This document shows positions 1 through 64,000 of a DNA stretch of 64,000 nt, one piece after another. Made by a program: the position numbers and the translations under genes. Source of the stretch: Arenibacter echinorum (lineage in GTDB: Bacteria > Bacteroidota > Bacteroidia > Flavobacteriales > Flavobacteriaceae); the NCBI RefSeq assembly GCF_003259375.1, contig NZ_QLLN01000009.1, positions 1 to 64,000 of the forward strand, given 5' to 3'. The notes beneath the pieces were generated by a model, which saw only the letters and a list, made by a program, of their open reading frames with translations, was not told the origin of the DNA and did not search any database. Within the stretch, counting starts at the first letter, position 1; every line of letters begins with the position of its first letter.

Positions 1-297
1 AAGGTGTTCTGCCCGAGCTTTCTGTTTCTCGAGCAATCTTACCTTTGCTTCTAACTCAAGTATTTTTTGTTCAGGTGTTTTGGCCATAGCATAATAAGGT
101 CGATGTTCCCAATCAAAGTTACCATATTTCTTCAACCATTTGGTCACCGTTGAGTCTCCTTGAATACCATATTTGGCCTTTGCTTGAGCTTTCGTAAGAA
201 GTCCTTGTTCAATTTCTTCAACTAATTGAAGCTTAAAAGAAATGGAGTAATCTTTTTGGGTACGCCTGGTATACCCCATATTTTCTGATGTTTTCAT
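1..297 (-). CDS. IS3-family transposase OrfA, truncated by window edge
   Basis: Reading leftward from an ATG at 297, 99 codons are open and run off the left edge. The protein begins MKTSENMGYTRRTQKDYS and continues with a helix-turn-helix region (FKLQLVEEIEQGLLTKAQAK ... STVTKWLKKYG). It then enters a Leu/Lys/Glu heptad segment (EQKILELEAKVRLLEKQK), the leucine zipper typical of IS3-family OrfA. OrfA binds the element's ends and is normally fused to the DDE integrase OrfB by a programmed -1 frameshift. OrfB would lie beyond the window. The family call is firm; the IS subgroup cannot be set from this fragment. Confidence 0.85.
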   Translation of the reverse strand, partial: MKTSENMGYTRRTQKDYSISFKLQLVEEIEQGLLTKAQAKAKYGIQGDSTVTKWLKKYGNFDWEHRPYYAMAKTPEQKILELEAKVRLLEKQKARAEHL

Positions 298-338
298 TAC
301 ACTAAGTTTTTAGTGTATCACTATTTCAGGACGGGACA
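1..338 (-). mobile_element. End of an IS3-type insertion sequence
   Basis: The OrfA gene starts about 40 nt inside a probable element tip. Read on the minus strand, the tip begins TGTCCCGTCCTGAAATAG at 338 and is followed by TGATACACTAAAAACTTAGTG just before the OrfA ATG. IS3 elements normally begin with 5'-TG, and a short leader before orfA is usual. The opposite end and the target duplication are outside the window, so the exact boundary is inferred. Immediately beyond it lies the terminator of the neighbouring minus-strand gene, so the insertion landed between genes. Confidence 0.6.
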
Positions 339-345
339 AAATAAT

Positions 346-387
346 AAAAAAAGAGGCTGTCCATATTCATGGACGGCCTCTTTTTAG
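346..387 (-). terminator. Intrinsic terminator, A/T-flanked hairpin
   Basis: An AAAAAGAGGC(T)GTCCAT arm pairs with ATGGAC(G)GCCTCTTTTT around a 4-nt ATTC loop. The symmetric A and T tracts make it usable in both directions. It sits 10 nt after the stop of the minus-strand gene at 398-838 and separates it from the insertion sequence. Confidence 0.8.
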
Positions 388-397
388 TTTCTGGTGC

Positions 398-838
398 CTA
401 AAGTCCTATTCTAACACTAGGTGCACTGATCCCAACTCCCGTGCGGATAGTTGTTCCACTGGAATAGCTTCTATAACGATAAGGTTCGTTATGATAATAG
501 TAGAAACTGGCGTGGGTATGGTAATGGTCGCTGTGGTGACAATGTGCATCACAATGACTGCGATGTTCCGCATAGGCATCCCTCTTACCTTTCATATACG
601 CCTTGTACGCCCTTTTATCCCTTTTTTTCAATTGTCGCTCATAATCCTTTTGGGATTCCCAGAATTCTTCCTCCTCTTCTTCTGCCAATTCCTGTGATTG
701 CTCAAATTTTGCATCCTCCTTGGCTCTTTGTTCATAATAAGTAAGTTTTTCCTGTTCGGTGGATTCTACTTCCTGGGCTATTGATCCGACAAAAGAAAAA
801 AGTAGGATCACTATACTTAAAAATTGTAATCTATTCAT
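398..838 (-). CDS. Secreted protein with acidic coiled region and His/Tyr-rich tail
   Basis: 146 residues; not a family I recognise. Residues 1-21 are a signal peptide (LSIVILLFSFVGSIAQ, likely cut after the Ala). Residues about 22-65 are Glu/Gln-rich with a run of glutamates and probably helical. Residues 66-88 are Lys/Arg/Tyr-rich. Residues about 92-125 carry a dense His/Cys/Tyr stretch (HCDAHCHHSDHYHTH then YYYH), and the tail is Gly/Ser-rich. The His/Cys cluster suggests metal binding in the periplasm or at the surface, but this is inference from composition. It is a single-gene unit with its own terminator. A 9-bp inverted repeat (846-854 and 890-898) lies just upstream of the start. Confidence 0.7.
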   Translation of the reverse strand: MNRLQFLSIVILLFSFVGSIAQEVESTEQEKLTYYEQRAKEDAKFEQSQELAEEEEEEFWESQKDYERQLKKRDKRAYKAYMKGKRDAYAEHRSHCDAHCHHSDHYHTHASFYYYHNEPYRYRSYSSGTTIRTGVGISAPSVRIGL

Positions 839-941
839 AACTTAATTGTTTTGTTTAAACTGTGATTTTTTTAATAGCACTGTTTGTATACAAAACAACC
901 AAAAGGAAAATTACCCTACCTCGTTTAGAAAAAAAAGATTT

Positions 942-2753
942 TCAAAAAACCTCCTTCTTGGAATTTGTGGTAAGTACATCCGGATGCATTAACGATTCTG
1001 CCAAACTACCAGTCTTCGGTAGTTCGTACTTGAAATAGAATTTCATAGTATGGATTTTGCTGTCGTAAAAGGCTTTGGAAAAAGCTTGGTCCTCCTCCTG
1101 TAAGTTACGCTGTGCATTTACAGCAATATCGAGCCATAACCATGCTATGACCACGTGACTTAAATATTCCATAAACAAATTGGCATCGGATAAATAACGT
1201 TCGTAATTTCCTTTTTTGGCAAAAGGCATTAGAAAATCCAATACCTCTCTAGTTAATTTAATTTTGTCCCCCAAACTTTTGGCCGATGAGCGCAATTCTT
1301 CAAACTCCATTGCCTCCTCTAGGGTATACAATATTTCCTTTAACAACAATTCCAGGGCTTCTCCATTTTCCATCGGAACCTTACGACCTAATAAATCTTG
1401 GGATTGTATACCCGTAGTACCCTCGTATATGCTAAATATCCTAATGTCACGATAGTATTGCTGAAGTATAAAATCGGAACAGAATCCATATCCGCCCAAC
1501 ACCTGCACCCCATTGCTCACAGATAAAGTTCCTGCCTCGGTGGGATAGGTCTTTACAATAGGAATTATCATTTCCAATAATAGACCGTACTTTTCCTTGG
1601 TTTCGAGGTCCTTGGTGGATTGTATAATATCGTAATACTTGGCGGCCAATAGCACCAAACTCAAAGAACCTTCGGCAATAGCCTTTTGCAATAACAGCAT
1701 GCGTCTTACGTCTGGATGCTCAATTATTAAACACGGTTTTTCATCGGGATCTTTTTTTCCATCGCTGGAAAGTTTTCGTCCCTGGGGTCGTTCCATGGCA
1801 TATTCCAAAGAAGCTTGGTAAGCTGCCATACTTATAGCTGCACCCCCGCGGCCTACACTTATCCTGGCACTGTTCATCATTAAGAACATATATTTAAGCC
1901 CCTTATGCGCCTCCCCTACCAGCCAGCCATGGCAATCGTCCTTGTCACCAAATCCTAGATGGGTCGTAGCATAACCCCGTTGACCCATTTTCTGGAAATC
2001 GGCCACGGTTATCACATCGTTATTTTCTAGACTTCCATCCCCACCTAACCTTAGCTTTGGTACTACAAATAAGGATATGCCCTTTGTTCCAGACGGAGCG
2101 CCTTCTATTCTTGCCAACAATAGGTGGACAACATTTTCTGCATATTGATGATCGCCACCTGAAATGAATATTTTTTGTCCGGATATTTTATAGTAACCAT
2201 CCTGAGTAGGGGTTGCCTTAGTAGTGATATCCGATAAGGAACTACCTGCCTGGGGTTCCGTAAGACACATGGTACCTCCCCAGTCTCCAGACAACATGTT
2301 GGGAACATAGGTTTTCTTTAGGTTGTCGTCGGCGAAATGAACAATCAGCTCTGCAGCCCCTTGGGTCAGTCCTGCATATCCTGGCAGATGATTGTTTGCC
2401 GCCTCCTGAATATAGGCTGAAGCAGTATGGACTATAAAAGGTAACTGCAACCCCCCATCCGCATAATCAAATGGTCCGGAAATAATTCCCATTTCCCCAC
2501 CTTTCTTCATCATTACATCAACCTGCTTATGCACCATTATGGTTCCATCTTTATACATGGCAGGCGTTTCATCCATCTCTTTGAAATAGGGAAATAATTC
2601 ACGGTCGGAAAATTCCTTGATAGCATTTAAAAACAGATCCAAGGAATCCTTGTCATAATCTTGAAACCGTTCTGCTGTTAGCAAATTCTCCACCCCATGT
2701 ACATGGTATAACAAATATTTTAATGTTGCGATATCTACATATTCCTTAGCCAT
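942..2753 (-). CDS. Acyl-CoA dehydrogenase, DmdC/AidB-like long form
   Basis: 603 residues, longer than the roughly 380-residue classical acyl-CoA dehydrogenases. The order is an N-terminal helical domain, a middle beta domain with the flavin/substrate signature MCLTEPQAGSSLSD (about residues 160-175), a C-terminal helical domain containing the catalytic-Glu motif FSIYEGTTGIQSQDLLGRK (about residues 435-455), and a roughly 130-residue C-terminal extension seen in DmdC-type enzymes. It oxidises an acyl-CoA to the 2-enoyl-CoA using FAD. Whether the substrate is a fatty acyl-CoA or 3-methylmercaptopropionyl-CoA cannot be told from sequence, and no other dmd genes are nearby. It is transcribed alone and away from the beta-oxidation operon at 12-18 kb. 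Confidence 0.88.
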   Translation of the reverse strand: MAKEYVDIATLKYLLYHVHGVENLLTAERFQDYDKDSLDLFLNAIKEFSDRELFPYFKEMDETPAMYKDGTIMVHKQVDVMMKKGGEMGIISGPFDYADGGLQLPFIVHTASAYIQEAANNHLPGYAGLTQGAAELIVHFADDNLKKTYVPNMLSGDWGGTMCLTEPQAGSSLSDITTKATPTQDGYYKISGQKIFISGGDHQYAENVVHLLLARIEGAPSGTKGISLFVVPKLRLGGDGSLENNDVITVADFQKMGQRGYATTHLGFGDKDDCHGWLVGEAHKGLKYMFLMMNSARISVGRGGAAISMAAYQASLEYAMERPQGRKLSSDGKKDPDEKPCLIIEHPDVRRMLLLQKAIAEGSLSLVLLAAKYYDIIQSTKDLETKEKYGLLLEMIIPIVKTYPTEAGTLSVSNGVQVLGGYGFCSDFILQQYYRDIRIFSIYEGTTGIQSQDLLGRKVPMENGEALELLLKEILYTLEEAMEFEELRSSAKSLGDKIKLTREVLDFLMPFAKKGNYERYLSDANLFMEYLSHVVIAWLWLDIAVNAQRNLQEEDQAFSKAFYDSKIHTMKFYFKYELPKTGSLAESLMHPDVLTTNSKKEVF

Positions 2754-2950
2754 GGTATTTATATTTAGTATTTATTGGTATTATATTCCCAAGATACAAT
2801 TTACTCTTCTAATTGAGGCCCCTAGTAAAAAAATGAAGTTATTTGGGCAGTATGGGAGCTAAAAAAACTTGAATCTACTATTCTGCTCTCCCACGTCAAA
2901 AAGCAATCATAAGTTCCTTACCTTTAATTTTTATCGGGTTTAGGAAAAGA

Positions 2951-3817
2951 ATGAACAACGAGCAGTCGGCAATAAAGACCACTTATTTCAGCATAGCTGG
3001 GAATATTGCTTTGGCCGTAATTAAAGGTTTGGCAGGTTTTTTTGGCAATTCCTACGCTTTAATAGCCGATGCCATAGAATCCACAACCGATATTTTTTCC
3101 TCCCTCTTGGTTCTGTTTGGACTTAAATACGCAAAAAGACCGGCAGACGAAAATCACCCCTACGGACATGGTAAGATTGAACCCCTTATTACTTTTTTGG
3201 TAGTAGGGTTTTTAATTACCTCGGCCACAATTATAGCCTATGAAAGTATTATGAACATTTTAACCCCACACAAAACACCAAAATCCTGGACACTATTGGT
3301 TCTGGGTGGCATTATTTTGTGGAAAGAGATTTCATATAGGGTAGTCTTAAAAATGAGTATCCAAACCAACAGTTCCTCCTTAAAAGCAGATGCATGGCAT
3401 CATAGAAGCGATGCCATCACCTCCATTATGGCCTTCATAGGCATATCCATTGCCTTGATCTTTGGCAAAGGTTATGAAACGGCCGATGATTGGGCTGCCT
3501 TGGCGGCCTCATTTTTTATTTTTTATAATGGATATCTGATCTTTAGACCTGCCCTTGGAGAGATAATGGATGAGCATTTATACGATGACCTTATTGATGA
3601 AATTCGAGATGTTTCCTCAACTGTTGATGGTATATTGGGAACTGAAAAATGTTTTGTTCGGAAGGCAGGCACAAAATATCATATCGATCTTCATGCCCAA
3701 GTAAACGGCAGTATTAGTGTAAAAGAAGGGCATGACCTGTCCCATAGACTAAAGGACAGGCTCCGCAGGGATATACCCAACATTGGGCATGTATTGATTC
3801 ATATAGAACCAAAATAA
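2951..3817 (+). CDS. Cation diffusion facilitator (CDF) metal efflux transporter
   Basis: 288 residues. Five to six membrane helices occupy about residues 12-205, followed by a cytosolic ferredoxin-like C-terminal domain of about 80 residues ending HVLIHIEPK, typical of CDF dimerisation domains. The metal-site pairs are visible: DAIESTTD in helix 2 (about residues 39-46) and HHRSDAITS in helix 5 (about residues 149-157). The H/D pairing is the form associated with Zn(II), with Fe or Co also possible. These antiporters export metal ions in exchange for protons across the inner membrane. It is single and divergent from the preceding acyl-CoA dehydrogenase. Confidence 0.9.
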   Translation: MNNEQSAIKTTYFSIAGNIALAVIKGLAGFFGNSYALIADAIESTTDIFSSLLVLFGLKYAKRPADENHPYGHGKIEPLITFLVVGFLITSATIIAYESIMNILTPHKTPKSWTLLVLGGIILWKEISYRVVLKMSIQTNSSSLKADAWHHRSDAITSIMAFIGISIALIFGKGYETADDWAALAASFFIFYNGYLIFRPALGEIMDEHLYDDLIDEIRDVSSTVDGILGTEKCFVRKAGTKYHIDLHAQVNGSISVKEGHDLSHRLKDRLRRDIPNIGHVLIHIEPK

Positions 3818-3919
3818 ATAATTAAGCAGGCTATGTTCTAAAATAGACCTCATACAGAAATTAACAATTGTTGTCCAAAACTGTTAACTATTCTAATGAA
3901 AAATTACACATTAAAACCG

Positions 3920-3927
3920 TAAATTTG
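3920..3927 (+). promoter_or_regulatory. -7 promoter box of purL
   Basis: TAAATTTG matches the Bacteroidota -7 consensus TAnnTTTG, 33 nt before the purL ATG. No TTG was found at the expected -33 spacing, so only the -7 element is supported. Confidence 0.5.
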
Positions 3928-3959
3928 CACCTTTCTCAACCTTACAATTTACATATTAG

Positions 3960-6900
3960 ATGATTCATTTCTTTGGAGACCTTAGCACTAAGATATTTGC
4001 GGTACAAACCAAAAACGACCTGACCCAAGAAGATAGCGTAAAACTTACGTGGTTGTTCGGCAACCAACCCAAGTTAAACGCGGCGTCATTGGACGCCTTT
4101 TTTGTTGGTCCCAGGGCAGCCATGATCACCCCTTGGAGCACCAATGCTACAGAGATAACCCAAAATATGGGGATTTCGGGTATTATTAGAATTGAGGAGT
4201 TTATTGCAGTAGACCAGGATGAAAAAGGGTTCGACCCCATGCTTTCCCAAAAATATAGTGGCCTTTCGCAGGATATTTTTAAGGTTGATGTAATGCCGGC
4301 GCCTATACTGGAAATATTGGATATTGCCCAATATAATGAACAGGAAGGATTGGCTCTGAGTGATGAAGAAGTAGCCTATCTACAACAAGTTTCCGATAAA
4401 ATTGGCCGCAAACTTACAGATTCCGAAGTGTTTGGCTTTAGTCAAGTGAACTCTGAACATTGTAGGCATAAAATTTTTAATGGGACTTTTGTCATCGACG
4501 GAGTAGAAAAACCGTCATCACTTTTTAAGCTTATTAAAAAGACATCCCAGGAACATCCAGGGGATATCGTATCGGCATATAAGGATAATGTGGCCTTTCT
4601 AAAAGGGCCCAAAGTGGTGCAGTTTGCTCCCAAAAGTGCTGACAAACCAGATTTTTACCAAGAAAAACCGTTTGAATCGGTAATATCTTTAAAGGCTGAA
4701 ACCCATAACTTCCCAACCACAGTAGAGCCTTTTAATGGCGCAGCCACTGGGGCTGGTGGAGAAATTAGGGACCGTTTGGCAGGAGGTAAAGGTTCCTTGC
4801 CCTTGGCAGGAACTGCGGTTTACATGACCGCCTATTCCCGTCTGGAAGAAAACAGGCCTTGGGAAAAGGGAATGCCAGAAAGGAATTGGTTATACCAGAC
4901 CCCTATGGATATTTTAATAAAGGCATCCAACGGAGCTTCCGATTTTGGAAACAAATTTGGTCAACCCCTAATTGCCGGATCCGTACTTACTTTTGAACAT
5001 GATGAAGCCAGTGAAAACCCTGGAACTGCCCAAGGTAGAAAATTAGGATACGACAAGGTAATTATGCAGGCCGGGGGTATTGGCTATGGAAAGGCTGAAC
5101 AGGCAATAAAAGATATTCCCAAAACGGGCGATAAAATCGTGATCCTTGGAGGCGACAACTACCGTATTGGTATGGGCGGCGCTGCCGTATCCAGTGCCGA
5201 TACTGGAGAATTTGGAGCAACTATAGAACTGAACGCCATTCAGCGTTCCAACCCTGAAATGCAAAAAAGGGCTGCAAACGCCATACGAGGAATGGTAGAG
5301 AGCGACCATAACCCTATCGTATCCATACACGATCATGGTGCAGGTGGACATTTAAATTGTCTGTCCGAATTGGTCGAGGATACGGGAGGAAAAATAGATT
5401 TGGATAAATTACCTATTGGAGACCCTACTCTATCGGCCAAAGAAACCATTGGGAACGAATCCCAAGAACGTATGGGCTTGGTCATCGGAAAAAAAGACGT
5501 TGATATGCTGCACCGAATTGCAGATAGGGAACGATCACCCATGTATGAGGTTGGTGATGTTACGGGAGACAACCGCTTTACATTTAAATCTGCCACAACG
5601 GGAGAAAGTCCAATGGACTTGGAACTATCAGATATGTTTGGGAGTTCTCCTAAAACTGTAATGAACGATTCCACAATAAAAAGAAAATATACGGCCCCAT
5701 CCTATTCCCTGGAACACTTCCATGATTATTTGGACCAGGTACTGCAATTGGAAGCAGTAGCCGCCAAAGATTGGCTTACGAATAAGGTTGACCGTTGTGT
5801 AGGCGGAAAGGTAGCCAAACAGCAATGTGCAGGTCCTCTACAGTTACCCTTGAACAATTGTGGCGTTATGGCGTTGGATTATAAAGGGAAGGAAGGAATT
5901 GCCACCTCCATTGGCCACTCCCCTATTTCAGGATTGATCGACCCCGCTGCTGGAAGTAAAAATAGTATCGCGGAAGCCTTGACCAATATTGTTTGGGCAC
6001 CTTTAAAAAATGGTTTGGACTCGGTTTCACTTTCCGCCAACTGGATGTGGCCCTGTAAAAATCCCGGGGAGGACGCAAGACTATATGAGGCGGTGCAGGC
6101 CATTTCAGATTTTGCAATCGAGCTTGGAATAAATGTCCCAACCGGAAAGGACTCCCTGTCCATGAAACAACGCTACAAGGACGCAGAAGTTATAGCTCCG
6201 GGAACCGTTATCATTTCCGCTGCCGGAAACTGTACCGATATTACCAAGGTGGTAGAGCCCGTATTACAAAAAAATGGCGGGGAAATCTACTACATCAATT
6301 TATCTCAAGATTCTTATAAATTGGGAGGATCTTCCTTTGGACAAATTTTAAACACCATTGGTGATGCTGCCCCCACTATAAATAATGCCGAAAATTTTAA
6401 GACCGTATTCAATACTTTCCAAGAATTAATTATTGACGGAAAAATTCTGGCCGGTCACGACGTGGCGTCGGGCGGATTGATTACGACGCTTTTGGAACTT
6501 TGTTTTGCCGACCTTGATTTGGGTGCTACATTGGACTTGACAAACATAGGTGAAGCCGATACCATCAAATTATTGTTTTCAGAAAATGCGGGAATTGTTT
6601 TTCAAGCTAAGGACAGCTCGGTAGAAAAAGTATTGGCCAATGCAGGAATTGAGCATTTCAAAATTGGATCGGTAAGCGCAACACCTACCCTGACCATAAA
6701 AAATCAGGGGATGGAAATGGGATTGAACATCAATTCCCTACGTGACAACTGGTTTAAAACATCCTATCTATTGGACCGAAGGCAAACGGCCAACAACTTG
6801 GCCAAAGAGCGCTATAACAATTACAAAAATCAGCCATTAAACTATACTTTCCCAGCTCATTTTGACGGAAAGTTGCCTGCGAAGGCCAATGCGCGACCAA

Positions 6901-7646
6901 AGGCGGCCATACTGCGTGAAAAAGGCAGTAACTCGGAACGCGAAATGGCCAATGCCATGTACCTGGCCGGTTTTGATGTTAAGGATGTTCATATGACCGA
7001 CCTAATATCCGGAAGGGAGACTTTGGAAGATATTCAATTTATAGGTGCCGTGGGTGGATTCTCTAACTCCGATGTATTGGGAAGCGCCAAAGGTTGGGCA
7101 GGAGCCTTTAAATACAACGAAAAAGCCAATACTGCATTAAAGAATTTCTTTGCCAGACCCGATACCCTTTCCATAGGTATTTGTAACGGTTGTCAGCTAT
7201 TCATGGAATTAGAATTGATTAATCCTGAGCACACCGAACACGGAAAAATGACCTTTAATGATTCCCATAAACACGAAAGCGGATTTACTTCCGTGGTTGT
7301 TCAAAAGAACAATTCCGTTATGCTCTCAAGTTTGGAAGGAGCCAATTTAGGGGTTTGGATTTCCCATGGGGAAGGAAAATTTAAATTACCCTTGTCCAAA
7401 GATAATTACAATATTGTGGCCAATTATGGTTACGCAGCTTATCCGGCGAACCCCAATGGCAGTGATTTCAATACAGCCATGCTATGTGATGCCTCAGGGC
7501 GACATCTGGTGACTATGCCACACATAGAGCGTTCCATTTTCCAGTGGAATTGGGCACATTACCCTGCGGGCAGAAAGGATGAGGTTTCACCATGGTTGGA
7601 GGCATTTGTCAACGCCAGAAAATGGCTGGAGACCCATAAGGATTAA
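3960..7646 (+). CDS. purL: Phosphoribosylformylglycinamidine synthase, large single-chain PurL
   Basis: 1228 residues, in line with the roughly 1300-residue PurL of proteobacteria rather than the split PurS/PurL/PurQ system. It converts FGAR, glutamine and ATP to FGAM in purine synthesis. Order: N-terminal PurS-like domain; linker with the conserved FGFSQVNSEHCRHKIFNG block (about residues 158-175); two AIR-synthase-like ATP-binding halves (GAATGAGGEIRDRLAGG and SGGLITTLLELCFADLD are recognisable); and a C-terminal class I glutamine amidotransferase with the nucleophile motif GICNGCQLF (Cys about residue 1075) and the late HIERSIFQWNWAHYP segment. All landmark blocks are intact. The next gene begins 2 nt after the stop. 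Confidence 0.98.
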   Translation: MIHFFGDLSTKIFAVQTKNDLTQEDSVKLTWLFGNQPKLNAASLDAFFVGPRAAMITPWSTNATEITQNMGISGIIRIEEFIAVDQDEKGFDPMLSQKYSGLSQDIFKVDVMPAPILEILDIAQYNEQEGLALSDEEVAYLQQVSDKIGRKLTDSEVFGFSQVNSEHCRHKIFNGTFVIDGVEKPSSLFKLIKKTSQEHPGDIVSAYKDNVAFLKGPKVVQFAPKSADKPDFYQEKPFESVISLKAETHNFPTTVEPFNGAATGAGGEIRDRLAGGKGSLPLAGTAVYMTAYSRLEENRPWEKGMPERNWLYQTPMDILIKASNGASDFGNKFGQPLIAGSVLTFEHDEASENPGTAQGRKLGYDKVIMQAGGIGYGKAEQAIKDIPKTGDKIVILGGDNYRIGMGGAAVSSADTGEFGATIELNAIQRSNPEMQKRAANAIRGMVESDHNPIVSIHDHGAGGHLNCLSELVEDTGGKIDLDKLPIGDPTLSAKETIGNESQERMGLVIGKKDVDMLHRIADRERSPMYEVGDVTGDNRFTFKSATTGESPMDLELSDMFGSSPKTVMNDSTIKRKYTAPSYSLEHFHDYLDQVLQLEAVAAKDWLTNKVDRCVGGKVAKQQCAGPLQLPLNNCGVMALDYKGKEGIATSIGHSPISGLIDPAAGSKNSIAEALTNIVWAPLKNGLDSVSLSANWMWPCKNPGEDARLYEAVQAISDFAIELGINVPTGKDSLSMKQRYKDAEVIAPGTVIISAAGNCTDITKVVEPVLQKNGGEIYYINLSQDSYKLGGSSFGQILNTIGDAAPTINNAENFKTVFNTFQELIIDGKILAGHDVASGGLITTLLELCFADLDLGATLDLTNIGEADTIKLLFSENAGIVFQAKDSSVEKVLANAGIEHFKIGSVSATPTLTIKNQGMEMGLNINSLRDNWFKTSYLLDRRQTANNLAKERYNNYKNQPLNYTFPAHFDGKLPAKANARPKAAILREKGSNSEREMANAMYLAGFDVKDVHMTDLISGRETLEDIQFIGAVGGFSNSDVLGSAKGWAGAFKYNEKANTALKNFFARPDTLSIGICNGCQLFMELELINPEHTEHGKMTFNDSHKHESGFTSVVVQKNNSVMLSSLEGANLGVWISHGEGKFKLPLSKDNYNIVANYGYAAYPANPNGSDFNTAMLCDASGRHLVTMPHIERSIFQWNWAHYPAGRKDEVSPWLEAFVNARKWLETHKD

Positions 7647-7648
7647 TT

Positions 7649-8101
7649 ATGACCTTTAGACAAGCTACCAAGGAAGACCTTCCGGCGATAATAGAAATGA
7701 TAGCCAATGATACCTTGGGCCAATTAAGGGAGAGATATGAGGATCCGCTTCCCAAAGAGTATTATAATGCTTTTGAAAGAATTGATGGTGACAGGAATCA
7801 GGAACTGATGGTTATAGAGAATTCTGAGCGCGAAGTGGTAGGGTCTTTTCAATTGAGTTTTCTCCAATACCTCACCTATGTAGGCGGCATCCGCTGTCTT
7901 GTAGAAAATGTGCATGTAAGGGAGGATCAAACGGGCAAGGGAATAGGCAAACAAATGTTTCAATGGATTATTGAAAGAGCAAAGGAAAAAGGCGTTCACC
8001 TTATACAGCTAACATCCAACAAACTACGGCCCAATGCTATTCGGTTTTATGAAGGCATCGGATTCAAAGCTACCCACGAAGGATTTAAACTTCACCTATA
8101 A
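7649..8101 (+). CDS. GNAT-family N-acetyltransferase
   Basis: 150 residues, a single GNAT domain. The acetyl-CoA pyrophosphate loop appears as VREDQTGKGIGKQMFQW (about residues 89-105), equivalent to the R/Q-x-x-G-x-G/A motif. The C-terminal strand-helix RPNAIRFYEGIGFKATHEGFKL is characteristic of motif B. It probably acetylates an amine on a small molecule or protein N-terminus; the substrate is unknown. The start lies 2 nt after the purL stop, so it is almost certainly cotranscribed with purL. That pairing suggests convenience rather than a role in purine synthesis. Confidence 0.88.
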   Translation: MTFRQATKEDLPAIIEMIANDTLGQLRERYEDPLPKEYYNAFERIDGDRNQELMVIENSEREVVGSFQLSFLQYLTYVGGIRCLVENVHVREDQTGKGIGKQMFQWIIERAKEKGVHLIQLTSNKLRPNAIRFYEGIGFKATHEGFKLHL

Positions 8102-8112
8102 GTCCAAAAATT

Positions 8113-8185
8113 AAAATCCCTTGAATAGAAGTTTGACTTTTATGCCATATTAGCATTTAATCTCAACTCCTTTTCAAGGGATTTT
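8113..8185. terminator. Long-loop inverted repeat between convergent genes
   Basis: AAAATCCCTTGAA at 8113-8125 and TTCAAGGGATTTT at 8173-8185 are a perfect 13-bp inverted repeat with A and T tracts on the outside, which suits a two-way terminator. The loop is unusually long at 47 nt. A second small hairpin, CTAGGC-aaa-GCCTAG, lies at about 8208-8222, just before the convergent stop codon. Confidence 0.5.
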
Positions 8186-8231
8186 TATAATATATAATTG
8201 TTATTCCTCTAGGCAAAGCCTAGGATAATGT

Positions 8232-9341
8232 TTATTTCTTGGAATAATCCGCATGTATTGCCTTATCAAAAGCCTCCCAATGCTCTGGCTTCATTCTTTC
8301 GGGGGTAAAAAGGCATATGCCAGCTGCTCCGTTCTCCATAGAAGTTCTTATGGCTGTTTCTATTTCCGAAGGCAATAATCCGTGATTTTCAGGGTCGTTT
8401 TCCTTTGTTTTGTTCTCCGGGTTCGGACATATGAAAAGTCCACTGTAAATGGGCTTTTCTCCCTTTACGGATTCCACTTCCTCCTTGGTTATTTCCCCAA
8501 CCCATTCAGGACTCTTTAGGTAAAAGTCGTTGTAATTCATAGGATAAAAGGCATCCAAGTCCCATTTGTTCCATTCCTGTCTAACCATTTTCATTGCATT
8601 GCTAGGCCCAGGAAAAACAGCTGCATTTATTTTTTTGCCCTTGTCATGTACTACCTTGGCCAAACGATTTACAATGCTGGTGATTAAATCATATCTAAAC
8701 TGCTTCCATTCCTGAACTTTGGAAGGATCTTCGACCTCCTTTATGTCTATTCCGGATTGTTCTTTAAAATCAGCTACACATTTATCACAATAGCAATAAT
8801 CGGCAACTGGATATTCCTCGTTCATCACTAGCCCGTATTTATCCCAAAGGCCTTCTGCCAATATTACATCCGGGAAACGGATATAATCCAAATGTATCCC
8901 GTCCACTTCTTCCACAGCTGCAATATTCCCGTACAGTTCAGACAAAAAAGTGAATGAGCCCTCCTTATTGGGACAAAGAAATTTGTAATATGAAACATAT
9001 ACCGGTTTATCAAAAGCTGATTCCCCATTTCGGTTGATTGCATAAAGATCCTGAGGTAATTTAGGATTGTCTCCCTGCACCATTGTGGGCACCCAAGTAT
9101 GGAATTCCATTCCCGCGTCCTTTACCAATTTACCAACCCGCTTATAGGTTTCCGGATTATGTCCACCATTATACATTAGTCCATCAATCCCCTTCTCCTT
9201 ATAATTTTTAAAAGTTGCTATCAATTCTTGATCTGTAGCCTCTCCAGGACCACCGGTCCATGCATAAACAGGGATTTTGGATTTTTCGGCACAGGAAATC
9301 ATGGTAAAAATAACTACTGCCGTTACAAAAAGCTTTTTCAT
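8232..9341 (-). CDS. Lipoprotein with glycoside-hydrolase-like TIM barrel (GHL10/DUF4015-like)
   Basis: 369 residues. The N-terminus MKKLFVTAVVIFTMISC has a lipobox with Cys at about residue 17, so it is a lipoprotein. The rest reads as one (beta/alpha)8 barrel: IPVYAWTGG (strand 1), GIDGLMYNGGH, FHTWVPTM, DGIHLDYIRFPD (about residues 147-158; this Asp/Tyr/Arg block is typical of GHL10/DUF4015 barrels), INAAVFPGPSN, DAFYPMNYND and GAAGICLFTPERM. A CYCDKC cysteine cluster lies around residue 185. It likely acts on a polysaccharide or glycoconjugate; the substrate is unknown. It is a single gene, and an inverted repeat upstream (9385-9426) may be its operator. Confidence 0.75.
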   Translation of the reverse strand: MKKLFVTAVVIFTMISCAEKSKIPVYAWTGGPGEATDQELIATFKNYKEKGIDGLMYNGGHNPETYKRVGKLVKDAGMEFHTWVPTMVQGDNPKLPQDLYAINRNGESAFDKPVYVSYYKFLCPNKEGSFTFLSELYGNIAAVEEVDGIHLDYIRFPDVILAEGLWDKYGLVMNEEYPVADYCYCDKCVADFKEQSGIDIKEVEDPSKVQEWKQFRYDLITSIVNRLAKVVHDKGKKINAAVFPGPSNAMKMVRQEWNKWDLDAFYPMNYNDFYLKSPEWVGEITKEEVESVKGEKPIYSGLFICPNPENKTKENDPENHGLLPSEIETAIRTSMENGAAGICLFTPERMKPEHWEAFDKAIHADYSKK

Positions 9342-9826
9342 TGGTTTAGTTTAATTGTTAATAATAATTACATATAAGTCACACATAAACGCTCCAGAGG
9401 TCATCAAAAAAGGTAGAAGCGTTTATTTAGGAATATGGTGCATTAAAGTTTGAACTTAATCATTTTGTGGTTTCCAAACTATAATTCTTAGCTAAGTAAC
9501 CTCGGAATTAATACAAACAACATTATTGTGCCTTAGAATTAATTCTACTTTAGTATTCATTAATAAGGGTAAATCTTTTACGTAATTTATCGAATCTTAT
9601 TCAAAAATGGGCAAAAATCCGTAATAAATCATGGCTCCTGAAGATCAAATCACTATTTTAAAATATCCCGATTACAGCTCCCCAATCCATATAAACAAAG
9701 CCAAAGAGATACAAATTATAGAAGATAAAATGAAGACTCCATAATTTTTTTACATTTTTTATACGAATGTGATTTTAAAATACCGTTCCCTTTTCTTAAT
9801 TTGCGATTAAGAACAGCAAATTAAAT
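9342..9826. other. Intergenic region between the lipoprotein and acyl-CoA ligase genes
   Basis: 485 bp, AT-rich, lying between divergent genes. It holds the inverted repeat at 9385-9426 and one open frame of 37 codons (9631-9744, plus strand) with no ribosome-binding signal or recognisable homology. A near-consensus -7 box, TTAATTTG at about 9797-9804, sits 20-30 nt before the acyl-CoA ligase ATG. No RNA gene was recognised. Confidence 0.5.
9385..9426 (-). promoter_or_regulatory. Inverted repeat upstream of lipoprotein gene
   Basis: ATAAACGCT (9385-9393) and AGCGTTTAT (9418-9426) form a perfect 9-bp inverted repeat with 24 nt between the arms, 44-85 nt before the start of the minus-strand lipoprotein gene. 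It could be an operator with half-sites roughly three helical turns apart, or a leader-RNA stem. No regulator gene is adjacent. Confidence 0.35.
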
Positions 9827-11599
9827 ATGCAAGAAATCACCCGCCTTTTTGATTTTCCTTACTATCAATTAGAGAAATTCAATTTAAAAAAATCACTGGT
9901 TACAAAGTATAATGGAGAATGGGTATCAACATCTACCCAGGAATATGTAGACAAGGCAAATGCTATAAGTAGGGCTTTGTTGCGATTAGGGGTAAAACCC
10001 AATGATAAAATTGCCCTTATTTCCATGACCAACAGAACGGAATGGAATATAATGGATATTGGAATACTACAGTTAGGCGCCCAAAATGTGCCTATCTACC
10101 CTACTATATCAGAGGAAGACTACCAATATGTCCTAAACCATTCAGAGGCAAAATATGTTTTTGTGTCCTGTACGGAAGTTTTTGACAAGGTTAATGCCGT
10201 AAAAGCGAATACTCCGCATTTAAAGGATGTATACTCTTTTGATGTACTGGAAAACTGTAAAAATTGGAGTGAAATCTTGGAAATGGGTGCGGATACCTCC
10301 AACCAAAATGAGGTTGAAAAACTTAAGGATAAGGTTAAACCAGATGATTTGGCCACCTTGATTTATACATCGGGTACAACTGGCCGACCTAAAGGGGTTA
10401 TGCTTACCCACAACAATGTGGTGTGCAATGCCATAGAAAGTTCTAAACGGCTGCCTATAGATTACGGCAATACCACATGTTTAAGCTTTTTGCCCGTCTG
10501 CCATATCTACGAAAGAATGATGGTTTATCTATATCAATACGCAGGGGTTACCATATATTTTGCTGAGTCAATGGACAAAATAAGTGAAAACTTAAAAGAG
10601 TGCGCTCCCCATGTTATGACTGCTGTTCCTAGGTTGTTGGAAAAAGTCTATGATAAAATCATTGCCAAAGGAACAACACTAACCGGCATTAAAAGAAAAT
10701 TATTTTTCTGGGCTGTTGAAGTCGGTCTGAAATATGAACCATACGGCCAAAACGGATGGTGGTACGAACAAAAATTGGCTCTTGCCAGAAAATTAATTTT
10801 TAGCAAGTGGAAGGAAGGCCTAGGCGGTAATCTTTCCTTAATATCTTCAGGTAGCGCCGCCTTACAGCCTAGATTGGCGCGTATTTTCAATGCCGCCGGC
10901 TTTGGAGTCATGGAAGGATACGGACTTACTGAAACTTCACCGGTAGTTTCAGTGAACGATATGAGAGATGGCGGATTTAAAATAGGGACCGTTGGAAAAT
11001 TATTGGCTAATACAGAGGTAAAAATTGCAGAAGATGGAGAAATATGCGTTAAAGGGCCACAAGTAATGTTAGGTTATTACAAGGATGATGAAAAAACAGC
11101 TGAGGTCTTAAAGGATGGATATTTTCATACAGGGGATATAGGTGAAATTGATGCCGATGGATTTCTCAAGATTACAGACAGAAAGAAAGAGATGTTCAAA
11201 ACATCCGGAGGTAAATATGTTGCGCCCCAACTATTGGAGAACAGGTTTAAGCAATCCAGATTTATAGAACAAATAATGGTTGTTGGTGAAGGAGAAAAAA
11301 TGCCTGCGGCTTTGATACAACCAGATTTCGAATTTTTACACAATTGGGCCAAAATGCATAACATAGAGGTTGGCGACAATAGAAAAATGGTCCAAAATGA
11401 AAAAGTAATTTCAAGGTTCCAAGAAGAAGTGGATGCTGCCAATGAAAGTTTTGCCAAATGGGAAAAGGTAAAACAATTTAGACTTACACCAGATGTTTGG
11501 AGCATAGACCAAGGGCACCTAACGCCCACCATGAAACTAAAACGTAAAATTGTCAAGGAAAAATATATAGATCTTTACAATAACATTTACGAGCATTAG
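9827..11599 (+). CDS. fadD: Long-chain fatty acid-CoA ligase (AMP-forming)
   Basis: 590 residues. It activates free fatty acids to acyl-CoA with ATP via an acyl-adenylate. The P-loop-like AMP motif LIYTSGTTGRPKGVMLTHNN is at about residues 178-197. The motif MEGYGLTETSPVVSVN is near residue 362. YFHTGDIGEIDADGFLKITDRKKEMFKTSGGKYVAP (about residues 425-465) contains the hinge Asp/Arg and the conserved Lys-rich segment. Length and motifs fit membrane-associated FadD/FAA-type ligases. It is followed by its own terminator and then by the MarR-fadNAE operon, so activation and oxidation genes are neighbours but probably separate transcripts. Confidence 0.93.
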   Translation: MQEITRLFDFPYYQLEKFNLKKSLVTKYNGEWVSTSTQEYVDKANAISRALLRLGVKPNDKIALISMTNRTEWNIMDIGILQLGAQNVPIYPTISEEDYQYVLNHSEAKYVFVSCTEVFDKVNAVKANTPHLKDVYSFDVLENCKNWSEILEMGADTSNQNEVEKLKDKVKPDDLATLIYTSGTTGRPKGVMLTHNNVVCNAIESSKRLPIDYGNTTCLSFLPVCHIYERMMVYLYQYAGVTIYFAESMDKISENLKECAPHVMTAVPRLLEKVYDKIIAKGTTLTGIKRKLFFWAVEVGLKYEPYGQNGWWYEQKLALARKLIFSKWKEGLGGNLSLISSGSAALQPRLARIFNAAGFGVMEGYGLTETSPVVSVNDMRDGGFKIGTVGKLLANTEVKIAEDGEICVKGPQVMLGYYKDDEKTAEVLKDGYFHTGDIGEIDADGFLKITDRKKEMFKTSGGKYVAPQLLENRFKQSRFIEQIMVVGEGEKMPAALIQPDFEFLHNWAKMHNIEVGDNRKMVQNEKVISRFQEEVDAANESFAKWEKVKQFRLTPDVWSIDQGHLTPTMKLKRKIVKEKYIDLYNNIYEH

Positions 11600-11621
11600 T
11601 GGATTGTCCGATACTAAATTA

Positions 11622-11656
11622 AAAACAGCTTCTTTAACGGGAAGCTGTTTTATTTT
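11622..11656 (+). terminator. Intrinsic terminator after fadD
   Basis: AAAACAGCTTC and GAAGCTGTTTT form an 11-bp stem with an 8-nt loop, followed by TATTTTAT. It lies 22 nt after the ligase stop and before the MarR operator. Confidence 0.8.
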
Positions 11657-11677
11657 ATAGAACCTCTATTTTTTTTG

Positions 11678-11716
11678 AAATATATTATGCATGCATAATA
11701 TATTTTTATATCTTTG
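11678..11716 (+). promoter_or_regulatory. 28-bp perfect palindromic operator overlapping marR-fadNAE promoter
   Basis: 11678-11705 is a perfect 28-bp palindrome centred on ATGCATGCAT with AT-rich arms. Four nt downstream, TATCTTTG (11709-11716) matches the Bacteroidota -7 box TAnnTTTG, 20 nt before the chosen ATG. The palindrome therefore covers the spacer and the upstream promoter zone. MarR dimers bind palindromes of this kind and usually repress their own operon. An acyl-CoA or fatty acid is the likely inducer, by analogy with other beta-oxidation regulators. The arrangement is seen; the function is inferred. Confidence 0.75.
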
Positions 11717-11735
11717 GAAGAACCAACAAAACAGC

Positions 11736-12167
11736 ATGCAAGACATAACAATAGATTACGCGCTCCGAGCAACTTGGCAAGCGGTAACAAAGATGTATAA
11801 CGAGGAGGCGAGGAAATTCAATAGTACCATGGCCGTAGGCTTCACATTATTGAGTATAGACCCAAAAACTGGCACCCCTTCGACCGCCCTTGGCCCAAAA
11901 ATGGGTATGGAGGCCACGAGTCTATCGCGGATATTGAAAAGTATGGAGGAAAAAGGGCTTATTGAACGTAGGCCCAACCCCAATGATGGTAGGGGCGTTC
12001 TGATACACCTCACAGCTTTTGGCCTGGAAAAGAGGAAGGATTCAAAAGATGTTGTACTTCGTTTCAACGATGTGGTGAGGACACATGTGCCCACAGAAAA
12101 ATTGGAAACTTTTTTTGAGGTAACGGAGATTATTAACAAATTAATTGCGGAAAAGAAAATTTATTAA
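11736..12167 (+). CDS. MarR-family transcriptional regulator of beta-oxidation operon
   Basis: 143 residues from the ATG at 11736. An in-frame ATG at 11691 lies inside the operator palindrome and upstream of the -7 box, so it is rejected as start. The fold is the MarR winged helix: N-terminal dimerisation helices (YALRATWQAVTKMYNEEARKF), the recognition-helix region ATSLSRILKSMEEKGLIERR (about residues 63-82), and the wing with the classic MarR Asp-x-Arg signature in PNPNDGRGVLIHLT. It is the first gene of the operon with fadN 34 nt downstream. It probably represses the operon and releases it when acyl-CoA is present; Bacillus subtilis uses the TetR-type FadR for its fadNAE genes. Confidence 0.9.
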   Translation: MQDITIDYALRATWQAVTKMYNEEARKFNSTMAVGFTLLSIDPKTGTPSTALGPKMGMEATSLSRILKSMEEKGLIERRPNPNDGRGVLIHLTAFGLEKRKDSKDVVLRFNDVVRTHVPTEKLETFFEVTEIINKLIAEKKIY

Positions 12168-12201
12168 TAAAGTTAAAAAACTAGTTAACACCTTTTTATT
12201 G

Positions 12202-14592
12202 ATGAACAAACACATTAAAAAAGTAGCAGTTATTGGTTCAGGTATCATGGGAAGCGGCATAGCCTGCCATTTTGCCAATATAGGAGTGGAAGTATTGCTT
12301 TTGGATATTATACCACGGGAACTAAATGATAAAGAAAAAGCAAATGGCCTTACCCTAGAGGATAAGGTAGTTAGAAATAGATTGGTAAACGATTCCTTGG
12401 CCGCTGCATTAAAATCCAAACCCTCCCCTATTTATCATCAAAATTTCGCCCAAAGAATCTCGACCGGGAATCTTGAGGACGACATTTCCAAAGTTGGACA
12501 GGTAGATTGGATCATTGAAGTGGTAGTAGAACGTCTGGATATCAAAAAAATAGTTTTTGAAAAACTCGATAAACATAGAACACCGGGCACTTTAATTACT
12601 TCCAACACTTCGGGCATACCTATAAAATTTATGAGTGAGGGAAGAAGTGAAGATTTCCAAAAACATTTCTGTGGAACACACTTTTTTAATCCGGCCCGAT
12701 ACTTAAAACTTTTTGAAATAATTCCTGGACCCAAAACTTCTCAAGAAGTATTGGATTTTTTAAATGGCTATGGGGAACAGTTTTTAGGCAAGACCTCGGT
12801 GATAGCCAAAGACACTCCAGCGTTTATTGGTAATAGAATAGGAACCTTTAGCATAATGAGTTTGTTCCATGCCGTAAAGGAAATGGACCTTACCGTTGAA
12901 GAAATAGATAAACTTTCAGGTCCGGTAATAGGCAGGCCAAAATCGGCCACCTTCCGCACCGTAGACGTTGTTGGCTTGGACACTCTGGTGCATGTAGCCA
13001 ATGGTATTGCAGAAAACTGTAAGGATGATGAAAGACGGGAGCAATTTACACTTCCTGATTTTATCGGAAAAATGATGGAAAATAAATGGTTCGGAAGTAA
13101 AACAGGGCAAGGCTTTTATAAAAAGGAAGGTCGGGAAATATTGGCCCTGGACCTGAACACCATGGAATACAGGCCTAGTAAAAAGGCTAGTTTCGCTACT
13201 CTTGAGCTCACCAAATCCATAGAAAATGTAATCGACCGATTTAAGGTCCTGGTTACCGGAAAGGACAAGGCAGGAGCCTTTTACAGAAAAAGTTTTTCTT
13301 CATTATTCGAGTATGCTTCCAATAGGATACCCGAAATAACCGGAGAATTATATAAAATAGATGACGCCATGAAAGCAGGTTTTGCCTGGGGACATGGCCC
13401 CTTTCAAATTTGGGATGCCATAGGAGTTGAAAAAGGAATTGAAATGATGAAGGCTGAAGGTTTTCAGCCGGCAGCCTGGGTTACCGAAATGATATCCTCT
13501 GGAAATAAATCGTTCTACACCATTAAAGACGGGGCAACCTATTATTACGACATCCGTAAAAAGGCGATGGAGAAAATACCTGGTCAGGATGCCTTTATCA
13601 TTTTGGACAATATTAGAAAATCCAACGAGGTATGGAAAAACTCTGGTGTTGTCATTGAGGATTTGGGTGACGGTATATTAAATGTGGAATTTCAATCCAA
13701 AATGAACACCATTGGGGGCGATGTTTTAGCAGGACTCAACAAGGCCATCGATTTGGCCGAAAAAGACTTTCAAGGTCTGGTGGTGGGCAACCAAGCACCC
13801 AACTTTTCTGTTGGTGCCAATATTGGAATGATATTTATGATGGCCGTAGAACAGGAATACGATGAGCTTAATATGGCCATAAAGATGTTCCAGGATACGA
13901 TGATGCGCATGCGCTACTCATCCATTCCGACAGTTTCAGCCCCGCATGGGATGGCCTTGGGCGGTGGTTGCGAGCTGTCCTTACATGCCGATAAGGTTGT
14001 TGCAGCGGCTGAAACCTACATGGGACTGGTAGAATTCGGAGTTGGGGTTATACCGGGAGGTGGTGGTTCCAAGGAAATGGCCTTAAGGGCATCGGATACC
14101 TTTAGGAAAAATGATGTTGAGCTCAATGTACTTCAAGAATATTTCCTCACCATTGGGATGGCAAAAGTTTCAACATCCGCTTATGAGGCCTATGATATGG
14201 GAGTACTTGAAAAAGGGAAAGATATAGTGGTCGTAAACAAGGACCGACAAATTGCAACGGCAAAGGCCTACGCCAAACTAATGGCAGAACAGGGCTACAC
14301 CCAACCTCCTAAGAGAAAAGACGTAAAGGTTCTTGGAAAACAGGCCCTAGGAATGTTTTTGGTAGGAACGGATGCCATGGAGGACAGTAATTATATAAGC
14401 GAACACGACCATAAGATTGCCAACAAATTAGCCTATGTAATGGCCGGGGGTGACTTGTCGGAGCCAACTTTGGTAACAGAGCAATATCTTTTGGATCTGG
14501 AACGGGAAGCGTTCTTATCTTTATGCACGGAAAGAAAAACCTTGGAGCGCATACAGCATATGCTGAAGACAGGGAAACCGTTGCGGAATTAA
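12202..14592 (+). CDS. fadN: 3-hydroxyacyl-CoA dehydrogenase / enoyl-CoA hydratase fusion (FadN-type)
   Basis: 796 residues from ATG 12202; a longer frame from 12145 would overlap marR and adds no conserved sequence. The dehydrogenase comes first: NAD-binding GSGIMGSGIACHFANIG (about residues 10-26), NTSGIPI, and HFFNPARYLKLFEIIPG with the catalytic His. The enoyl-CoA hydratase/isomerase half is C-terminal with MALGGGCELSLHADKV and GLVEFGVGVIPGGGG (about residues 585-630), both catalytic glutamates present. This order is that of Bacillus FadN and is reversed relative to E. coli FadB. It performs the hydration and NAD-linked oxidation steps of beta-oxidation. fadA and fadE follow, giving the Bacillus fadN-fadA-fadE order. 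Confidence 0.93.
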   Translation: MNKHIKKVAVIGSGIMGSGIACHFANIGVEVLLLDIIPRELNDKEKANGLTLEDKVVRNRLVNDSLAAALKSKPSPIYHQNFAQRISTGNLEDDISKVGQVDWIIEVVVERLDIKKIVFEKLDKHRTPGTLITSNTSGIPIKFMSEGRSEDFQKHFCGTHFFNPARYLKLFEIIPGPKTSQEVLDFLNGYGEQFLGKTSVIAKDTPAFIGNRIGTFSIMSLFHAVKEMDLTVEEIDKLSGPVIGRPKSATFRTVDVVGLDTLVHVANGIAENCKDDERREQFTLPDFIGKMMENKWFGSKTGQGFYKKEGREILALDLNTMEYRPSKKASFATLELTKSIENVIDRFKVLVTGKDKAGAFYRKSFSSLFEYASNRIPEITGELYKIDDAMKAGFAWGHGPFQIWDAIGVEKGIEMMKAEGFQPAAWVTEMISSGNKSFYTIKDGATYYYDIRKKAMEKIPGQDAFIILDNIRKSNEVWKNSGVVIEDLGDGILNVEFQSKMNTIGGDVLAGLNKAIDLAEKDFQGLVVGNQAPNFSVGANIGMIFMMAVEQEYDELNMAIKMFQDTMMRMRYSSIPTVSAPHGMALGGGCELSLHADKVVAAAETYMGLVEFGVGVIPGGGGSKEMALRASDTFRKNDVELNVLQEYFLTIGMAKVSTSAYEAYDMGVLEKGKDIVVVNKDRQIATAKAYAKLMAEQGYTQPPKRKDVKVLGKQALGMFLVGTDAMEDSNYISEHDHKIANKLAYVMAGGDLSEPTLVTEQYLLDLEREAFLSLCTERKTLERIQHMLKTGKPLRN

Positions 14593-14597
14593 GGTAA

Positions 14598-15015
14598 TAG
14601 ACGACTAGACCCTAGAGACTAGACCAAATGGGACGACATAATTTTAAGAAATTGAAAATATGGCAAGAGGGAATGAATCTTGTAAGTGAAAACTATAAAC
14701 TGACAAAAACATATCCAGATTTTGAAAGGTTTAATTTAATCAGTCAAATTAACAGATGTGCAGTCTCCATTCCATCAAATATATCTGAAGGTTCAAGTAA
14801 AAGTACAAATAGGCATTTTATAAAATATTTAGAGAATAGTTTGGGGTCAGCTTTTGAATGGGAAACTCAATTAATTGTTTCTCATAATGAAAATTATTTA
14901 GACAAAGAAAAGTTCGAAGAACTTGAAAATAAAATTTTACAAATTCAAAAAATGATTGCCTCCTTTATAGATAATCTAGGCAATCAAAGTCTAGACTCTA
15001 GTATCTAGCAGTCTA
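14598..15015. mobile_element. Four-helix-bundle gene cassette flanked by heptad inverted repeats
   Basis: Arm 14598-14625 and the reverse complement of 14988-15015 agree at 22 of 28 positions by hand alignment. Both arms have a 7-nt period: the left has GACTAGA-CCCTAGA-GACTAGA, the right GTCTAGA-CTCTAGT-ATCTAGC. The right arm overlaps the last codons and stop of the enclosed gene; the left arm ends 2 nt before its ATG. In RNA the arms could pair and loop out the whole gene, recalling the stem of 23S rRNA intervening sequences that encode related proteins. Mobility is inferred from this structure and from the gene's foreign position inside a beta-oxidation operon. Confidence 0.5.
14628..15008 (+). 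CDS. Four helix bundle protein (S23 / IVP family)
   Basis: 126 residues. Recognisable blocks of the family are KLKIWQEGMNLVSENYKLT (helix 1), FERFNLISQINRCAVSIPSNISEG (about residues 34-56; the R-x-A-x-S-I-P-x-N-I-x-E-G signature), and NRHFIKYLENSLGSAFEWETQL (helix 3). Homologues are encoded in intervening sequences of some 23S rRNAs, and the Avd accessory protein of diversity-generating retroelements has the same fold. The molecular role is unknown. It is more AT-rich than its neighbours. It sits between fadN and fadA within a repeat-bounded cassette. No reverse transcriptase or variable repeat is nearby, so this is not a DGR. Confidence 0.9.
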   Translation: MGRHNFKKLKIWQEGMNLVSENYKLTKTYPDFERFNLISQINRCAVSIPSNISEGSSKSTNRHFIKYLENSLGSAFEWETQLIVSHNENYLDKEKFEELENKILQIQKMIASFIDNLGNQSLDSSI

Positions 15016-15045
15016 AACTCTCATTATCAAAACAAAAATAGAAAT

Positions 15046-16239
15046 ATGAACAAACAAGCCTTTATAGTAAAAGCATATAGGACTGCAGTAGGAAAAGCTC
15101 CAAAAGGTGTTTTCCGTTTTAAAAGAACGGATGAGCTAGCTGCCGAAACCATAGCGTATATGATGAATGAGTTGCCACAATTGGACAAAAAACGCATTGA
15201 TGACGTTATTGTTGGAAATGCCATGCCCGAAGGTTCCCAAGGCCTTAACATGGCCCGATTAATATCCTTAATGGGGCTTAATATAGTTGATGTACCAGGG
15301 GTTACCGTAAATAGATTTTGTTCCTCTGGAATAGAAACTATTGGTATTGCCACCGCGAAAATCCAAGCAGGTATGGCCGACTGTATTATTGCAGGCGGTG
15401 CAGAAAGCATGAGTGCCGTACCGATGACGGGATATAAAACAGAACTCAATTACGATTTGGCAAAGGCCGGTCACGAAGATTATTACTGGGGTATGGGAAA
15501 TACTGCGGAAGCGGTAGCCAAACAGTTTAATGTGTCCCGTGAGGACCAGGACGAGTTTGCCTATAACTCGCATATGAAAGCGCTTAGGGCACAGGCAGAG
15601 GATCGTTTTCAAAGTCAGATCGTTCCTATTGAGATAGAACAGATATACGTTGATGATAATGGAAAAAAGGCTACTAAAAAATATACGGTGACCAAAGATG
15701 AGGGACCACGAAAAGGAACCAGTAAAGAGGCTTTGGCAGGCCTGCGTCCGGTTTTCGCTGCAGGGGGAAGTGTTACTGCCGGTAATTCCTCACAGATGAG
15801 CGACGGAGCTGCTTTTGTACTGGTCATGAGTGAGGATATGGTAAAAGAGTTAGGATTGGAACCTATTGCAAGATTGGTCAACTATGCTGCTGCCGGAGTT
15901 GAACCCAGAATCATGGGAATAGGCCCTGTAAAAGCTATTCCAAAGGCGCTAAAACAAGCCGGTCTTAAACAAAACGATATCGAATTGATCGAATTAAACG
16001 AAGCCTTCGCTTCACAGTCATTGGCAGTAATCCGCGAACTTGGCTTAAATAATGATATAGTCAATGTTAATGGGGGCGCAATTGCTCTTGGCCACCCATT
16101 GGGCTGTACCGGAGCAAAGTTGTCCGTTCAACTTTTTGATGAGATGAGAAAGAGGGATATGAAAGGTAAATACGGCATGGTAACCATGTGCGTAGGTACT
16201 GGTCAGGGAGCAGCAGGGATATACGAATTTTTAAATTAG
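15046..16239 (+). CDS. fadA: Acetyl-CoA C-acyltransferase (3-ketoacyl-CoA thiolase)
   Basis: 397 residues, a full-length thiolase. The acyl-accepting Cys is in VNRFCSSGIETIG (Cys about residue 90). The GHPLGCTGA motif (about residues 349-357) carries the catalytic His. The C-terminal Cys is in MCVGTGQGAAGIYEFLN. NEAFASQSLAV and MSDGAAFVLVM are further family blocks. It cleaves 3-ketoacyl-CoA with CoA to acetyl-CoA and a shortened acyl-CoA. The second thiolytic gene of the fadNAE operon, separated from fadN only by the four-helix-bundle cassette and 81 nt before fadE. Confidence 0.95.
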   Translation: MNKQAFIVKAYRTAVGKAPKGVFRFKRTDELAAETIAYMMNELPQLDKKRIDDVIVGNAMPEGSQGLNMARLISLMGLNIVDVPGVTVNRFCSSGIETIGIATAKIQAGMADCIIAGGAESMSAVPMTGYKTELNYDLAKAGHEDYYWGMGNTAEAVAKQFNVSREDQDEFAYNSHMKALRAQAEDRFQSQIVPIEIEQIYVDDNGKKATKKYTVTKDEGPRKGTSKEALAGLRPVFAAGGSVTAGNSSQMSDGAAFVLVMSEDMVKELGLEPIARLVNYAAAGVEPRIMGIGPVKAIPKALKQAGLKQNDIELIELNEAFASQSLAVIRELGLNNDIVNVNGGAIALGHPLGCTGAKLSVQLFDEMRKRDMKGKYGMVTMCVGTGQGAAGIYEFLN

Positions 16240-16320
16240 ATAACTAAAGACATATTTATTGAGGGATTATTTTTTCAATATCTACTCCAATACTTACTAT
16301 AAAACTTAACAACACACACA

Positions 16321-18129
16321 ATGAGCACAGAAACAACAACTAAAGAAATATTGCGGGGCGGACAATTCCTTGTAAAGGAAACCAATTGCGAGGATATTTT
16401 TACACCGGAGGATTTTTCCGAAGAGCAAAAAATGATGCGCGACTCCGTTATTGAGTTCAACGATCGGGAGATTGTGGCCAATAGGGATCGTTTCGAAGCT
16501 AAAGATTATGCCTTAACCCAGGAAGTAATGACCAAGGCCGGAGAAATGGGCTTTTTGGGTGTTGCCGTTCCTGAAGCTTATGGGGGATTGGGAATGGGCT
16601 TTATTTCTACCATGATAGTTTGCGAATATATTTCTAGTGGAAGTGGATCTTTTAGTACAGCCTTTGGTGCGCATACCGGTATTGGGACCATGCCCATTAC
16701 ATTATACGGTATTGAGGCCCAAAAGCAAAAATATGTCCCAAAATTGGCCACTGGTGAATGGTTCGGTGCTTACTGTTTAACGGAACCAGGGGCTGGTAGT
16801 GATGCCAATTCGGGCAAAACCACCGCTACCCTTTCCGCTGATGGCAAGAGCTACAAGATCAATGGCCAGAAAATGTGGATTTCCAATGCCGGGTTCTGTA
16901 AATTATTTATTGTTTTTGCACGAATTGAAAATGACAAAAATATCACCGGGTTTATAGTTGAAAATGATCCTAGTAATGGAATCACTTTAGGGGAGGAAGA
17001 ACATAAATTGGGAATTCGTGCCTCCTCTACCAGACAGGTTTTCTTTAACGACACGGTAGTACCAGTTGAAAACATGCTTTCTGAAAGGGGAAATGGTTTT
17101 AAAATTGCCATGAACGCCTTAAATATTGGACGAATAAAATTAGCGGCCGCCTGTTTGGATTCCCAAAGGAGAATTACTACCAATTCCTTAAGGTATGCTA
17201 CCGAACGTAAGCAGTTTAAAACAGCCATAATAGATTTCGGGGCAATAAAATCGAAGTTGGCGGAAATGGCGACCAGTTTGTATGCCGGGGAAGCTGCCTC
17301 ATACAGAGCTGCTAAAAATATTGAGGACCGTATTGCCATGCGCCTGGCGGCGGGTAATAGCCATCAGGAAGCCGAGTTGAAGGGTGTAGAGGAATATGCC
17401 ATTGAATGTTCTATCTTAAAAGTTGCCGTATCCGAAGACGTACAGAACTGCTCGGATGAGGGTATTCAAATTTTTGGTGGTATGGGCTTTTCGGAGGAAA
17501 CCCCTATGGAAGCCGCATGGAGAGATGCGCGAATAGCCAGAATATACGAAGGTACCAATGAGATTAACAGAATGTTATCCGTTGGCCTCTTGGTTAAGAA
17601 AGCCATGAAAGGGCATGTAGATCTGTTGGGGCCGGCTACGGCCGTAGGGAACGAACTAATGGGCATTCCTTCCTTTGACACCCCGGACTATTCCGAATTG
17701 TTGTCCGAAGAAAAAGAAATGATCGAAAAGCTTAAGAAAGTTTTCTTAATGGTGGCCGGATCTGCGGTCCAGAAATATGGACCTGCCCTAGATGAACATC
17801 AAATGTTACTTTTGGCTGCATCCAATATTTTGATAGAGATCTATTTGGCAGAATCCGCCATCTTACGAACTGAAAAAAATGCAAAACGATTTGGGGAAGC
17901 GGCACAAAAAGAACAAATAGCCATGTCCAAATTGTACCTGTACAATGCAGTGGACACTGTTATAAAAAATGGCAAGGAAGCTATAGTATCAATGGCTGAT
18001 GGTGATGAGCAACGTATGATGCTTATGGGCCTAAAACGGTTTACAAAATATATAAACCAACCCAACGTAGTTGAACTGCGGAATACAATTGCCGAAAAAC
18101 TAAAGGCTGAGAACAAGTATTGTTTTTAG
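16321..18129 (+). CDS. fadE: Acyl-CoA dehydrogenase, long form (FadE-like)
   Basis: 602 residues, matching the roughly 594-residue Bacillus FadE and mitochondrial VLCAD-type enzymes that carry an additional C-terminal helical domain. YCLTEPGAGSDANSGKTTA (about residues 155-175) and KMWISNAGFC are the beta-domain signatures. IQIFGGMGFSEETPMEAAWRDARIARIYEGTNEINRM (about residues 380-420) contains the catalytic Glu in YEGT. It introduces the trans-2 double bond using FAD and passes electrons to ETF. Last gene of the marR-fadN-fadA-fadE operon, with a strong terminator about 50 nt downstream. Confidence 0.95.
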   Translation: MSTETTTKEILRGGQFLVKETNCEDIFTPEDFSEEQKMMRDSVIEFNDREIVANRDRFEAKDYALTQEVMTKAGEMGFLGVAVPEAYGGLGMGFISTMIVCEYISSGSGSFSTAFGAHTGIGTMPITLYGIEAQKQKYVPKLATGEWFGAYCLTEPGAGSDANSGKTTATLSADGKSYKINGQKMWISNAGFCKLFIVFARIENDKNITGFIVENDPSNGITLGEEEHKLGIRASSTRQVFFNDTVVPVENMLSERGNGFKIAMNALNIGRIKLAAACLDSQRRITTNSLRYATERKQFKTAIIDFGAIKSKLAEMATSLYAGEAASYRAAKNIEDRIAMRLAAGNSHQEAELKGVEEYAIECSILKVAVSEDVQNCSDEGIQIFGGMGFSEETPMEAAWRDARIARIYEGTNEINRMLSVGLLVKKAMKGHVDLLGPATAVGNELMGIPSFDTPDYSELLSEEKEMIEKLKKVFLMVAGSAVQKYGPALDEHQMLLLAASNILIEIYLAESAILRTEKNAKRFGEAAQKEQIAMSKLYLYNAVDTVIKNGKEAIVSMADGDEQRMMLMGLKRFTKYINQPNVVELRNTIAEKLKAENKYCF

Positions 18130-18630
18130 TGAAGATTGACTAACTCAAGCTCATGCTTCGTAATGAAGCGAAACCGAAGAACCGCTCCAAAAAGAGCGGT
18201 TCTTTATTTTATGACCATTAATAGACTGGCTCCTTCCAGAGAAATAGCAAAAGGCTTAAGTATTATTTAGGAAGCTTGATCCAATTTGAAATACAAAAGT
18301 AAATACAGAATCTGTAAGAGCGAATGGTACCAGCCACGCATAGGCCTATTTTTCGGATACTTTTTATTTGTGCTGATTGATCAAATGATTTTTCGAGTTA
18401 ATATTATATTCATTTGACGCATCCTTTATTTAAAACTTCTCCTAAATTATGTGTAGATTAAATAGTTTGCAAGAAATTTTAGAACCCTTCAAAAATTGAG
18501 GGTACTAAAAATTAGTAATCCAATTTGGAATGGTGACATACCTATATTGTGATAATCAGGATTTAAGTTTATAAATCAATTTAAATATAATATTCCTTGT
18601 CCGGTAGATAATCAATAAAAATATACAGTT
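18130..18630. other. Non-coding gap between fadE and response-regulator gene
   Basis: About 500 bp. After the operon terminator it is AT-rich with no open frame I can support and no RNA gene that I recognise. The short string CCAATTTG recurs around 18281 and 18522. It presumably holds the promoter of the response regulator at 18631, but no clean TAnnTTTG box was found near that start. Confidence 0.5.
18177..18208 (+). terminator. Intrinsic terminator of the beta-oxidation operon
   Basis: AAGAACCGCTC and GAGCGGTTCTT form an 11-bp stem with a 6-nt loop followed by TATTTT. A weaker GCTTC/GAAGC hairpin precedes it. Confidence 0.85.
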
Positions 18631-19068
18631 ATGAATCCTATTAACATTTTTCTCGCAGACGATGATCAAGATGATCGAGAACTTTTTATGGACGCTTTGT
18701 CCGAATTACCAATTGAAACCTCGGTAAAACAATTTGAAAACGGGGTTGACCTAATGGCGGAATTATATTCTGGCAACCCCAAGCCTGACACCATTTTTTT
18801 AGACCTTCGAATGCCCCTTATGGACGGATTTGAATGCCTAACGGATATCCGTAACATCTCCGAATTATCAGAAATCCAAATAATCATTTATTCCACATCC
18901 TATAATGAAAATGAAGTAGACCAACTGCAAGAGGGCGGGGCAAATCTATACATAAAGAAACCCAACTCGTTCAATCAATTGAAAACCGTATTATATAAAT
19001 CCTTGAAGTCTTTTCAAAATGCAACCTCAAAAACCAATGACGATTTAAATTTTTTGGTTATAGTCTAG
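18631..19068 (+). CDS. Single-domain response regulator (Rcp1-like)
   Basis: 145 residues, a lone receiver (CheY-like) domain with no output domain. The acidic pocket is ADDDQDD (about residues 8-14), the phospho-acceptor Asp lies in IFLDLRMPLMDGFECL (about residue 54), the Thr/Ser switch is in IIYSTS (about residue 90), and Lys is in YIKKPNSF (about residue 109). The long loop before the acceptor Asp is typical of Rcp1-type regulators that partner bacteriophytochrome-like kinases. The neighbouring multi-PAS kinase, encoded convergently, is the natural partner. Confidence 0.92.
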   Translation: MNPINIFLADDDQDDRELFMDALSELPIETSVKQFENGVDLMAELYSGNPKPDTIFLDLRMPLMDGFECLTDIRNISELSEIQIIIYSTSYNENEVDQLQEGGANLYIKKPNSFNQLKTVLYKSLKSFQNATSKTNDDLNFLVIV

Positions 19069-19223
19069 ATCTGTAACAACTCTACAAATGTTTTTTCTGT
19101 CTGAACTTATCGCATTTGCTTAAAAATCAATGGGTTTAAAAAAAATTCGGATCAATAATCCGGATATATTTATCACAGTTTTACCTTTTAACTGCAGTGT
19201 ATACAAGTTGCAACTAGAGTCTT

Positions 19224-21710
19224 TTAGTCCTCCTCCGGAAGATATAAATTAAAAGTGGCACCCTTGCCCAGTTCGCCCTGTGCAGTAATAATGCCATGGT
19301 GATTTTCCACTATACGTTTTATAATTGCGAGTCCAATTCCTGTACCAGGATATTCTGTCCTCCCATATAGGCGCTGAAATAGTTCAAAGATCTTTTCACT
19401 GTATTTTTGTTCAAAGCCTATACCGTTATCCGAAAAAGTGATATGGCAATATTTAGTGTCGTCAACAAAATTTTCACCTTCCAATGAATTACCATAAACA
19501 TACTCGTTTTTTATAGTTATGTGCACCGGTTTTTCAGGATTAGAAAACTTTAAGGAATTACTTAACAGGTTGTAAAAGAGTTGCTTAAATTGAAATGGGA
19601 TTATATTGACGATGCAAGTATTATCTGTTTCAATAATAGCATTTTTCTGCAGAAGTTCTTCACTAAGGTCTTGTTTAACTTGCTCAATGATAAGATTAAG
19701 ATTGATTTTTTCAAAATCGCCTTCCAAATGGTGTGTACGGGAATAGGCCAACAAATCGTCTATAAGAGACTGCATCCTTTCTGCGGACAGTTGCATCCTT
19801 TTAAATAGATATTTTCCATTTTCGGAAAGTGTATCTTGATCCTTTTCGATTATTCTGGAAGCAAACGTTTGAATTTTTCTTAAAGGCTCTTGCAAATCAT
19901 GGCTTGATATGTAAGCAAAGGATTGGAGCTCCTTGTTCATTTTCTGCAGTTCAATGTTCTTTTGTTCCAGCTCAGCCTTCTTTTCCTTAAGTGCATCATC
20001 TGCCTCTTTCTTAGCAGTAAGGTCATGGGTTACTTTTGAATATCCTATTACCTCCTTTTTTTCATTGTGCACTGCAGTGATTACCACGCTTGCCCAAAAT
20101 AAAGTATTGTCCTTCCTTAGGCGCCATCCTTCATGTACTGCTTTGCCCTTTCTGGCAGCCAAACCTAATAACCTTTTGGGAAGTCCGCTATTTCTATCCT
20201 CCTCCGTATAAAAATTGGAAAAATCCCTACCTATTATCTCTTCGGCTTTATAGCCCTTAATTTTTTCTGCTCCCGTATTCCAGTTCTCCACAATTCCATC
20301 CGGGTTCAAGTAAATTATGGCGTAGTCCTGAACTTCCTCCACCATGAGGTGGTAACGCTGTTCACTTTTTTTAAGCGAATCGTTTAATTCTACCAGCTCG
20401 GCAGTACGTTTCTGAACTTGTTTTTCCAATTCGTCAAGGAAAATTTTCTGTTCCTGTATATCGGTACTACTTCCTACCCACATATTTATAATTCCGTCGT
20501 CATTACGTTGCGGCTTTGCACGGCTCAATTGCCACCGGTACTCACCATCATGTCTTCGAAAGCGATGCTCCAATAAAAAATCCTTACCGGTTGCAATTGA
20601 ATCCTCCCAAATTTTAATGTTCATTGCCCTATCGTCCGGATGTACCATCTGCAACCACCCTTTATTGATTAAATGATCTGGCAACAATCCCGAATACTCA
20701 TAAACTGACTGGTTAAAATAATTCAAATTACCTTGTGGATCTGAGGTCCATACGAACTGGGGAAGTGAGTCGGCCAGTAGTCTGAATTTTTTTTCACTTT
20801 CTTCTATTTTCTTGCGGCTAATTACTTGATTTGTAACTTCAATACCCAAAGCCATTATACCTTCAATTTTCCCATTATTGTCTAAAAGTGGTTCGAAGCT
20901 GAAGTTGAGATAGGCCATATTCAATTTTCCTTTCCTCATGATCTGCATGGGAAATTCTGAAGTAGAAAAAGTTTTGGTAGTACTATAAACCTCGTCCAGC
21001 AACTCTTTAATTCCTTGCGTCTCAAGTTCTGGCATTGCTTCAAGAAGTGGCTGTCCCAATACTTCATCCTCCATTCTGCCCCACATTTCCAGTGCAAGAG
21101 AATTTACCAATTCGGTTACATGATCCTTGCCCTGAAATATAGCTATCGATACAGGTGCTTGAGCAATCATTGTGCGAAGCCTACGTTCACTTTCTTGTAA
21201 TTCTTTTTTCGTAATTACGGTTTCAGTAGTTTCTGTGCAAGTAACAACTACGCCATTTACCTTTCCATAATCATCAAAAGCAGCACTGTAGCAGAATGTC
21301 CAATATATATCCTCCATGCTCCCATTTCGATAAAATGGAACCAATTGGTCATTATATGAAACTGGTTTAGCGGTAGTAACTACTTCATTTATCAAGGGGC
21401 CTATGTAATCCCATATCTCCGGCCAAACTTCTTTGCCACTTTTTCCAATAGCCGGATGTTTTCCTTCTATCCCAAGACTTGGTCTGTAAGCATCATTATA
21501 AAAGCAGATAAGCTCATCACCCCAAAAAAGAAACATAGGATAAGATGAGTGCAAAATTATGGCTAGGGTAGTACGCAAACTTACAGGCCAATCACTGATT
21601 TGTCCCAGAGTTGTAGTGTCCCAGTCCATCTCCCTAATAAGCTCGCCCATTTGGCCACTATTCTCAAGGAACGAGAGATTATTTGCTTTATGGGTAGAAT
21701 TCAGTTTCAT
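19224..21710 (-). CDS. Multi-PAS sensor histidine kinase
   Basis: 828 residues, no membrane helix, so cytosolic. Roughly four PAS-type sensor segments: about 35-165 (FWGDELICFYNDAYRP), 180-300 (LVNSLALEMWGRMEDEVLGQ), 305-430 (WTSDPQGNLNYFNQSVYEYSG; FRRHDGEYRWQLSRAKP), and 455-575 (ILNPDG-like IYLNPDGIVENWNTGAEKI). Coiled-coil linkers lie near 430-455 and 575-600. HisKA has its phospho-acceptor His in SSHDLQEPLRKIQTF (H604). HATPase_c ends the protein with DNGIGFEQKY, PGTGIGLAIIKRI and GKGATFNLYLP. The kinase core is of the bacteriophytochrome type, but no GAF chromophore-binding Cys is evident. It lies 5 nt downstream of the response regulator at 21716-22162 in the same operon. The signal is unknown. 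Confidence 0.93.
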   Translation of the reverse strand: MKLNSTHKANNLSFLENSGQMGELIREMDWDTTTLGQISDWPVSLRTTLAIILHSSYPMFLFWGDELICFYNDAYRPSLGIEGKHPAIGKSGKEVWPEIWDYIGPLINEVVTTAKPVSYNDQLVPFYRNGSMEDIYWTFCYSAAFDDYGKVNGVVVTCTETTETVITKKELQESERRLRTMIAQAPVSIAIFQGKDHVTELVNSLALEMWGRMEDEVLGQPLLEAMPELETQGIKELLDEVYSTTKTFSTSEFPMQIMRKGKLNMAYLNFSFEPLLDNNGKIEGIMALGIEVTNQVISRKKIEESEKKFRLLADSLPQFVWTSDPQGNLNYFNQSVYEYSGLLPDHLINKGWLQMVHPDDRAMNIKIWEDSIATGKDFLLEHRFRRHDGEYRWQLSRAKPQRNDDGIINMWVGSSTDIQEQKIFLDELEKQVQKRTAELVELNDSLKKSEQRYHLMVEEVQDYAIIYLNPDGIVENWNTGAEKIKGYKAEEIIGRDFSNFYTEEDRNSGLPKRLLGLAARKGKAVHEGWRLRKDNTLFWASVVITAVHNEKKEVIGYSKVTHDLTAKKEADDALKEKKAELEQKNIELQKMNKELQSFAYISSHDLQEPLRKIQTFASRIIEKDQDTLSENGKYLFKRMQLSAERMQSLIDDLLAYSRTHHLEGDFEKINLNLIIEQVKQDLSEELLQKNAIIETDNTCIVNIIPFQFKQLFYNLLSNSLKFSNPEKPVHITIKNEYVYGNSLEGENFVDDTKYCHITFSDNGIGFEQKYSEKIFELFQRLYGRTEYPGTGIGLAIIKRIVENHHGIITAQGELGKGATFNLYLPEED

Positions 21711-21715
21711 CTACT

Positions 21716-22162
21716 TTAAGGTTGTATCACAAATTCTTCTCTAGAGGATTGTAATACTCTTTTTTGTTTTATCAGATCGATCGTCCTACTTATTACAGTT
21801 TTAAGATTTGAAAAATCGGCTGGTTTCCGAATATAGTATTGTGCGCCTTGGCGGTATAATTGGTCCATGACATCAATATTGGAAGAAGTGGAATATATTA
21901 TTACAGGCAGATGCCTAAATTTTTCACATTGCTTTATTTCCGATAAACACTCCGTTCCTGATTTTCGGGGCATATTAAGATCCAGAAAGAGCACTTGCGG
22001 CAGGTTGGGTAAATTATTTTCAAGAAAATCCATAAGCTCTACCCCATTGTTAACCGTCTTCAATGTTGCACACAAAGAAAGCTCGTCCAATGCTTCCTTA
22101 AAAAACATGCAATCGTCTTCATCATCATCTGCAAGAAGTATGTGAAAATCGCTATTGGCCAT
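21716..22162 (-). CDS. Single-domain response regulator (Rcp1-like)
   Basis: 148 residues, only a receiver domain: LLADDDEDD (about residues 9-17), acceptor Asp in LFLDLNMPRKSG (about residue 60), IIYSTSS (about residue 92), YIRKPADF (Lys about residue 114). It is paralogous to the protein at 18631-19068. It sits immediately upstream of the PAS kinase with a 5-nt gap, so the pair is cotranscribed. Having two lone receivers for one kinase suggests either branching output or a phosphate sink. Confidence 0.92.
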   Translation of the reverse strand: MANSDFHILLADDDEDDCMFFKEALDELSLCATLKTVNNGVELMDFLENNLPNLPQVLFLDLNMPRKSGTECLSEIKQCEKFRHLPVIIYSTSSNIDVMDQLYRQGAQYYIRKPADFSNLKTVISRTIDLIKQKRVLQSSREEFVIQP

Positions 22163-22451
22163 GTTTAATTGATTTAGATACTGAAATTAACCTTTTCCTC
22201 TTTAATTCCCTTTACATAAAAATAAAGAAAAATAATTACTGATTAAATTTCCACGGAAATTGTTTATGAGGGGCATATTCATTAGTTTCTGCTTTGAAAA
22301 AAAAATTGGGCCTTTTGGACCTCCTGTTATTTTTGGCTTAACTTCCTTGCATTTAAACGGAAAGGCTTATACCTTTAAAAACAAATGTGCTGTTAATACA
22401 AGTTTTATTAGTTATGGCATTGCCAAGCACCACTGTACTTTTGAATGCCAT

Positions 22452-22952
22452 ATGATCGATTCCAAAGCCAAAGCCCCAACTCCGAAAGCATACCTTAATA
22501 CCCTTAAATTCATACATGCTGCATTGCTTATTGGAGTTTTGTTGTTTACCACTTTTATCTATGCAACAGGGGAAGGTTTTTTGATAGATTTTACCAAAGA
22601 CAATAATGTTTTTGTATATCTTGTCCCAACCATTGCCATGTTGAGCTATTTTATAAGCAACTATGTTTTCGGTAAACAATTAAAGGACTTAACAAAACTC
22701 AACTCTTTAAAAAGTAAATTGATGCTATATCTACAAGCATGTGTGGTAAGATATGCATTTATAGAGGGTGCAGCAATATTGAGTACTATTGCTTATAGGT
22801 TGAATAACCACATTTTTTATCTGGTTATTTCCTTACTTTTAATTCTTTATCTTTTTAAGCTTAGGCCCACCAAGAACAAAGTTATAAACGATTTGGAATT
22901 AAAATTAAAGGACCAACACTTTTTCCAAAAAGAAAACGAGGAAATAAAATAA
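22452..22952 (+). CDS. Small integral membrane protein, function unknown
   Basis: 166 residues from ATG 22452 (MIDSKAKAPTPKAYLNTLKF). The frame is open further upstream to 22260 but that part reads as low-quality, Cys-rich sequence and is probably not translated. Four membrane helices are apparent at about residues 18-38 (IHAALLIGVLLFTTFIYATG), 52-72 (VYLVPTIAMLSYFISNYVF), 95-112 and 118-138 (HIFYLVISLLLILYLF). A charged cytosolic tail ends it (LELKLKDQHFFQKENEE). I do not recognise a named family. It precedes the FAD oxidoreductase by 43 nt and may be cotranscribed with it. Confidence 0.7.
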   Translation: MIDSKAKAPTPKAYLNTLKFIHAALLIGVLLFTTFIYATGEGFLIDFTKDNNVFVYLVPTIAMLSYFISNYVFGKQLKDLTKLNSLKSKLMLYLQACVVRYAFIEGAAILSTIAYRLNNHIFYLVISLLLILYLFKLRPTKNKVINDLELKLKDQHFFQKENEEIK

Positions 22953-22995
22953 AAGTGGTCATTATAAATAGCTTGGCATATGCAACACCTATACA

Positions 22996-24702
22996 ATGGG
23001 AATCAATAATAAAATTTACAACGATATAGATACGATTATCATCGGTTCTGGTGCAGGCGGATTATCTGCAGCCATTTGTCTATCCAAAGCAGGTCAGCGG
23101 GTATTGGTATTGGAACAACACGATGTTCCTGGTGGCTGGTGCCATAGCTTCTATTTAAACGGCCACCGTTTTTCTCCAGGAGTGCATTATATTGGACTGC
23201 TTGGAGAAGGAGAATCTACAAGAACCCTATATGAAGGATTGGGGATAGCCAATGATCTGGTTTTTTTTAGAATGAATCCCACGGGATATGAGCACTGTTT
23301 TATTGGAGAAGAAAGAATAGACCTGCCGGGCAATTTTAATGATCTAAACACCTCTCTAGGGCATAGGTTCCCTAAGGAAAAAAAACGTCTCGATGATTAT
23401 TTAAAGTTGGTCAGGAATGTTTCTCGACAAATACAACTGATTCCTAAAATAAACGGTTTTTGGGATCATATCACCATCCCTTTTAGAACAAAGCATATGG
23501 GCAAGTTTGCCCTGTTCAGTTTGAAGCGTGTTATCAACTGGCATATAAAAGACCCCCTACTGCAAAAAATACTCAATATACAATGGGGAGATCACGGATT
23601 GGCTCCTTCGAGGGCGAGTTTCCCTTTGCACTGCGCTGTCATGGACCATTATTTTAGCGGGGGCTACTACCCTATGGGTGGCGGAGCTGCTATTGTAAAA
23701 GCCATGACCAAGGCGTTACAAAAAAATGGTGGGACCATACGTACGGGTACAGCCGTAAAAAGAATTCTTTTGGAAGGGGATAAAAAGAAAAAGGCCATTG
23801 GGGTGGAATTGAGAAATGGGGAGAAAATATTTGCATCCAGAATCATTTCCAATGCTGATCCAGGGATTACCTATTTGAAACTGATAAAAGAACAAAACCT
23901 AAGCGCAAAACTTCTTAAAAAACTTAAAAAAACAAAGTATTCCTGTAGTTCCCTAATGCTTTTTCTAACCGTTGCTACCGACGTTCGAAAATTAGGAATG
24001 GACTCGGGCAATATATGGATGATGGATAACAGGGATATGGATGACATTTACGAAGAGATGACCGCGATTGATATTACTAATGGCGAAGTGTTCCCTGGAT
24101 TGTTCATTAGCTGTACCACGCTAAAAGACCCCACAAGTTTCGATGGAAAACACCACTCTCTTGAAGTCATTACTTATATCAATCCCGATTCATTCTCCAA
24201 ATTCAACAATGAGGATGAACAGCGATCAAAGGAGTATTTGGAATTCAAGGAAATATTGACCCATAAAATGATAAATACCCTGGAACGTGCCCTACCGGGT
24301 ATTAGTAAGCATATTGTTCATAAAGAATTGGGAACGCCAATCACCAACAAATACTATTTGAATGCTACCAATGGCAGCGTATACGGTACTGAAAAGAGTT
24401 TTGGACAGATAGGTCCCTTTGCCTTTAAGGCCAAGAGCGAAATAGAGAATCTTTATATGTGCGGGGCAAGTATCCAATCCCATGGAGTGGCCGGCGCAAG
24501 TTATTCCGGGGTCCAGACGGCAGCCGCCATACTGAATTGCAGACAAGATGACCTGATAAAACCAGATGATTCCCAGAACATTAGGATCTTTGAAGCGGAA
24601 GACCATTCCGACTATCCTAAGGATATCCAACAAAAAATAAATTTGAGAAAAGCGCGACAGCTATCAAATAAAAAAAAGCATGACAATCCAACCCTAATTT
24701 AA
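22996..24702 (+). CDS. CrtISO/RetSat-like FAD-dependent oxidoreductase
   Basis: 568 residues. The N-terminal dinucleotide-binding motif IIIGSGAGGLSAAICLSKAGQRVLVLEQH (about residues 12-40) is followed by VPGGWCHSF. The GGGAAIVKAMTKAL segment (about residue 228) and the C-terminal MCGASIQSHGVAGASYSGVQTAAAIL (about residues 480-505) are the phytoene-desaturase-superfamily blocks. Among that superfamily it best resembles carotenoid isomerases and all-trans-retinol 13,14-reductases. The substrate may be a carotenoid, a retinoid-like polyene or another lipid. No crtB/crtI/crtY genes are adjacent. The C-terminus is unusually lysine-rich. Confidence 0.82.
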   Translation: MGINNKIYNDIDTIIIGSGAGGLSAAICLSKAGQRVLVLEQHDVPGGWCHSFYLNGHRFSPGVHYIGLLGEGESTRTLYEGLGIANDLVFFRMNPTGYEHCFIGEERIDLPGNFNDLNTSLGHRFPKEKKRLDDYLKLVRNVSRQIQLIPKINGFWDHITIPFRTKHMGKFALFSLKRVINWHIKDPLLQKILNIQWGDHGLAPSRASFPLHCAVMDHYFSGGYYPMGGGAAIVKAMTKALQKNGGTIRTGTAVKRILLEGDKKKKAIGVELRNGEKIFASRIISNADPGITYLKLIKEQNLSAKLLKKLKKTKYSCSSLMLFLTVATDVRKLGMDSGNIWMMDNRDMDDIYEEMTAIDITNGEVFPGLFISCTTLKDPTSFDGKHHSLEVITYINPDSFSKFNNEDEQRSKEYLEFKEILTHKMINTLERALPGISKHIVHKELGTPITNKYYLNATNGSVYGTEKSFGQIGPFAFKAKSEIENLYMCGASIQSHGVAGASYSGVQTAAAILNCRQDDLIKPDDSQNIRIFEAEDHSDYPKDIQQKINLRKARQLSNKKKHDNPTLI

Positions 24703-24735
24703 ATATTAACTTATCTTCCAATCAATTTTACTAAT

Positions 24736-25422
24736 ATGAAAGCATTAAAATTATCGATTGCATTATTTGCGTTAACCATTTTCACCGTGAACAATAGTTA
24801 TGGACAGGATTGGCCCAATCTGGAGCGCTTTGCAGAGGACAACAAAGAGGTGGGAATGCCAGCTACCAACGAAAATCGTGTGGTATTTATGGGCAATTCC
24901 ATTACCATAGGTTGGATAAATAAAAGGCCGGAGTTCTTTGAAGGGAAACCTTATATCAACAGAGGTATTAGCGGACAGACTACACCCCAGATGTTATTGC
25001 GTTTTAGACAGGACGTAATCGATTTAAAACCCAAAGTAGTGGTTATTCTGGCTGGAACCAATGATATTGCAGGAAATACAGGGCCTTCTACCCCCAAGAT
25101 GATCTTGGACAATATGAAGTCCATGGCCGAACTTGCAAAGGCCAACGGAATTAAAGTAATTATCTCCTCCGTGCTTCCTGCCTTCGATTACCCATGGAAA
25201 CCTGGATTAAATCCCAATGAAAAAATTCCTGCATTGAACAAAATGTTAAAAGAATATACGGAAGCGAATGGTCATATTTATCTAGACTATTTTACCGCAA
25301 TGGCCGATGATAGAAACGGACTTCCAAAAAAATATGCAGACGATGAGGTTCATCCTACCGCGGCGGGTTATGCTGTAATGGAACCATTAGTGGAAGCCGC
25401 AATAAACAAGGCATTGAAATAG
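24736..25422 (+). CDS. Secreted SGNH/GDSL-family hydrolase
   Basis: 228 residues with a signal peptide (LSIALFALTIFTVNNSYGQ, cut about residue 23). SGNH blocks: I, VVFMGNSITIGW with catalytic Ser about residue 55 (GNS rather than GDS); II, RGISGQTTPQML; III, VVILAGTNDIAGN; V, DEVHPTAAGYAVM with the Asp-x-x-His dyad (about residues 205-208). It hydrolyses an ester, plausibly acetyl or other acyl groups on glycans or lipids in the periplasm. It is followed by a secreted GH20-like protein, which makes carbohydrate de-esterification a reasonable guess. Confidence 0.9.
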   Translation: MKALKLSIALFALTIFTVNNSYGQDWPNLERFAEDNKEVGMPATNENRVVFMGNSITIGWINKRPEFFEGKPYINRGISGQTTPQMLLRFRQDVIDLKPKVVVILAGTNDIAGNTGPSTPKMILDNMKSMAELAKANGIKVIISSVLPAFDYPWKPGLNPNEKIPALNKMLKEYTEANGHIYLDYFTAMADDRNGLPKKYADDEVHPTAAGYAVMEPLVEAAINKALK

Positions 25423-25489
25423 CCTGGGATTTTACTCACTTTGGAAAAATATTTTTACGAGGTATTTTAGAATTAAATCCTAATTAACA

Positions 25490-26590
25490 ATGGGCAAACT
25501 ACTCTTAATTTTCCTGTCTATAGGCTTTTATTTTTGCAACGCACAAGATATTTTTGAAGTAAAAGGACTTTGTATTGCCGCACCCCATGCCGATGGTGTA
25601 GCCGAGTTTGTAAAATTCGTTGATGAAGAATTAGGCCCTAATGGCATCAACACCCTGGCACTACGGGTAGATTTCAATTATGCCTATGAATCAAGACCAG
25701 AACTGAGAGGTAACAATCCATTGTCCAAAGTGCAAATAAAGGAATTGGTAGCCGTTGCCAAAAAACACAATATAAACCTAATTCCTCAGGTAAATTTATT
25801 CGGACATCAGAGTTGGGCAGAAAAAACCAATAAACTTCTTGAGGTATATCCCCAATTTGACGAAACGCCACATGTTAAAATACCTGTAAAATATGAATGG
25901 CCAAATGCCGATGGCCTCTATTGTAAAAGTTATTGTCCGTTACATCCGGAAGTGCACAATGTGGTGTTTGATCTGGTAGATGAAATTATTGCTGTTTTTG
26001 AGGCAAAAGCCTTTCACGCAGGAATGGACGAGGTATTTTACATTGCAGATGAAAAATGCCCACGCTGCCAAGGAAAAGACCCAGCTGCAATTTTTGCCAA
26101 TGAAGTTAATAAGATAAGCCGGCATTTAGAGATGAACAGCAAACGGCTATGGATTTGGGGAGATCGTTTAATAGATGCTTCCACTTCAGGAATTGGGATG
26201 TGGGAGGCAAGTATGAACAACACTGCCAGGGCCATAGACCTAATTGACAAATCTGTAGTTATTTGCGACTGGCATTATGAAAGGGCATTACCTACCCCTG
26301 CCCTATTTGCGCTTAAGGGGTTGGACGTTATTGCCTGTCCCTGGAAGAAGCCTGAGGTTGCCAGGGAACAGGTTAAAATGATGTATAATTTTAGAGAAAA
26401 TGCAAGCCCAGAAATGAAGAAACACTTTTTGGGCATGATGCACACCGTCTGGTCCTCTGCCAGTGAATTTATAAAAAGCTATCATAGCCAAAAAGCAAAA
26501 GAAATCAATCCCTTTACCCAAGAGGCCTGTTTTAGGGCAATGTTGGCCGCAATAAAGGATCTGGAACTGATTGGTGAAAACACCAATTAG
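25490..26590 (+). CDS. Secreted glycoside hydrolase family 20-like protein
   Basis: 366 residues with a signal peptide ending in CNAQ (about residue 19). The remaining sequence is a single TIM barrel: INTLALRVDFNY, NLIPQVNLFGHQSWA, FHAGMDEVFYIADEKC (about residues 170-185, equivalent to the GH20 His-x-Gly-x-Asp-Glu catalytic pair), RLWIWGDRLID and VVICDWHYE. Only the barrel is present, with no separate GH20 N-terminal domain. Two cysteine pairs (YCKSYCP, KCPRC) may form disulfides or bind metal. It probably cleaves beta-linked N-acetylhexosamine or a related sugar. It lies 67 nt after the GDSL gene on the same strand. Confidence 0.8.
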   Translation: MGKLLLIFLSIGFYFCNAQDIFEVKGLCIAAPHADGVAEFVKFVDEELGPNGINTLALRVDFNYAYESRPELRGNNPLSKVQIKELVAVAKKHNINLIPQVNLFGHQSWAEKTNKLLEVYPQFDETPHVKIPVKYEWPNADGLYCKSYCPLHPEVHNVVFDLVDEIIAVFEAKAFHAGMDEVFYIADEKCPRCQGKDPAAIFANEVNKISRHLEMNSKRLWIWGDRLIDASTSGIGMWEASMNNTARAIDLIDKSVVICDWHYERALPTPALFALKGLDVIACPWKKPEVAREQVKMMYNFRENASPEMKKHFLGMMHTVWSSASEFIKSYHSQKAKEINPFTQEACFRAMLAAIKDLELIGENTN

Positions 26591-26658
26591 ACTTTATATC
26601 GATCAGCTTTATAAAACTGCTGGAGTTGGGCACTATACATTCATTTGCTAAGCCCATA

Positions 26659-26691
26659 TTGACCATATAGCGAAATATATTTCTACTTTTG
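26659..26691 (+). promoter_or_regulatory. Consensus promoter giving a probable leaderless mRNA
   Basis: TTG (26659-26661), 22-nt spacer, TACTTTTG (26684-26691) matches the Bacteroidota pattern TTG-N17-23-TAnnTTTG. The glycosyltransferase ATG begins only 4 nt after the -7 box, where transcription itself is expected to start. The mRNA should therefore have no 5' leader, or almost none. Confidence 0.7.
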
Positions 26692-26695
26692 ACAA

Positions 26696-27703
26696 ATGAA
26701 TAAAAGTAGTATCAGCATTCTTATTCCTTTTAAAAATACCCAGGAATTTCTACCGGACTGCATAAAATCCATCATCGACCAAACATATGAAGACTGGGAA
26801 ATTCTGGCTGTAAATGATCATTCTACCGACAATAGTTTGGATATCATGTATTCATATGCACAAAAGGATACCAGGATCAAGGTATTGAAAAATGAAGGCA
26901 AGGGAATTATTGAGGCACTTAGAACAGCATATTCCCATTCCCAGAGCACCTATATAACCAGAATGGATTCCGATGATGTTATGTCCCCAAATAAATTGGA
27001 AACCATGGTTAATTCCCTTAAAAATTATGGACAGGGATACGTAGCCCTCGGAAAGGTGAAATACTTTTCAAAAGAGGGGGTTGGAGATGGTTACAAGAGT
27101 TATGAAAAATGGTTAAACGGCTTAACGGAAAAGGGATTAAATTATTCAGAAATATATAAGGAATGTGTAATACCCTCCCCATGTTGGATGGTAGATAGGA
27201 AAGATCTGGAAAAGGCTGGGTCATTTTCTTCAAATCGCTATCCGGAAGATTACGACCTAGCCTTCCGTTTTTATGAGCAGGGTCTAAAATGTATTCCAAC
27301 CAATGAACTTCTTCACTATTGGCGCGATTATGGACATAGAACTTCCAGAACTAGTGAACACTATGCCCAAAATTATTTCTTGGATATTAAACTCCATTAT
27401 TTCCTGAAGCTTGACCATGATAATCAAAGCCCCTTGGTACTCTGGGGTGCAGGTAGCAAAGGAAAAACTTTAGCTAAAAAACTTCTAAAAAAGGACATAG
27501 CTTTTACATGGGTATGCAATAACTCCAATAAAATTGGATTGGATATTTATGATAAAAAGATGGATCATTATCTAGGAATAAACAAACTCCAAAATGCCCA
27601 AATCATAATTACTGTTGCCAACAAAGAAGCTCAGGAATTTATAAAAGACTATTTGTTGGCACAGGGAAAAAAAACTGTTCAAGATATTTTCTTTTTTTGT
27701 TGA
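26696..27703 (+). CDS. Glycosyltransferase family 2 with C-terminal Rossmann-like domain
   Basis: 335 residues. The GT-A domain covers about residues 1-230: ISILIPFKNTQEFLPDCIKSI, ILAVNDHSTDNS and YITRMDSDDVMSPNKL, which holds the Asp-x-Asp that binds the sugar-nucleotide metal (about residue 87). PEDYDLAFRFYEQGL is the acceptor-side ED motif (about residue 183). The last 85 residues (PLVLWGAGSKGKTLAKKLLKK ... IIITVANKEAQEFI) resemble a nucleotide-binding Rossmann domain added to some GT2 enzymes. No membrane helices. It is a stand-alone gene with its own strong promoter; the glycan is unknown. Confidence 0.9.
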   Translation: MNKSSISILIPFKNTQEFLPDCIKSIIDQTYEDWEILAVNDHSTDNSLDIMYSYAQKDTRIKVLKNEGKGIIEALRTAYSHSQSTYITRMDSDDVMSPNKLETMVNSLKNYGQGYVALGKVKYFSKEGVGDGYKSYEKWLNGLTEKGLNYSEIYKECVIPSPCWMVDRKDLEKAGSFSSNRYPEDYDLAFRFYEQGLKCIPTNELLHYWRDYGHRTSRTSEHYAQNYFLDIKLHYFLKLDHDNQSPLVLWGAGSKGKTLAKKLLKKDIAFTWVCNNSNKIGLDIYDKKMDHYLGINKLQNAQIIITVANKEAQEFIKDYLLAQGKKTVQDIFFFC

Positions 27704-27833
27704 ACCTGACATTGAACCGCCTCTTTAAAGAATACTCCTGCTATTCCCGGTCACTTAACTAGTGAGCAGATGGATAATAAATTTAAGACTGCCTCGAAAT
27801 TCTTTTCTTATATTTGAAAAATTAAATTTAGGA

Positions 27834-29756
27834 ATGCTGTTTAAACATCCGGAACTCCTTTGGGCCCTTTTACTTCTCCTTATTCCTATTTTCATTCATC
27901 TTTTCCAACTCCGTAGATTTAAGAAAACCCCATTTACCAATGTAAAAATCTTAAAAAAGGTAGTGGCGGAATCCAGAAAGAGCAACTCCCTAAAAAAATG
28001 GCTACTGTTATTTACTCGCCTTTTGCTGCTAACTGCACTTATTGTTGCTTTTGCCCAACCCTTTATTCCTGGAAAATCAGCACTAAAAAGTAACGAAATA
28101 GTTATTTACCTTGATAATTCCCTAAGTATGCAAGCCAAAATGGGAACAGCTACCTTATTGGAAAATATGGTACAAGGAATTCTAAAATCTGTTCCTGAAG
28201 AAAATATTTTCACTCTTTTTACCAACGATAAAATATTTCGTGAGGTCCGTATTGGAGATATTAAAAACGATTTGCTTGCCCTCCTTTATTCCAAGAACCA
28301 ATTACAGCTAAAAGAAATTAATTTAAAGGCCAGAACCTTATTCTCGGAAGCTGAAGGTACGCGTAAAGATCTTGTCTTGATTTCCGATTTTCAAAAGAGT
28401 ATTAATTCACCTACTACAGACTCGCTCCCCGATATAAATAGGCATTTGGTAAAATTGATACCGGAAAACCTTGTTAATATTTCAATCGATACTGTATTTA
28501 TCAATACTATTTCCTCAGAGAATTTAGATTTAAAAAGCATACTCTCTACCAACACTGAATTGGACAACACTCCGGTTTCTCTTTACAATGGAGAAAAATT
28601 GATTGCAAAAACATCGGTTACCTTCAATAAGAATAAAAAGGGCGAGGTAATTTTTACCATTCCGGCAAACGAACTTATCAATGGCGAAATTGTGATCACC
28701 GATGCAGGACTTAATTATGACAATCAACTTTACTTCAATTTAGCCAAGCAAGATAAAATTAAGGTGCTATCCATAGGGGATGCCGATAGTGATTACTTGA
28801 AGCGTATTTTTGATGAGGAGGTATTTCAGTATTCCAATCTCAACTTAAAATCATTGAATTACAGCCTATTGGAGTCGCAAAATTTGATTATACTAAATGA
28901 ACTTAACTCTGTCCCCATAGCCTTGCAAAATGCTCTACAAGCCTTTAAAAATAACGGAGGCAGTTTAGTAATTGTTCCAAGTGGCCAGGCCAATTTGGAA
29001 AATTACAATTCCTTTTTAATAGGGCTTTCCAATACTATGCTAATTTCTTCGGTGGTGGAAGAAAGAAAAATTAGTCAGATTGCCTTTGCCCATCCTTTGT
29101 ATAAAAATGTGTTCGAAAAAGAAGTAACCAATTTCCAATATCCCTCCGTAAATTCATTCTATAGTATTAAATCGGCCATGCCAAAAATACTTTCTTACCA
29201 AAGTGGTGATCCGTTTTTGGTAGGGGAAAACGGCACTTATTTATTTACAGCATCCATATCCAAGGAAAATTCAAATATTTTAAATTCTCCCTTAATTGTG
29301 CCAACCTTGTACAACATGGGTATGGCAAGTCTTAAGATTCCCAAAATTTATGAGATGATAGGTGGCAAAACCACCGTTGATATTCCCGTTAATCTTACAA
29401 AAGATCGGATTTTGAAAGTGTCCCAAAAAGATTTCGAATTTATACCCTTTCAACAATCTTTTACCAACAAAACCACCTTAACTTTTGATGATTATCCTGA
29501 GGTTTCCGGGATATACGATATAACGGACGAAGGAAAGATAGTTAAGTACATCAGTTTCAACTTTCCTAGGACAGAAAGCCAGCTACAATATATGAATCTA
29601 GATGAGCTCAATGCTAGTAGTAAAAACGACAATGTTGCAGCATTGTTCCAAAATATAGAAAAAGACAATAGCATCAACGAGCTTTGGAAATGGTTTGTTA
29701 TTTTAGCACTAGCATTTATATTTATTGAAGTTCTTATCCAAAAATTTCTGAAATGA
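27834..29756 (+). CDS. BatA/aerotolerance N-terminal domain protein with vWA-like domain
   Basis: 640 residues from ATG 27834. An upstream in-frame ATG at 27762 is rejected because a TATATTTG -7 box lies at 27809-27816, between the two. The protein opens with the BatA-type anchor MLFKHPELLWALLLLLIPIFIHLFQLRR. A second helix follows at about residues 60-77. A vWA-like domain has the MIDAS motif DNSLS (about residues 93-97). A long beta-rich region with a GATase-like segment (IILNELNSVP...GGSLVIVPSG) precedes the C-terminal membrane helix (WFVILALAFIFIEVLIQKF). Related proteins act with MoxR/Bat systems in envelope stress. The next gene overlaps it by 4 nt. Confidence 0.82.
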   Translation: MLFKHPELLWALLLLLIPIFIHLFQLRRFKKTPFTNVKILKKVVAESRKSNSLKKWLLLFTRLLLLTALIVAFAQPFIPGKSALKSNEIVIYLDNSLSMQAKMGTATLLENMVQGILKSVPEENIFTLFTNDKIFREVRIGDIKNDLLALLYSKNQLQLKEINLKARTLFSEAEGTRKDLVLISDFQKSINSPTTDSLPDINRHLVKLIPENLVNISIDTVFINTISSENLDLKSILSTNTELDNTPVSLYNGEKLIAKTSVTFNKNKKGEVIFTIPANELINGEIVITDAGLNYDNQLYFNLAKQDKIKVLSIGDADSDYLKRIFDEEVFQYSNLNLKSLNYSLLESQNLIILNELNSVPIALQNALQAFKNNGGSLVIVPSGQANLENYNSFLIGLSNTMLISSVVEERKISQIAFAHPLYKNVFEKEVTNFQYPSVNSFYSIKSAMPKILSYQSGDPFLVGENGTYLFTASISKENSNILNSPLIVPTLYNMGMASLKIPKIYEMIGGKTTVDIPVNLTKDRILKVSQKDFEFIPFQQSFTNKTTLTFDDYPEVSGIYDITDEGKIVKYISFNFPRTESQLQYMNLDELNASSKNDNVAALFQNIEKDNSINELWKWFVILALAFIFIEVLIQKFLK

Positions 29757-31006
29757 ACATACTTTTAAAATCGGCCAAGATTGTTTCTCCTTCCAACAAG
29801 GAACTTCATTTAAAAAAGCGCGATATTTTTATAAAAAACGGGGTAATTGAAGATATTGCTGCCAATTTGGATGTTCAAGGAAAAACAAAGGTCATCCAAT
29901 ATAAGAACCTACATGTATCCCTAGGATGGTTCGATTCCAGCGTAAGTTTTGGCGAACCGGGCTATGAGGAAAGGGAAACCATTGAAAATGGATTATACAC
30001 AGCGGCAAGAAGTGGTTTTACCGATATAGTCCTAAACCCCAATACCAACCCCCTCCCAGATAGCAGCTCCGACATTGTCTTTTTAAAGAATGCCTCCAAA
30101 AATGCGGCTACTACCCTTCATGCCTTAGGAACTTTGACCGTTAAGTCTGAAGGAGAAAGTTTGGCCGAACTATATGATATGAAAACTGCCGGTGCAGTAG
30201 GGTTTTATGATTACAAATTACCTTTAAGAAACTCGAACCTTCTCAAAATTTCCCTCCAATATGCCCATAATTTCAGTGGCCTTGTGCATTCTTTTCCAAT
30301 GGATTTACAGATTGCGGGAAAAGGAATTGTGAATGAAGGTGAAGTATCTACAAAACTAGGCCTAAAAGGAATTCCTAATTTGGCCGAGGAGCTAAATATT
30401 GTTAGGGATCTGTTCATATTGGAATATACGGGTGGAAAACTGCACATCCCCACTATTTCAACGGCCAATTCCGTAAAACTAATTGGGGAGGCTAAAAAAA
30501 AGGGATTGGATGTTAGCTGCAGCGTGGCTGTACACAACCTATGCTTCACCGATGATACTTTGACAGAGTTCGACTCCCTCTTTAAATTGATGCCTCCACT
30601 TAGGACCCAATCGGACCGTAAGGCCTTGATCAAGGGATTAAGCGATGGAACCATAGATTTTGTTACCTCAGACCATAGGCCTATGGATATTGAACACAAA
30701 AGAGTGGAATTCGATAATGCCTCGGACGGCACTATAGGTCTGGAAAGCGCTTTTGGAATGTTAAATCAGATTTTTGATCTTGATACCACCATATCCCTTC
30801 TTACGAAAGGTCGCGAAAGATATGGCATTGAAACTCCTGTGCTGAAAGTAGGTGAAAATGCAGCGCTTACCTTATTCGACCCCGATCAGGAATATACCTT
30901 TGAAGAAGAGGACATTTTATCCAATTCAAAGAATAGCTGCTTTTTGGGAAGTAAACTTAAAGGAAAGGTTTACGGAATTGTATCCAACAATCAAATAATT
31001 AACTAA
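29753..31006 (+). CDS. Dihydroorotase-like amidohydrolase lacking metal ligands (probable pseudoenzyme)
   Basis: 417 residues. The class I dihydroorotase fold is clear: GEPGYEERETIENG, NEGEVSTKLGLKGIPNLAEELN, GGKLHIPTISTANSVKLIGEAKKKG, MPPLRTQSDRKALIKGLSDGTIDFVTSDHRP and DGTIGLESAFGML align block by block. The catalytic metal ligands are replaced: the His-x-His-x-x-Arg of the first strand (normally DIHVHLREPG) reads DSSVSFGEPG, the usual HCED is HSFPMD-like with the His displaced, and HIAHVST is HIPTIST. Only the late Asp-His pair (SDHRP) survives. It probably does not hydrolyse dihydroorotate. Inactive dihydroorotase homologues elsewhere have structural roles, for example with aspartate transcarbamoylase in Pseudomonas. 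It overlaps the BatA-like gene by 4 nt. Confidence 0.8.
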   Translation: MNILLKSAKIVSPSNKELHLKKRDIFIKNGVIEDIAANLDVQGKTKVIQYKNLHVSLGWFDSSVSFGEPGYEERETIENGLYTAARSGFTDIVLNPNTNPLPDSSSDIVFLKNASKNAATTLHALGTLTVKSEGESLAELYDMKTAGAVGFYDYKLPLRNSNLLKISLQYAHNFSGLVHSFPMDLQIAGKGIVNEGEVSTKLGLKGIPNLAEELNIVRDLFILEYTGGKLHIPTISTANSVKLIGEAKKKGLDVSCSVAVHNLCFTDDTLTEFDSLFKLMPPLRTQSDRKALIKGLSDGTIDFVTSDHRPMDIEHKRVEFDNASDGTIGLESAFGMLNQIFDLDTTISLLTKGRERYGIETPVLKVGENAALTLFDPDQEYTFEEEDILSNSKNSCFLGSKLKGKVYGIVSNNQIIN

Positions 31007-31031
31007 ATTTATAGGAACTAAAAACTTAACG

Positions 31032-31349
31032 ATGGACCAGAAAACTATAAGTGAGGGAAAAACTATGGCATTAATCAGTTATATTACTGTTATTGGTCTG
31101 CTCATTGCCTTTATAGTAAACAGTGATAAAAAAAATGAATTTGTCAAATTCCATATTGGACAATCATTAAGGGTGTGGATCTTGGCCATTGCACTTTCCA
31201 TTGTCCTTGGACTTATAGCTGTTACAATGGGTATGGGTTTCCTCAGAATATTGCAGTGGGCCCCATGGGTTTTGGCTGTAATGGGTGCCATAAATGCCTA
31301 CAACGGCAAAATGGAAAAATTACCGATTATTGGAACCATTGGGGAATAA
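31032..31349 (+). CDS. Small membrane protein, DUF4870-like (copy 1)
   Basis: 105 residues. Begins MDQKTISEGKTMALISYITVIG, followed by helix 1 (about residues 13-30), a charged loop NSDKKNEFVKFHIGQSLR, helix 2 (WILAIALSIVLGLIAVTMG) and helix 3 (LQWAPWVLAVMGAINAYNG). The 'KNEFxxFHxxQxL' loop and three-helix layout are those of DUF4870/Tic20-like small membrane proteins of unknown function. It is paralogous to the next gene (31431) and separated from it by a terminator and a new promoter. Confidence 0.8.
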   Translation: MDQKTISEGKTMALISYITVIGLLIAFIVNSDKKNEFVKFHIGQSLRVWILAIALSIVLGLIAVTMGMGFLRILQWAPWVLAVMGAINAYNGKMEKLPIIGTIGE

Positions 31350-31372
31350 TTATAAGAATCAATATATTCAGG

Positions 31373-31397
31373 GAGGTCTAATAAGGCCTCTTTTTTT
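31373..31397 (+). terminator. Terminator between the tandem membrane-protein genes
   Basis: GAGGTC-taataa-GGCCTC hairpin (one G-U pair) followed by seven T. The T tract runs into the -33 TTG of the next promoter. Confidence 0.7.
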
Positions 31398-31425
31398 GTT
31401 CAAATTTTAAACTTGACTAACTTTG
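31396..31425 (+). promoter_or_regulatory. Consensus promoter of the second small membrane protein
   Basis: TTG (31396-31398), 19-nt spacer, TAACTTTG (31418-31425) is a full match to the Bacteroidota promoter. The ATG at 31431 lies only 5 nt after the -7 box, so the transcript should be leaderless or nearly so. Confidence 0.7.
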
Positions 31426-31430
31426 CCTCT

Positions 31431-31757
31431 ATGGATAATGTTATTAAGGAAGGAAAGACTACGGCAATTGTAGCTTACCTTACTATGGTTGGGGCTTTGA
31501 TTGCCATATCGATGAATTCAGATCCCAAGAACGAGTTTGCCCGGTTTCATACCCGACAAGCTTTTGGATTACATCTCGTATTCCTTGGCTTTGCTATTTT
31601 TTTAAGCAATTGGTACAATGAATATGCCTGGTACGGCCTTTATGTTTTTTATATTGTACTTTGGTTCTACGGCTTTCTCGGAGCCTTGAACAACAAAAAA
31701 CAAGAGGTGCCCGTACTCGGTCCCTATTTTCAAAAATGGTTCACTTTTATATCTTAG
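31431..31757 (+). CDS. Small membrane protein, DUF4870-like (copy 2)
   Basis: 108 residues from ATG 31431; a TTG start at 31413 lies within the promoter and is rejected. The N-terminus MDNVIKEGKTTAIVAYLTMVGALIA aligns without gaps after the first few residues to the gene at 31032, followed by the same NSDPKNEFARFHTRQAFG loop and two further membrane helices (LVFLGFAIFLSNW, LYVFYIVLWFYGFLGALN). It is a tandem duplicate that has diverged. Function unknown. The esterase gene starts 1 nt after its stop, so the two are cotranscribed. Confidence 0.8.
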   Translation: MDNVIKEGKTTAIVAYLTMVGALIAISMNSDPKNEFARFHTRQAFGLHLVFLGFAIFLSNWYNEYAWYGLYVFYIVLWFYGFLGALNNKKQEVPVLGPYFQKWFTFIS

Positions 31758-31758
31758 A

Positions 31759-32418
31759 ATGACTACAGCTCCCCTATCATTGGAACATCTTATTAGACCA
31801 TCAAATATTACCGAGGGTAAGCCTCCAGTGCTGTTCATGTTCCACGGCTATGGCAGCAATGAGGAAGATCTGTTTTCCTTTGCTTCAGAACTCCCCAAAG
31901 AACTTTGTATCATATCCGTTAGGGCCCCCTACCCTATGCAACCCTATGGCAATGCTTGGTATGCTATTAACTTTGAAGCTGAAAAAGGCAAATGGAACAA
32001 TGAGGAAGAAGCGGTTCTTTCCAGGGATAAGATTAAAATATTTATAGAGGAAGCTTGCAAAACCTATGGGCTGGACGAAAAAAATGTAACCCTCTTAGGA
32101 TTCAGCCAAGGCACCATCCTGAGTTATGCAGTAGCCTTGTCCTACCCTGATCTGGTCAAAAATGTAATAGCCCTTAGTGGTTATATCAATGAAAACCTCA
32201 TTTTGAAGGACTATAAGGAAAACAACTTCAAAAATCTAAAGATTTATGTCTCCCACGGAAGTGTAGATCAGGTAATTCCAGTCGCCTGGGCCCAACAAGC
32301 GCCCGGCATTTTAAAGGATCTAAAGATAGACCATGTATATGAGGAATTCCCGGTTGGCCATGGTGTGGCCCCCCAAAATTTCTACTCCTTCAAGACATGG
32401 CTACAGGATAAAATTTAA
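31759..32418 (+). CDS. Alpha/beta hydrolase, phospholipase/carboxylesterase type
   Basis: 219 residues, cytosolic. Blocks: oxyanion strand FMFHGYGSNEEDLFSFA (about residues 23-40), nucleophile elbow LLGFSQGTILSYA (Ser about residue 116), acid in YVSHGSVDQVIPV (Asp about residue 172), His in FPVGHGVAPQNF (about residue 201). This is the carboxylesterase / acyl-protein thioesterase fold and length. It hydrolyses short-chain esters or acyl groups; the substrate is unknown. It follows the small membrane protein with a 1-nt gap. Its stop overlaps by 4 nt the end of the convergent gene 32415-32909. Confidence 0.9.
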   Translation: MTTAPLSLEHLIRPSNITEGKPPVLFMFHGYGSNEEDLFSFASELPKELCIISVRAPYPMQPYGNAWYAINFEAEKGKWNNEEEAVLSRDKIKIFIEEACKTYGLDEKNVTLLGFSQGTILSYAVALSYPDLVKNVIALSGYINENLILKDYKENNFKNLKIYVSHGSVDQVIPVAWAQQAPGILKDLKIDHVYEEFPVGHGVAPQNFYSFKTWLQDKI

Positions 32419-32909
32419 TTGCTACGGGTGTACAACAAGTGGTCCATCAAAGAAAAATCCACACCCAGATCATCCTTAAGTTCATACTTGATCAATACTT
32501 CTCCCCAATATTTCCCATCCGAGAAATCGGCCAAAATCCATTTATGGTTTAAAATCTTGATCTTGTTTATTTTAAAATCGTTTTCCATACCCTCATACGG
32601 GATTAGGGGGTTATCCCCCTTACTCTCATTGGTCTCCAATAATTTATCCGATATATAGAGACTAGGGTCCTTCAAATTTAGATGGTCGTAATAGGCCAAG
32701 GCATCATCATTATTTTCCAAAGAAAAATATTGGTTGTCCAAAACCTTTATATGTAGTTTCTGTATGGAATCCTCCAATTGGGAAAGCTGCTCTTCCTGGG
32801 ACTCGATTTTTGTGTTTTTTGCCTTCACCATATTATTGGTACTTACAAATTGGTAAAGTGCTATTAGCGTAACGAATATGAACAAATACAAGTAAATCTT
32901 ATGTTTCAT
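32415..32909 (-). CDS. Membrane-anchored coiled-coil protein, function unknown
   Basis: 164 residues. One N-terminal membrane helix (IYLYLFIFVTLIALYQFV, about residues 4-21) is followed by a coiled coil (KNTKIESQEEQLSQLEDSIQKLHIKV, about residues 31-56). A globular C-terminal domain of about 100 residues contains ALAYYDHLNL and WILADFSDGKYWGEVLIKYEL. Similar small flavobacterial proteins are annotated only as hypothetical. The topology suggests a periplasmic domain. Convergent 4-nt overlap with the esterase gene. Confidence 0.75.
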   Translation of the reverse strand: MKHKIYLYLFIFVTLIALYQFVSTNNMVKAKNTKIESQEEQLSQLEDSIQKLHIKVLDNQYFSLENNDDALAYYDHLNLKDPSLYISDKLLETNESKGDNPLIPYEGMENDFKINKIKILNHKWILADFSDGKYWGEVLIKYELKDDLGVDFSLMDHLLYTRSN

Positions 32910-32988
32910 TCCCTTATTTTCTATTTTATTGGTTTAATAATAATTTTTATGTTGAAATATTTTCCTGAACTATGATCTATAGGGTTGT

Positions 32989-33753
32989 TTAAACCTCTAT
33001 AACCAAATTGTCATAAGCCAAATGCACATTATCCGGAAGCAGTTTCTCCACTTCATCATGAAAACCCAATAAGTGGCTTATATGGGTCAAATAAGCCGTT
33101 TTAGGCTTTACGATATCAATGAATTCCAAAGCTTCCTCCAAATTAAAATGGGAATGGTGGGGCTCTATTCGCAAGGCATTGACTACCAAGGTATTTACCC
33201 CCTTTATTTTTTCCATTTCTCCTTTTTCAATGCTTTTTACATCGGTTAGATAAACGAAGTCCTGTATTCTAAACCCAAAAACCTGTAATCTATTGTGTTG
33301 AGCCTCTACAGGTATGGCCATTAAGTTTCCTATCCTGAACGGCTTGTTATTTTTTATCGTATTGATCTCTACGGCAGGGGCACCAGGATATCTATTTTCA
33401 TCTGCGAATATATAATCGAACCGTCCTTTGATCGAAGTAACAACCCTCTCATGGGCATATATGGGAATATCCCCCTGCCTGAAAAAAAATGGTCTTATAT
33501 CATCTATTCCTGCTGTATGATCAGAATGTTCATGGGTAAATAAAATGCCATCGATCTTTACTACATTATTGCTAAGCATTTGCTGTCTAAAATCGGGGCC
33601 ACAATCTATTATAAAATTATAGGAATCCCAAGAAACCATTACCGAAACCCTCAGCCTTTTATCCTTGGAATTATTGCTTAAACAGACAGGGTGTTTGCTC
33701 CCAATTACGGGGATTCCCTGTGATGTTCCGGTACCTAGAAAAGTTATTTTCAA
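32989..33753 (-). CDS. MBL-fold metallo-hydrolase (PhnP / RNase Z-like)
   Basis: 254 residues. Metallo-beta-lactamase motifs: GTGTSQGIPVIG at the N-terminus (about residues 7-18), the metal motif THEHSDHTAGIDD (HxHxDH, about residues 74-86), EAQHNRLQVFGFRI, YLTDVKSI (Asp ligand) and YLTHISHLLGFHDEV (final His). It lacks the Zn ribbon and exosite expected of RNase Z and fits the PhnP-like cyclic-phosphate phosphodiesterase group. No phn genes are near, so the substrate is open. The promoter -7 box TAAATTTG (33779-33772, minus) lies back-to-back with that of the divergent gene 33842. Confidence 0.88.
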   Translation of the reverse strand: MKITFLGTGTSQGIPVIGSKHPVCLSNNSKDKRLRVSVMVSWDSYNFIIDCGPDFRQQMLSNNVVKIDGILFTHEHSDHTAGIDDIRPFFFRQGDIPIYAHERVVTSIKGRFDYIFADENRYPGAPAVEINTIKNNKPFRIGNLMAIPVEAQHNRLQVFGFRIQDFVYLTDVKSIEKGEMEKIKGVNTLVVNALRIEPHHSHFNLEEALEFIDIVKPKTAYLTHISHLLGFHDEVEKLLPDNVHLAYDNLVIEV

Positions 33754-33771
33754 TCTTATATCTATTTAATC

Positions 33772-33821
33772 CAAATTTATAACTAATTTATTTAATAGAT
33801 AGCTCAAACTTTTTAACTTTG
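33772..33821. promoter_or_regulatory. Back-to-back -7 boxes of divergent genes
   Basis: On the minus strand TAAATTTG (33779-33772) precedes the MBL gene by 19 nt. On the plus strand TAACTTTG (33814-33821) precedes the gene at 33842 by 20 nt. The two promoters must overlap in their upstream regions. Confidence 0.55.
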
Positions 33822-33841
33822 CTACAAGTAAAAAAGACACT

Positions 33842-35302
33842 ATGTCCACTATTTTTAAGAAAGAAATCGCTTTTACAAACGTACCGTCAATAAAGGCGAA
33901 AACCTTAAGGATAAACCTAAATCCTGATATTTATGGAACCTTTTCCGAAATAGGTGCCGGACAGGAGACTTCTGGGCATTTCTTTAAGTCTGGCGGTGCT
34001 TCTGGAACCATTGCCAAGGCAATGAGTGCATATGACAAAGATTTTAGTGATGCCATCTACGGAATAGAGGAAGACGGAAGATATGTAACCCAGTCTAGAT
34101 TAAAAAAGATGTTGGCCCATGAAATGGAAAACATGGACAACAGGATAAGTCGCGAACTACACCCGGACAGATTGTTCTTTTCCTACGCCAATACCGTTGC
34201 TACCATTGATTTCTCCAAGAGATATAAAGGCCATGGATGGATCGGAATCCGATACCAATTAGATCCCAAACAAAAAGAATTAAACGAAATTATCCTTCAT
34301 ATTCGCTTTAAACAAAATGAAGCGAGGTTGCAACAGGAAACCTTGGGTATTGTTGGTGTCAATCTTATTTACGGTGCATTTTATAAATACGACAAGCCTA
34401 GAAAATTACTAAAATACCTGTATGACCATATCGACAAGGATACGGTTGAATTAGATATGGTTAATTTTTCAGGACCAAATTTTGCGGAAGTGGACAATAG
34501 GTTGATGAGTTTACAGCTTGTTAAGAATGATATGACCGATGCCGTAATGTTTGGACCCGATGGCAATAATCTTTTGCCCGCGACCATTCTTTACAAGAAA
34601 AATATTTTGGCCTTACGTGGTAGCTTTAGACCAGTGACCATGGTTAATATGGATATGTTTAAAAAATCCTATGAAATTTTCATCAGGGAACCCAGTGTTG
34701 AGGAGGAAAATACCGTTGTAATTTTTGAAATTACCCTTTCCAACCTTCGCGCATCCGGGGAAATAGATGAACAAGATTTTATGGATCGGGCAGAACTTTT
34801 ATGTTCTTTGGGCCATACGGTAATGATTTCGAAATTTCAGGAGTACTTTAAACTCGTTGAATATTTTAGCAATTATACCAAATCCAAAATTGGCCTTACC
34901 ATGGGAGTGAACAATTTGGTCGATATTTTTGATGAAAAATACTACCGTCATCTTAGTGGAGGTATCCTAGAGGCATTTGGTAAATTATTCTTTAAAGATC
35001 TTAAAGTTTACCTATATCCAATGCGCAATGAGGAAACTGGGCAAATTATGACAAGTAACACCATAAAAGTCCACCCTAGAATGAAAGAATTGTACAAATT
35101 CTTCAAATACAATGGAAAGGTGATGGACATTATAGATTACGACCCGGAAATATTACATGTTTTCTCCAGGGATGTACTCAAAAAAATAATTAATGGTGAA
35201 GAAGGTTGGGAATCCGTACTTCCTGAGGGTATTGCGGAAATAATAAAAAAGAAAAAACTTTTTATCCGTAAACCCCTAGAGGAAGAACAGGAAAAAGTGT
35301 AA
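33842..35302 (+). CDS. Conserved cytosolic protein of unknown function (about 490 aa)
   Basis: 486 residues with no signal peptide or membrane helix. Distinctive blocks are INLNPDIYGTFSEIGAGQET (about residues 24-43), FFKSGGASGTIAKAMSAYD, LHPDRLFFSYANTVATIDF, NLIYGAFY, FGPDGNNLLPATILYKKN and MTSNTIKVHPRMKELYKFF. I believe the family is widespread in Bacteroidota and has sometimes been labelled as a TonB receptor or NMN adenylyltransferase, neither of which the sequence supports: there is no plug or barrel, and no HxGH nucleotidyltransferase motif. The GAGQETSGHFFKSGGASGT segment is glycine-rich and could be a ligand loop. It has its own promoter and terminator. Function is not assigned. Confidence 0.85.
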   Translation: MSTIFKKEIAFTNVPSIKAKTLRINLNPDIYGTFSEIGAGQETSGHFFKSGGASGTIAKAMSAYDKDFSDAIYGIEEDGRYVTQSRLKKMLAHEMENMDNRISRELHPDRLFFSYANTVATIDFSKRYKGHGWIGIRYQLDPKQKELNEIILHIRFKQNEARLQQETLGIVGVNLIYGAFYKYDKPRKLLKYLYDHIDKDTVELDMVNFSGPNFAEVDNRLMSLQLVKNDMTDAVMFGPDGNNLLPATILYKKNILALRGSFRPVTMVNMDMFKKSYEIFIREPSVEEENTVVIFEITLSNLRASGEIDEQDFMDRAELLCSLGHTVMISKFQEYFKLVEYFSNYTKSKIGLTMGVNNLVDIFDEKYYRHLSGGILEAFGKLFFKDLKVYLYPMRNEETGQIMTSNTIKVHPRMKELYKFFKYNGKVMDIIDYDPEILHVFSRDVLKKIINGEEGWESVLPEGIAEIIKKKKLFIRKPLEEEQEKV

Positions 35303-35322
35303 CACTTAAAAATATTTAATAG

Positions 35323-35357
35323 GTGGCTGTCTTAATATTTTGATTTAGGACAGCCAC
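35323..35357. terminator. Hairpin between convergent genes
   Basis: GTGGCTGTC and GACAGCCAC form a perfect 9-bp stem with a 17-nt AT-rich loop between the stop at 35302 and the convergent bcp gene. The T tract is weak in both directions. Confidence 0.55.
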
Positions 35358-35375
35358 TTGTTCATATACTACCAT

Positions 35376-35825
35376 TTATAGAAGTTGTGCAGCGTGATCC
35401 TTGGTCTTGACCTTATCAATTACCTTTTCCACAACTCCGTCCCCATCAATTACAAAAGTCATTCTATGAATACCATCATATTTTTTTCCCATAAACTGTT
35501 TTGGGCCCCAAACCCCAAAAATATTTATGATAGTATGGTCTTCATCCGCTAACAACGGAAAAGGAAATTGATATTTATTTTTAAAATTTAGTTGACGTTT
35601 CTCTGAGTCGGCACTTACCCCTAGGAGCTCAAAACCTTTTGCTTTTAGCTCGGTATAATTATCCCTCAAATTACAGGCTTCAGCGGTACATCCTGGAGTA
35701 CTTGCCTTGGGATAGAAAAAGACAATTAATTTTTTACCCTTATAGTCGGAAAGCTTAACAATAGTGCCGTTTTCATCCTTTGCCAAAAATGGGGGTACCT
35801 TATCCCCTACTTTTAAAGTCTTCAT
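35376..35825 (-). CDS. bcp: Thioredoxin-dependent peroxiredoxin, BCP/PrxQ type
   Basis: 149 residues. The peroxidatic Cys lies in FYPKASTPGCTAEACNLRDNY, with the second Cys five residues later, the atypical 2-Cys arrangement of PrxQ/BCP. LLGVSADSEKRQLNFKNKYQFPFPLLAD and GIHRMTFVIDGDGVV are further family blocks. It reduces H2O2 and organic hydroperoxides in the cytosol with thioredoxin as donor. It is divergent from nth, which repairs oxidised bases, so the two share a promoter region and a stress theme. Confidence 0.96.
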   Translation of the reverse strand: MKTLKVGDKVPPFLAKDENGTIVKLSDYKGKKLIVFFYPKASTPGCTAEACNLRDNYTELKAKGFELLGVSADSEKRQLNFKNKYQFPFPLLADEDHTIINIFGVWGPKQFMGKKYDGIHRMTFVIDGDGVVEKVIDKVKTKDHAAQLL

Positions 35826-35913
35826 AGTTAAATTTTAAGTAAATTTATATTTAAAAATACACCCAAACGAATGGGCGTTGCCATATTTATATTTTTATAA
35901 AATTACGCAATAA

Positions 35914-36579
35914 ATGACGAAAGCGGAAAAAGTAAACTTTGCCATTGAAACTTTACAGACAATATATCCAACCATTCCAGTTCCGTTAGACCACAAAGAC
36001 CCATATACGCTACTTATTGCAGTATTATTGTCCGCACAAAGTACGGATGTCAGGGTCAATCAGATTACCCCTATACTATTTGCCAAGGCAGACAATCCTT
36101 ATGACATGGTAAAAATGACGGCAGATGAAATAAGGGAAATTATAAAACCCGTTGGACTATCCCCAATGAAATCCAAAGGAATTTATGGGCTTTCCAAAAT
36201 CTTAATTGAAAAATATGACGGACAAGTTCCTGAAGAAATGGAACTTTTGGAACAATTTCCGGCCGTAGGTCATAAAACAGCTAGTGTGGTGGTTTCCCAA
36301 GCCTTTGGTATACCAGCTTTTCCCGTGGATACCCACATACATAGGCTTATGTACCGATGGGGGTTTTCCAATGGTAAAAATGTAGTACAAACGGAAAGGG
36401 ATGCGAAAAGATTATTCCCAAAAGAATTATGGAACGATCTTCATTTACAGATAATCTGGTACGGAAGGGAATATTCCCCTGCAAGAGGGTGGAATTTGCA
36501 AAAAGACATAATAACCAAAACAATAGGAAGAAAAAAAGTTTTGGACGCCTACTATAAAACAAAAAATCCCAACTCCTAG
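35914..36579 (+). CDS. nth: Endonuclease III lacking the iron-sulfur cluster loop
   Basis: 221 residues. Helix-hairpin-helix FPAVGHKTASVVVSQAF carries the catalytic Lys (K121), and PVDTHIHRLMYRWGF carries the catalytic Asp (D139). LLIAVLLSAQSTD near the N-terminus is conserved. At the C-terminus, where E. coli Nth has four cysteines holding a [4Fe-4S] cluster, this protein reads WYGREYSPARGWNLQKDIIT with no cysteine at all. It should still excise oxidised pyrimidines and cleave AP sites. Loss of the cluster occurs in some other endonuclease III homologues and may be a lineage trait. Its stop codon lies inside the downstream terminator stem. Confidence 0.93.
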   Translation: MTKAEKVNFAIETLQTIYPTIPVPLDHKDPYTLLIAVLLSAQSTDVRVNQITPILFAKADNPYDMVKMTADEIREIIKPVGLSPMKSKGIYGLSKILIEKYDGQVPEEMELLEQFPAVGHKTASVVVSQAFGIPAFPVDTHIHRLMYRWGFSNGKNVVQTERDAKRLFPKELWNDLHLQIIWYGREYSPARGWNLQKDIITKTIGRKKVLDAYYKTKNPNS

Positions 36580-36591
36580 TTGGGATTTTTT
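36561..36591. terminator. Two-way terminator overlapping the nth stop codon
   Basis: AAAAAATCCCAACT and AGTTGGGATTTTTT form a perfect 14-bp stem with a 3-nt loop. It serves nth on the plus strand (the TAG at 36577-36579 is in the loop and second arm). It also serves the sigma-factor/mini-protein transcript on the minus strand, which ends 4 nt away at 36595. Confidence 0.85.
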
Positions 36592-36594
36592 AGT

Positions 36595-36738
36595 CTAGTT
36601 TAAATTATTTTCGAATTGAATATTACTATATTCAACTATTTGCAAAGATTTGGAATAGCCAATCAAAAACTTGATAGTTTCAGGACTCGCTTTGGCAAGT
36701 TTACACTTGTGTTGATTCTCAGAGTAAATTTTTTCCAT
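36595..36738 (-). CDS. 47-residue mini-protein downstream of ECF sigma factor 1
   Basis: ATG at 36738, stop at 36595. The protein starts MEKIYSENQHKCKLAK and contains IKFLIGYSKSLQIVE before ending NNLN. The gene at 37896-38048 encodes a homologue: both share N-x-KCKL (after about 8-10 residues), I-x-F-L-x-x-YSKSL-x-I, and the last two residues LN plus the same stop codon. Both follow a paralogous sigma gene at 71-72 nt. Two independent copies with conserved protein sequence argue that it is a real gene. There is no membrane helix; one conserved Cys. Function is unknown; a partner or modulator of the sigma factor is the obvious hypothesis. Confidence 0.7.
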   Translation of the reverse strand: MEKIYSENQHKCKLAKASPETIKFLIGYSKSLQIVEYSNIQFENNLN

Positions 36739-36752
36739 AGGATTATAGTATT

Positions 36753-36768
36753 GTTATGTTAAGATAAC
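36753..36768 (-). promoter_or_regulatory. Conserved GTTAT-N6-ATAAC hairpin before mini-protein 1
   Basis: On the minus strand GCGTTAT, six nt, ATAACAATA lies 15 nt before the mini-protein ATG. The same element (36753-36768 here, 38060-38075 there) occurs at the second locus, including flanking AGTnGCG and AATAnTAT, whereas the rest of the intergenic sequence has diverged. It may be a translational hairpin, RNA processing site or operator. Confidence 0.5.
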
Positions 36769-36810
36769 GCTACTAAAATGGAAATATTGTCCGGTTCGTC
36801 CTATGACCTA

Positions 36811-37392
36811 TTAATTCGTTAAAACGATATTATGTTTTTCAATTATTTTTCTAAGGTTTATAAGTGCGTATCTCATTCTTCCCAAGGCCGTATTAATACT
36901 AACCCCTGTATTTTCAGATATTTCCTTAAAGCTCATGTCCCTGTAAATACGCATTAAAAGAACTTCTTTTTGATCGTCCGGTAATTCTTCGATCAATAAG
37001 GTAAGATCAGAATCTATTTGATCCTTGATAAGTTGTTTTTCTACATTAAGTTTATCATCACCAATTACGGAAAAGATATTAAAATCATCATTCCCCTCAA
37101 ACATTGGCATTCTTTTGTTTCTTCTAAAGTGATCAATTACCAAGTTATGGGCTATTCTCATAACCCAAGGCAAAAATTTGCCTTCTTCGCTATAATTTCC
37201 TTTTTTCAAGGTTTTAATCACTTTAATAAAGGTGTCCTGAAAAATGTCCTCTGAAACATCCCGGTCCAATACCTTAGAATAAATAAAGCTACTAATACGT
37301 TGGTTGTGCCTGTTGATCAAAACCTCTAAAGCTTTTTCATTACCGTTAATGTAATCCTTTACTAATACTGAGTCATCTATTTGCAGTTCCAT
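36811..37392 (-). CDS. ECF-type RNA polymerase sigma factor (paralogue 1)
   Basis: 193 residues. Region 2 includes DIFQDTFIKVIKTLKKG and FLPWVMRIAHNLVIDHFRRNKR (about residues 49-95). Region 4 is the helix-turn-helix MSFKEISENTGVSINTALGRMRYAL (about residues 154-180). No anti-sigma gene is adjacent; instead a 47-residue mini-protein follows. By hand count it is about 80% identical to the paralogue at 38120-38701 with no gaps, so the pair arose by tandem duplication. The 5' leader contains a GGGG-N4-CCCC hairpin (37419-37430) absent from the other copy. Target promoters are unknown. Confidence 0.95.
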   Translation of the reverse strand: MELQIDDSVLVKDYINGNEKALEVLINRHNQRISSFIYSKVLDRDVSEDIFQDTFIKVIKTLKKGNYSEEGKFLPWVMRIAHNLVIDHFRRNKRMPMFEGNDDFNIFSVIGDDKLNVEKQLIKDQIDSDLTLLIEELPDDQKEVLLMRIYRDMSFKEISENTGVSINTALGRMRYALINLRKIIEKHNIVLTN

Positions 37393-37895
37393 ACAAAATA
37401 TTGTTTTTGGTTAAACTAGGGGGCCTCCCCTTTCGGTTCGGACTTTTTTTTTATTACTTCTTCTTTTTTGAAGACTTTAAATCTTCATTATTAATTAGTA
37501 ACAGGATAAAAGTATATAAATGGTAAGGTGTGCAAAAAACTATGTTGTAAAACCCCCGTTAATTGATGTCAAATGCCAATTTTCTTATTTTACGCATAAT
37601 AATTGGCCAAAAATGAAGTTGAAACGGCCTAATTGAATTAATGGCAAGACTATTTATTATTATCAGCTGCTGGAAAGATAGAATAACCTATATATTAAGG
37701 AATATAGAAAAACACTGTAAAGTTTATTGTAATGGGCCTGTTAAAGGAAGTCAAGGTTATATACTTAATGGGAAGTGTACTACATCGTAAATTAAAATAA
37801 TGGGAGTTTCACTTTTAGGCTATTGCCTATGTACTTAAGTAACCCAATAAGTCGTTATAGATACGGACGAGCTATTGCAAAACCTTTGTAAGTTC
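37393..37895. other. Spacer between the duplicated sigma modules
   Basis: About 500 bp, AT-rich. It contains the 5' region of sigma gene 1 with the G/C hairpin at 37419-37430 and a run of T on the plus strand. A 49-codon plus-strand frame (37641-37790) has no homology or start signal that I recognise. No clean terminator was seen for the upstream (sigma 2) module. Confidence 0.5.
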
Positions 37896-38048
37896 CTAGT
37901 TTAAGCAATGCTCATCCAATTCATCATTACACTTATCGCTTTTAATGATGTAAAGTGATTTAGAGTAATTCAACAAAAAATCTATCTTGGACCTCCGTGT
38001 AGACATTAGTTTACATTTGTTATTAGTAGTAACGTTGAATTTCCCCAT
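37896..38048 (-). CDS. 50-residue mini-protein downstream of ECF sigma factor 2
   Basis: ATG at 38048, stop TAG at 37896. Begins MGKFNVTTNNKCKLMSTRR, contains IDFLLNYSKSLYIIKSDKC and ends EHCLN. Homologous to the mini-protein at 36595-36738: the KCKL, YSKSL and terminal LN positions match, while the linker and acidic tail differ. It has two additional cysteines near the C-terminus. It begins 71 nt after the stop of sigma gene 2 and is preceded by the conserved hairpin at 38060-38075. Function unknown. Confidence 0.7.
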   Translation of the reverse strand: MGKFNVTTNNKCKLMSTRRSKIDFLLNYSKSLYIIKSDKCNDELDEHCLN

Positions 38049-38059
38049 AATAATATATT

Positions 38060-38075
38060 GTTATTGTCAAATAAC
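38060..38075 (-). promoter_or_regulatory. Conserved GTTAT-N6-ATAAC hairpin before mini-protein 2
   Basis: On the minus strand GCGTTAT, six nt, ATAACAATA lies 12 nt before the mini-protein ATG. The stem residues are identical to those at 36753-36768 while the loop differs, a pattern that suits selection on the structure or on a dimeric protein site. Confidence 0.5.
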
Positions 38076-38119
38076 GCAACTGTTATGAAGAAATTAACTA
38101 AAAGGGGTTGTAAGGCCTA

Positions 38120-38701
38120 TTAATTCGTTAAAATAATGTTGTTCTTTTCTACAATCTTCCGAAGATTGATAAGAGCATAGCGCATTCTGCCCAAGGCAGT
38201 GTTAATACTAACCCCTGTATTTTCAGATATTTCCTTAAAGCTCATGTCCTTATATAGGCGCATTTCCAAAACTTCCATCTGATCTTTTGGCAATTCTTTG
38301 ATAAGTAGGGTAAGATCCTGATCTATCTGATCTTTGATAAGTCGCCTTTCAGCATTTAACTGATCATCGCTAATTATGGAGAATATATTGAAATCATTGT
38401 TGCCTTCAAATCTGGGCATTCGCTTATTCTTCCTAAAATAATCTATTATTAGGTTATGGGATATACGCATTACCCAAGGTAGAAATTTTCCTTCTTCATT
38501 ATAATTGCCCTTCTTTAGGGTTCTTATAACCTTTATAAAGGTATCTTGAAAAATATCTTCTGTAATTTCCCGATCTTGAACTTTGGAATAAATAAAACTG
38601 CTAAGTCGCTGGTTGTGGCGGTCAATTAGTTTTTCAAGGGCTCTTTCGTCCCCGTTCATGTAGTCTTTTACTAATACTGAATCTTCTATTAATAGTTCCA
38701 T
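38120..38701 (-). CDS. ECF-type RNA polymerase sigma factor (paralogue 2)
   Basis: 193 residues. Region 2: DIFQDTFIKVIRTLKKG, FLPWVMRISHNLIIDYFRKNKR. Region 4: MSFKEISENTGVSINTALGRMRYALINLRKI, identical over this stretch to paralogue 1. The differences between the copies lie mainly in the linker and the start of region 2, so both probably see similar -35 elements. Divergent from uvrA; followed by its own mini-protein. Whether the module answers DNA damage because uvrA, nth and bcp are close is only a suggestion from position. Confidence 0.95.
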   Translation of the reverse strand: MELLIEDSVLVKDYMNGDERALEKLIDRHNQRLSSFIYSKVQDREITEDIFQDTFIKVIRTLKKGNYNEEGKFLPWVMRISHNLIIDYFRKNKRMPRFEGNNDFNIFSIISDDQLNAERRLIKDQIDQDLTLLIKELPKDQMEVLEMRLYKDMSFKEISENTGVSINTALGRMRYALINLRKIVEKNNIILTN

Positions 38702-38918
38702 ACAAATTACTTTTTTGAGGCTAAAATGCTATACCTGTTTTGTGTGACAAGTGCATTTTGAGCAAAATTTTAAAAAAGTAATTTTGTTACGTATAGGCTA
38801 TTTAGGGTTTATTATGCATCAAATATAAAAAAAATTAAATCGAATCAAACTACTTTCCTTCAATGAATATAATTTAGTTGTAGGACAAAGGCTACTAGCT
38901 AATAAAAATCACATATCG

Positions 38919-38926
38919 TATCTTTG
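38919..38926 (+). promoter_or_regulatory. -7 promoter box of uvrA
   Basis: TATCTTTG matches TAnnTTTG, 17 nt before the uvrA ATG. No TTG was found at the usual -33 distance, and no LexA-type box was recognised. Confidence 0.5.
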
Positions 38927-38943
38927 CAAACTTAAATACGAGC

Positions 38944-41727
38944 ATGACCACTATAACAGACGTTAATCCCAAGCATAATATTATAATTAAAGGGGCAAAG
39001 CTCCATAATTTAAAGAATATAGACGTTGTAATACCACGCAATAAACTAGTGGTCATTACAGGCTTGTCCGGATCGGGAAAATCCAGTTTGGCCTTCGATA
39101 CCCTTTATGCCGAAGGTCAAAGAAGATATGTTGAAAGTCTTTCCTCCTATGCTAGACAGTTTTTAGGAAAATTGGACAAGCCCAAAGTGGATTATATTAA
39201 AGGTATAGCTCCCGCCATCGCCATTGAACAAAAGGTGAATTCTACCAATCCCAGATCTACCGTGGGAACCACCACTGAAATCTATGACTATTTAAAATTA
39301 ATGTTCGCGCGTATTGGCAGAACCTTTTCCCCAATATCGGGCAATGAGATTAAAAAGCATACTGTTTCGGACGTGGTTGAACATATTAAAACCTTTGAAG
39401 AAGGCACAAAATTACTTTTGCTTGCCCCAATTAAAATTAGTGCCGAAAGAGACCCCTATAAATCGCTTCAATTATTTTCCAAGCAGGGATTTGCAAGAAT
39501 ATTGTACAATGGAGAGGTTACTAGGATAGATGAGGACCTAAAGGATATAGGTCGGGAATTTGAACTGGTGGTAGATCGAATTATATATAAAAACGACGAG
39601 GACTTCTTCAATAGATTGGGCAATGCCATTGATACGGCCTTTTTTGAAGGCAAGGGAGAATGTATTGTCCAGGATCTAACAACTGGCCAAAATACCCATT
39701 TTAGCAATAAATTTGAATTGGACGGAATACAATTCTTAGAACCCAATGTTCATTTGTTCAGTTTCAACAACCCTTACGGGGCCTGTCCCAAATGTGAGGG
39801 CTACGGGGATGTCATAGGCATAGATGAAGACTTGGTTATTCCCAACACCTCGCTCTCGGTATACGAAAACGCAATTTTTCCATGGCGAGGGGAAAGCATG
39901 GGATGGTACAGGGATGAATTGGTGAATGTGGCCTATAAATTCGATTTTCCAATCCATAAACCCTGGTATCAGCTATCCGATGAGCAAAAGCAACTTGTGT
40001 GGGAAGGGAACAGCTATTTTACCGGTATCCATAAATTCTTTGAAGGCCTGGAAGAAAAAAGCTATAAAATACAGAATAGGGTAATGCTATCACGTTATCG
40101 CGGCAAAACCAAATGTAGCACCTGTAAGGGAAAGCGTTTACGGAAGGAAACCGACTATGTAAAAGTTTCGGGTAAATCTATTTCTGACCTTGTGGAATTG
40201 CCTATAGAAGATCTTATCGGCTTCTTTAAGGTTATAAAACTTAGTTCCAACGACGAGAAAATTGCCAACAGATTACTTAGGGAAATAGAAAGCAGATTGG
40301 GGTTTCTTCATAATGTAGGACTAAGTTATTTAACATTGAACAGAAAATCCAATTCCTTGTCGGGTGGGGAAAGTCAACGCATAAATTTGGCCACCTCATT
40401 GGGAAGTAGTTTGGTAGGCTCCATGTATATATTGGACGAACCCAGTATTGGCCTTCACCCAAAAGATACCGAGAACTTAATAACCGTTCTAAAATCGTTA
40501 CGCGATTTAGGCAATACCGTAATTGTGGTGGAACACGATGAGGACATTATGAAAGCAGCGGACGAGGTTATCGATATTGGCCCAGAAGCGGGCACGCACG
40601 GAGGGGAGGTCGTTGCTCATGGAACCTTGGATGAAATTCTTAAATCCAATTCGCTTACAGCGGCTTACCTAAATGGTTCCATGGAAATTGCCGTACCAAA
40701 AACAAGAAGACCTTTTAAAAATTACATAGAAATAAAAGGAGCCCGGGAAAATAACCTTAAAAATATTGATGTTACTTTTCCTTTGAACGTCTTGACCGTC
40801 ATTACCGGAGTATCTGGGAGTGGAAAAAGTACTTTGGTAAAAAAGTTATTATACCCTATAATTCTAAAGGAACTTGGTGGCTACGGAGAGAAAGCTGGGC
40901 AATACAGTTCCATGGAAGGTAAATTTCAATCCCTAAAACACGTGGAGTACGTTGATCAGAACCCCATTGGTCGTTCCTCAAGATCTAACCCCGTTACCTA
41001 CATTAAGGCTTATGACGATATCCGTAATCTTTTTGCCAACCAGAAATTAAGCAAATTAAGAGGGTATCAGCCCAAACATTTCTCTTTTAATGTTGACGGT
41101 GGCAGGTGCGAAAAATGCAAAGGGGAAGGAGAGATTACGGTAGAAATGCAATTCATGGCGGACGTGCATTTGGAATGCGAAACCTGCAACGGAAAAAGGT
41201 TTAAAAAGGAAGTATTGGAAGTAAAATTTGAAGATGCCAATATAGATAATGTCCTTAATATGACCATTGATGATGCCGTAGATTTCTTTAACAGAAACAA
41301 TCAATCCAAAATCGTGACCAAATTGAAGCCACTTCAAGATGTTGGTCTAGGATATGTAACCTTGGGACAATCTTCCTCTACCCTTTCCGGAGGGGAAGCA
41401 CAGCGTATTAAGCTGGCCTCATTTTTAGTAAAGGGAATCACCAAGGACAAAGCGCTGTTTATTTTTGATGAACCTACCACCGGTCTCCATTTCCACGATA
41501 TTAAAAAATTGCTTAAATCGTTTGACGCATTAATTGACAAAGGACATTCCATAATTGTCATAGAGCACAATATAGACTTAATCAAATGCGCCGATTACAT
41601 CATAGACTTAGGCCCGGACGGAGGAAATAAGGGAGGACAACTATTGGTGCAGGGAACCCCGGAAAATGTTGTAAAAAACAAAGCTTCCTATACGGCAAAG
41701 TATTTAAAAGAAAAACTGTCCAGCTAG
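38944..41727 (+). CDS. uvrA: Excinuclease ABC subunit A
   Basis: 927 residues; damage-recognition ATPase of nucleotide excision repair. Two ABC modules: Walker [10 protein letters not shown] (about residues 40-48) and GVSGSGKST (about 622-630); signatures [14 protein letters not shown] and [14 protein letters not shown]; Walker [14 protein letters not shown] and [13 protein letters not shown]. Zn fingers: [12 protein letters not shown] and the C-terminal [14 protein letters not shown] ... CETCNGKR finger are intact. In the first zinc-binding module only the second CxxC ([13 protein letters not shown]) is visible; the first half is replaced by [10 protein letters not shown]. Bacteroidota commonly carry two UvrA paralogues, and this one lacks part of that site. 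Confidence 0.96.
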
Positions 41728-41803
41728 ATGTAGTCCTTGGTTACTAGTTTCATTTTTATAGCCCTTAAATGAACTACTTATCCAAATTGAACTTTGAACT
41801 TTC

Positions 41804-42022
41804 AATACTGTTAACTGCCCACTGTATACTGATTACTGGTTAGAAGTTTGATGCTTCCTTCTCCTAAAAATCTACATACTGCCCACTGCCCACTGTTTAC
41901 TGAATACTGATTACTGACTACTGACTACTAGTCTCAGATCTGATGTTTCCATCTCCTAAATATCTACCTTCCGGCCACTGCCCACTGCCCACTGCTTACT
42001 GTTTACTGATTACTGACAACAG
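41804..42022. repeat. Degenerate heptanucleotide (nnnACTG) repeat cluster
   Basis: Three runs of 7-nt units ending ACTG: 41804-41838 (five units), 41875-41930 (about eight) and 41974-42022 (about seven), for example CCCACTG, TTTACTG, ATTACTG, ACTACTG. The runs are separated by a semi-conserved spacer (GATGnTTCCnTCTCCTAAA-type), so the whole is also a roughly 92-bp repeat present 2-3 times. It fills the 490-nt gap between uvrA and the Ser/Arg-rich gene (41728-42219), which otherwise holds no gene. It resembles in style the tandem heptanucleotide (STRR) sequences of cyanobacteria. No spacers, so not a CRISPR. Confidence 0.85.
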
Positions 42023-42219
42023 ATTTCAGGCTTTTTTCTAATGGCTTTTGGCTAGCAGCTTCTTTTTCCTTCAACCTAATTCTTTCGCCTTGTGATAAAA
42101 AATAAATTTATAAATAACTGAAAATCAACATTTTAAATTGATGTTTAATTTTTTGGCATGCTGTTTGGTATATACAAATTGAATGTAAATAGTTGCATTC
42201 AAAATTAAAACCTTATATC

Positions 42220-43524
42220 ATGAGAAATTTAATACTCCTATTTACAGCGCTTATATTTGGAACTTCAGGTTCCATGGCAGCTTCAGTGGAAGATAAGGTT
42301 GCCACAAGCAATACTTATAGAAATAATAACTCATTTATTTTTGTTGAAAATGGTATCACATTTTCAGTTTATCCTGATGGGGAGTTCGATTTCTATATTG
42401 ACAATAATGGTGGCGTAAATGCCAATGTCAATTTTGGACATACCAATATTACTTTTAATTCAGGTTACGATTACAACCCTTATGTACAGTATGACGATTA
42501 CGGTGCAGTTATACAAGTTGAGAATGTTCCTATCTACTATGACTATTACGGTAGGGTAACCCAAATTGGGGATGTAGATATCAACTATAATAGCGGTAGG
42601 GTTTCACGAGTTGGTGGTCTATATGTTTATTATAACAACCGTGGAATTTACAGCCATCACAGGGGATACATTAATATTTACAACAGACATTATGTATACA
42701 GCCCTTTCCACAGTTATTTCTTAAGACCGGCCATAGGCTTTGGTCTAGTATTCGGCAGCCCTTATAGAAGATATTACGAACCTGTAAGATACACCTATTA
42801 TAGACCATATTATAACAACCACAGAAAAGCATATGCTAAAATAGGTCACCATTACAAATATGATAAAGGACATCAGAATAAAAGAAGTACCATTTATAGA
42901 AACGACAAAAGAGTGGCCGTTAGGGATAATGGGTATAGAAATAACAGTAACCTAAGATCCAACAGAGCTGTGGCCAGTAGAAATGATGGGGTAAGAAACA
43001 ACAATAGTGTTTCCAGAAGTACTACATCCAGAAATAACAACACTATTTCCAGGACCACAACCCAACGTAGCAGCAATAATGGAAATAGCACCGTTAAGAG
43101 AAGCACCACGGTAAGGAGCAATTCGCCAAGTGCTAGAAATGACAAATCGGTTTCCAGGAGTTCTTCGATTCGCCAAAATGATAAGGGGAACGTCCAAAGA
43201 ACCGTAAGTAGAACAACCTCTACAAGGAGTAGTAATGGCAATGGAAGTTCTGTAACAAGGAGCAAAGCAGTGGTGTCCAGACCTTCCGGAAATACAAGGA
43301 CAACGGTAAAAAAGGAAGTTAACAGAAGTCCGAGAAATACTTCGATAAGTAGAAGTTCTTCGAGTAGAAGTAATAGCGGTTCATCTGTAAGGAATACCAC
43401 TGTAAAACGACCAAATGTACAGTCAAAAAGTACTGTAAAAAGGTCGGTGGCAAAGGCATCTTCCAGTAGTGCAAGAAAAGTTTCAACGGCTTCCACAAGA
43501 GGAAGAAGTTCTAGAAGTAATTAA
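42220..43524 (+). CDS. Secreted Tyr/Asn-rich protein with basic Ser/Arg/Asn low-complexity tail
   Basis: 434 residues from ATG 42220 (MRNLILLFTALIFGTSGSMAAS, a clear signal peptide); an in-frame ATG nine codons upstream is less likely. Residues about 30-150 are beta-like repeats (YDYYGRVTQIGDVDINYNSGRVSRVGGLYVYYNNRG). Residues 150-220 are Tyr/His-rich (YRPYYNNHRKAYAK). Residues about 225-434 are almost only Ser, Arg, Asn, Thr, Lys and Val in irregular repeats (SRSTTSRNNN, STVKRSTTVRSN, RSSSSRSNSGSS). The tail is strongly basic and surely disordered. It may bind envelope polyanions, polysaccharide, DNA or mineral. Unknown family; followed by its own terminator. Confidence 0.75.
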   Translation: MRNLILLFTALIFGTSGSMAASVEDKVATSNTYRNNNSFIFVENGITFSVYPDGEFDFYIDNNGGVNANVNFGHTNITFNSGYDYNPYVQYDDYGAVIQVENVPIYYDYYGRVTQIGDVDINYNSGRVSRVGGLYVYYNNRGIYSHHRGYINIYNRHYVYSPFHSYFLRPAIGFGLVFGSPYRRYYEPVRYTYYRPYYNNHRKAYAKIGHHYKYDKGHQNKRSTIYRNDKRVAVRDNGYRNNSNLRSNRAVASRNDGVRNNNSVSRSTTSRNNNTISRTTTQRSSNNGNSTVKRSTTVRSNSPSARNDKSVSRSSSIRQNDKGNVQRTVSRTTSTRSSNGNGSSVTRSKAVVSRPSGNTRTTVKKEVNRSPRNTSISRSSSSRSNSGSSVRNTTVKRPNVQSKSTVKRSVAKASSSSARKVSTASTRGRSSRSN

Positions 43525-43553
43525 AAATAGTTTTTAGGTTGGTTAGTTGTTTA

Positions 43554-43586
43554 GCCCCGTAGCGAATTCGTTCCTGCGGGGTTTTA
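43554..43586 (+). terminator. Terminator after the Ser/Arg-rich protein gene
   Basis: CCCCG and CGGGG arms around a 17-nt loop containing GCGAATTCG, followed by TTTTACTTT. A second GC-rich hairpin TGCCCG/CGGGCA (43622-43644) lies further on before the convergent flippase gene, without a T tract. Confidence 0.65.
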
Positions 43587-43710
43587 CTTTATAAGGGAGA
43601 TTGAAATGCTGAACCCTTGCCTGCCCGTTCCGTTCTGGCGGGCACCGAGATACTAACAGTAGCTTCCGTTCAATGCCTCAAGGGCTTGTCCAGAGATAAT
43701 AAAGTCTCTC

Positions 43711-45180
43711 TTATTTTCTTCTCCCCAACTTTCCTAAATAAAATGAAATGGCCCCAAATACGTCTTCGGAAATTCTGAAGCGATATAAAATAAAAATATA
43801 AATAAGCAGAATCAACATACCCCTAAGGGCAATGTTCACCACGGGATGGAAAGGAAACGATACAAAGTAAAAAATGGCAGATAGTATAACGAGAAGAAAA
43901 ACAACCTTAAAGGTCTCCTTTGTAATTGGTTGAATACCAAATTTCAATTTAACAAAACCCAATTTTATGGTATTGTAAATAAAAAAAGCCATAAAACTAG
44001 CTATGGCCGCACCGTCCAAGCCGTATTTTGGAATCAGCCATAAGTTCAACAAAATGGTTAGAATGGCCAAAGCAACCCCCATTAGGAGCAATGCCCTATA
44101 AAAATCCGAATTATACATTATAGCATTATTGTTGCCCAAAAGGGCATCATATACCCTCGCAAACCCAATGATGAAAACAATTACATATCCGCCACGATAA
44201 GATTCGGGCAATAAATTGTACAGATCATTTAGATTAAGAATAATCAAAATAAATATAAGCCCAGATACTATAAACAAGGTCAGGGAGCTCTTTTGATATA
44301 ATGTTTTAAGAGCCTTCATATCCTTTTTATGAAGTATTTCCGCAGTTAGGGGATAAGTAATATTATGCATAGACCTGGACGGAACGGCAATGACGGTTGC
44401 TATATACCCTGCAACACTGTAATAGGCAACATTTTTAATTTCTATAAATTGATTGATCATTACCTTGTCTACCTCCAACAGAACAATCGCGGCAGATCCA
44501 CCCAATATTATTAAAGTACTATAATTTATAATTTCACGGGTGTTGGCAGGAAAATTAAAATCCAACTTTAACCGGAGAGATCTTAAAGCGTATATCTGCA
44601 TTATAAGGGTTCTAAGGATATACATCCCTACCATGGCATTGAGAAAGGTCAGCACCGAAATTAGGTTCCAATAAACCAACATAAGCAATATTGTTATCAC
44701 TATTCTGCTGAATACTTCCTTCATGAAATTTCCAAAAACCGACTTCATCTGAACCTTTGCCCAAGCGTAAAACACCTCAAAATAGGCCATTGCCACACCA
44801 ATAATAAAAATATGCCATACATACCCTTTCACTATGGGGTTCTCCTTGGACAAAAAATCACCAATGGTCTCATTGGCCAGGTAGGAAATGGCCCCAATAG
44901 GTACAATAAGTATTAGCGGTAAGAAAACCATTAGGGTCATAAAACCATCCTTTCTATTAAGTTCTTGGAAACCTGAATAATATTTGACCAAGGTATTTGG
45001 AATCCCAAATGCCAATATCGGCATTAAGACGGAAGATGCGGACAGTATTACATTGACCAAGCCAAAATATTCGTCCGATAAAAAACGTGTATATAGAAAA
45101 AGCAGGTTCAATGCCCCTATAGCAAAGCCACCATAGGTAATCAAAGTATTGTTCAATGATTGTTTTAAGACTATTCCCAT
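43711..45180 (-). CDS. Polysaccharide flippase (Wzx / MATE-like oligosaccharide exporter)
   Basis: 489 residues with about 12-14 membrane helices spread evenly along the chain, starting LNNTLITYGGFAIGALNLLFLYTRFLSD, the usual N-terminus of MOP-superfamily O-unit flippases. VLLEVDKVMINQFIEIKNVAYYSVAGYIATV is the conserved mid-protein block. It flips lipid-linked sugar units across the inner membrane. Last gene of a minus-strand operon; overlaps the glycosyltransferase gene by 10 nt. Confidence 0.9.
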   Translation of the reverse strand: MGIVLKQSLNNTLITYGGFAIGALNLLFLYTRFLSDEYFGLVNVILSASSVLMPILAFGIPNTLVKYYSGFQELNRKDGFMTLMVFLPLILIVPIGAISYLANETIGDFLSKENPIVKGYVWHIFIIGVAMAYFEVFYAWAKVQMKSVFGNFMKEVFSRIVITILLMLVYWNLISVLTFLNAMVGMYILRTLIMQIYALRSLRLKLDFNFPANTREIINYSTLIILGGSAAIVLLEVDKVMINQFIEIKNVAYYSVAGYIATVIAVPSRSMHNITYPLTAEILHKKDMKALKTLYQKSSLTLFIVSGLIFILIILNLNDLYNLLPESYRGGYVIVFIIGFARVYDALLGNNNAIMYNSDFYRALLLMGVALAILTILLNLWLIPKYGLDGAAIASFMAFFIYNTIKLGFVKLKFGIQPITKETFKVVFLLVILSAIFYFVSFPFHPVVNIALRGMLILLIYIFILYRFRISEDVFGAISFYLGKLGRRK

Positions 45181-46451
45181 GCTAAATACTTGGACAACTT
45201 TGCCGTTAATTCCCTTCTGTGATATTGTTCAACCTCTGCCAAAGGCAGAGCCAATTGTTCTTTTTTATATTCTTGAAACCATTGCAGCAGCGTACTTTTT
45301 AATTCACCGATCTGTGGATAGGTATAGGTCTTACCCGTATTGGATTTGGCAATAATATCTCCTACCTCCCAATTGGTCGGGCCTACACCTAAGATAGGCC
45401 TTTTGGACGCCATATACTCAAATACCTTTCCCGGAATAATACCCTTGGTCTCTTCAGAATCTATCTCTATCAACAAAAGCACTTGCGACTTTCTTTGATA
45501 TTGGAGTGCCTCATGGTGCGAAATATAACCCAGTAATTTGGTATAGGATTGAAGACCATAAAAATAGATACTTTCCAAAACGTCCGAACTAATAACTCCT
45601 GCCAATTGCAATTTGAAACATTTTTTAAAATCGGGGTATTCCTGAATTAATTCTGATAACGCTTTCCAAAGATTCAAGGGGTTTCTCCCAGTAAGCAGAG
45701 ATCCAATATGGGAAATGGTAAAATCAACATCCAAAGTCACGGAACTGCCCGGGCTGGTATCATACCCATTGGTAATAACAGTAATAGGTTTTGGAGTTAT
45801 ATTGGAGAACTCCAGCCTAGTTGTATTACTGGTCACAATTATTTTATCGGCTTCATTCAGTACTAAGTGCTCCAACTGTTTGTGCTTTTCCTGGGAAGCC
45901 TTGGTCAGTTTCAATTTTTTATGATAGCCAATCGAGGTCCACGGATCCCTAAAATCGGTTATCCACCTAATTTTGGTACGCTTTTTTAGTTCAAGCCCAA
46001 TAAGATGCAAGCTGTGTGGGGGTCCGGTAGTAATAACTGTTCCGATGTTTTCTTTTGCAATCACATCCTGTAAAAAATCGACCGAAGGTTTTATCCAAAA
46101 TTTTCTGGCATCCGGTATAAACAGATTGCCACGTATCCATAACAACAATTTCTCCAACCCGGATTGATTTTTGGTATTGATGATACCTGCACTAATCTGT
46201 TTCGTCTTCTTTTTTGAAAAAAATCGGGCAAAACCATAGGGTTCATTTATGAACTTTTTATATACTTTTATTCCTGCCGGTATTTCCTCTGTTAAAGATT
46301 CGTCTACTATGGGATAATTGGGGTTTTCCGGAATATATACAATAGGTTCTATATCAAAATCCCTAAGGTATTTTACAAATTTCAACCATCGCTGTACTCC
46401 AGGTCCACCTGCCGGAGGCCAATAATACGTGATGATGAGTACCTTCTGCAT
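45171..46451 (-). CDS. Glycosyltransferase family 4
   Basis: 426 residues, GT-B fold. The N-terminal domain opens VLIITYYWPPAGGPGVQRWLKFVKYL, typical of flavobacterial GT4 enzymes. ITDFRDPWTSIG and VTSNTTRLEF follow. The C-terminal donor-binding domain has SHIGSLLTGRNPLNLWKALSEL and GIIPGKVFEYMASKRPILGVGP (about residues 350-371), with the Glu-x-x-x-x-x-x-Glu-like position. Sugar and acceptor are unknown. It shares 10 nt with the flippase gene and 1 nt with the YfhO gene, so the three are translationally linked in one glycan-assembly operon. Confidence 0.9.
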   Translation of the reverse strand: MQKVLIITYYWPPAGGPGVQRWLKFVKYLRDFDIEPIVYIPENPNYPIVDESLTEEIPAGIKVYKKFINEPYGFARFFSKKKTKQISAGIINTKNQSGLEKLLLWIRGNLFIPDARKFWIKPSVDFLQDVIAKENIGTVITTGPPHSLHLIGLELKKRTKIRWITDFRDPWTSIGYHKKLKLTKASQEKHKQLEHLVLNEADKIIVTSNTTRLEFSNITPKPITVITNGYDTSPGSSVTLDVDFTISHIGSLLTGRNPLNLWKALSELIQEYPDFKKCFKLQLAGVISSDVLESIYFYGLQSYTKLLGYISHHEALQYQRKSQVLLLIEIDSEETKGIIPGKVFEYMASKRPILGVGPTNWEVGDIIAKSNTGKTYTYPQIGELKSTLLQWFQEYKKEQLALPLAEVEQYHRRELTAKLSKYLAWE

Positions 46452-48886
46452 TAAGCTGTTGGTTTTTTCCTAGAGACCCAAAAAGCATGGCCAATTCCAA
46501 AAAAGAACACCAAGACCAAGATTATGGAGCTTGCCATAGTTATATTGCCTCCAACCCTAATAAGGCTGGGCTCAAACTTAAACTCAATTTTATGTTTTCC
46601 CGCCGGTATTTCCAAGGCCCTCAAAACGTAATTCACTTCAAAATGTTCCTTTAAATTACCATCTATATAGGCATTCCAACCATGTGGATAGTACATTTCT
46701 GAAAATACGGCAATTCCCGGGTTGGCATTATTGGAACTATAGGTTAAATGGTTGGGTTTGTATTCAACCAATTTTATTGAAGCTGTAGAATCTGTCTTGA
46801 AATTAAGCTCTTTTATATTTTCAAACTTCGACTTGTTAAAAACCGCCTTATGTTTTACATCCAACGTATTCAATGCCATTATTTCGTCATTGGCATTATA
46901 TACTGGCACCAATTCATCAATAAACCAAGCATTGCCATTGGCATCAGGATTTAATGCAGGATAGCTCCTACCCTCTTCGTCCTGTTGTACCACATATTTA
47001 ACGTTGAGCATACTCAAAACCCTGACGTTATTCTTGGATATGTGAAAATCGAACAATTCCTGGATCCCCGCCGGTTTAGCGGCGTGATACCCCCAAATGG
47101 ACTGATGAAAATAAGCTGTACGGCCTCCCCCTCCTATCTCTGATGGATCGTATACCCTAAAAACAGTAGTGTCCTGCGCTATCTGTCTGTCCATATCAGT
47201 TTCCTGAAAAGGTTCCAGCATTCTTCTTTGGGCCACAAAATCGTCCTCATTTACATAGCGTTTTGCAACCCCTACCAAATCGAACACCACCAGCACCCCC
47301 AATAGTACAATCACCAAATTTTGCTTCAATTTATTCTTTAAATAGAACCAAATAACCAAGCCGGCCAAGATAACATAGATTAGTGACCTAAAAATATCTG
47401 CGTTGTAAACGGCCTTACGATCCGCCATAATCAAGGAAACAATGTCATCGCCATAATACTGGCGATAGGTTTCATCGCTCTGTCCAGTAAAGCTGAACAT
47501 TCCTTTAACCAGATAAAGAAGCACTCCTATTCCCAAAGTAATGAAGATCGTTAATTTTAAGTCCTTTAGTTTCTTGGAAGTATCCTCTGCGGGATCAAAA
47601 AGTTGTACCAAAGCGAGGATGGCCAAAACAGGAGCACAGAGCTCCAGAATGACTTGAATGGATGACACCGCCCTAAATTTATTGTACAACGGAAAATAAT
47701 CGATCATTACATCCGTAAGAAGGCCAAAATTTTTACCCCATGAAAGAAGAAGCGCCATTATAGTACCTACCAGAAGCCACCATTTTGCTTTTCCCTTTAC
47801 CAAAAATAGCCCTAGGACAAATAGAAAAAACACTACGGCCCCAATATAGGCAGGAGCGGCTACAATAGGCTGGTCTCCCCAGTAAAGAGGCAATGCACTG
47901 GTGAAATCCAATGCCTTGGTCCGGGATATTCCATTCTCGGTCAAAAAGGTATAGGTTTTGGAATCGGCCCCAAGATCCTCACCACCGGAACCCCCGAACA
48001 ATCTTGGAACAAATAAATTCAAGGATTCTACAATCCCATAACTAAATTGCGTAATATATTCCCGATCCAGACCGGAACCACTTTCTTTGGGCTCACCGTT
48101 GGCAGTTATGGTAAGGTCGGATTTACCTCTTGTACTCCAATCCGCATATTCCTTAGTAGCCATTAGACTAGTGGTATTTGCTGCTATTCCCAGCAACACC
48201 GCAAAAATTAGGATTCCGACGGAAATACCAAAATGTTTCATTTTCTTTTTCTTAATGGCATCCACTAGATACACAACGCCAAGAATAAGTACCAGTAACA
48301 TAAAATAGTAGGTCATTTGGTAATGGTTGGCACCCACTTCCAAGGCCATGGCAATAGCCGTGAGGAGGAACCCCCAGAGGTATTTCTTCCTAAAAACCAA
48401 AATAATTCCCCCCAAGAGCATAGGCATATAACCAATGGCATGTGCCTTTGCATTGTGCCCTACCCCCAATATAATGATCATATAGGTAGAGAAACCAAAG
48501 GCCAGTGCACCCAATACCGCCAATTTGTAATCTACCTTTAGGCAGGATAACAAGATATAAAACCCAATAAGATATATAAAAAGATAATCTGCGGGCCTAG
48601 GTAAAAACCGGATAATCCGATCCAACTTTTTTACATAATCATGTGGATAATAGGCTCCTAATTGATAAGTGGGCATTCCGCCGAAGGCGCCATTGGTCCA
48701 ATACGGCTCCTCCCCTGTCTTCTTCCGAAAATCGTTTTGTTCTTTGGCCATCCCCGTAAATTGGACAATATCCGATTGCTCGATTACCTTCCCCTGGAGT
48801 ACGGGATGGAAATAGGCCAGCGCTACAATTACGAAAAATACAGTTACAAAAAAATGGATAAAAAAGGCTCTTAGACCGTTTCTCAT
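46451..48886 (-). CDS. YfhO-family membrane protein
   Basis: 811 residues. About 12-14 membrane helices occupy the first 560 residues, with the periplasmic loop FQKTGEEPYWTNGAFGGMPTYQ-like (GGMPTYQLGAYYPHDY, about residues 65-85). The C-terminal soluble domain is beta-rich and includes VLSMLNVKYVV and AVFSEMYYPHGWNAYIDG, blocks typical of YfhO. A final membrane helix ends it. In Bacillus and Listeria, YfhO is needed to glycosylate teichoic acids; this homologue may act as a GT-C type transferase on a surface glycan. It sits between DUF4834 and GT4 genes. Confidence 0.92.
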   Translation of the reverse strand: MRNGLRAFFIHFFVTVFFVIVALAYFHPVLQGKVIEQSDIVQFTGMAKEQNDFRKKTGEEPYWTNGAFGGMPTYQLGAYYPHDYVKKLDRIIRFLPRPADYLFIYLIGFYILLSCLKVDYKLAVLGALAFGFSTYMIIILGVGHNAKAHAIGYMPMLLGGIILVFRKKYLWGFLLTAIAMALEVGANHYQMTYYFMLLVLILGVVYLVDAIKKKKMKHFGISVGILIFAVLLGIAANTTSLMATKEYADWSTRGKSDLTITANGEPKESGSGLDREYITQFSYGIVESLNLFVPRLFGGSGGEDLGADSKTYTFLTENGISRTKALDFTSALPLYWGDQPIVAAPAYIGAVVFFLFVLGLFLVKGKAKWWLLVGTIMALLLSWGKNFGLLTDVMIDYFPLYNKFRAVSSIQVILELCAPVLAILALVQLFDPAEDTSKKLKDLKLTIFITLGIGVLLYLVKGMFSFTGQSDETYRQYYGDDIVSLIMADRKAVYNADIFRSLIYVILAGLVIWFYLKNKLKQNLVIVLLGVLVVFDLVGVAKRYVNEDDFVAQRRMLEPFQETDMDRQIAQDTTVFRVYDPSEIGGGGRTAYFHQSIWGYHAAKPAGIQELFDFHISKNNVRVLSMLNVKYVVQQDEEGRSYPALNPDANGNAWFIDELVPVYNANDEIMALNTLDVKHKAVFNKSKFENIKELNFKTDSTASIKLVEYKPNHLTYSSNNANPGIAVFSEMYYPHGWNAYIDGNLKEHFEVNYVLRALEIPAGKHKIEFKFEPSLIRVGGNITMASSIILVLVFFFGIGHAFWVSRKKPTA

Positions 48887-48905
48887 GTTTGGTTATGGTA
48901 AATGG

Positions 48906-49169
48906 TTATTCAATTTCCTCAAAATCTATGTATTCTCCAACATTTTTTGAGCTGTTCTTTTTCTTGGTTGTTTTCCTATCAATTATAACGTCGCCTATTT
49001 GCTCTTCTTCCTGAGGTTGCTGACCTGCAAAACCTTCAAACTGCTCTTTAAAATGTTCCTCGGTCTTCTTTGCCGCGTACCTAAACAATTTAGGAGCAAA
49101 CCATTTCGCCAGAATTTTAAGCAAATAGTATACTAAGAGTACAATTAGTATCGTTTTTAAAAAACCCAT
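48906..49169 (-). CDS. DUF4834 family small membrane protein
   Basis: 87 residues. One N-terminal membrane helix (FLKTILIVLLVYYLLKILAKW) is followed by an amphipathic segment (KLFRYAAKKTEEHFKEQF) and an acidic, Lys-containing tail ending NVGEYIDFEEIE, the pattern of DUF4834. Function unknown. It lies 19 nt upstream of the yfhO-GT4-flippase genes and is probably the first gene of that operon. A -7 box TACTTTTG (49199-49192, minus) stands 23 nt before its ATG. Confidence 0.88.
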   Translation of the reverse strand: MGFLKTILIVLLVYYLLKILAKWFAPKLFRYAAKKTEEHFKEQFEGFAGQQPQEEEQIGDVIIDRKTTKKKNSSKNVGEYIDFEEIE

Positions 49170-49257
49170 AATTAGTTGACAAATTTTATATCAAAAGTAC
49201 AATTCTAACGTTGTATTAATAGTGCAAAAGTCTTAAAATAATAATAAAATAGTACCT

Positions 49258-50334
49258 ATGGAGTATATTGTTTCCAAGAAACGCCTTATGAAAATACTAA
49301 TATTTGGAATTTTCACCATTCCATTGGTCGCTTTTTCGCAATACACCGATGTCATTAACTCCAATAGACCTGGACTATCTGTGAGTGCGTATGCTATTGG
49401 TACAAACGTTTTACAGGCCGAATTTGGCGTTGCTTATGAACAACAGGACCACTCAAAGCTAGCTACAGAATCCAATATTCTTGGAGCCGATCTCTCATTG
49501 CGTTATGGCCTACTTTTCGAAACCTTGGAGTTGAATTATGAAGGTACTTTCGACAATCAAAATAAAACATATACCAACACAGGGGTAGAAATTACGAACA
49601 CCGATTTTTCCAGAAACAGAATAGGTTTAAAATTTTTGGTTTACGATCCTTTTAAGAATCCCGAAAATAATAAGCCCAATCTATACAGTTGGAAGGCCAA
49701 TTATGGTTTTAAACTAAAAAATCTAATCCCGGCCGTATCGGTCTACGCAGGTGCCAATTTTGTATTGGGCGACAATCCGTTTTACCGAGGTGACCCTACG
49801 GTCTCCCCTCGGGTAATGGTGGCGACCCAAAGCAGACTTACTCCTAGATTTGTACTTATTTCCAATATTGCCTATGACAGATTGGGAACGGATTTCCCGG
49901 AATGGAACTACACAGTATCCTTGTCTCATGCCTTTAGAGACCCCAAATGGAGTGTCTTTGTGGAAAACCAAGGCATAAAAAGTGATCGGTACTCGGACGT
50001 ACTTTTAAGGGGTGGTGTGGCCCATTTGTTGGGTGAAAATATGCAGGTGGATATGAACTTGGGTGCTAGTTTTAAAAATACGCCCAGTAGGATTTTTGCC
50101 GCAATGGGATTCTCCTATAGGGTAGACATGCACAGGGACAAGGTGAAGGCCATCGAAGATCAAAAGGCGGGAGAAAATGGCGGCCCCATCAACAAGAACG
50201 CCATGAAGAAAAAGAAAAAAGGGAAAAATAAAGGTTCCGGTGCAGAAGATATCGATTTGGGACCTACTAAAAAACAACTACGGAAGCTAAAGAAAAAGGA
50301 AAAGAATAGGGACGATTCTGAAATTGATTTCTAA
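49258..50334 (+). CDS. Outer-membrane beta-barrel protein with lysine-rich C-terminal tail
   Basis: 358 residues. Signal peptide (MKILIFGIFTIPLVAFSQ from an internal Met at 49288, which may be the true start). Alternating beta strands follow: NRPGLSVSAYAIGTNVLQAEFGVAYE, LGADLSLRYGLLFETLELNYEG, SRNRIGLKFLVY and FVLISNIAYDRLG. They fit the phenol-degradation meta-pathway type of outer-membrane channel. The last 45 residues are extremely basic (MKKKKKGKNKGSG ... KKQLRKLKKKEKNR) before an acidic end, an unusual extension for a barrel. Substrate unknown. Confidence 0.78.
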   Translation: MEYIVSKKRLMKILIFGIFTIPLVAFSQYTDVINSNRPGLSVSAYAIGTNVLQAEFGVAYEQQDHSKLATESNILGADLSLRYGLLFETLELNYEGTFDNQNKTYTNTGVEITNTDFSRNRIGLKFLVYDPFKNPENNKPNLYSWKANYGFKLKNLIPAVSVYAGANFVLGDNPFYRGDPTVSPRVMVATQSRLTPRFVLISNIAYDRLGTDFPEWNYTVSLSHAFRDPKWSVFVENQGIKSDRYSDVLLRGGVAHLLGENMQVDMNLGASFKNTPSRIFAAMGFSYRVDMHRDKVKAIEDQKAGENGGPINKNAMKKKKKGKNKGSGAEDIDLGPTKKQLRKLKKKEKNRDDSEIDF

Positions 50335-50402
50335 CAAAATAACTTTTGTCCTTTTTCCTATAGATTAATATTGCTAATATTGAACCATACAAGAAACATG
50401 GT

Positions 50403-51521
50403 ATGGTTACTCTGAAAGAAGCAAAAACAAAATCGGAACTTAAAGATTTCGTAAAATTTCCATTTACACTTTACAAGGATTCCCCTTATTGGGTCCCTCC
50501 TATCATTAATGATGAGCTGGAGTCTTTTGACAAAAGCAAAAATCCTGTTTTTAAGGATGCCGATGCCTGGTTTTTTCTAGCTTATAGGAACGATAAAATT
50601 GTAGGCAGGGTCGTAGCCATTATCAATAGATTGGAAGTGAACCAACAGCAGGTAAAAAAGATGCGTTTTGGTTGGTTCGATTTTGTGGATGACCATGAAG
50701 TTACAGAGGCGCTGTTCAATAAGGTGTCCGAAATAGGAAAAGAGCACAAGTTGTCCTATATGGAAGGGCCTGTAGGTTTTTCCAATCTGGACAAAGTAGG
50801 TGTACTAACCGAAGGTTTTGAAGAGATAGGCACCATGATTACCTGGTACAATCATCCTTACTATGTAAACCATTTTGAACGCTTTGGGTTTGTAAAGGAA
50901 AAGGAATACATGGAAAATAAATTCCCCTTTAGCAATGCAGAGCCCAAATTTTTTGAAAAGGCAAACGAACTGGTCAGGAAACGATATGGTGTAAAGGAAT
51001 TGAACTTTAGTACAACCAAGGAGGTAATGCCGTGGGTAGATCAGATGTTCGATCTTTTTAACGAGACCTATTCCTCCCTTTCTTCCTTTGTCCGCATCAC
51101 CGATATTCAAAAGGAATACTTCAAGAAAAAATATATAAGTTTTATAAATCCCGAGTATATCAAATTCATATTGGACAAGGATGATAAATTGATAGCGTTC
51201 GGAATAGTAATGCCTTCATTTTCCAAAGCCTTGCAAAAAGCGAAGGGAAAATTATTTCCATTTGGCATATTTCATTTGCTCAGCGCGAAAAAGAACAGCA
51301 AAGAGGTTATCTTTTATTTGATCGGGGTACTTCCGGAATACCAGAACAAAGGTGTTACTGCCGTTATGTTCAATGAATATTACAAGACCTTTAAGGCCAA
51401 GGGAATAGAAAAATGTGTTAGGACTCCAGAATTGGAGGAAAATGTGGCCATTCGCCAGTTATGGAAACATTTCGACCCAAAAATATATAAGAGACGAAGG
51501 ACTTACAAAAAAGAACTCTAA
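50403..51521 (+). CDS. GNAT-fold acyltransferase-like protein
   Basis: 372 residues, cytosolic. Two related halves: FPFTLYKDSPYWVPPIINDELESFD at the N-terminus, WFFLAYRNDKIVGRVVAIIN as a GNAT central strand (about residues 57-76), and in the C-terminal half FYLIGVLPEYQNKGVTAVMFNEYYKTF (about residues 300-326), the acetyl-CoA binding loop. YMEGPVGFSNLDKVGVLTEGFE is a strongly conserved family block. Homologues are annotated as YghO-like or N-acetyltransferase without known substrate. Likely acetyl- or acyl-CoA-dependent. Transcribed alone, ending at a perfect palindromic terminator. Confidence 0.82.
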   Translation: MVTLKEAKTKSELKDFVKFPFTLYKDSPYWVPPIINDELESFDKSKNPVFKDADAWFFLAYRNDKIVGRVVAIINRLEVNQQQVKKMRFGWFDFVDDHEVTEALFNKVSEIGKEHKLSYMEGPVGFSNLDKVGVLTEGFEEIGTMITWYNHPYYVNHFERFGFVKEKEYMENKFPFSNAEPKFFEKANELVRKRYGVKELNFSTTKEVMPWVDQMFDLFNETYSSLSSFVRITDIQKEYFKKKYISFINPEYIKFILDKDDKLIAFGIVMPSFSKALQKAKGKLFPFGIFHLLSAKKNSKEVIFYLIGVLPEYQNKGVTAVMFNEYYKTFKAKGIEKCVRTPELEENVAIRQLWKHFDPKIYKRRRTYKKEL

Positions 51522-51557
51522 GTAGTCCCAAAAGATAAAGTTTCAAACCCATCCAAA

Positions 51558-51595
51558 ATCAAAAAAGCCAACTTAATTAAGTTGGCTTTTTTGAT
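51558..51595. terminator. 38-bp perfect palindrome, two-way terminator
   Basis: The 38 bases are fully self-complementary, centred on TTAATTAA with AAAAAAGCCAAC outside. With flanking A and T tracts it can end both the plus-strand GNAT-like gene and the convergent minus-strand oxoamine synthase gene, 16 nt away. Confidence 0.85.
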
Positions 51596-51611
51596 ATGAA
51601 TTGAAATAGAT

Positions 51612-52871
51612 TTATTCTCCCATAGCCGCAGCTACTGCCGCAGACAACCTTTTGTAAGTACCATTCTGTAAACGCTCGCGTATTACGGAGAAGGCCTCCA
51701 AAGTTTCGGAAACATCCTGTAAGGTATGCGTGGCCGTCGGAATCATTCTTAAAAGAATCAAACCTTTGGGGATTACGGGATACACTACAATAGAACAGAA
51801 AATACCAAAATTCTCCCTTAGATCCTTGACCAACGCCATGGCTTCGGGAATGCTACCGTTAAGATAGACCGGTGTAACACAGCTAGTGGTAGTACCTATA
51901 TCAAAACCTTTTTCCTTAAGTCCGTTCTGCAATGCATTTACATTCTCCCAAAGTTTGGCCTTAAGTTCTGGTTGGGTACGTAACATATCCAACCTTTTCA
52001 GCGCTCCCTTTACATAAATCATTGGTAATGATTTGGCAAACATTTGAGATCGCAAGTTATATTTAAGATAATCTATGATTTCCTTATCTGCAGCCAAAAA
52101 GGCGCCTATTCCCGCCATAGATTTTGCAAAAGTTGCAAAATATACATCTATATCATCCTGTACTCCTTGTTCTTCACCAGTTCCAGCCCCAGTTTTACCC
52201 AAAGTTCCAAAACCGTGTGCATCATCTACAAACAATCGGAAATTATACTTCTTCTTAAGGGCAACAATTTCTTTTAACCTGCCTTGTTCCCCTCGCATTC
52301 CAAAAACACCCTCGGAGATAACCAATATTCCTCCGCCAGTTTGATCGGCCATTTTTACGGCACGTTCCAAGTTTTTCTCAAGACTTTCAATGTCATTGTG
52401 CTTAAAGGTAAAACGCTTACCCATATGTAAACGTACGCCATCTATAATACAGGCATGTGCATCAACATCGTATACAATAATGTCGTCTTTGGAAACCAAA
52501 GCATCAATGGCAGAAACCATTCCTTGGTAGCCAAAATTCAACAAATAAGCCGACTCTTTATTAACAAAAGCTGCCAATTCCTGCTCCAACTGTTCGTGAA
52601 AATCCGTATGCCCACTCATCATTCTAGCACCCATAGGAAAAGCGGCACCGTACTCCAATGCTGCCTCGCCATCTACCTTTTTCACTTCCGGCAAATTAGC
52701 CAAACCCAAGTAATCATTAATACTCCAAGTAATTACTTCCTTTCCTTGAAATTTCATCCTATTGGATATAGGACCTTCTAATTTTGGAAATACAAAATAT
52801 CCCTCAGCTTGGGAAGCCCATTTCCCTAAAGGACCTTTATTCTCGATAATTCTGTCAAATAAATCTCTCAT
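51612..52871 (-). CDS. PLP-dependent alpha-oxoamine synthase, probable cysteate fatty acyltransferase
   Basis: 419 residues, aminotransferase class I/II fold of the AONS/KBL/serine-palmitoyltransferase group. Landmarks: SINDYLGLANLP, GARMMSGHTDFHEQLEQELA, DAHACIIDG (stacking His), VISEGVFGMRGEQG, FVDDAHGFGTLG (Asp-x-x-His), and TFAKSMAGIGAF with the PLP Lys (about residue 253). These enzymes condense an amino acid with an acyl-CoA or acyl-ACP. The adjacent cysteine/cysteate-synthase-like gene makes the capnine route likely: cysteate plus an iso-fatty acyl donor giving 3-ketocapnine. Serine palmitoyltransferase is the main alternative. It has its own promoter. Confidence 0.88.
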   Translation of the reverse strand: MRDLFDRIIENKGPLGKWASQAEGYFVFPKLEGPISNRMKFQGKEVITWSINDYLGLANLPEVKKVDGEAALEYGAAFPMGARMMSGHTDFHEQLEQELAAFVNKESAYLLNFGYQGMVSAIDALVSKDDIIVYDVDAHACIIDGVRLHMGKRFTFKHNDIESLEKNLERAVKMADQTGGGILVISEGVFGMRGEQGRLKEIVALKKKYNFRLFVDDAHGFGTLGKTGAGTGEEQGVQDDIDVYFATFAKSMAGIGAFLAADKEIIDYLKYNLRSQMFAKSLPMIYVKGALKRLDMLRTQPELKAKLWENVNALQNGLKEKGFDIGTTTSCVTPVYLNGSIPEAMALVKDLRENFGIFCSIVVYPVIPKGLILLRMIPTATHTLQDVSETLEAFSVIRERLQNGTYKRLSAAVAAAMGE

Positions 52872-52894
52872 CTAGACTACGTTGATTATTACTG

Positions 52895-52926
52895 CAAAAG
52901 TATATATTTTTAATATGCATATGCAA
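52895..52926 (-). promoter_or_regulatory. Consensus promoter of the oxoamine synthase gene
   Basis: On the minus strand TTG (52926-52924), 21-nt spacer, TACTTTTG (52902-52895) matches the Bacteroidota consensus in full, 23 nt before the ATG at 52871. Confidence 0.7.
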
Positions 52927-52940
52927 CTTATTTAATACAT

Positions 52941-52972
52941 AAAAAGCAACGACTTATGAACCGTTGCTTTTT
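52941..52972 (-). terminator. Terminator of the cysteate-synthase-like gene
   Basis: AAAAAGCAACG and CGTTGCTTTTT form a perfect 11-bp stem with a 10-nt loop, 23 nt after the stop of the minus-strand gene at 52996. The two sulfonolipid-type genes are thus separate transcripts. Confidence 0.85.
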
Positions 52973-52995
52973 ATATCATAAATTTTGCATAGCCT

Positions 52996-54036
52996 TTACT
53001 TTACAAATTCTATTTTTTGTGGTTCTTCCACGTTTTTACTGTCAAAGAAGCCTTGGTCTGCCATCCACTGGTCACTGTATATCTTACTCATATACCTAGA
53101 ACCATGATCTGGGAAAATAACGACTACATTGCTATTTTCATTAAACTCCCCCATTTCCTCCAGTTGCCTTACGGCTTGCATTACTGCTCCACTAGTATAT
53201 CCAACAAAGAGTCCTTCCGTTCTGGATATCTCCCTGGCCGTATGGGCACTTTCTTCATCGGTAACCTTAATAAATTCATCTATTACCTTGAAATTGGTAG
53301 CCGTAGGTATTAAATTTTTACCCAAACCTTCAATACGGTACGGATAAATTTCCTTACTATCAAATTCACCTGTCTCGTGGTATTTCTTAAGAACGGAACC
53401 ATATGCATCCACACCTATTACACGGATATTCGGATTTTGTTCTTTCAAGTACTTAGCAGTACCGGAAATGGTACCTCCCGTACCACTACAGGCAACTAAA
53501 TGCGTAATATGACCGTTGGTCTGATTCCAAATTTCCGGTCCCGTACTTTTGTAATGGGCCTCGGCATTTAAATCATTAAAATACTGATTGATATAAATAG
53601 ACCCTTCGGTTTCCTCATGAAGTCTCTTGGCCACTTCGTAATATGATCTTGGGTCATCTGCGCTTACGTGTGCAGGGCATACATATACTTTTGCCCCCAT
53701 AGACCTCAGCATATCTATTTTATCCTTGGAAGATTTTGAACTTACCGCCAAGATACATTCATAACCTTTTATGATACTGATCATGGCAATGCTAAAACCA
53801 GTATTTCCCGAAGTGGTTTCTATAATGGTACTCCCCTTCTTTAAAATTCCCCTGCGCTCCGCCTCTTCAATAATATAAAGGGCAATGCGATCTTTGGAAG
53901 AATGTCCTGGATTAAAACCTTCCACCTTAGCGTAAAAATTACCTTCTAAGTTGGCAGCTATTTTATTTAGTTTGATTAATGGGGTGTTTCCTACAAGTTC
54001 TAGGAGGTTGTTATAAGCGTTTATCTTATGTTCCAT
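52996..54036 (-). CDS. Cysteine-synthase-family PLP enzyme, probable cysteate synthase
   Basis: 346 residues, fold type [19 protein letters not shown], the PLP Lys in [21 protein letters not shown] (usually NPGGSVKDR; the change GGSV to GHSS is notable), [13 protein letters not shown], the phosphate loop [16 protein letters not shown], and [11 protein letters not shown] are all visible. It resembles cystathionine beta-synthase/cysteine synthase but lacks the CBS regulatory domains. In capnine-producing Bacteroidota a related enzyme makes L-cysteate from a serine derivative and sulfite, and its gene accompanies the acyltransferase gene, as here. A role as ordinary cysteine synthase or CBS is possible. 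A TAATTTTG -7 box lies at 54104-54097. Confidence 0.85.
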
Positions 54037-54118
54037 AAACAGTTTCTAGGTTTAGAACTTATCGACATCTTTTAATTTATGTCAATATTGATAGGACAAA
54101 ATTAGTCTTTTTTTTTGA

Positions 54119-56179
54119 TTATCGAATTTTATGCTCTAAATCTAACAAAAATGCATATTCTTTTGCCACCTCTTTTAAGGATTCAAATCGGCCAGAAGCA
54201 CCACCATGACCTGCATCCATATTAATATTGAACAACAATAAATTATTGTCCATTTTGTACTCTCTAAGTTTGGCAACCCATTTGGCAGGCTCAAAATATT
54301 GCACTTGGGAATCGTGAAATCCTGTAACAACCAGCATATTTGGCTGTACTTGTCGCGATACATTGTCATATGGCGAATATGATTTCATATAGTCATAGTA
54401 TTCCTTTTCGTTTGGATTGCCCCATTCATCATATTCCCCTGTGGTCAAAGGAATAGTATCATCCAACATGGTAGTAAGCACATCTACAAACGGAACAGCT
54501 GCAATTACCCCGTGATATATTTCAGGGCACAGATTTACTATAGCCCCCATCAAAAGTCCCCCTGCCGAACCTCCAGATGCATAGAGATGTTCCGGACTGG
54601 TAAACTTTTTTTCAATCAGAAATTTGGAACAATCAATAAAATCGGTAAACGTATTGATCTTGTTCAGCAACCTTCCCTCCTCATACCATTTACGGCCCAG
54701 ATATTCCCCGCCGCGCACATGGGCTATGGCATAAATAAAACCTCTGTCCAACAGACTTAACCGTACTGTGGAAAAATAGGGATCTATAGTATGGCCGTAG
54801 GACCCGTAGGCGTATTGCAATAACGGACTGGAACCGTCCAACTTGGTGTTTTTGTGATAGACCAAAGAGATAGGAACTTTTTTACCATCTCTGGCCGGGG
54901 CCCAAATTCGTTCTGAAATATAGTTTTCCTTATCGAATTTTCCACCCAATACCTCTTGTTCCTTTTTTATTTTCTTTTCCCTTGTCCTCATGTTGAAATC
55001 TATGATGGAACTGGGCGTTGTCATAGAGTTATATCCATATCTTAAAATTTCGGTGTCAAAATCCGGATTGGTACCCACATAGGCCGTATAAGTCTCATTG
55101 TCAAAGGGCAAATAATAGCTTTCCCCGGTATCCCATCGCACAATCTTCAATTTATTCAAACCATTCTCCCGTTCGGACAAAACATAATACTCATTGAACA
55201 TTTCAATATCTTCTAGCAATACTTCTTCCCTGTGCGGAATAAAATCCACCCAATGTTCGGATTCGGTATGATCTTCAGGGGTCGTCATCAATTTAAAATT
55301 GGTTGCCCCCTCAATATTGGTAAGAATGTAAAAATTGTCTTCGTAATGCGTTAAGGAATACTCCATGCCCCTAACTCTTTTGGAAAACACATGAAACTTT
55401 CCATTAGGGTCATCCGCCCTTAAAATTTGAAATTCAGTGGTCAAGGTACTGGAAGAACCAATAACTATAAATTCTTTGGATTTGGTTTTGTAAACAAAGG
55501 TGGTAAAGGTTTCGTCGTCCTCGTGAAAAACCAGTTCATCTTCTTCGGGGGATGTTCCCAATATATGCCTATAAATATTATTGGACCTTAGGGTAACAGG
55601 ATCTTTCTTGGTATAGAACAGGGTCTTATTGTCATTGGCCCAAACCGCGCTGCCAGTGGTGTTCTCTATTTTATCCCCATAAATCTCCTGAGTATGCAAA
55701 TTTTTTATTTGTAGGGTGTACTGCCTACGCGAAACAGTATCCACTCCAAAGGCGGCCAGTTCGTTATTGGGGCTAATGGACAGGCCTCCTAGGTTAAAAT
55801 AATCCAAACCCTTCGCCATAAGGTTGCAGTTGAACATTATTTCCTCTTCGGCATCCTCTTTTTCAAATCTTCTGGTAAAAATGGGATACTCTTTTCCCAC
55901 CTCATATCTGGTAGCATACCAGTAGCCATTGAACTTGTAGGGCACGGAAGAATCATCTTCCTTTATCCTGGACTTCATTTCCAAGAACAAGCTGTCTTTA
56001 AGCTCTTGGGTATGGGCTGTCATTGAAGCGTAGTATGCGTTTTCCTGTTCCAAAAAAGCAATGACTTCCGGATTTTCCCTTTCGTTCAACCAATAGTAAT
56101 CATCTATTCGTATATCCTTGTGCTTTATTAATTGCTTCTCAATCTTTTTTGCACTTGGTGCTTTTAATTCCCGCTGCAT
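54119..56179 (-). CDS. ptrB: S9 family prolyl oligopeptidase, oligopeptidase B type
   Basis: 686 residues from ATG 56179 (MQRELKAPSAKKIEKQL); ten extra upstream codons are open but do not match the family. An N-terminal beta-propeller (about residues 70-400) opens with IRIDDYYWLNERENPEVIAFLEQEN, the oligopeptidase B hallmark. The C-terminal alpha/beta-hydrolase domain has Ser in ASGGSAGGLLMGAIVN (about residue 535), Asp in VTGFHDSQVQYFEPAKW and His in DAGHGGASGRF. It cleaves oligopeptides after basic residues. No signal peptide, so probably cytosolic. Confidence 0.93.
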   Translation of the reverse strand: MQRELKAPSAKKIEKQLIKHKDIRIDDYYWLNERENPEVIAFLEQENAYYASMTAHTQELKDSLFLEMKSRIKEDDSSVPYKFNGYWYATRYEVGKEYPIFTRRFEKEDAEEEIMFNCNLMAKGLDYFNLGGLSISPNNELAAFGVDTVSRRQYTLQIKNLHTQEIYGDKIENTTGSAVWANDNKTLFYTKKDPVTLRSNNIYRHILGTSPEEDELVFHEDDETFTTFVYKTKSKEFIVIGSSSTLTTEFQILRADDPNGKFHVFSKRVRGMEYSLTHYEDNFYILTNIEGATNFKLMTTPEDHTESEHWVDFIPHREEVLLEDIEMFNEYYVLSERENGLNKLKIVRWDTGESYYLPFDNETYTAYVGTNPDFDTEILRYGYNSMTTPSSIIDFNMRTREKKIKKEQEVLGGKFDKENYISERIWAPARDGKKVPISLVYHKNTKLDGSSPLLQYAYGSYGHTIDPYFSTVRLSLLDRGFIYAIAHVRGGEYLGRKWYEEGRLLNKINTFTDFIDCSKFLIEKKFTSPEHLYASGGSAGGLLMGAIVNLCPEIYHGVIAAVPFVDVLTTMLDDTIPLTTGEYDEWGNPNEKEYYDYMKSYSPYDNVSRQVQPNMLVVTGFHDSQVQYFEPAKWVAKLREYKMDNNLLLFNINMDAGHGGASGRFESLKEVAKEYAFLLDLEHKIR

Positions 56180-56370
56180 GAGTGTGGTATATTTTATAAG
56201 AAACCGCAAAAATAATATTTAAATGCAATCGACCTGTTTAAATGTGTGGTTTATCTTTTATTATAATATCTGCCCGTCAAGGTATCCAAGCGAATAACTG
56301 TCATCTTAAATCCCAATAAATCCCGTTCATTTTATTAATTTTGACAAAAGAATTTTTTAAATCTATAATT

Positions 56371-56697
56371 ATGTTTGGAGATATGATGGGCATGTTGGGA
56401 AAATTGAAGGAAACCCAAGAAAAAGTAAAGGCCACCAAAGAAAGAATGAATACTGTAATACTTGATGAGCAATCTCCGGATCAATTGCTCAAGGTGAGTA
56501 TAACGGCCAATAGAACAATTAAATCCATTACCATAGATGATAGTCTTTTGCAGGACAAGGATCAGCTGGAAGATTATTTGATCCTGACCCTGAACAAGGC
56601 TATAGAAAAGGCCACAACTATAAATGAGAACGAATTGGCCGCAGTTGCCAAGGAAGGAATGCCCAACATTCCTGGAATGGATTCGTTTTTAAAATAA
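56371..56697 (+). CDS. YbaB/EbfC nucleoid-associated protein
   Basis: 108 residues from ATG 56371. A TTG ten codons upstream is ruled out because it overlaps the -7 box TAATTTTG (56336-56343). The family pattern is [26 protein letters not shown] (N-terminal helix), then a small beta sheet ([20 protein letters not shown]) and a C-terminal helix ending [11 protein letters not shown]. YbaB proteins bind DNA as dimers and modulate expression; they often sit with dnaX and recR, which are not here. It is followed by a thioredoxin-like gene 45 nt later. Confidence 0.9.
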
Positions 56698-56742
56698 ATT
56701 TCAGTAAGTTTAGCAGAGCCTTTTTAATAAAAACTTATAATA

Positions 56743-57201
56743 ATGAAGATTTTTTTCTTGCTACTTCTGTTTCCATTCCTTGTAAATGCGCAAAATAATA
56801 GTGGTGATATCAATGAAACGAATTGGCTGACCAATTACGCCAATGCCAAAGAAGTGGCAAAAAAAACCAATTCCAACATTCTCATGTATTTTACGGGCAG
56901 TGATTGGTGCTCGCCCTGTAAGGCTTTAAAAAAAGACCTTTTCGACACCAGTCAATTTAAGGAAGTGGCCAAGGACTATGTGCTCCTGTATGTGGATCTC
57001 CCCAGAAAAAAAGAACTTCTCAGCGCCGAAGAAATGAAACAGAACAAGGCTCTGCTATCACAATGGAACAAAAAGGGCATTTTTCCATTGATAAGCTTGG
57101 TCAACACCGAAGAAAAAGAAGTGGCCTCATTGTCCGGTTATGGGTCCAAAGTGGATGTGGAAAAGTATTTGGATTTTCTTAGAAGGAACAGAAAAATGTA
57201 A
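56743..57201 (+). CDS. Secreted thioredoxin-family protein
   Basis: 152 residues. Signal peptide MKIFFLLLLFPFLVNAQ (cut about residue 17). The thioredoxin active site is YFTGSDWCSPCKALKKDLF (CxxC at about residues 53-56, sequence CSPC), with the cis-Pro region FPLISLVNTEEKEV. It resembles DsbD-gamma / thioredoxin_7 type periplasmic proteins. It probably reduces or shuffles disulfides in the periplasm. Likely cotranscribed with ybaB. Confidence 0.9.
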   Translation: MKIFFLLLLFPFLVNAQNNSGDINETNWLTNYANAKEVAKKTNSNILMYFTGSDWCSPCKALKKDLFDTSQFKEVAKDYVLLYVDLPRKKELLSAEEMKQNKALLSQWNKKGIFPLISLVNTEEKEVASLSGYGSKVDVEKYLDFLRRNRKM

Positions 57202-57444
57202 TTTCAATCCCAAGGAGCTCCCTCTTTTTCAAATTATTTTACGATTCTTTTTTTCAATAATTAAACCCAGTGTTTAACTGTGGCGTTGCCATTTCTTTGG
57301 CAATAGCCAAATCTCCTATTTCTGCCCAGAAAAATGCATATTCCTCATAACCACAAAGGGGGTATTCACATAAAATTCATTATAATTGTAAGGGCATTTT
57401 TATTAGCCGCAAAACCTTTATTAACAATTACAAAATTCTCCTTT

Positions 57445-58659
57445 ATGTTGACGGACAATTATTTTAAGACCTATCCGGACGAAAATGGTTTTTTCAAAGA
57501 ATACGGTGGATCCTTTATCCCGCCCTTTCTGGAAGAGGAAATGAAAAAAATCACGGACGCTTATTATTCCATAAGCAAATCGCATAATTTTATTTCGGAA
57601 CTGCGAAGTATTCGCAAACACTATCAAGGCAGGCCAACGCCCGTTTATTATTGCAACAGGCTCTCCGAAAAATATGGAGGAAGAATATACCTTAAACGTG
57701 AGGATCTGAACCATACCGGGGCACATAAACTCAACCATTGTATGGGAGAGGCGCTTTTGGCAAAACATTTGGGCAAAAAGAAACTAATTGCTGAAACAGG
57801 GGCAGGACAACACGGAGTTGCCTTGGCAACTGCAGCCGCCTATTTTGGATTGGAATGTGAGATTCATATGGGAGAAGTGGATATTGCCAAAGAACATCCC
57901 AATGTGGTTCGGATGAAAATCCTTGGAGCAAAGGTAGTACCTGTTTCCCATGGCTTGAAAACTTTGAAAGAAGCTGTGGATTCTGCTTTTGAGGCATATT
58001 TAAAAGACCCTATAACCACCATTTACTGCATTGGCTCTGTGGTCGGCCCACACCCCTTTCCCATGATGGTACGGGATTTCCAACGTGTGGTCGGTATAGA
58101 GGCCAAAGAGCAGTTTTTTGAAATGACGGGAGAATTGCCGGACAAGGTAGTAGCCTGTGTGGGCGGGGGAAGTAATGCCATGGGAATATTCTCCTCCTTT
58201 TTAGCGGAACCGGAATGTACCTTATACGGAGTAGAACCCGGTGGCCGCTCTATGGAATATGGCGAACATGCCGCTACAATGACCTTGGGCAGTCCAGGAA
58301 TCATCCATGGATTTAAATGTTATATGTTGAAGGACGATAAAGGAGAACCTGGAGCAGTGCATTCCGTTGCCAGTGGTTTGGATTATCCAGGAGTTGGTCC
58401 GGAACACAGTATGCTAAAGGATCTTAAAAAAGTAACCTATGACGTAGTTTCGGATCAGGAAACAGTGGATGCTTTTTATGAATTAAGTCGCTTGGAAGGT
58501 ATTATCCCTGCTTTGGAAAGTGCCCATGCAGTGGCATATGCCATAAAATTGGCACAACAAGATCCACGTTCCTCCATTTTGGTCAATTTAAGTGGTAGAG
58601 GGGATAAGGACTTAGATTATGTGGTAGATACCTACGGGCTACCTGAAGATGGGAAATAA
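57445..58659 (+). CDS. trpB: Tryptophan synthase beta chain, stand-alone copy
   Basis: 404 residues from ATG 57445 ([15 protein letters not shown]); 37 open upstream codons are hydrophobic and do not match the family, so that longer start is rejected. [14 protein letters not shown], the PLP Lys in [20 protein letters not shown] (usually GAHKTNQ), the catalytic Glu in [13 protein letters not shown], the phosphate loop [12 protein letters not shown] and [15 protein letters not shown] are all in place. It makes tryptophan from indole and serine. No trpA or other trp gene is nearby, so it may salvage indole or use another nucleophile. It ends at a hairpin terminator. Confidence 0.9.
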
Positions 58660-58961
58660 TTTTTAAAACCTACATGAAGGGGTGTCCAAGAGCTAAAATT
58701 TGAGGCTATTTGGACGCCTTTTTAAATGGCAAGCTTCCCCGTTGTTCATCATCTTATAATGGCTACCTAAAATATAAGCTTTCTATACCATTACACTCCT
58801 AGCCCAGCTATGTACGAACTCCTATATAGAGAGACCTGCACTAATGGTCTTTAACCATATACAGGGCCATTTTTGAGTAAACGGAAATTTATCTAGATAA
58901 GATTGTTAATCTTAAAGATTCACATTTTTTTGTGTAACTTTAAAAAAAGTTGCCGTAGGCT
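58660..58961. other. Gap between trpB and the YegP-like gene
   Basis: About 300 bp. Beyond the terminator at 58681-58723 it holds no open frame I can support. A near-consensus -7 box, TAACTTTA at about 58935, precedes the next ATG by about 20 nt. Confidence 0.5.
58681..58723 (+). terminator. Terminator after trpB
   Basis: GGTGTCCAA and TTGGACGCC pair over 9 bp with one G-U, loop about 20 nt, followed by TTTTT. Confidence 0.75.
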
Positions 58962-59285
58962 ATGCTAAAAATAAAAAAGGAATCGGATACCACATATACC
59001 TTTAGTCTGCAGTCGGAAAGTGGACAGACACTTCTGAATAGTATACCCTTCATTAATAGGGAGGAGATTGACAAGACCATTGCCAATCTTAAGGTGCTAA
59101 TTGGGCAATCTTCGGTTTTTGAACGCAAGACCGACTATAATGGCAAATTTCTTTTTATTCTTAAGAACAGTGAAGGAAAAGTTTTAGGCAACTCCATGCT
59201 CTATAACTCCGAAGCCGGAATGGAAAACGGCATAAAGAATCTCAAAACCAGCATTTCCTTATTACCCGATGCCATTGGCCTATAA
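58962..59285 (+). CDS. YegP / DUF1508 family protein
   Basis: 107 residues made of two roughly 50-residue repeats: YTFSLQSESGQTLLNSIPFINREEIDKTIANLK and KFLFILKNSEGKVLGNSMLYNSEAGMENGIKNLK. The pattern F-x-L-x-x-x-x-G-x-x-L-x-x-S is the DUF1508 signature. A small cytosolic protein of unknown role. Its last 6 nt overlap the convergent threonine aldolase gene. Confidence 0.9.
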   Translation: MLKIKKESDTTYTFSLQSESGQTLLNSIPFINREEIDKTIANLKVLIGQSSVFERKTDYNGKFLFILKNSEGKVLGNSMLYNSEAGMENGIKNLKTSISLLPDAIGL

Positions 59286-60302
59286 TTTTGGAAGAATCTC
59301 CAAAAAAACCTCGTGCATTTCATTGGTATAATCCATATGGGTAACGATGCGCAGTTTATTTTGGCCCATCCCTATGATTTGAATATTCCTTTTGTTCAGT
59401 TTAGCCAAAAACTCATCAGGGGACATGTGCTTTTCATCTATTTCAAAAATTACAATATTGGTTTCTGTAGGCTCTACCTTTTTAATGTAGGGCAACCCGT
59501 TTAGCAATACACTTATTTCCTTGGCCTTCCTATGGTCTTCCGCCAATCTTTCCCTGTTGTTTTCCAATGCGTAAATTCCCGCTGCCGCAAGGTAGCCTGC
59601 CTGCCGCATGCCACCTCCAAGCACCTTCCTCACTCTTAGCGCTTTGTCTATATGCTCTTTGTTACCCAACAAAACGGAACCTATGGGACAGCCCAGCCCT
59701 TTGCTTAAACAAACACTTATGGTATGGAACAAAGTTCCGTAATCCAAGGCCGATTCATTTTTGGCAACAAGGGCATTCCAAAGTCGGGCACCATCCAAAT
59801 GATATTTTAAATGATGCTCGTCACAAACCTTTCTTATTGCCTTCAATTCCTCCAGGTCCCAACAGGCCCCTCCGCCCTTATTGGTAGTATTTTCTATACA
59901 TACCAGCGAGGTTAACGGGCTATGATAAAAGTCGGGTGGGTTTATTACTTCCTCTACTTGACCTGCAGTCATCATTCCTCTTTGGCCGTCTACCAATCTA
60001 CAGGAAACACCACTGTTAAAACTCACCCCTCCCCCTTCATAATTATAAACATGGGCATACTTATCACATATTAATTGCTCCCCTGGCTGGGTGTGCAATT
60101 TAATAGCCGTCTGATTGGCCATGGTACCACTTGGAAAAAACAAGGCCGCTTCCATCCCGAACAACTTCGCCATCATTTCTTCCAGCTTGTTGACAGTTGG
60201 ATCATTTTTAAAAACATCATCGCCTACTTCAGCCTGCATCATCGCATTCAACATTGCAGGAGTAGGTTTTGTGACGGTATCGCTGATAAGATTTATCTGC
60301 AT
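59280..60302 (-). CDS. ltaE: Low-specificity L-threonine aldolase
   Basis: 340 residues, PLP fold type I. NLISDTVTKPTPAMLNAMMQAEVGDDVF at the N-terminus, FFPSGTMANQTAIKLH, YHLDGARLWNALVA (Asp-Gly-Ala-Arg) and SVCLSKGLGCPIGSVLLG with the PLP Lys (about residue 197) match the family throughout. It cleaves threonine and allo-threonine to glycine and acetaldehyde. Single gene; convergent with yegP-like gene. Confidence 0.95.
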   Translation of the reverse strand: MQINLISDTVTKPTPAMLNAMMQAEVGDDVFKNDPTVNKLEEMMAKLFGMEAALFFPSGTMANQTAIKLHTQPGEQLICDKYAHVYNYEGGGVSFNSGVSCRLVDGQRGMMTAGQVEEVINPPDFYHSPLTSLVCIENTTNKGGGACWDLEELKAIRKVCDEHHLKYHLDGARLWNALVAKNESALDYGTLFHTISVCLSKGLGCPIGSVLLGNKEHIDKALRVRKVLGGGMRQAGYLAAAGIYALENNRERLAEDHRKAKEISVLLNGLPYIKKVEPTETNIVIFEIDEKHMSPDEFLAKLNKRNIQIIGMGQNKLRIVTHMDYTNEMHEVFLEILPKL

Positions 60303-60527
60303 ATGGAATAAGAGTTATATTAAAAAACAGACGGTTTTAATAAACCGAGTAGCCAAATTTATGCAAAACAACAATAACATTCCCAAGAAGGAAAATTTTC
60401 ACTCAGGATAAATAATTTTCAATAATATTTTCCATTAATTTTTCAACAATAGATAATTCTAGGGGTAAATTATATTTATAATTCCCGAAAGTTCCATAAA
60501 TGAGTTATCTTGAAAGAAAATAGGCGT

Positions 60528-61994
60528 ATGAACTCGGAAGTAAACAAAACTATATTTTCATCGTACAACAAAAATGCCCAACTTTTTGATGAAGTCTTTG
60601 ATTCCAATGGAGTTGCCAAAAATGTTTATCAAAAATTATTGGAATTGTACGGGAATCATTCCATACAGGATTATGTGCAGTTGAACAATAAGGCCAAAGC
60701 CTCTTTTTTTAACCAAGGGATAACTTTTCAGGTCTATGACAATAAAGTGACCCAAGAAAAGATATTTCCTTTTGATCTTTTTCCCAGAATTATAGATGAA
60801 GATGAATGGGAAATCATTGAAAAAGGAGCTATTCAGCGCAGTAAGGCCTTGAACCTGTTTTTATGGGACATTTATCACGATAAAAAAATAATCAAGGATG
60901 GGATAGTCCCATTAGACCTTATAACTTCCTCTGCGAACTATTTACATCAAATGATAGGTGTGGATCCACCAGGTGGCATTTACAATCACATATCGGGTAC
61001 AGATATCATTAAACACTCTGACGGAAACTATTATGTGCTTGAAGACAATATTAGATGTCCCTCCGGTGTGAGCTACGTTATTTGCAATCGCACCGCCTTA
61101 AAGAGAGCTCTTTTTGGTGTTTTCAACCACTACAAAACCCATTCGGTAACCAATTACGCGGAAAACCTATTGGAGATTCTGGAAAGTGTAAAACCAAAAG
61201 GGGTGGATGTTCCAAATTGTGTAGTACTTACCCCCGGGATGTACAATTCTGCCTTTTATGAACATTCCTATCTAGCTAAGGCTATGGGTGTAGAATTGGT
61301 AGAAGGTAGGGATCTGTTCGTTGAGAACGATTTTGTTTACATGAAGACTATTCGAGGCCCTATAAAAGTTGATGTAATTTACCGCCGTGTAGATGACTTA
61401 TACATGGACCCTTTAGTGTTCAAACCCGAGTCGGCACTTGGAGTACCTGGTCTTTTTGCTGCCTATAGAAAGGGTAACGTTTGCTTGGCCAATGCGCCTG
61501 GAACAGGTGTAGCTGATGATAAGGCCATTTACACCTATATGCCCCAGATCATTAAATATTATTTGGACGAGACCCCAATTCTAAATAATGTCCACACCTA
61601 TCACTGTAGCAGGCCGGACGAGCTGAAATATGTATTGGAACATATACATGAACTAGTTATAAAACCTGTGGACGAAGCAGGTGGTTATGGCATTTCTATT
61701 GGTAACCGACTCACTAAGGATGAAATAAAGGTAGTCCAGGATGAGATTAAGGAAAATCCAAGAAAATATATTGCGCAGCCCATAATGTCCTTATCCGTGC
61801 ATCCTACCTATATAGAGGACACCGAATCCTTTGAACAACGACATGTGGACCTAAGAACCTTTACACTTTTAGGGCATGAAAAGAAATTTGTCCTTAAGGG
61901 AGGACTCTCAAGGGTAGCATTAAAAAGAGGTAACCTAATTGTAAATTCCTCACAAGGCGGGGGCTCAAAGGACACCTGGGTATTAAAAAAATAA
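60528..61994 (+). CDS. Circularly permuted type 2 ATP-grasp protein
   Basis: 488 residues from ATG 60528; a TTG six codons upstream is less likely. Blocks: IDEDEWEIIEKGAIQRSKALNLFLWDIYHDKKI, GVDPPGGIYNHISGTDIIKHSDGNYYVLEDNIRCPSGVSYVICNR (about residues 140-190), YRRVDDLYMDPLVF, and VIKPVDEAGGYGISIGNRLTKDE (about residues 380-405) with the ATP-grasp Lys and Gly-rich loop. These ligases are predicted to form amide bonds in an uncharacterised peptide or peptide-tag product. It is the first gene of the ATP-grasp / alpha-E / transglutaminase operon described computationally by Aravind and colleagues. Confidence 0.92.
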   Translation: MNSEVNKTIFSSYNKNAQLFDEVFDSNGVAKNVYQKLLELYGNHSIQDYVQLNNKAKASFFNQGITFQVYDNKVTQEKIFPFDLFPRIIDEDEWEIIEKGAIQRSKALNLFLWDIYHDKKIIKDGIVPLDLITSSANYLHQMIGVDPPGGIYNHISGTDIIKHSDGNYYVLEDNIRCPSGVSYVICNRTALKRALFGVFNHYKTHSVTNYAENLLEILESVKPKGVDVPNCVVLTPGMYNSAFYEHSYLAKAMGVELVEGRDLFVENDFVYMKTIRGPIKVDVIYRRVDDLYMDPLVFKPESALGVPGLFAAYRKGNVCLANAPGTGVADDKAIYTYMPQIIKYYLDETPILNNVHTYHCSRPDELKYVLEHIHELVIKPVDEAGGYGISIGNRLTKDEIKVVQDEIKENPRKYIAQPIMSLSVHPTYIEDTESFEQRHVDLRTFTLLGHEKKFVLKGGLSRVALKRGNLIVNSSQGGGSKDTWVLKK

Positions 61995-62003
61995 AACAAT
62001 CTT

Positions 62004-62951
62004 ATGTTAGCAAGAGTTGCCAATAACCTTTTTTGGATGGGGCGTTATATTGAACGTGCCGAACATGTTGCCAGATACCTGAACGTAAATTATTTTTCGT
62101 CTTTGGATGCTCCTAACGAGCTCTCCCAATCCAGACAATTTGTACTGCGTTCCATGATGTTCCTAGTAGGAGAACCTATAGCGGACGATTCCATTATTCT
62201 TAAAGAAGAAGACATTCTATACAATATTGGCCTAAACCCGGTTATACCATATTCTGTTATCAACAATGTAAAAAGTGCCAGAGAGAACGCCAACAGTGCC
62301 AGGGACCTTATTTCTACGGAATTGTACGAATCCATCAACAAATTCTATCATTTTGTAGTCAATTATTCTGTAGAGGATTTTACAAAAAAGGGGTTATACG
62401 ATTTTACCGTAAATGTCACTGAAATGACAGCCATTTTAAGAGGCAAAATACGGGGTACCCTTTTGCACGATGAGGTATATGCCATCATCATGCTTGGTAT
62501 AAATCTAGAAAGGGCCACGCAGGTAATCCGAATCATCAACGCGAAATACAATGATGCCGTAAAGGCCAAGGGCAATTATGGGGACGAAATAGGCCATAGC
62601 TTTGAATGGATCACCTTGCTCAAATGTGTGGAATCCTATGATATGATGCGCAGGTATTACAAAAAGACCCCTACGAGTATCTCTACCTTGGAATTTTTGA
62701 TATTAAATCCCGATTGTCCAAGATCGGTCATCAACAGTATCAACCAGGTCCATAAGCACATCAGAGTATTGGATGAATCCAAGACTCCAAACAAAAATTC
62801 CACCGCCTTCTTAATAAGCAAAGTTAAAGGGGAGTATGAATTTAAATATGCCGAGGAAATTGAAGAGGACATTCAAAGCTTCATTGAAAAAATCCTTAAT
62901 AATCTGGTGCAGATTAGCCTTAAAATGGAAAATGAGTTTTTTAACTATTGA
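62004..62951 (+). CDS. Alpha-E domain protein
   Basis: 315 residues, all alpha-helical. Begins MLARVANNLFWMGRYIERAEHVARYLNVNYF, the invariant N-terminus of the alpha-E family (NLFWMGRYxERAE). ENANSARDLISTELYESINKFYHFV and INLERATQVIRIINAKYN are further matches. Function unknown, always beside the circularly permuted ATP-grasp gene; 9 nt separate them here. Confidence 0.95.
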   Translation: MLARVANNLFWMGRYIERAEHVARYLNVNYFSSLDAPNELSQSRQFVLRSMMFLVGEPIADDSIILKEEDILYNIGLNPVIPYSVINNVKSARENANSARDLISTELYESINKFYHFVVNYSVEDFTKKGLYDFTVNVTEMTAILRGKIRGTLLHDEVYAIIMLGINLERATQVIRIINAKYNDAVKAKGNYGDEIGHSFEWITLLKCVESYDMMRRYYKKTPTSISTLEFLILNPDCPRSVINSINQVHKHIRVLDESKTPNKNSTAFLISKVKGEYEFKYAEEIEEDIQSFIEKILNNLVQISLKMENEFFNY

Positions 62952-62993
62952 TGTTAAACCATTGACCTACATTTGCTTTAAGAACTACTATAA

Positions 62994-63845
62994 ATGTCAA
63001 TTGAATATTCAATTACCTATAATGCCGAAAATGAGTACGAAAATCCGGTAGACAATGCCTCATGGCAATTTCTAATTGTACCCGAAAATAATGAAACACA
63101 GGAATTGATGAGTGTTGATATTAAGAATTCATTGGGTGCCAAAAATGAGTTTTCGGAAAATGGTTATGGTTTTCGGACCATAAGGATAAATACCCAAGAG
63201 AAATTCCAAAACTTAAATTTTAGGGCCAATTTTAAACTAAAGAAAATAAGCCTTAATCCTTTTGGACAAGTTCCAATCTTTAATATCGCGAGCAATTATG
63301 AGCTTGTTCAAAGTTTGGATTTCAAGGTAGATTTTGAGCCCTTTTTAGGCCAAACCCAATTTACAACTTTGCCAAAAGGTTCAAAAAATCTATTTGTTTT
63401 CGACACTGCCCTAAGTATATTTGATAATCTTCAAAAATTAAATAACTGGGTCTATCAGTTTATTAAATTCAACACCGGGGTGACCCATGTAAATACGCTC
63501 CTAGAGGAAATACTTGAAAATCCAGAAGGTGTTTGTCAGGATTTTGCACATTTATTCTGTGCCTTGGCCAGGGCCAATAAAATCCCTGCCCGTTATGTAT
63601 CCGGATATTTGCACCAAGGAAATGGTTATTTTGGAGACTCACAGATGCATGCCTGGGTGGAGGCCTATGTTCCCCAAGTTGGCTGGGTGGGCTTTGACCC
63701 TACCAACAATTTATTGGTCGATGACAACCACATTAAAGTAGCCCATGGTAAGGACTTTAATGATTGCTCCCCTCTAAAAGGGGTAGTACACTCCCATGGA
63801 GCTAATAAAACCTCCCATTCCGTGGATGTACAGACCCAACAATAA
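62994..63845 (+). CDS. Transglutaminase-family protein of the ATP-grasp operon
   Basis: 283 residues. An N-terminal beta domain (YSITYNAENEYENPVDNASWQFLIVPEN, residues 4-31) precedes the transglutaminase core with catalytic Cys in NPEGVCQDFAHLFCALARANKIPARYVSGYL (about residue 180), His in MHAWVEAYVPQVGWVGFDPTNN (about residue 220) and the following Asp. Probably a peptidase or amide-cleaving partner to the ATP-grasp ligase. Starts 42 nt after the alpha-E gene. No Anbu-type proteasome gene, which sometimes joins this operon, follows: the next gene is prfB. Confidence 0.92.
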   Translation: MSIEYSITYNAENEYENPVDNASWQFLIVPENNETQELMSVDIKNSLGAKNEFSENGYGFRTIRINTQEKFQNLNFRANFKLKKISLNPFGQVPIFNIASNYELVQSLDFKVDFEPFLGQTQFTTLPKGSKNLFVFDTALSIFDNLQKLNNWVYQFIKFNTGVTHVNTLLEEILENPEGVCQDFAHLFCALARANKIPARYVSGYLHQGNGYFGDSQMHAWVEAYVPQVGWVGFDPTNNLLVDDNHIKVAHGKDFNDCSPLKGVVHSHGANKTSHSVDVQTQQ

Positions 63846-63912
63846 ATAACATTTCCCATTTGGTCCATAATCAAAAAAAAGAATCCTATTTTTGGCTGAA
63901 AATAATTAGAAT

Positions 63913-64000
63913 ATGATAACTACGGACCATTATAATAGTCTCATTGATCGCCTTGGTGCGTTAAGGAGGTATCTTTGACATAGATGCCAAGCTTGTAGAA
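63913..64000 (+). CDS. prfB: Peptide chain release factor 2, 5' part with programmed +1 frameshift
   Basis: ATG 63913 opens MITTDHYNSLIDRLGALRRYL and meets an in-frame TGA at 63976. A +1 shift at CTT-TGA-C gives Leu-Asp and continues DIDAKLVE to the window edge, the conserved RF2 sequence (E. coli has LRGYLDYDAK). The site AGG-AGG-TAT-CTT-TGA-C matches the classic prfB shift site. RF2 terminates translation at UGA and UAA; low RF2 raises the shift, giving autoregulation. The rest of the gene lies outside the window. Confidence 0.9.
63964..63979 (+). promoter_or_regulatory. prfB: prfB programmed +1 frameshift site
   Basis: AGGAGG (63964-63969), a 3-nt spacer TAT, slippery CTT (63973-63975), TGA (63976-63978) and C. 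All elements known to drive the RF2 shift are present: the internal Shine-Dalgarno three nt from the slip codon, the weakly decoded UGA and the following C. Confidence 0.9.

Follow-up and report, generated by a model that had tools for sequence, protein, structure and literature searches.

The window, the whole 64,000-nt stretch of Arenibacter echinorum DNA that was analysed, holds two genes for ECF sigma factors, each followed on the same strand by a very short gene (Table 1). A preliminary description had put the two sigma factors at about 80% identity and placed a gene of 47 or 50 codons 71-72 nt past each of them; the computed identity is 81%, and coordinates and spacers agree (72 nt in copy A, 71 nt in copy B). 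Both sigma copies match the Pfam sigma2 and sigma4 families above cut-off and contain these two domains only, as expected of the ECF type, and fold matches were found for both domains. Across 18 genomes of the genus their pN/pS is 0.055 (A) and 0.111 (B). An anti-sigma membrane protein had been reported missing: none is encoded at the locus, the mini-proteins themselves lack a membrane segment, and no second anti-sigma gene was seen there, the neighbours being bcp, nth and uvrA. The inverted repeat directly past mini A is probably a two-way terminator.

Table 1. Genes and sequence features of the duplicated sigma factor module (window positions)
Feature	Position	Strand	Basis and remarks
nth, endonuclease III	35914..36579	+	neighbour of mini A
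Perfect 13-bp inverted repeat with A/T tracts, spanning the end of nth	36561..36591	.	by eye; directly past mini A
Mini A, anti-sigma-derived gene, 47 aa, C-terminus LN	36595..36738	-	pN/pS 0.178; profile match
Promoter-like element ACAATA-N15-CGTTA in the sigma A/mini A spacer	36765..36790	-	conservation
Sigma A, ECF sigma factor, 193 aa	36811..37392	-	Pfam Sigma70_r2 and r4; sigma fold matches; sigma2 at about 1-99, sigma4 at about 118-191
Mini B, anti-sigma-derived gene, 50 aa, C-terminus LN	37896..38048	-	pN/pS 0.312
Degenerate element in the sigma B/mini B spacer, GCGTTATT retained	38071..38097	-	boxes by eye
Sigma B, ECF sigma factor, 193 aa	38120..38701	-	Pfam; 81% identity to sigma A

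Mini A and mini B are only 38% identical, which bears out the earlier remark that they have diverged more than their sigma factors. The motif I-x-F-L-x-x-YSKSL-x-I and the terminal LN had correctly been assigned to both. The motif N-x-KCKL is correct for mini B, mini A having N-x-x-KCKL in its place; across 33 diverse mini-proteins the Cys shows no conservation. Genes this short and without a database name, one of them (mini B) situated some 500 nt upstream of sigma A in the same orientation, might be chance reading frames or non-coding features such as a leader or an RNA element. Pfam gave zero matches for the 33 mini-proteins and no relevant match for seven longer forms, and PDB chain sequences gave no significant match to the mini and long profiles (best E for the mini profile 0.61). 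Nevertheless, the same 18 genomes show both genes to be under purifying selection, with a pN/pS of 0.178 in mini A (from 18 sequences) and of 0.312 in mini B (from 15); profile matches extend across the order with E-values down to 1e-21, and beyond mini A lies only the convergent nth. A chance ORF or leader was dropped on the grounds of pN/pS and profile matches, its probability being practically nil. Neither a lack of conservation nor a dN/dS near 1, signs by which the preliminary description would have given up the gene, was observed. The HMM search for downstream homologues that it had proposed yielded matches at E <=0.01 in 92 of 119 genomes, that of the window included; two of the 92 (G069, G082) are weak matches with an internal stop, and the value for mini A, E 6.4e-21, comes from a profile of which mini A is itself a row. 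Mini B has been lost in two Arenibacter genomes (2 of 17 loci read).

The short genes are tied to the sigma factor. Sigma A finds a match at E <=1e-30 in 105 of the 119 genomes, absence being defined as no match at that threshold (G094 is 83% and G098 68% complete). At least 95 of these 105 carry a mini or full anti-sigma gene, and among the 14 sigma-less genomes 13 have no match to the mini profile, the only one applied to them, and the 14th has a weak one with an internal stop. A partner gene was not found despite the sigma factor in ten genomes (G021, G033, G052, G076, G089, G113, G125, G134, G154, G381) and is weak in G158. At a loose threshold, a mini or full domain follows 264 of 293 sigma copies, a redundant sample of named and unnamed copies in which Arenibacter is over-represented. 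In most Flavobacteriales examined the mini gene adjoins the orthologous sigma gene, the gene coupling typical of class I anti-sigma factors, and in several families the anti-sigma gene lies elsewhere. Such relocation, and the fact that sigma binding is inferred, would suit a protein that has left sigma regulation for another partner and stays merely as a member of the sigma regulon. Against this improbable reading stand the co-occurrence just described and the part of the protein that is retained, which corresponds to the helix touching sigma2 in known anti-sigma factors. By eye, nth remains with the anti-sigma gene in several relatives after the latter's departure from the sigma gene.

Across Flavobacteriaceae the mini-proteins are mostly 46-50 aa long and follow one pattern: a start M-x-K-x-Y/F-S/T, a helix 4 region P..ETI.FLLNYSKSL and a short tail with Asn as its last residue. 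This Asn is present in 213 of 223 distinct mini-proteins, or 213 of 215 when eight relabelled rows are set aside. These eight, out of 235 rows filed as mini, were relabelled for the tree as full domain (L229, L233, L262) or intermediate (L209, L210, L212, L213, L265); L208, L235, L261 and L264 were likewise relabelled.

Comparison with distant relatives points to the origin of these proteins. In distant Bacteroidota the same position is taken by a membrane anti-sigma factor of 181-270 aa that overlaps or abuts the sigma gene, and nearer relatives have soluble forms of 75-83 aa, with a 26-nt overlap with sigma, or of 88-90 aa. Both membrane forms that were scanned match an NCBIfam anti-sigma model below its cut-off (E 2.4e-8 and 1.9e-10). 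Profile comparison connects the long with the membrane forms (Prob 98, E 1.5e-12) and the mini with the long forms (Prob 72, E 4.4e-6), both being one-pair E-values. Similarly, the mini HMM retrieves an 88-aa form at E 2.6e-9 among 24201 ORFs, the match lying in its C-terminal part. The AlphaFold model of one 88-aa homologue has helices at 7-14, 20-32, 34-52 and 59-86, a predicted three-helix bundle joined through a linker to helix 4 as in the anti-sigma domain ASDI. The chains that match its fold best belong to RslA, ChrR, RskA, MucA and RsiW; anti-sigma chains occupy ranks 1-15 of 34 in Foldseek (weak, best E 0.22) and rows 1-7 of 18 in VIA-align (weak, Z <=6.8). Like the genes of the class I factors RsiW, RseA/MucA, RskA, RslA and ChrR, the mini genes stand beside an ECF sigma gene; unlike those factors, the 47-50 aa proteins of the window lack helices 1-3, a membrane anchor and a sensor domain. 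In the mini-proteins of the window, counterparts to the longer forms are confined to a few residues at the start and to the region of helix 4. It is thus well supported that the mini-protein is a remnant of a full-sized class I anti-sigma factor, of which the start and helix 4 were kept; what it has lost is the membrane anchor together with the three-helix bundle that contacts sigma4. A quick tree contains several long branches and requires eight changes for the mini state, so reduction may have occurred repeatedly, in a number that is not firmly counted. If functional, the mini-protein would be, to our knowledge, the smallest form of the class I proteins and would act as a natural experiment on which portion of such a factor suffices.

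The spacer between sigma and mini gene offers a second line of evidence. ECF promoters consist of a -35 box, 15-16 nt and a CGTT -10 box, and the element ACAATA-N15-CGTT, which has this layout, occurs in 175 of 237 distinct sigma-mini spacers against a shuffled mean of 5.6. Where the two genes overlap in an operon, it stands upstream of sigma instead (9 of 15 regions, shuffled 0.17). That set took only rows whose sigma start could be set automatically, and two of its 15 rows (L157, L174) come from Flavobacteriaceae and carry a short-spacer start call; the set therefore covers 13 of the 23 operons whose genes truly overlap or abut. In the remaining set it precedes sigma in 2 of 234 cases (shuffled 0.9), and it is found upstream of 11 of 18 relocated anti-sigma genes (shuffled 0.24). 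The element therefore travels with the anti-sigma gene: it sits in the spacer here, before sigma in overlapping operons and before many moved copies. In mini B its -35 box is weak (TTAATT, 3 of 6 positions). The pattern is not rare by itself, as a scan of the window with one mismatch allowed found 1 match against 1.43 expected. Nor is the exact element enriched genome-wide, with 6 matches against 8 in reversed controls in the own genome and 32 against 52 in five genomes. A relaxed form gave 13 against 5, the 13 including the mini A and ruvA-sprA sites, and an offset control with one extra N gave 16 against 10.

One further site lies inside ruvA, upstream of the type IX translocon gene sprA, where the element is fixed at synonymous positions. 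It is present in all 38 loci read from sigma-bearing Flavobacteriaceae, and its Ala codon is GCG in 30 of 30 of those loci, compared with a background of 14.8% and a control Ala codon read as GCA 18, GCT 12 and GCG 0 times. The TTA of the motif is unremarkable by itself, since 28 of 30 also use TTA for a control Leu nearby. The element might instead be bound by some other regulator or serve another ECF sigma factor as its promoter, given that 29 sigma-like matches exist in the own genome and that 4 of 12 readable sigma-bearing genomes at order and family level (G077, G083, G101, G109) lack the ruvA element. We regard this as quite unlikely: the layout is that of an ECF promoter, in outgroup operons the element stands before the very sigma gene, and of 7 readable genomes lacking this sigma, 6 have no ruvA element. 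Among those six is G040, the only sigma-less family member in which ruvA was read; it has no sprA beside ruvA, so loss of the element there may reflect the lost gene order. The sigma factor of the window thus probably recognises ACAATA-N15/16-CGTT promoters.

In this context, a sigma factor of Porphyromonas gingivalis deserves comparison. SigP (PGN_0274) is an ECF sigma factor required for expression of ruvA-sov, sov being the counterpart of sprA, and for that of type IX secretion genes (PMC4800418, PMC10951265). Its loss lowers ruvA-sov, and rSigP is described as binding upstream of ruvA and not directly upstream of sov; the published SigP motif differs from ACAATA-N15-CGTT (PMC4800418). The candidates listed in the sections consulted of PMC7712824 do not name an anti-sigma gene for SigP. 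Judged by published description, the ECF sigma factor of the window is probably a counterpart of SigP. The SM6 promoter class of Flavobacterium psychrophilum likewise has a CGT -10 box before type IX secretion genes and precedes one ECF/anti-sigma pair, a likeness by description; the sections consulted of that source name no definite sigma for it (PMC9723704). EcfO-Reo of Bacteroides is, as here, an ECF sigma/anti-sigma pair from Bacteroidota. Its Reo reaches from the cytoplasm to the cell surface (PMC13114119), nothing like a 47-50 aa product, and kinship with this membrane-spanning partner was rejected.

The best explanation, to which we assign a probability of roughly two in three, is a single-helix anti-sigma factor through which a SigP-like sigma factor would be held in check by negative feedback. 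The ECF sigma would read ACAATA-N15/16-CGTT promoters, and its activity would let the mini-protein accumulate. By analogy with known anti-sigma factors, helix 4 of the mini-protein would then bind the sigma factor and cover regions 2.1/2.2 of sigma2. Thus masked, sigma would be barred from joining RNA polymerase, in a short inhibitory loop that dispenses with a membrane sensor. In class I anti-sigma domains helix 4 is described on this RNA polymerase-binding face (PMC7406223). Of the small cytosolic modulator suggested earlier, the gene proves real, conserved, membrane-free and tied to sigma, and modulation would follow by analogy. Alternatively, a mini-protein of anti-sigma descent might now activate, stabilise or deliver sigma, for instance to RNA polymerase or a PorX-like partner. 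The sigma4-contacting part is gone, the near-invariant Asn suggests a tail with a separate job, and RskA is reported both to activate and to inhibit SigK (PMC7509140). This alternative seems unlikely to us, in view of the face that helix 4 is known to mask; moreover, G021, G033 and G052 retain sigma and the ruvA element and have no mini gene that could be found, which makes an essential activator unlikely.

On balance we lean towards a fuller form of the feedback reading. In it, the protein would have lost first its membrane anchor and later the bundle that binds sigma4; what is left would be a working anti-sigma factor of one sigma2-binding helix and a fixed C-terminal Asn, with its own promoter mostly retained through rearrangements. 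This factor would curb by feedback the sigma factor in charge of type IX secretion in Flavobacteriales. According to a survey, just 6% of the ECF sigma genes of Bacteroidetes have a class I anti-sigma domain beside them, and the control of the others is raised as a question (PMC7406223). The present finding offers an answer for one widespread ECF group, in which an anti-sigma factor would exist and be too short for domain searches. The sigma factor would also be connected to type IX secretion by a promoter that lies within an adjacent gene, which makes control of this system in flavobacteria directly testable.

Mean-field coupling over 237 distinct pairs (Neff 92) ranks sigma 26/mini 25 first (score 2.29, next 1.63), which was not significant in a low-power phylogenetic test with seven independent pairs on supported branches. 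An AlphaFold model of fused sigma A, spacer and mini A reached a pTM of 0.47 and gave no readable docking; in this low-pTM model the only helix of four or more residues in the mini part lies at 237-249, with a hairpin besides, instead of one long helix. The minimal class II factor CnrY, with two helices, places its last helix on sigma2 as helix 4 does (PMC7406223). CnrY keeps its first helix on sigma4, whereas the mini-protein has one predicted helix and a short hairpin.

The two ECF sigma factors in the window, sigma A and sigma B, are 81% identical, both carry sigma2 and sigma4 domains according to a domain search, and each is followed 3' by a short gene, mini A and mini B. Of the 105 genomes with such a sigma gene (the source genome included), 25, all from the family of the source organism, carry two copies and the other 80 one.

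Coordinates of the sigma-mini locus and of the promoter-like elements
Feature	Position	Strand	Context
sigma B	38701-38120	minus	between uvrA and nth
mini B	38048-37896	minus	between uvrA and nth
sigma A	37392-36811	minus	between uvrA and nth
mini A	36738-36595	minus	between uvrA and nth
perfect element	36765-36790		copy A of the window
ruvA element	G000:C4:35650-35675		own genome (G000), contig C4

The descent of the mini from a class I anti-sigma factor is well supported. We traced the gene 3' of sigma outward across the phylum by way of the sigma gene itself. In the most distant relatives (loci L238-L247, L266, L267) it overlaps or abuts sigma and encodes 181-270 residues, comprising an N-terminal domain of about 75 residues and one membrane segment, recognized by eye. 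Class-level relatives (L225, L226, L231, L232, L234, L263) have a soluble product of 75-83 residues and a 26-nt overlap with sigma; some order-level relatives (L084, L087, L091, L250, L253, L257, L260) encode 88-90 residues in a separate gene; the Flavobacteriaceae product has mostly 46-50 residues, and intermediates of 60-70 residues exist (L088, L096, L208). Profile comparison connects the long with the membrane forms (Prob 98, E 1.5e-12) and the minis with the long forms (Prob 72, E 4.4e-6), each E referring to a single profile pair. The mini HMM matches the 88-residue form L087 (E 2.6e-9) over its C-terminal 40 residues, judging from the coordinates of the corresponding match in its genome, G084. 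An NCBIfam anti-sigma model matches both membrane forms scanned, under its cut-off (E 2.4e-8 and 1.9e-10), and 5 of 19 longer sequences (set A4).

Structure prediction points the same way. The 88-residue form is modelled (mean pLDDT 80, pTM 0.51) with helices at 7-14, 20-32 and 34-52 and a fourth at 59-86. Searched with Foldseek against 350,542 PDB chains, it retrieves anti-sigma chains (RslA, ChrR, RskA, MucA and RsiW) at ranks 1-15 of 34 matches, with a best E of 0.22; in VIA-align they fill rows 1-7 of 18, with Z from 4.3 to 6.8, a range that the program labels as possibly just a common arrangement. Singly, these scores from a predicted model are weak; their agreement is not. The minis are the counterpart of the last helix and tail of the anti-sigma domain. 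As full domains occupy three places around the minis in a sigma tree rooted on the membrane forms, the simpler reading of these sequences is that the mini arose by reduction rather than growth of the domain.

The shortened gene is under selection: across 18 Arenibacter genomes pN/pS is 0.178 for mini A (18 sequences) and 0.312 for mini B (15 sequences), and 0.055 and 0.111 for sigma A and sigma B. Two of these genomes, G008 and G012, yielded no mini B after sigma B (L024, L029), a natural experiment on the role of the mini. Searched with a profile built from 33 diverse minis, 92 of 119 genomes give a match, two of the matches being weak and with an internal stop (G069, G082), and in five more genomes, all of one family, a full-length form replaces the mini (L084, L091, L253, L257, L260). 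Thus at least 95 of the 105 sigma-bearing genomes have a mini or full-length gene. Among the 14 sigma-less genomes, searched with the mini profile only, 13 gave no match and the remaining one is the weak hit in G082. Asn is the final residue of 213 among 223 distinct sequences classed as minis; the corresponding codons in the window are 36598-36600 (mini A) and 37899-37901 (mini B), and the Flavobacteriales forms of 88-90 residues likewise end in Asn. In one Arenibacter genome an additional mini gene, the third, lies close to the end of a contig (L302, G005:C44:260-400), perhaps 3' of a further sigma copy lost beyond that end.

Anti-sigma genes also occur apart from sigma. Fifteen class-level genomes, from families f18 and f19, lack a partner 3' of sigma; in 11 of these a full domain of 71-80 residues lies elsewhere in the genome (E below 1e-8), and none was found in the other four (G125, G134, G154, G381). 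By eye, six of the 11 adjoin nth (L268, L270, L272, L275, L276, L278), the same gene that borders the sigma-mini pair in the window, as do the relocated minis L293-L295; four have other neighbours (L271, L273, L274, L277), the tally leaving out L269. Two family f7 minis, L291 (G117) and L292 (G090), lie on contigs other than that of sigma, by eye next to a TerC-like gene, with only 4 of 6 in the element upstream.

This promoter-like element, ACAATA-N15-CGTT, is widespread in the sigma-mini spacers: CGTT is present in 233 of 239 (12.7% in shuffles), and at least five of the six ACAATA bases precede it by 12-19 nt in 182 of 239, the distance being exactly 15 nt in 164 (1.7% in shuffles). When the gap is set to 15-16 nt, 175 of the 237 distinct spacers contain the element, as against a mean of 5.6 after shuffling. 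Upstream of sigma it is found in 9 of 15 regions of the overlapping-operon set (shuffled 0.17), in 2 of 234 otherwise (0.9), and in none of 28 sigma genes without a neighbouring partner (0.4). Relocated partners have it upstream in 11 of 18 cases (0.24), with 7 of 7 in f18 and 0 of 4 in f19. These counts by position indicate that the element follows the anti-sigma gene, not the sigma gene. In the window, copy B keeps GCGTTATT with a -35 box that is poor by eye.

In class I anti-sigma factors helix 4 is reported to cover the face of sigma2 that contacts RNA polymerase, regions 2.1/2.2 (PMC7406223). The mini would keep this sigma2-covering part, and its promoter is probably of the kind that this sigma factor reads; given both, it would act as a feedback brake on sigma. 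Binding to sigma, for which a fused model and a coupling analysis gave no clear docking, and the sign of the effect are proposed by analogy; less probably, the mini may instead be an activator, RskA having been reported as both activator and inhibitor (PMC7509140). We found no published account of the mini gene, or of an element embedded in ruvA, in the literature searched, subscription papers and supplements being outside its scope.

Exact matches to the element lie inside ruvA, directly upstream of sprA, in four genomes (G000, G031, G038, G049). All 30 ruvA genes read (L343-L372) contain it with 15-nt spacing, although these loci are not independent, fifteen genomes being Arenibacter and the distinct 27-mers numbering 19. 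Its Ala codon is GCG in 30 of 30, as against 14.8% elsewhere in those genes, and a nearby control Ala is GCA in 18 and GCT in 12; the codon preceding AAT ends in C in all 30, though it encodes N, S, G or D. Its Leu is TTA in 30 of 30 (32.6% elsewhere), which says little because a nearby control Leu is TTA in 28 of 30. With 8 of 8 further loci (L403-L410), the element is present at the ruvA 3' end in 38 of 38 loci read from sigma-bearing Flavobacteriaceae. It is an ECF-type element whose synonymous positions within ruvA, ahead of sprA, are frozen. A second sample of 26 loci from other genomes gave 20 readable ones, with an sprA match 3' of ruvA in all but G040. Here the element is present in eight sigma-bearing Flavobacteriales (G033, G052, G072, G073, G078, G081, G084, G085) and missing from four (G077, G083, G101, G109), from the class-level G215 and from six sigma-less genomes (G040, G079, G082, G092, G098, G103); one sigma-less genome, G094, which is 83% complete, has it.

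In Porphyromonas gingivalis, loss of the ECF sigma factor SigP is reported to lower transcription of ruvA-sov, sov being the sprA counterpart, and rSigP is described as binding upstream of ruvA but not to the region immediately in front of sov (PMC4800418). F. johnsoniae is reported to have one SigP homologue (PMC10951265). PGN_0273, which encodes a hypothetical protein and whose number adjoins that of sigP in P. gingivalis, is reported to rise together with sigP in a ppGpp-less mutant (PMC6994654) and offers a possible object of comparison with the anti-sigma family.
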